Under the pieces are notes generated by a model. The model saw nothing but the letters and a program-made list of their open reading frames with translations, made no database searches and had not been told where the DNA came from. The translations under genes and the position numbers were made by a program. DNA of 13,542 nt from an uncultured Anaerolineaceae bacterium (GTDB lineage Bacteria; Chloroflexota; Anaerolineae; Anaerolineales; Anaerolineaceae), in NCBI GenBank assembly GCA_937907495.1, contig CALESS010000095.1, positions 1 through 13,542 on the forward strand. Reading direction: 5' to 3'. Each line of letters begins with the position of its first letter. The stretch's first letter is position 1. Shown here in pieces: positions 1 to 13,542 of the stretch.

Positions 1-730
1 TCTCGCCTGGCTGAAGCATATTTTGAAATGCCTCCACCTCAACTTCCAACCCGGCGACTCCCGGCGCGCCGCACAACCGCACTTCCACGCCCAGGGTCTC
101 CTCTGGCAGGTGGGGGGTCAGCTTCAGCGATTCAATACTGATCTCCGGCACCACCTCCAACCAGACCGTTTGCCAGATGCCGGAAACAGCCGTATACCAG
201 ATCCCTTGGGGCTTGAGCACCTGTTTGCCATGTTGCTGCATACCACGGTCGCTGGGGTCCCACACAGCCACCCGCAGCTCATTATTTTCGCCGTGCAATG
301 CGCGGGTGATATCCAGGGAGAAGGGCAGGTACCCGCCGCGGTGTTCCCCCACCAGGGTTTCATTGACCCAGACCTGGCACTGGTAATCCACCGCGCCGAA
401 ATGCAGCAAGACCCGGCCGGGTGGGGCAAATTCAGCCCGCAAAGTTGTTTCTCCCAGGCGGGGATCGCTGAAGGTGCGCCGGTACCACAGGCGCTGCTCC
501 GGCAGCAGCGGGCGCTGCACCCCGGAGAGCAACGATTCCACCGGGTAAGGCACCCGGATTTCCCCGGTATATTCCAATGGGGCGGTTTGCTCCTTCTCCA
601 GGATGGCATATTCCCACCAGCCGTTCAGGTTGAACCAGGCGGGGCGGGTCATCTGCGGGCGCGGGTACTCTGGCAGGGGGGTTGGCTCGGCAGGAACCCA
701 GGCGGTACGCAATGGATTACCACCTGGCAT
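1..730 (-). CDS. Glycoside hydrolase family 2 protein, N-terminal part (runs off left edge)
   Basis: The frame is open from an ATG at 730 to the window edge, giving 243 residues without a stop, so the C-terminal catalytic domain is missing. I translated it by hand. The N-terminus has the GH2 lead-in (PRPQMTRPAWFNLNGWWEYAI, residues 24-44, split here as PRPQMTRPAW and FNLNGWWEYAI). This is followed by the jelly-roll sugar-binding domain with LWYRRTF (about 81-87), a VWVNETLVGEHRGGYLPF stretch and GIWYTAVSGIWQTVWLEVVP near residue 180-200. These are hallmark segments of GH2 beta-galactosidase / beta-glucuronidase type enzymes. The start is supported by GGAGGA at 736-741, five bases upstream. 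It overlaps the upstream DUF2804 gene by 14 nt, so it belongs to the same operon. No signal peptide is visible. The substrate cannot be told without the TIM barrel; a galactoside, glucuronide or arabinoside are all possible. Confidence 0.9.
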   Translation of the reverse strand, partial: MPGGNPLRTAWVPAEPTPLPEYPRPQMTRPAWFNLNGWWEYAILEKEQTAPLEYTGEIRVPYPVESLLSGVQRPLLPEQRLWYRRTFSDPRLGETTLRAEFAPPGRVLLHFGAVDYQCQVWVNETLVGEHRGGYLPFSLDITRALHGENNELRVAVWDPSDRGMQQHGKQVLKPQGIWYTAVSGIWQTVWLEVVPEISIESLKLTPHLPEETLGVEVRLCGAPGVAGLEVEVEAFQNMLQPGE

Positions 731-1751
731 GGTGTTCCTCCGCAAAACCTACCAGGTCCTTGATCTCGATGGTCTCCCCCGTATCGGTGAGGGCGGTGCC
801 ATTGTATCGCCCGAACATCTGGTGCACTTCGCTGGTGATAATCAGCATCTCCGTTTTGGCCAGGCGTTCTTTGAAGGGGGTGAAAACCAGGTTCAGCCGG
901 CCTTCGTCATCGCGGAACTTCCAGGGCTGCATATAATCACCGGAGCTATAGTCGAATTGCACCGGTCCCAATTTGTGGATGCGGTTTTCCAGGATTAGGG
1001 CATTCTCACCCGCCCGGGAGAGATCTCCGAAGCCGCAGCCCAGGTTCAGGCCGACGGTGCGGCCATCCGGCAGGAATCCCGAGGCGCTCGCCCAATTCCA
1101 GTAGGATTGATAATCCCAGACACCGCGCCCCCAATCCAGCGAGCCCAGGCACAGGCCGGGATCGAGAGTCTCGCGCAGGCTGCCATATTGGATGGTGCCG
1201 CTGGCGGGAAGGCAGTTGATCTTGCGGTTCCAGTAGAAGCGCTTCTCACCGATGGGGATGACGATGTTCATGGATTCGCTTCCCGCCGGCTCGGTCAGGT
1301 CAATTTCCGCTGAAATGCCGCGCCCCTCATGGAAGGCCGGCCAGTTCACGGATAGATGGCGGCTGCCGGGCTGGACGCTGAAAACTTCCTTCAGCCGGCT
1401 GTCTTCAAAGCGGCTGATGCCTGCCGTGCTGTTACGCGGCAGTTCCACACCCTTGCCGAACGGCACCACCAGCCCCTCCTCGTGTAATTCGCCGCTTGCA
1501 AAATCCAGGGTGTACACAAACAGGTTGGCGGCATAGCCCAGGTTGGCAATGGTGGCAGAGAAGAACCGCCGCGGGGTGAAAATGGCGTAATAATCCCAGC
1601 GCTTGATGCGAAAACGCTGCAACGCTTTGAGAGCATAAAAATTGGCCTGCTCCAGGTTGCAATCCAGCAGTGGTTGGCGTGCCCAGCCGATCTGCGCCAG
1701 GCGGCCATCGGCTTGCAGCAGGGGGCCAGGTTGGGTTAATTCCGTTTGCAT
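717..1751 (-). CDS. DUF2804 family protein
   Basis: A 344-residue protein whose conserved blocks match the DUF2804 family (Pfam PF10974), which has no established biochemical role that I know of. Blocks seen (numbered from the chosen start): FYWNRKINCLPASG (about 172-185), DWGRGVWDY then YWNWASASG (206-225), DGRTVGLNLG (229-238), ENALILENRIHKL (249-261) and a C-terminal HQMFGRYNG (310-318). The protein is rich in Trp, Tyr and Gly and lacks a signal peptide or membrane segment. The frame is open upstream to an ATG at 1841 that would overlap the GH127 gene, and there is another ATG at 1763. I chose 1751 because a strong GGAGG at 1757-1761 sits five bases before it. The gene is enclosed between GH127 and GH2 genes on the same strand and overlaps the GH2 start by 14 nt. 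A role in handling or cleaving the same glycoside is an inference from context only. Confidence 0.87.
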   Translation of the reverse strand: MQTELTQPGPLLQADGRLAQIGWARQPLLDCNLEQANFYALKALQRFRIKRWDYYAIFTPRRFFSATIANLGYAANLFVYTLDFASGELHEEGLVVPFGKGVELPRNSTAGISRFEDSRLKEVFSVQPGSRHLSVNWPAFHEGRGISAEIDLTEPAGSESMNIVIPIGEKRFYWNRKINCLPASGTIQYGSLRETLDPGLCLGSLDWGRGVWDYQSYWNWASASGFLPDGRTVGLNLGCGFGDLSRAGENALILENRIHKLGPVQFDYSSGDYMQPWKFRDDEGRLNLVFTPFKERLAKTEMLIITSEVHQMFGRYNGTALTDTGETIEIKDLVGFAEEHHARW

Positions 1752-1756
1752 TCGAT

Positions 1757-1761
1757 CCTCC
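1757..1761 (-). promoter_or_regulatory. Ribosome binding site that decides the DUF2804 start
   Basis: On the minus strand GGAGG is followed by a five-base spacer (ATCGA) and the ATG at 1751. The in-frame ATG at 1763 overlaps this motif and has only a weak GGAAG upstream, and the ATG at 1841 lies inside the GH127 gene. This favours 1751 as the start. Confidence 0.6.
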
Positions 1762-1822
1762 ATGTAGGGTGCTTCCAACAAAACTGGGTGGGAGAGGATG
1801 GGTTTTCTCCCGTTTGAATCTG

Positions 1823-3811
1823 CTATCCCACATTCACCCAAACGGTCATTTGCGACTCGCCGCGGTTACCCCACAGCAGGTAGGGGATGAACACCAACGG
1901 CTCGCCTGTCACGGTCCGGCCGTGCAGGGTGACAATGCCGCCGGGAAGGGTCTCGTCATCTTTCACAATCAGCGAGGCCGGGTCCAGACGGCAGGTAAAA
2001 AGGTTCAGTCCGGGGTTGTCCACGGATTCCAGGCAGTAGACCAGCGGGCCGCGGGTCAGGGTGGCTTTGCCGGCATGTCCCCGCACCCTGGGGTGGGCGC
2101 GGCGCAGTTCGATGGGCAGGCGAAAATCAATTTCTATTTCATCTCCGGCCTGCCACACCCTGCGCAGGCGGATCCATTCTGCCAGCCGCGGATCATATCC
2201 GCTGGCAGTGGACTGATATGTTCGCTCCTGGCCCGGGCCTGGCGAGGTGTGCGCCTCGGGGGTGGTCAGCACAGGTTCCGCGTTCAATGTGAGCTTCATC
2301 TCCGCCGCCCAGGAGGGCCGGCGCAAGTGGAGTTGCCATTCCTCCGCCGGGGCTTCCATGACCTTCAACCGCACCCGGCCCTGCCAGGGCAGGTGCGCAT
2401 CCATCTGCAATTGCAAGGGCCCTTCGGTGAGCTGGCTGCTGATGTACTGGTGAATCCGCAGTTCACCCCGCCCGGCGCTCCCCAGGGTAGCAGTGGCAGC
2501 GTAGATGTACTTCCACAGGCTGGCCCAGGTGCGCGAGAGGTTGGACGGGCAGCAGGGCACGGCGTACCACGCTTTGCGAGTCACCCCGCCGCGGCAGGCC
2601 AGCGGATTGTTATAGAGATAGGTGCTGCCATCCAGCCCCATGCCGGGGGCGGCAGCGTTGTAGAGCTGCCACTCGAAAAGGTCACTGTATTTGCACTCCC
2701 CGCTGAGTTGTGCCATTTCCCAATTCCAGAGCAGGCTGCCAAGGGCGGCACACGTCTCGGCGTAGGCAATTTCCGGGTCCAGTTCGTAATCCCTGCCGAA
2801 GCCCTCGATCCCTGGCAGGCTGCCGATGCCGCCGGTGACATACATGCGGCGGGTCACCATGCGCTCCCACGACTGCTCGAGGGTGGGCAGCAGACTGCGA
2901 TCAGCAGTTTCCCGGCACAGGCGGGCGGCGGCTGTTTGCAGGTAGGCAAAACGCACCGAGTGCCCCACCGGAACGGCCTGGCGGCGGATGGGTTGATGCT
3001 GTTGAAAATACCCGCCACCCAGGGCGCTGGCGTACCAGCGCAGGGTGGTGAAGCGCGGCTTTTTGGAGAAGTTGCCCGCTGGCAGCCGGTATGGTTGGAA
3101 ATCCGGGTGGGCAGCCAGGTAGGCCCCCTTGCGCTGGCGGACGGTTTTTTCCCGCCGGGCCACCTGCATGTTTTGGCGCACAATGGACAGGCCGAATCCC
3201 CATTGGCGCCCGCGCTGTTCGATGAACTGGCGCGCCAGATCCAGGTAGGCCTTGCTTTGGGTCACGGAGAACAGTCGCAGCAGGGCGATTTCGATTTCCT
3301 CATGACCGGGGGTGCGGGCTGCACCCTGCCCGGCAAAATCCACCACAATGCGGTCGGCTGCCCGGCAGGCGATCTGCAACAGGTCCTGGCGGCTGGTGGC
3401 TTCAAAATGCGAAACCCCCGCTTCGATCAGGTGACCGTGGCAGTACAGCTCATGCTCGATTTGCAAATTCTGCCAACGCTGACCGGGGAAGTGGATTTGA
3501 TTATAGGTGAAGAGGTAACCATCCGGCATTTGTGCCTGCCCCAGCAGGGCGATGAAACCATCCACCACGGCAGCCAATTGAGGGTCGGGGTGATTGGCCA
3601 GGATGCAGGCGGCGGCATCCAGCCATTTATAGGCATCGGAATCGGCAAAAAACCAACCCTCGCGCCAGCCCGCGGCCTGGCCTGCGGCAATGCGGAAATT
3701 CTGGATGCAGCCGGAGGCTTCCAACTGCTGCCACTGGTGGAAGATGGCCTGGCTGGCGTTGACCTCCAGCCGCGAGTGCCAGAAACCCGGCAGGATTTTA
3801 ACCAACCCCAT
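1823..3811 (-). CDS. GH127 beta-L-arabinofuranosidase-like glycoside hydrolase (DUF1680)
   Basis: A 662-residue protein, full length for the GH127 family, whose founding member HypBA1 releases beta-L-arabinofuranose. As I recall that enzyme, its active site is a zinc-thiolate centre: Glu338, Cys340, Cys417 (nucleophile) and Cys418, with Glu322 as acid/base. The equivalents here are Glu352 and Cys354 in YAETC, Cys420 and Cys421 in the VPCCPSN motif, and Glu336 in GIEGFGRDYEL. The 16-residue spacing from Glu336 to Glu352 equals that from 322 to 338. An (alpha/alpha)6 barrel lead-in is seen (SDAYKWLDAA about 58-67, MPDGYLFTYNQ 95-105, ELYCHGHLIEAG 121-132) and the C-terminus is beta-rich. No signal peptide is visible, so it is probably cytoplasmic. 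The start has GGAAG close upstream and overlaps the end of the transporter gene by 14 nt. Close substrate (beta-L-arabinofuranoside versus another furanoside/pyranoside) is not fixed by the sequence, because related families share the fold. Confidence 0.93.
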   Translation of the reverse strand: MGLVKILPGFWHSRLEVNASQAIFHQWQQLEASGCIQNFRIAAGQAAGWREGWFFADSDAYKWLDAAACILANHPDPQLAAVVDGFIALLGQAQMPDGYLFTYNQIHFPGQRWQNLQIEHELYCHGHLIEAGVSHFEATSRQDLLQIACRAADRIVVDFAGQGAARTPGHEEIEIALLRLFSVTQSKAYLDLARQFIEQRGRQWGFGLSIVRQNMQVARREKTVRQRKGAYLAAHPDFQPYRLPAGNFSKKPRFTTLRWYASALGGGYFQQHQPIRRQAVPVGHSVRFAYLQTAAARLCRETADRSLLPTLEQSWERMVTRRMYVTGGIGSLPGIEGFGRDYELDPEIAYAETCAALGSLLWNWEMAQLSGECKYSDLFEWQLYNAAAPGMGLDGSTYLYNNPLACRGGVTRKAWYAVPCCPSNLSRTWASLWKYIYAATATLGSAGRGELRIHQYISSQLTEGPLQLQMDAHLPWQGRVRLKVMEAPAEEWQLHLRRPSWAAEMKLTLNAEPVLTTPEAHTSPGPGQERTYQSTASGYDPRLAEWIRLRRVWQAGDEIEIDFRLPIELRRAHPRVRGHAGKATLTRGPLVYCLESVDNPGLNLFTCRLDPASLIVKDDETLPGGIVTLHGRTVTGEPLVFIPYLLWGNRGESQMTVWVNVG

Positions 3812-5093
3812 GACTCTTCCGGTCAGAGATCAGGAACAGCGGAATGAGCGAGAGCAAGGCGATGGCCGAACCCACCTGGAAGATGATCGGCACGGGGATG
3901 AACCCCGCCTCGCCATTTACAACCGTGGGGATGCCAAAATTCTGGATCAGGTTCGAGCCGATCCAGGGGCCGAGCACCATCGGAATGGCAATCCAGAAGA
4001 TCATGCGGATGCCGAGGAACTTGCCGCGGTTTTGCTCTGGCAGCAGATCCTTCAGCCAGGCCACCGAGGCTACGGAACCCGCCACGGCAAAAGCCTGCCA
4101 TAACAGCCCCGTCAGCGCCAGCAGGGGCAGCGTTTTCACCAGCGAAAGGGCTACCCCGCCCAGGCTGCTGGCAATGATCGCAATCGCCATCATCCAGCGT
4201 TTGCTGAAACGATCCGCCAGGATGCCAAACGGGATGGAGAGCAGTGCGCTGCCCACCATCACCGCCCCGCCGATGACGCTGAACTCGCTTTTGCTGACGC
4301 CGATGTAATTGTTGAGGTAAATTATCAGGTAGGGGAACGAAACCTGCATCCCGATGCTGCTGATCATGATGAAGAGCAGCAGCGTGAATAGCTGGCGGTT
4401 CTGGCGCAGGGTATCCAGGCTAAAAAGCTCGGCGAACTCCGCCCAGAAGGAACGGCGGGGTGGTTCCCGGGTGAGGATGGGGGCATCCCGCAGCAGGCTG
4501 CCCGCCACCAGGCCCACCAACATCACGATTCCACCCAGGACATAGAAGAAGATAAAGTAGCCGACCTGGTCAATCAACATCCCGGCTGCCGTCAGAGAGA
4601 TGACCTGGGCGATGAAGACGCTCATATTCAAGACACCCTCCACCCGGCCGCGGCTGTTGCTGCTGGCAATATCCGCGGTCCAGGCTGAAAAGGCCGCATC
4701 GTTGGCGGTGGAACCGAAAAAGGTCATCAGCGAGTCCATCACCACCACCATCAGGATCGCCAGGCTGGTGGTCTTGATATAGGCCGTGGTTGGGAACAGG
4801 ATGGTAGAAAGCCCCCACAGGACGTAACCGATGAGAATGTAGGGGCGGCGCCTCCCCCAGCGGGAGCGGGTGCGGTCGCTGAGGGTGCCCATCAGCAGGG
4901 TGGTGAGGGTGGCGGTAATCGCACTGGCTGCCACCATCCAGGCTACCGGGCGCGGGTCCGGCGTGATGGTGTCGAAGACGAAGGTGTTGAACCAGGAGTT
5001 CTCGACCGCCCAGGCGATCTGCCCGGTGATGGCCAAAGCCGTCAGGATGATCCAGGTGCGCAAGGGGATGGAAGGCGAAGGGGGATGATTCAT
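3798..5093 (-). CDS. MFS sugar transporter (GPH / SLC45-like type)
   Basis: A 431-residue, very hydrophobic protein with about twelve membrane segments. The cytoplasmic loop between helices 2 and 3 carries a motif-A-like GTLSDRTRSRWGRRRPYIL (about 69-87), and a weaker repeat, FGILADRFSKRW, occurs at 289-300, as expected for the duplicated MFS fold. The GRVEGVLN stretch near 149-156 and the general layout resemble glycoside-pentoside-hexuronide and SLC45-like cation-coupled sugar symporters. It is the first gene of the minus-strand operon and its end overlaps the GH127 start by 14 nt, so its cargo is probably the glycoside degraded by the downstream enzymes. There is no convincing Shine-Dalgarno motif before the ATG at 5093; the upstream bases are AGAAAGCAGCAGCC. 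Exact substrate and coupling ion cannot be read from the sequence. Confidence 0.9.
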   Translation of the reverse strand: MNHPPSPSIPLRTWIILTALAITGQIAWAVENSWFNTFVFDTITPDPRPVAWMVAASAITATLTTLLMGTLSDRTRSRWGRRRPYILIGYVLWGLSTILFPTTAYIKTTSLAILMVVVMDSLMTFFGSTANDAAFSAWTADIASSNSRGRVEGVLNMSVFIAQVISLTAAGMLIDQVGYFIFFYVLGGIVMLVGLVAGSLLRDAPILTREPPRRSFWAEFAELFSLDTLRQNRQLFTLLLFIMISSIGMQVSFPYLIIYLNNYIGVSKSEFSVIGGAVMVGSALLSIPFGILADRFSKRWMMAIAIIASSLGGVALSLVKTLPLLALTGLLWQAFAVAGSVASVAWLKDLLPEQNRGKFLGIRMIFWIAIPMVLGPWIGSNLIQNFGIPTVVNGEAGFIPVPIIFQVGSAIALLSLIPLFLISDRKSHGVG

Positions 5094-5270
5094 GGCTGCT
5101 GCTTTCTGAGCTGAAATGGAGAAACCAGTATTATTCTATATCAATTTCTTTAGCGGGAAGCGCGATAATAGGGGTGGAGGCGGAACAGCCGGATGAGTAA
5201 CCTTTAGCGGAGGGGCAAATTTCCGGCGGCTTTCCCCTTACGCCAACCAGGAAATCGATTCTTGACGAAG
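5094..5270. promoter_or_regulatory. Divergent intergenic region between the sugar operon and the DoxX-like gene
   Basis: This is the only place where the left operon can be promoted from inside the window. It holds the most AT-rich patch in the left half (about 5129-5151). A minus-strand hexamer TAGAAT at 5133-5138 could be a -10 element, but no good -35 lies at the usual spacing. A 9-bp direct repeat, CTTTAGCGG, occurs at 5148-5156 and 5202-5210 and could mark regulator sites, though it may be chance. No clear plus-strand promoter and no terminator hairpin were found. Confidence 0.3.
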
Positions 5271-5630
5271 ATGAACATTATCCTTTGGATCTTGCAGGTC
5301 ATTCTGGCGCTGAAATTATTCTCTGCAGCCATCGAACATGGTTTTCGCCAGGCGAGGCCGGAGATGGCGGCTGCCCGCAAAAAGTTTGGCAGAGCTGCCC
5401 CAGTGTTGCTTTACCTGACCGCGCTGGGCACCTTTTTTGGCGCCTTCAGCCTGGTGTTGCCCGGCCTGTTGAACTTCAATCCGCTAATCACGCCGATCGT
5501 GGCGGTTGCGGTGACCGTGCTGCTGCTGGCTTCCATCCCCCTCCACCTGCGCAGCCGGGAAAAGCCAAAAGTCTTCGTCAGCCTGGTGCTGGCGATTTTT
5601 GCCATCTTCGTTGCCATCGGCCGCGGCTAG
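5271..5630 (+). CDS. DoxX-like small integral membrane protein
   Basis: A 119-residue protein with four predicted membrane helices at about 2-20, 43-65, 69-92 and 100-116. A charged loop, HGFRQARPEMAAARKKFG, follows helix 1 and the basic segment HLRSREKPKV precedes helix 4. Size, topology and the N-terminal pattern fit the DoxX-like (DoxX_2) family, whose members are mostly uncharacterised. The start is uncertain: the frame also has a TTG at 5262 with AGGAA about nine bases upstream, while the ATG at 5271 has only GACGAAG directly before it. I list the ATG because the protein then starts right at the first helix; the TTG would add three residues. It lies 36 bp upstream of the S66 peptidase gene on the same strand and could be co-transcribed with it. 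Confidence 0.72.
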   Translation: MNIILWILQVILALKLFSAAIEHGFRQARPEMAAARKKFGRAAPVLLYLTALGTFFGAFSLVLPGLLNFNPLITPIVAVAVTVLLLASIPLHLRSREKPKVFVSLVLAIFAIFVAIGRG

Positions 5631-5666
5631 GGCATTGCATCTTCAGGTGTTCTTACGGAGCGAACC

Positions 5667-6689
5667 ATGACCCATAATTTGATCAAGCCACCCCGTTTGC
5701 AACCCGGTGATACCATCGGCATTGTCAGCCCGTCATGGGGCGGGGCGGGTAAGTTCCCCCACCGCACCCGGCAAGGGATCGAACAGCTCAATGCCCTGAG
5801 CTATAAAGTGCGGCTGGCGCCACATGCCCTCAACCATCAGGGGTTTGTTTCCGATTCGGCAGCCAACCGGGCGCAGGATATTAACCAGATGTTTGCGGAC
5901 CCGGAGATCAAGGCCATCCTGCCTGCCATTGGCGGGGATCATTCGTGCCACCTGCTACCCCTGCTGGATTTTGACTGCATCGCCCGCAACCCCAAGATCT
6001 TCATCGGCTTTTCGGATAATACGGTGTTGAACGTTGCCATTCACCACCAGACGGGGCTGGTGACCTTCAGCGGCCTGGCGCTACTGACGGATTTTGCCGA
6101 GTATCCCCGCATGTTTGCCTACACCCGGGAATACTTCCTCAAGGCGGTTGCCAGCGGCCAGCCAGTGGGGGAAGTGCAACCCGCCCCCGAATGGACGGAG
6201 GAATACCTGACCTGGGCCGGCGAGCAAGACCGCACCCGGCCGCGCCACCGGCAGCCCAACCCCGGCTGGAGCTGGCTCAAGCCGGGGCAGGCGCAAGGCC
6301 GGTTGCTGGGCGGCTGCCTCGAATCGCTGCAACACTTGCGCGGCACACCCTACTGGCCGGGCTGGGAAAACGCAATCCTCTTCTTCGAGACTTCGGAGGA
6401 AAAGCCTTCTCCGGAGGAGGTGGATGGCATCTTGATGGACTATGAGAATATGGGTGTGCTGCAGAAACTGGCAGGGATGCTGGTGGGCCGGCCCATGAAG
6501 TATTCGGATGAGGAAAAACAAAACCTGCGGGAGTGCATCCTGGAACGGACGCAAGCCTACAGCTTCCCAATCATCACGGATATGGATTTTGGCCACACCG
6601 CCCCGCAGATGATGCTGCCCCTCGGCTGCCTGGCAAAAATTGACGCCACCGCCCGCAGATTTGAAATCCTGGAGGCGGCGGTGATTTGA
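5667..6689 (+). CDS. S66 family LD-carboxypeptidase (MccF-like)
   Basis: A 340-residue protein with the two-domain layout of peptidase family S66, which includes the murein LD-carboxypeptidase LdcA and the microcin C7 self-immunity peptidase MccF. The N-terminal domain has LQPGDTIGIVSPS (11-23), AILPAIGGDHSCHLLPLLD (83-101) and the nucleophile elbow IGFSDNT with Ser116. The C-terminal domain has ILFFETSEE with Glu241 and MDFGHTAP with His310. The spacing is nearly that recalled for MccF (Ser118/Glu243/His311), and the FETSEE form is typical of that branch. No signal peptide is visible, so it is probably cytoplasmic and would act in peptidoglycan tetrapeptide recycling or in cleaving acyl-sulfamoyl or peptide-nucleotide toxins. 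CGGAG ends six bases before the ATG. It is convergent with the phosphatase gene, leaving a 27-bp gap. Confidence 0.9.
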   Translation: MTHNLIKPPRLQPGDTIGIVSPSWGGAGKFPHRTRQGIEQLNALSYKVRLAPHALNHQGFVSDSAANRAQDINQMFADPEIKAILPAIGGDHSCHLLPLLDFDCIARNPKIFIGFSDNTVLNVAIHHQTGLVTFSGLALLTDFAEYPRMFAYTREYFLKAVASGQPVGEVQPAPEWTEEYLTWAGEQDRTRPRHRQPNPGWSWLKPGQAQGRLLGGCLESLQHLRGTPYWPGWENAILFFETSEEKPSPEEVDGILMDYENMGVLQKLAGMLVGRPMKYSDEEKQNLRECILERTQAYSFPIITDMDFGHTAPQMMLPLGCLAKIDATARRFEILEAAVI

Positions 6690-6716
6690 ATCCGCAATTT
6701 TTGAGGGAAAGCCGGG

Positions 6717-7280
6717 CTATCGCTTTCCCCACTCCACCCACTGCGGGGTGGCATTTTCCGGGATGACGGTATACGCCTTGCCCACCGGGATGCCGCGCAC
6801 CTGGCAGATGATGGTAGCCAGCGAAAGCCCATGCGAAACCAGCAGCACATTTCCTGCCGGGTGGCGGGCAGATATTTCCTCCAGCGCCGCTGCCACCCGC
6901 CGGGCTACTTCGCCCACGGTTTCGCCACCCGGCGGGCGGAAACTGGCAGGGTCTTCGCTGCGTTTCTCCCAGAATTCGGCATAGCGGGCCTGGATCACCC
7001 CCACCAGTTGGCCCTCCCATTCCCCCTGGTTGATCTCTCGTAAGCGCGGTTCCAATTGCACCGGCAGCTGGAGCGCACCGGCGATGATGCGGGCTGTCTC
7101 GGCGGCGCGTTCCAGGTCACTGGAGTAAATGGCGCAGAAGGGTTGCCCTGCCAGTTGGCGGGCAGCGGCCCGGGCTTGCTGGCGGCCTGTCTCGTTGAGC
7201 GAGACATCGCTCTGGCCCTGGTAGCGGCCCTCGAGGTTCCAATCGGTTTGTCCATGGCGGACGAGGCAAAAACGGATCAT
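6717..7280 (-). CDS. Histidine phosphatase superfamily protein, probable glucosyl-3-phosphoglycerate phosphatase
   Basis: A 187-residue cytoplasmic phosphatase of the phosphoglycerate-mutase-like superfamily. The phospho-accepting histidine is His9 in LVRHGQTDWN, the second histidine is His150 in LLVSHG, and Arg8, Arg58 (SDLERAAETA) and Glu82 (LREINQGEWEG) complete the usual pocket. Sequence alone would allow alpha-ribazole phosphatase or a generic phosphatase. Context argues otherwise: its ATG overlaps the stop of the GpgS-type synthase by 4 nt (ATGA, 7277-7280). In mycobacteria the phosphatase that turns glucosyl-3-phosphoglycerate into glucosylglycerate (GpgP) belongs to this same superfamily. 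I therefore infer a GpgP role. It is the last gene of the four-gene operon. Family assignment is firm; the substrate is inferred from context. Confidence 0.9.
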   Translation of the reverse strand: MIRFCLVRHGQTDWNLEGRYQGQSDVSLNETGRQQARAAARQLAGQPFCAIYSSDLERAAETARIIAGALQLPVQLEPRLREINQGEWEGQLVGVIQARYAEFWEKRSEDPASFRPPGGETVGEVARRVAAALEEISARHPAGNVLLVSHGLSLATIICQVRGIPVGKAYTVIPENATPQWVEWGKR

Positions 7281-9061
7281 TTCTTGTTGCGCTCCTGGTA
7301 GGCGGGCAGGCTGTTCATCGGCGGACGTTCCAGTTCCGCCACCTCCACCACATCCAAATAATAACCGCCCTTGGAGCGGCGGATGAGCTTCATGCTCTTG
7401 TTTACATCCTCGATGATGGAACGCTCGTAGCGGGTTTCCAGCTTTCGCAGCACGGTCTGGATGATGGTGAAGGACATTTTGCTCAGGGCTTCCAAGTCTT
7501 GATTGGTGTGGATTCGCTCTTGCAAATCCACCTGGGCGATCGCCCGCAGGCCATACTTCTCAAAGATATCAATCAGCAGCCCGGTTTCCACTCCATAGCC
7601 GGAAAAGAAGACGATATCTTCCAGCGCTTCGCGCCGGCCCGCGTATTCACCAGAAAGGGGCTGAATGACCCCGGAAAGCTCAGGGTAGAACAGGTTCAGC
7701 AGCGGGCGGGCGGTTAATTCCGTCACCCGGCCTCCGCCCCCCACCTGGATGCGGTTCCCCACCCGCAGCGGGCGGCGGTAAAAGCCTTTGACAAATTGAA
7801 CCGTCTGGTTGATGAGCAGCGGGCCGATGATACCATAGACGAACATCGGGTGGATGTTGAGGATATCCGTATCAATCCAGGCCAGGATATCGCCTTTGGT
7901 CACCAGCAAACTTTTCCAGAGCGCCTCCCCTTTGCCGCGGCGGGGTCCCAGTTCCGGCAGCAGCTCCTGGTGGATGTAGACCGGCACGCCCAGGTCTTCC
8001 GCGATCTGGCGGGTGCGGTCGGTGGAGTTGGAGTCCATCAGGATGAGTTCATCCAGCAGGGGAAAATCTTCCATCAGCGCCTTTTTGATGGTGGTGATGA
8101 CCTTGCCGACCGTTTTTTCTTCGTTCAGCGAGGGCAAAGCCAGGCTGATGGTGGTTCCCTGGCGCTCTTTGAGCGCCACCAGCTGTTTCAGGTCGGAAAA
8201 CTCCTCTGCATGGTAGGTGTTCTCGGCGAACCACTTATCCACCAGGATCGAAATGGCTTGCGTGCCCACCCGCTCATCAAACATGGCTGCCGAGACGGGC
8301 TGGCGGGTCTTGACGACCATGATGGTGGCAGGTGAATCCTTCAACATTTTCTGCGCCACCGCGCCGATGGAAGATGTACCCAGGTTCGGGCTGGCTGTGG
8401 CCCCCAACACCACCAGGTCGTAGGAGCTGGATTCCTCGTAGATGGTTTTTAAGACATCCGAAGTCACGATGGAGCGCAGGTTCACCTCCGGCATCTGCGG
8501 CAAGATATCCGCCAAGCCTTTGAAGGGAGCATCATTCACCGCCCCCGTCAGCGCCAGGTGGAGGACATCCAATTGGGCGGGCTTTATCCGCATGGAAACC
8601 CGCAGGGCAAGTTCAGCATGGGGGCCGCCGCGCACCGCAATCAGGGTGCGGTCAAACTTCACCTCGCCGGCCCCGCGCACAATGGCCACATTGCAACTGT
8701 GGTTGGAAAACACATCCGAAACCGAAATGCCGCACGAGGTTTTGCCATCCACCCACTCCGTAATAAAGAGGTCGGGTTTTTCTGTCTCAATCACCATCTG
8801 CAGGTCGCGCCAGGGCTTTTCCGCCACGATGACGGTGGATTTGTAACGGGTGGAGTCGCTGCTGAGCGAAAAAAGCAATTTGCGAATCTCGCGGGCGATG
8901 CCCGCTGCCGCGCTGACTTGACCGCCGGCGGCGATGGGTGCCACCCCCACCAGGATCACCTCTTCGGCGATCGCAGCAGCCAGGGTGAGGGCGGTCTGGT
9001 TGCTTTCGTTAATTCCAATCGGCACGAGGGCCGTTTTGATTCTGCGAACGGGATTACTCAT
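7277..9061 (-). CDS. gpgS: Glucosyl-3-phosphoglycerate synthase (GT81) with N-terminal universal-stress-protein domains
   Basis: A 594-residue protein, far longer than stand-alone GpgS (about 320 residues in mycobacteria as I recall). Residues 1-130 and about 135-255 look like two Usp-type alpha/beta domains: a KTALVPIGINESNQTALTLA start, ending SCNVAIVRG, then a repeat FDRTLIAVRGGPHAELALRV ending ATIMVVKTR. The ATP-binding glycine motif in the second is degenerate (GATASPNLGTSSIG). From about 295 a GT-A fold follows: ISLALPSLNEEKTVG, MDSNSTDRT (342-350), GKGEALWKS (376-384), the metal-binding DTD at 397-399, GGGRVTELTARPLLN (442-456) and SGEYAGRRE (470-478). These are signature blocks of GpgS, which joins NDP-glucose to 3-phosphoglycerate, the committing step to glucosylglycerate. 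It overlaps both neighbours by ATGA (9058-9061 and 7277-7280). The catalytic assignment is strong; the role of the Usp part is unknown and could be regulatory or structural. Confidence 0.92.
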   Translation of the reverse strand: MSNPVRRIKTALVPIGINESNQTALTLAAAIAEEVILVGVAPIAAGGQVSAAAGIAREIRKLLFSLSSDSTRYKSTVIVAEKPWRDLQMVIETEKPDLFITEWVDGKTSCGISVSDVFSNHSCNVAIVRGAGEVKFDRTLIAVRGGPHAELALRVSMRIKPAQLDVLHLALTGAVNDAPFKGLADILPQMPEVNLRSIVTSDVLKTIYEESSSYDLVVLGATASPNLGTSSIGAVAQKMLKDSPATIMVVKTRQPVSAAMFDERVGTQAISILVDKWFAENTYHAEEFSDLKQLVALKERQGTTISLALPSLNEEKTVGKVITTIKKALMEDFPLLDELILMDSNSTDRTRQIAEDLGVPVYIHQELLPELGPRRGKGEALWKSLLVTKGDILAWIDTDILNIHPMFVYGIIGPLLINQTVQFVKGFYRRPLRVGNRIQVGGGGRVTELTARPLLNLFYPELSGVIQPLSGEYAGRREALEDIVFFSGYGVETGLLIDIFEKYGLRAIAQVDLQERIHTNQDLEALSKMSFTIIQTVLRKLETRYERSIIEDVNKSMKLIRRSKGGYYLDVVEVAELERPPMNSLPAYQERNKK

Positions 9062-10284
9062 TGGGTTACCTCTTGCAGCAAAGGTTCGATATGAATCCGG
9101 TAGATGGATTCCCAGGTGTAGCCATGTTTGGCCTGGCGCGCCCAGCGGGAAGTGGTTTCGTCCTTCAGGCGCCGGGCAATTTGCCGGGCAATTTCTTGCG
9201 GGTCGCCATCCGGCGCAAAATAGCTGACATCATCGCCGCCCAGTTCGCGCAAGACGGGAAGATCCGCGCAGAAGACGGGGATGTTGCTGAAACCAGCCTC
9301 GATGAGCGGGATGCCAAACCCTTCCTCGCGGCTGGGGAAGAGCAGCGCATCCGCCAGGCGGTAGAAATCAGCAATCACTGCATCCGGCAGGAAATCCGGG
9401 CTGAGTTCGGCCAGAAAATGCGCCTTCCCTTGCAGGCCCAGTTGATCGCGCAGTTGCAGCAAGCGGTCTTTGTAACTGGCGTTGGCCGGGTTATGCGGGC
9501 CTTCCGGGCCGGTCACCAGCAAGCGGGCTTCGGGCAGGCTGGGCAGCAGTTCCTTGAGGATCTGCAGGGCCAGCTCGATATTTTTACGGGCCGTCAGGCG
9601 GGCGGGCAACAGCAGCAGCGGGTCGGCGCCGCCCAGGTCGAGCTGATCGGCCAGTTCAATCGTCCGGGGTTCCAATTTGTAAAACCGGTTCAGGTCCACC
9701 CCGTTGGGAATGACCCGGATTGAATCCTGCGGAATGTTGAACAGGCGGGCCAGCTCCTGGCGGCGGCGCTCGGAAACGACAACCTGCCGGGCGGCGGGCC
9801 AGGCGCGGCTTAACAGATCCCAGGGGTAGCCCTCGGAGAGTTCGTGACGATAACGGGGGGTGGTCCAGGCCAGGTCGTGGTGCCAGAGGATGAGGCGCGG
9901 AAAGCCGGGCTTTTGGGCAGCCTGGTGAATGGCAGCCGTCAGGGCCAGGCTTTTATGCAGCGAAGCCACATTGTGTGCAATGAGCACGTCAAAACCTGCC
10001 AGTTCTGTTTGCAAGTCCGCTTCAATCTCGTCGCGCAGGGTCTCAAAATCTGCTGGAACATGCCCCTGATCCAGGTGGGATTTGATCTCCAACACCTGCC
10101 GCTGGCGCGAATCCAGGCGGGGCAGGATCTGAACCGGGATATGGGGGTCCAACTGCCGGCCTCGCCCGGCCAGGATCTTCACCTGGTGACCGGCTTTCAC
10201 CATCTGGCGGGCATGATGAGCCATGACACTCTCCACTCCTCCCACAATCGGCGGAGCGGAATAATGCAGCAATCCTATCTTCAT
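9058..10284 (-). CDS. GT4 family glycosyltransferase
   Basis: A 408-residue GT-B retaining glycosyltransferase. The N-terminal domain starts MKIGLLHYSAPPIVGGVES, with the glycine loop GGVES at 15-19. The linker has VIPNGVDLNRF (about 191-201). The C-terminal domain has LPARLTARKN (about 226-235) and the EX7E motif, Glu321 to Glu329 within SREEGFGIPLIEAG, which binds the donor nucleotide sugar. The frame is open six codons further upstream, but the start at 10284 has an ideal GGGGAGG four bases upstream and gives a 4-nt ATGA overlap with the preceding gene. Its stop overlaps the GpgS start in the same way. No membrane segment is seen. Donor and acceptor are not readable; by context it may add a sugar to glucosyl-3-phosphoglycerate or glucosylglycerate, or build a related glycoside. 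Confidence 0.9.
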   Translation of the reverse strand: MKIGLLHYSAPPIVGGVESVMAHHARQMVKAGHQVKILAGRGRQLDPHIPVQILPRLDSRQRQVLEIKSHLDQGHVPADFETLRDEIEADLQTELAGFDVLIAHNVASLHKSLALTAAIHQAAQKPGFPRLILWHHDLAWTTPRYRHELSEGYPWDLLSRAWPAARQVVVSERRRQELARLFNIPQDSIRVIPNGVDLNRFYKLEPRTIELADQLDLGGADPLLLLPARLTARKNIELALQILKELLPSLPEARLLVTGPEGPHNPANASYKDRLLQLRDQLGLQGKAHFLAELSPDFLPDAVIADFYRLADALLFPSREEGFGIPLIEAGFSNIPVFCADLPVLRELGGDDVSYFAPDGDPQEIARQIARRLKDETTSRWARQAKHGYTWESIYRIHIEPLLQEVTQ

Positions 10285-11621
10285 ACAGCCTCCCCAAAAC
10301 AATCGGCCAGCAACATGCCCAGGCGGCGTTCCAGCATGGTGAAGGAATAATAACGCCGCGCCAGTTCGTAATTTTGCTCTCCCAGCATTTGTGTTTCTTC
10401 GTGGTGGGTGAGGCGGTGACGCGTCTGTTCCAGCGTCTTTTCGCTGATAAAGCCGTCAAATTCGATCACCTTGAAGCCCTTGGGCTTGATATCAGCCTCG
10501 TAGATGGAGTAGTTGTTGACCACCAATGGCCGCTTGTAATACAGGGCTTCCAGGAAGGCGTTGCCGAAGCCTTCGATGGAGGAGGGGTAGGTCACCAAAT
10601 CGGCCTGCGGAAAGACATCCGCCAGGGTGTAGATTTTTCGGCCATCCGCGGTGCGGCCGCGGGCTACGCCCACGATATCGGACTCGAAATTAACCGTCAC
10701 ATCCAGCAGGCTGGCGAATTCACGCACCCGTTTCTCGTAGTCCGTGCCTTCATCCCCCGCGGCGTGAGAGATGACCAACTCGGCAGGCAGACCCAGCCGG
10801 CGGGTGAGTTCGATGGCGTGTTCGATGCCTTTGCGCTGGATGATGCGTGTCGGCTGCAGGATGAGGTATTGATCCGGTGCCAGCCCCAAATCGGCGCGGG
10901 CGGAGAGGGCATACTCATCCAGCGGGGGCGGCGGAGAATCAAAATCCATCACATTGGGGATGACCATGGCTGCCGCGCCGATGCGGGAGGCCAGGTCGCG
11001 CGCCTGGACAGAGTTCAACACTACGTGACGGATGGCAGGCAGGCGGGCCGGGAAAGCTGCGTCCAGGTAATCTTGCACGGAATTGTTCATGAATCGCTGG
11101 CGTTCCCAGTAGAAATCGTGGTGGTGGGCGATCACCGGGTAGCCAGTCTCGGCGATGAACTCGGTGATGGCCAGGCCCAGCGGCAGGTTGACGGGAATGG
11201 TCAGGGCATTTTCAACGATCAGCACCTCCAGGGAAAACTGGCGGGCAAAATGGTAAAGATGCTCTTTGAAGTATTCCTTCAGCTGCTGGATTTGCCGGGT
11301 GATGCTGGCAGGCCGGATGAAAGCAGAAAAGAACTCCTGGTGCAGCACCTGTATTTCCGGATGGGTGTTCACGGTTTCATGCAGGTTTCCCCAGGCGGCG
11401 GCAAACACGGCCTGGTTAATGGCGGCAATCGCCGGGTGACGGTAAAAAGCTTCGGGAACCAGGTAGCACTGCCCCTGCGGGCGATCGCATTCACCGCTAA
11501 AATAATAGCAGGTATGCCCCATGCGGCCGAGGACCTCGGCCCATTTTTCAGTTTCCAAAGAAACCCCATCGGTGCCTGCGAACCTCGTGGAAATAAACCC
11601 GATTCGTCTTGAGGGTGTCAT
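10281..11621 (-). CDS. GT4 family glycosyltransferase, candidate mannosylglucosylglycerate-type synthase
   Basis: A 446-residue GT-B glycosyltransferase and the first gene of the four-gene operon. It has an N-terminal glycine loop (TRFAGTDGVSLETEKWAEVL, 12-31), an unusual VIAHHHDFYWERQRF block (163-177), AMVIPNVMDFDSP (218-230), QPTRIIQRKGIEHAI (256-270) and the EX7E motif Glu350 to Glu358 in SSIEGFGNAFLEAL. Length and motifs are typical of GT4. Petrotoga is known to make mannosylglucosylglycerate with GT4-type enzymes working next to GpgS-type synthases, so this protein is a candidate for that step; I cannot prove it from the sequence. The start at 11621 has AAGGAG six bases upstream. Its stop overlaps the next start as ATGA (10281-10284). 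It is divergent from the GH13 phosphorylase, with 53 bp between the start codons. Confidence 0.9.
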   Translation of the reverse strand: MTPSRRIGFISTRFAGTDGVSLETEKWAEVLGRMGHTCYYFSGECDRPQGQCYLVPEAFYRHPAIAAINQAVFAAAWGNLHETVNTHPEIQVLHQEFFSAFIRPASITRQIQQLKEYFKEHLYHFARQFSLEVLIVENALTIPVNLPLGLAITEFIAETGYPVIAHHHDFYWERQRFMNNSVQDYLDAAFPARLPAIRHVVLNSVQARDLASRIGAAAMVIPNVMDFDSPPPPLDEYALSARADLGLAPDQYLILQPTRIIQRKGIEHAIELTRRLGLPAELVISHAAGDEGTDYEKRVREFASLLDVTVNFESDIVGVARGRTADGRKIYTLADVFPQADLVTYPSSIEGFGNAFLEALYYKRPLVVNNYSIYEADIKPKGFKVIEFDGFISEKTLEQTRHRLTHHEETQMLGEQNYELARRYYSFTMLERRLGMLLADCFGEAV

Positions 11622-11663
11622 AACGTTCTCCTTCTATTCCAAATTACCCCCATTTTGATACGG

Positions 11664-11669
11664 TACAAT
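11664..11669 (+). promoter_or_regulatory. Candidate -10 element for the GH13 phosphorylase gene
   Basis: TACAAT matches five of six bases of the TATAAT consensus and ends five bases before the ATG at 11675. Transcription starting about seven bases downstream would begin at or next to the start codon, so the mRNA could be leaderless. No Shine-Dalgarno motif precedes this ATG. A good -35 hexamer at 16-18 bp was not found, so the call stays tentative. Confidence 0.4.
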
Positions 11670-11674
11670 TAGAT

Positions 11675-13321
11675 ATGTCTACCACTTTTTATACCACAAA
11701 ACTGTCTTTTCTCTATGGGGCAGAAGCCGCAGAGCGGGTGGAACCCCGTCTGCGGGAAATCATCCAACGCTATCGCGGCAAAATCCCGGGCCAAACAGGC
11801 GCAGCGCTCACCCAGCGGGATGCCCTGCTGATCACCTATGGCGACCAGGTGAGTGAGCCGGACCGCCCACCCCTGCAAACCCTGGCCGAATTTTGCGAGA
11901 CCCACCTGCGCGGCCTGGTGAATGGGATTCACCTGCTGCCCTTCTATCCCTGGTCCTCCGATGACGGCTTCTCCGTCATGGATTACCGGGCGGTGGATCC
12001 GGCTTTGGGCGGCTGGCTGGATATTGAACGCCTCGCCCGCTCGTTTAACCTGATGTTTGATGGGGTCATCAACCATGCCTCGGTAGAGGGAGCCTGGTTC
12101 CGGGCTTTTCTGCGCGATGAGCCGCCCTTCAACCGCTATTTTCTGACTGTGGAAGGTGAGCCGGATTTGTCAGAGGTGGTGCGGCCGCGCGCCTTACCCC
12201 TGCTGACGGAGTTCCAGACCACCGCCGGGCGGCGCCGGGTATGGACCACTTTCAGTGCCGACCAGGCCGACCTGGATTATCACAACCCGCAGGTGCTGCT
12301 GGAAATCCTCGATATCCTGCTGATGTATGCCAGCCGGGGCGCTCAATTCATCCGCCTGGATGCGATTGCCTACCTGTGGAAGGAGATCGGCACGGCCTGC
12401 ATCCACCTGCCGCAGACCCATTTCGTCATCCAGTTACTGCGGGCCGCGCTGGATGAGGCCGCTCCGCAGGTTAAACTGATCACCGAAACCAATGTTCCGC
12501 ATTTGGATAATATCTCTTACTTCGGCGATGGCAGCAACGAGGCACAACTGGTGTATAACTTTGCCCTGCCGCCGTTGGTTCTACACACTCTGCGCACCGG
12601 GGATGTGCGGGCACTCTCCGGCTGGGCTGCCGGATTGGCGCTGGCCTCGGATCAGACCACCTTTTTCAACTTCCTGGCCTCGCATGATGGCATCGGGTTG
12701 AACCCGGCCCGCGGCCTGCTGACCCCGGCGGAAATTGAGTCCCTGGTGGCGCAAACCCTGGCGCATGGCGGCCGGATCTCCTACAAGCAGAATGCAGATG
12801 GCAGCCGCAGCCCCTACGAGATGAATATCAGTTTCTTCGATGCCCTTTCGGATCCGGCGGGGGGGGAGCCGCTGGCGTTGCAGGCGGCGCGCTTCATGGC
12901 CTCCCAGGCCATCATGCTCTCGTTGCGCGGCGTTCCCGGGATTTATTTCCACAGCCTGTTCGGCTCCCGCAACTGGCAGGAGGGCGTGAGCCTCAGCGGG
13001 CATAACCGCAGCATCAACCGGCAAAAGCTATCCCGCGCCGGGTTGGAAACCGAGCTGGCCCGCCCGGATTCGCTCCGTTCCCTCGTCTTCCGCCGCTACA
13101 GTCAATTGTTGCAGCAGCGGGCGGCTTCCGCGGCCTTCCATCCGCATGGGGAGCAACGGATTCTGGAGGTGGGGAGGGGTGTATTCGCTGCCTGGCGTTC
13201 CTCACCCGGCGGGGAGGAGAGCATGCTGTGCCTGCAAAATGTAACCAGCCATCCGCAAACTGCCGCCGGGCATGATCTGGCGCCCTATGAGACGCTCTGG
13301 CTGCCCAACCCCGACCTGTAA
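11675..13321 (+). CDS. GH13 subfamily 18 phosphorylase, probable glucosylglycerate (or sucrose-type) phosphorylase
   Basis: A 548-residue cytoplasmic TIM-barrel enzyme of the sucrose-phosphorylase branch of GH13. It phosphorolyses an alpha-glucoside, giving alpha-glucose 1-phosphate. Conserved regions are present in order: NGIHLLPFYPWSSDDGFSV (83-101), DGVINHAS (129-136), QFIRLDAIAYLWKEIGT with nucleophile Asp229, LITETNVPHLDNISYFG with acid/base Glu271, and FLASHDGIG with the transition-state Asp338. The ETNVPH form, as I recall it, fits the non-bifidobacterial branch that includes glucosylglycerate phosphorylases (Meiothermus silvanus enzyme, E. coli YcjM). Divergent neighbours that make glucosylglycerate support that substrate, but sucrose, sucrose 6-phosphate or glucosylglycerol remain possible. 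The ATG at 11675 has no Shine-Dalgarno motif; the next in-frame ATG is 101 codons later, past conserved regions, so 11675 is preferred. Confidence 0.9.
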   Translation: MSTTFYTTKLSFLYGAEAAERVEPRLREIIQRYRGKIPGQTGAALTQRDALLITYGDQVSEPDRPPLQTLAEFCETHLRGLVNGIHLLPFYPWSSDDGFSVMDYRAVDPALGGWLDIERLARSFNLMFDGVINHASVEGAWFRAFLRDEPPFNRYFLTVEGEPDLSEVVRPRALPLLTEFQTTAGRRRVWTTFSADQADLDYHNPQVLLEILDILLMYASRGAQFIRLDAIAYLWKEIGTACIHLPQTHFVIQLLRAALDEAAPQVKLITETNVPHLDNISYFGDGSNEAQLVYNFALPPLVLHTLRTGDVRALSGWAAGLALASDQTTFFNFLASHDGIGLNPARGLLTPAEIESLVAQTLAHGGRISYKQNADGSRSPYEMNISFFDALSDPAGGEPLALQAARFMASQAIMLSLRGVPGIYFHSLFGSRNWQEGVSLSGHNRSINRQKLSRAGLETELARPDSLRSLVFRRYSQLLQQRAASAAFHPHGEQRILEVGRGVFAAWRSSPGGEESMLCLQNVTSHPQTAAGHDLAPYETLWLPNPDL

Positions 13322-13323
13322 GG

Positions 13324-13348
13324 CAGGCCCGCGTCATCCCGGGGCCTG
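13324..13348 (+). terminator. GC-rich hairpin just after the GH13 phosphorylase gene
   Basis: CAGGCCC at 13324-13330 pairs perfectly with GGGCCTG at 13342-13348, giving a 7-bp stem with an 11-nt loop that begins three bases after the stop codon. No T-tract follows, so if it ends transcription it is not a classical intrinsic terminator. It could also act as an mRNA 3' stabiliser. Confidence 0.4.
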
Positions 13349-13369
13349 ATCGCGGGGGCGTACCCGTCC

Positions 13370-13405
13370 GTAGGGGCACGGATCGCGGTAGGGGCACGGG
13401 AAGTT
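13370..13405. repeat. Two direct copies of GTAGGGGCACGG at 18-bp spacing
   Basis: The 12-mer GTAGGGGCACGG occurs at 13370-13381 and 13388-13399. It is the reverse complement of the core of the repeat at 13431-13507, so the region holds two arms in opposite orientation. No coding capacity is evident. Confidence 0.8.
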
Positions 13406-13446
13406 AACCAGGATGTTAATCCGGAGCATGCGTCCCGTGCCCCTAC
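13388..13446. repeat. Perfect 13-bp inverted repeat (large hairpin)
   Basis: GTAGGGGCACGGG at 13388-13400 is the exact reverse complement of CCCGTGCCCCTAC at 13434-13446, with a 33-nt loop between. A second, outer pairing of the 12-mer is possible between 13370-13381 and 13464-13475. The structure could be an intergenic REP-like or MITE-like element, or a strong bidirectional hairpin. Confidence 0.75.
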
Positions 13447-13507
13447 ATGGATACGCGTGCGTCCCGTGCCCCTACATGGATACGCGCCCGTCCCGTGCCG
13501 TTACCGG
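13431..13507. repeat. Tandem repeat with a 29-bp period, about 2.7 copies
   Basis: Unit 1 (13431-13459) and unit 2 (13460-13488) agree at their first 27 of 29 positions. A third, degraded and truncated unit runs 13489-13507. Each begins CGTCCCGTGCC. Units are contiguous, with no unique spacers, so this is not a CRISPR array. Confidence 0.8.
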
Positions 13508-13523
13508 AGGGGGGTCACGGTGC

Positions 13524-13542
13524 ATGACTCACAATGTCAAAC
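13524..13542 (+). CDS. Possible start of a further gene, cut by the right edge
   Basis: An ATG at 13524 opens a frame reading MTHNVK to the window end. A purine-rich GGAGGGGGG at 13506-13514 lies upstream, with nine bases between its end and the ATG. A GTG at 13520 in another frame is an alternative. The first residues resemble the MTHNLIK start of the S66 peptidase at 5667, but six residues are too few to infer a family. Confidence 0.2.

Follow-up and report, generated by a model that had tools for sequence, protein, structure and literature searches.

Mannosylglucosylglycerate (MGG) is reportedly made in Petrotoga through pathways with GpgS, MggA, MggB and MggS, with GpgS lying beside glycosyltransferases. 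As of 2013, the only organisms known to contain this solute were two Petrotoga species and Rhodopirellula baltica, where nitrogen limitation raises its level and a role as K+ counterion was proposed (PMC3694870, in excerpt). The 2-O-glucosylglycerate phosphorylases (GGaP; EC 2.4.1.352) form a clade of GH13_18 that holds the enzymes of E. coli (YcjM), Meiothermus silvanus and Spirochaeta thermophila. They are defined by a TETN motif and a loop-A Glu, and their genes are often found beside glycerate kinase, GpgS or GpgP genes (PMC7178133, in excerpt). Within the Chloroflexi, a mannosylglycerate synthase, mgsD, has been reported in Dehalococcoidia (PMC4918011 and PMC4959059, both in excerpt); it is also a glycosyl-glycerate solute gene of this phylum but concerns another solute and another class, and is likened here by description. 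The locus described below lies in a window of 13,542 nucleotides (the whole stretch of DNA analyzed) from an uncultured Anaerolineaceae bacterium and comprises the following features:

6717..7280, minus strand: branch-1 histidine phosphatase, a candidate for dephosphorylating glucosyl-3-phosphoglycerate, either plain or glycosylated; the overlapping operon ends with this gene
7277..9061, minus strand: Usp-GpgS, with two tandem Usp domains (about residues 8-252) and GpgS (GT81; about residues 274-585)
9058..10284, minus strand: GT4b glycosyltransferase, 408 aa from the ATG at 10284 or 414 aa from a TTG at 10302
10281..11621, minus strand: GT4a glycosyltransferase, divergent relative of MGG synthase
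11622..11674, no strand: divergent intergenic region of 53 bp between the GT4a and GGaP start codons, from coordinates and sequence
11675..13321, plus strand: GH13_18 phosphorylase, predicted GGaP from its signature residues, 44% identical to E. coli YcjM

The start codons of GT4a and GGaP, at 11621 and 11675, are thus separated by 53 bp, and each junction of the operon (GT4a/GT4b, with the GT4b start at 10284, GT4b/Usp-GpgS, and Usp-GpgS/phosphatase) is a 4-nt ATGA overlap. The sequence and family models confirmed the five genes, their coordinates and families, the operon, and the 53-bp divergence given by a first-pass annotation. A stretch rich in purines precedes the GT4a start in the divergent region. 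Promoter and terminator scans returned 4 and 9 sites versus shuffle means of 2.3 and 6.6 and were uninformative. We consider it probable that these genes together form an endogenous module whose compatible solute is glucosylglycerate (GG) and probably also an extended form of it.

The phosphorylase matches the alpha-amylase-fold GH13 family (68 bits), its relatives are sucrose-phosphorylase-like, and its best named model and structure match is sucrose phosphorylase, which would make its association with GpgS incidental. That identity is extremely improbable and was rejected: the protein scores 184.8 bits against a cut-off of 334.4 for the sucrose phosphorylase equivalog TIGR03852, and TETN and a loop-A Glu replace the sucrose-type residues. 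Strict specificity for sucrose, named in the first-pass annotation as a refuting condition, is disfavored by the same scores (185 versus 334 bits when rounded). The catalytic residues are the nucleophile D229, the acid/base Glu within TETN (270-273), and D338, while loop A reads SPYE (379-382) and aligns with DIYQ of sucrose phosphorylase. Both published GGaP signatures are present in the window protein; in an alignment of genuine GGaP sequences, from which one misread ORF was left out, TETN and the loop-A Glu were each found in 50/50, and most other clades carry Gln in loop A. Besides TETN and the loop-A Glu, the window enzyme shares a similar length with the described clade but differs from it in setting: its gene diverges from an operon of four overlapping genes, among them two GT4 genes and the Usp fusion. 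Moreover, whereas the published company of GGaP includes glycerate kinase, no glycerate kinase was found in the window by Pfam domain search; the glycerate-kinase family MOFRL was found in 13/13 genomes searched.

The synthase passes the GpgS equivalog NF010496 (388 bits versus a cut-off of 262). Foldseek with its AlphaFold model (pLDDT of 81) retrieved Rubrobacter xylanophilus MpgS (E of 7.5e-28) and mycobacterial GpgS, as well as the tandem Usp structures 3loq and 3cis (Rv2623). The residues that we take to be the GpgS DxD metal site and substrate motifs (D397, D399, K377, GGRVTEL at 443-449, R516, and H518), common to the aligned mycobacterial GpgS, are invariant in 38/38 aligned sequences. 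In structural alignments, the catalytic domain is 39-45% identical to mycobacterial GpgS and R. xylanophilus MpgS (GT81), but the window protein has two Usp domains fused N-terminally. R. xylanophilus MpgS (248 bits) and M. hassiacum GpgS (246 bits) score nearly alike, which leaves mannose as a possible first sugar. The Usp Pfam match reaches 25.8 bits against 24, with no one stretch passing alone, and two Usp stretches were found in 6/6 long Usp-GpgS relatives scanned. Universal stress proteins of the ATP-binding type carry the motif G-2x-G-9x-G(S/T); the second domain instead reads G220-A-T-A223 ... G233-A234. Only one protein per genome exceeded the GpgS cut-off in 12/12 genomes checked, in an open frame of ~600 aa or more, as in the fusion. 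A further known domain fused to Usp-GpgS was considered for six proteins of 861-1425 aa and rejected, Pfam showing only Usp and GT2.

Extension of GG to MGG by the GT4 enzymes, as proposed in the first-pass annotation, is no more than likely: GT4a fails the cut-off of the MGG synthase (MggS) equivalog NF041101 (205 versus 640 bits), and GT4b is more distant still (75 versus 640 bits). The likeness to the Petrotoga and Thermotoga MGG pathways lies in GT4a, whose match to the MGG synthase model spans its whole length; the difference is that the window locus holds two GT4 genes and a phosphorylase together. GT4a, below the membership cut-off, may nevertheless work like MggS. Among the matches listed, this cut-off was exceeded in 0/251 Chloroflexota genomes, and the named organisms among the 120 matches listed in a protein search were Chloroflexi, with no named Thermotoga or Petrotoga MGG synthase. 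Searches of solved structures by sequence, single or profile, gave no match for GT4a, and a fold search returned general GT-B/GT4 enzymes (BshA, PimA, SPS, and TreT), from which its donor and acceptor are indistinguishable. GT4b matches Glycos_transf_1 (80 bits, Pfam); an E-x7-E motif was seen by eye. Its best solved match by sequence is 7qsg (45 bits), titled methylmannose polysaccharide mannosyltransferase of M. hassiacum, and the GpgS family is common to mycobacteria, in which GG starts methylglucose lipopolysaccharide. By analogy, GG might serve here as a primer elongated by both GT4 enzymes into an oligo- or polysaccharide. We hold this to be distinctly unlikely, as GGaP, the MGH1-like hydrolases, and the ion-transport context presented below better fit a small solute; that no methyltransferase or acyltransferase was noticed among the identified minority of the 40 neighbor clusters listed is a weak argument in the same direction.

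The phosphatase (His_Phos_1, 211 bits, Pfam) scores 113 bits with the phosphoserine phosphatase 4ij5 and 79 bits with M. tuberculosis GpgP (4pz9) among solved structures, and it is present in 18/49 and absent in 31/49 full-flank relatives. As to recovery, GGaP should not be able to attack a solute bearing an extra sugar, as we infer from the single-glucosyl subsite of the family. Relatives carry genes resembling glucosylglycerate/mannosylglycerate hydrolases (GH63, MGH1-like): an MGH1-like domain characterizes clusters c5 and c10, located near 13 and 10 other loci, respectively (80 loci, best of 214). However, two c5 members score 99-101 bits, far under the GG hydrolase model cut-off of 550, and the window itself has no MGH1-like hydrolase gene. 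Among the 18 closest genomes, 15 encode MGH1-like hydrolases, 13 above cut-off, outside the locus in most. The "self-contained" locus of the first-pass annotation is, hence, too strong a description, since GGaP should not act on the extended solute and possible trimming hydrolases lie elsewhere in the closest genomes: building and phosphorolysis do stand together, but trimming of the extended solute, a glycerate kinase in the locus, and a constant phosphatase do not.

The five-gene arrangement is not due to chance. Among relatives' loci (the best 80 of 214 confirmed, which lean towards the window's kin), tblastn found the same divergent arrangement in 10 (L001, L002, L005, L010, and L012-L017), including cultured Flexilinea flocculi TC1 (L014); GGaP runs past the contig end in L001, L002, L015, and L017 and reads in two frames in L010. 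In full-flank Anaerolineae relatives, GT4b lies on the same strand at most 400 bp upstream of Usp-GpgS in 47/49, GGaP is present in 39/49, and GT4a is present in 38/49 (tblastn recount at an identity of at least 45%; ORF picking, which was misled at some loci, as in L005 and L012 by antisense ORFs covering GT4a, gave 37/49). In Thermanaerothrix daxensis (L066), the 17.8 kb covered contain no GT4a. The association persists through at least five gene orders. The neighborhood is, therefore, conserved in Anaerolineae, a check suggested by the first-pass annotation, and this conservation, together with the GpgS cut-off and the GGaP signatures, supports GG synthesis and phosphorolysis in one conserved locus. 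Ion transporters (CPA2, NhaA, Na/Ca, ArsB/NhaD-like, and ClC, families chosen after the data were seen) occur within the next four same-strand genes in 19/65 loci and on the upstream side, any strand, in 3/45, and are absent in the window's closest group (L001-L018). A c-di-AMP receptor cluster lies near 10 loci and a P-II-like cluster near 8. The hydrolase, Na+/H+ antiporter, P-II-like, and c-di-AMP-receptor neighbors of some relatives point to osmotic and ion homeostasis.

Across 251 Chloroflexota genomes, counted among the matches listed with hand-set limits (at least 260 bits for Usp-GpgS, 537 for GGaP, and 147 for GT4a-like), GGaP is present in 32, of which 30 also have Usp-GpgS, 18 of them within 10 kb (Fisher p of 1.5e-16 for co-occurrence, uncorrected for kinship). 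Usp-GpgS is present in 73 of these genomes, 43 without GGaP over the limit, so that not every such genome has the recycling half; GT4b occurs in ~48/73, a rough count, as it was detected only via weak matches to another family's model. In G242 and G192, GGaP comes after a LacI-type regulator, a solute-binding protein, and two ABC permeases, with no GpgS at E of at most 1e-20 in assemblies that may be incomplete; in E. coli, ABC transporter genes come after ycjM. Such loci would suit a phosphorylase that mainly scavenges imported GG, a very unlikely role in the window, where no transporter adjoins GGaP (the window ends 221 bases past the gene) and given that 30/32 GGaP genomes have Usp-GpgS.

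Of 23 genomes having both GT4a and GGaP (matches listed), 17 have the two within 10 kb of each other, and G021, G032, and G120 show the order GGaP-GT4a-phosphatase, with Usp-GpgS more than a megabase off or on another contig. GT4a and a phosphatase copy thus stay with GGaP when it is split from GpgS, for which a plain linear synthesis operon is insufficient. These three genes might be a module of their own, with GGaP synthesizing GG from glucose 1-phosphate and glycerate and GT4a drawing GG into the extended solute, as a second route beside GpgS; the low D-glycerate KM of GGaP (1-5 mM, with 110 U/mg, in the review table of PMC11009771, in excerpt) agrees with it. We nevertheless find this second route unlikely. 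The three split cases, which have a common flanking gene by eye, may be one event; the GGaP-GT4a pair of G242, which adjoins ABC import genes without GpgS, fits uptake and breakdown; and the high phosphate of cells normally favors phosphorolysis. A rather doubtful elaboration would be two exchangeable modules, Usp-GpgS with GT4b and GGaP with GT4a and the phosphatase. The second could exist apart from the first, its GGaP-GT4a core even where GpgS is missing, and would be a phosphorylase-fed branch at GG, a compound used by both GGaP and GT4a. Phosphate/glucose 1-phosphate status would then decide between storage of the glucosyl unit as extended anionic solute and its return to central metabolism; the Usp domains would contribute to this choice, as would c-di-AMP receptor and P-II-like partners in relatives. 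If so, the solute store would be reversible at low energy cost.

For the compatible-solute module that we favor, substrates, direction in the cell, extra sugar, and Usp role are proposed on sequence grounds as follows. Usp-GpgS would glucosylate 3-phosphoglycerate with a nucleotide sugar as donor, and the histidine phosphatase, or another, would strip the phosphate, leaving GG. A hexose, for which mannose is the best guess, would most likely be added to either GG or its phosphate by one or both of the GT4 enzymes (retaining GT-B), yielding an MGG-like anionic solute. Upon withdrawal of the solute, GGaP would convert GG and phosphate to glucose 1-phosphate and D-glycerate, so that the energy of the glucosyl bond would be kept. 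The extended solute would have to be trimmed first, which MGH1-like hydrolases could do, in cis in some relatives, while the two Usp domains would probably couple synthesis to a stress signal.

The vicinity of GGaP to GpgS/GpgP genes has already been published (PMC7178133, in excerpt), and that part is not new. Our literature searches found no description of the five-gene form, as the first-pass annotation had supposed, nor did they turn up the fusion of Usp to GpgS or any GGaP-GT4a-phosphatase unit that moves apart from GpgS. Searches for Usp together with GG returned only papers with unrelated titles, none joined "Anaerolineae" with "glucosylglycerate," and no title under "mannosylglucosylglycerate" was about Anaerolineae. 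The ion-transport and c-di-AMP-receptor neighbors of some relatives agree with the K+ counterion theme. That a conserved locus combines the synthase with GGaP and candidate extension enzymes suggests a use of GG-type solutes by Anaerolineae, and the presence of the locus in cultured F. flocculi TC1 makes this role testable. Altogether, this five-gene cluster of little-known bacteria would represent an unstudied stress strategy, in which an apparent stress-protecting sugar acid is made, probably decorated, and its energy recovered via a phosphate-using enzyme.

The five genes of the locus are located where the first-pass annotation had placed them, with families assigned by Pfam, NCBIfam and PDB sequence searches:

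11621-10281, minus strand: GT4a, first in operon order
10284 (ATG start)-9058, minus strand: GT4b, second in operon order
9061-7277, minus strand: Usp-GpgS, a fused glucosyl-3-phosphoglycerate synthase, third in operon order
7280-6717, minus strand: histidine phosphatase, last in operon order
11675-13321, divergent from the four-gene operon: GH13_18 gene, predicted glucosylglycerate phosphorylase (GGaP)

The GH13_18 gene is separated from the operon by 53 bp, and the window sequence has a 4-nt ATGA overlap at every operon junction, which suggests that the four genes are translationally coupled. Window positions 2-5093 hold a separate sugar-use cluster unlinked to this locus (a GH2-like fragment recognized by eye, DUF2804, a GPH-type MFS transporter and a GH127-type protein scoring 345 bits on the aceric acid hydrolase model, cut-off 950).

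The review PMC7178133 describes two sequence marks of GGaP, a glutamate in loop A and, at strand 5, the motif (T/S)ETN, and reports a severe loss of activity upon substitution of Asn275 and Glu383 in the M. silvanus enzyme. The window phosphorylase has D229 and D338 as catalytic residues, TETN at 270-273 and SPYE at 379-382; it is 44% identical to E. coli YcjM over 540 positions and does not reach the sucrose phosphorylase cut-off (185 versus 334 bits). We aligned it with YcjM and 49 ORFs of relatives from neighbour cluster 3, retaining lengths of 480-700 aa and excluding the others; once L012_6, an antisense misreading, had been removed after the fact, TETN and the loop A glutamate were found in 50/50 sequences. 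In locus L010 (3506 to about 5150; G010 C125 39800-41331), the GGaP gene is in two frames, through either an assembly error or a broken gene.

The C-terminal part of Usp-GpgS exceeds the GpgS equivalog cut-off (388 versus 262 bits), and its DxD site, GKGE lysine, GGRVTEL and late R516/H518 are invariant among 38 aligned sequences. The first 250 residues form two Usp domains, with a Pfam score in the window barely above cut-off (25.8 versus 24); the second has a degenerate version of the usual ATP motif, and two Usp stretches were detected by Pfam in each of six divergent relatives scanned. The AlphaFold model (pLDDT 81, built from 30 sequences) matched GpgS/MpgS first and then the tandem Usp structures 3loq and 3cis. 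A single protein passed the GpgS cut-off in all 12 genomes checked, in a frame of ~600 aa or more. The match to M. hassiacum GpgS is about as strong as that to R. xylanophilus MpgS, so sequence does not fix the sugar donor; the partnership with GGaP argues for glucose. The Usp-GpgS frames of L090, L091 and L092 (1101-1425 aa) have long N-terminal stretches without Pfam match, which may reflect start choice or a real extension. An ORF of 490-570 aa abuts Usp-GpgS in L098 (778-2493), L099 (805-2427) and L106 (5848-7326); it is weakly similar (22-25%) to the GT2 part of Usp-GpgS, and the one scanned, that of L099, had no Pfam match.

Scanning genomes with Usp-GpgS gave 214 confirmed relatives, and the best 80 were retained. 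By title, these 80 are Chloroflexi, Anaerolineae or groups belonging to Chloroflexota, save L036 (a bin labelled Deltaproteobacteria) and L045 (labelled Acidobacteria), where transfer or mis-binning may account for Usp-GpgS. The neighbourhood of Usp-GpgS, a GH13_18 gene and two GT4 genes, which the first-pass annotation proposed to look for in related genomes, is conserved. Among the 49 loci whose flanks reach 5.5 kb or more upstream and 1.5 kb or more downstream, GT4b is directly upstream of Usp-GpgS in 47, with GT4a in 38, GGaP in 39 and the histidine phosphatase in 18; GT4b, GT4a and GGaP occur jointly in 35 and all five genes in 13 (by ORF-cluster count, GT4b 47, GT4a 37, GGaP 39, phosphatase 18, trio 34, all five 11). 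The divergent five-gene form is present in 10 of the best 80 of 214 relatives. In the full-flank loci, the co-directional order GGaP, GT4a, GT4b, Usp-GpgS, with or without phosphatase, prevails (23/49); GGaP is divergent in 8/49, follows Usp-GpgS with or without GT4a in 6/49, has single-case arrangements in L067 and L075 (2/49) and was not seen in the remaining 10/49. GT4a and GGaP are inverted in L021, a locus outside the 49. An opposite-strand gene pair, c17 (about 700 aa) and c18 (about 347 aa), is conserved downstream of Usp-GpgS and trails the locus in seven relatives of the window's own group (L006-L010, L012, L015).

MGH1-like glycoside hydrolases form two neighbour clusters in the best 80 of 214 loci: c5 in 13 loci (PF22422, 261-264 bits in two members scanned, both below the glucosylglycerate hydrolase cut-off at 99-101 versus 550 bits) and c10 in 10 others (67 bits in the one scanned). 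Both are absent from the loci of the 18 closest genomes, 15 of which have PF22422 (13 above cut-off). In mycobacteria, a glucosylglycerate hydrolase is reported to act when cells recover from nitrogen starvation (PMC6608630). The glycerate-kinase family MOFRL has one copy in 13/13 genomes. Ion transporters, families picked after inspection, lie within the next four same-strand genes downstream of Usp-GpgS in 19/65 loci versus 3/45 within four genes upstream on either strand, a description rather than a test; none of the 19 belongs to the window's closest group (L001-L018). The CPA2 antiporter gene starts at most about 600 bp past the Usp-GpgS end in 8/9 cases. Ten loci have a c-di-AMP receptor cluster (PF06153 at 71 bits in the single member scanned); a P-II-like cluster is present in eight, with P-II passed by one of two members scanned.

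Across 251 Chloroflexota genomes, Usp-GpgS was found in 73, GGaP in 32 and a GT4a-like gene in 34. GGaP and Usp-GpgS occur together in 30, at most 10 kb apart in 18; 43 of the 73 Usp-GpgS genomes have no GGaP over the score limit set in the survey. Fisher tests of co-occurrence were strong, with kinship ignored. In 48/73 genomes, a GT4b-like match is found no more than 1.5 kb from Usp-GpgS and shares its strand. Of the 23 genomes having both GT4a and GGaP, 17 have them no more than 10 kb apart; for GT4a and Usp-GpgS this holds in 14/26. In G021, G032 and G120, GGaP is away from Usp-GpgS in the order GGaP-GT4a-histidine phosphatase, with a phosphatase 51% identical to the window's; because these units resemble one another in a flanking gene, they may derive from one event. 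No match to GpgS was obtained at E <= 1e-20 in G242 or G192; in both, GGaP is preceded by genes for two ABC permeases, a solute-binding protein and a regulator of the LacI type, and in G242 a GT4a-like gene (39% identical) sits between the ABC genes and GGaP. GGaP thus occurs in two contexts, uptake and synthesis, and GT4a is linked more closely to GGaP than to GpgS. No other result of our study was less expected, and it is the basis for a speculative two-module reading of the locus.

The best match of GT4a is the mannosylglucosylglycerate (MGG) synthase model, over its full length and in 30/30 members of its alignment; at 205 bits versus a cut-off of 640, we do not file it as MggS, although it may function like MggS. 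That cut-off was passed in none of the 251 Chloroflexota genomes; among 14 controls, 3 matched (including Thermotoga maritima) and 1 passed. Some GT4a and GT4b orthologues carry the JGI annotation "mannosylglucosylglycerate synthase," and the predicted GT4a structure (pLDDT 81) is of the GT-B type, with BshA and other GT4 enzymes as its nearest matches. MGG is made in Petrotoga by two routes, one phosphorylated (MggA) and one non-phosphorylated (MggS); the presence here of two GT4 genes alongside GpgS and a phosphatase could be a parallel to this.

The specificity of GGaP is already described, as is the frequent presence beside it of genes for GpgS, GpgP or glycerate kinase (PMC7178133). MGG has been reported from R. 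baltica (PMC3694870), and Dehalococcoidia are reported to carry genes for mannosylglycerate synthase (PMC4918011, PMC4959059). No description of the five-gene locus in Anaerolineae or of the Usp-GpgS fusion was found in the literature searched, a weak negative with most subscription papers, including key GGaP and Petrotoga ones, outside it. Altogether, the five-gene locus is real and conserved, the company of GGaP with GpgS/GpgP being already known, and its chief interest lies in opening the unproven role of GGaP to testing.
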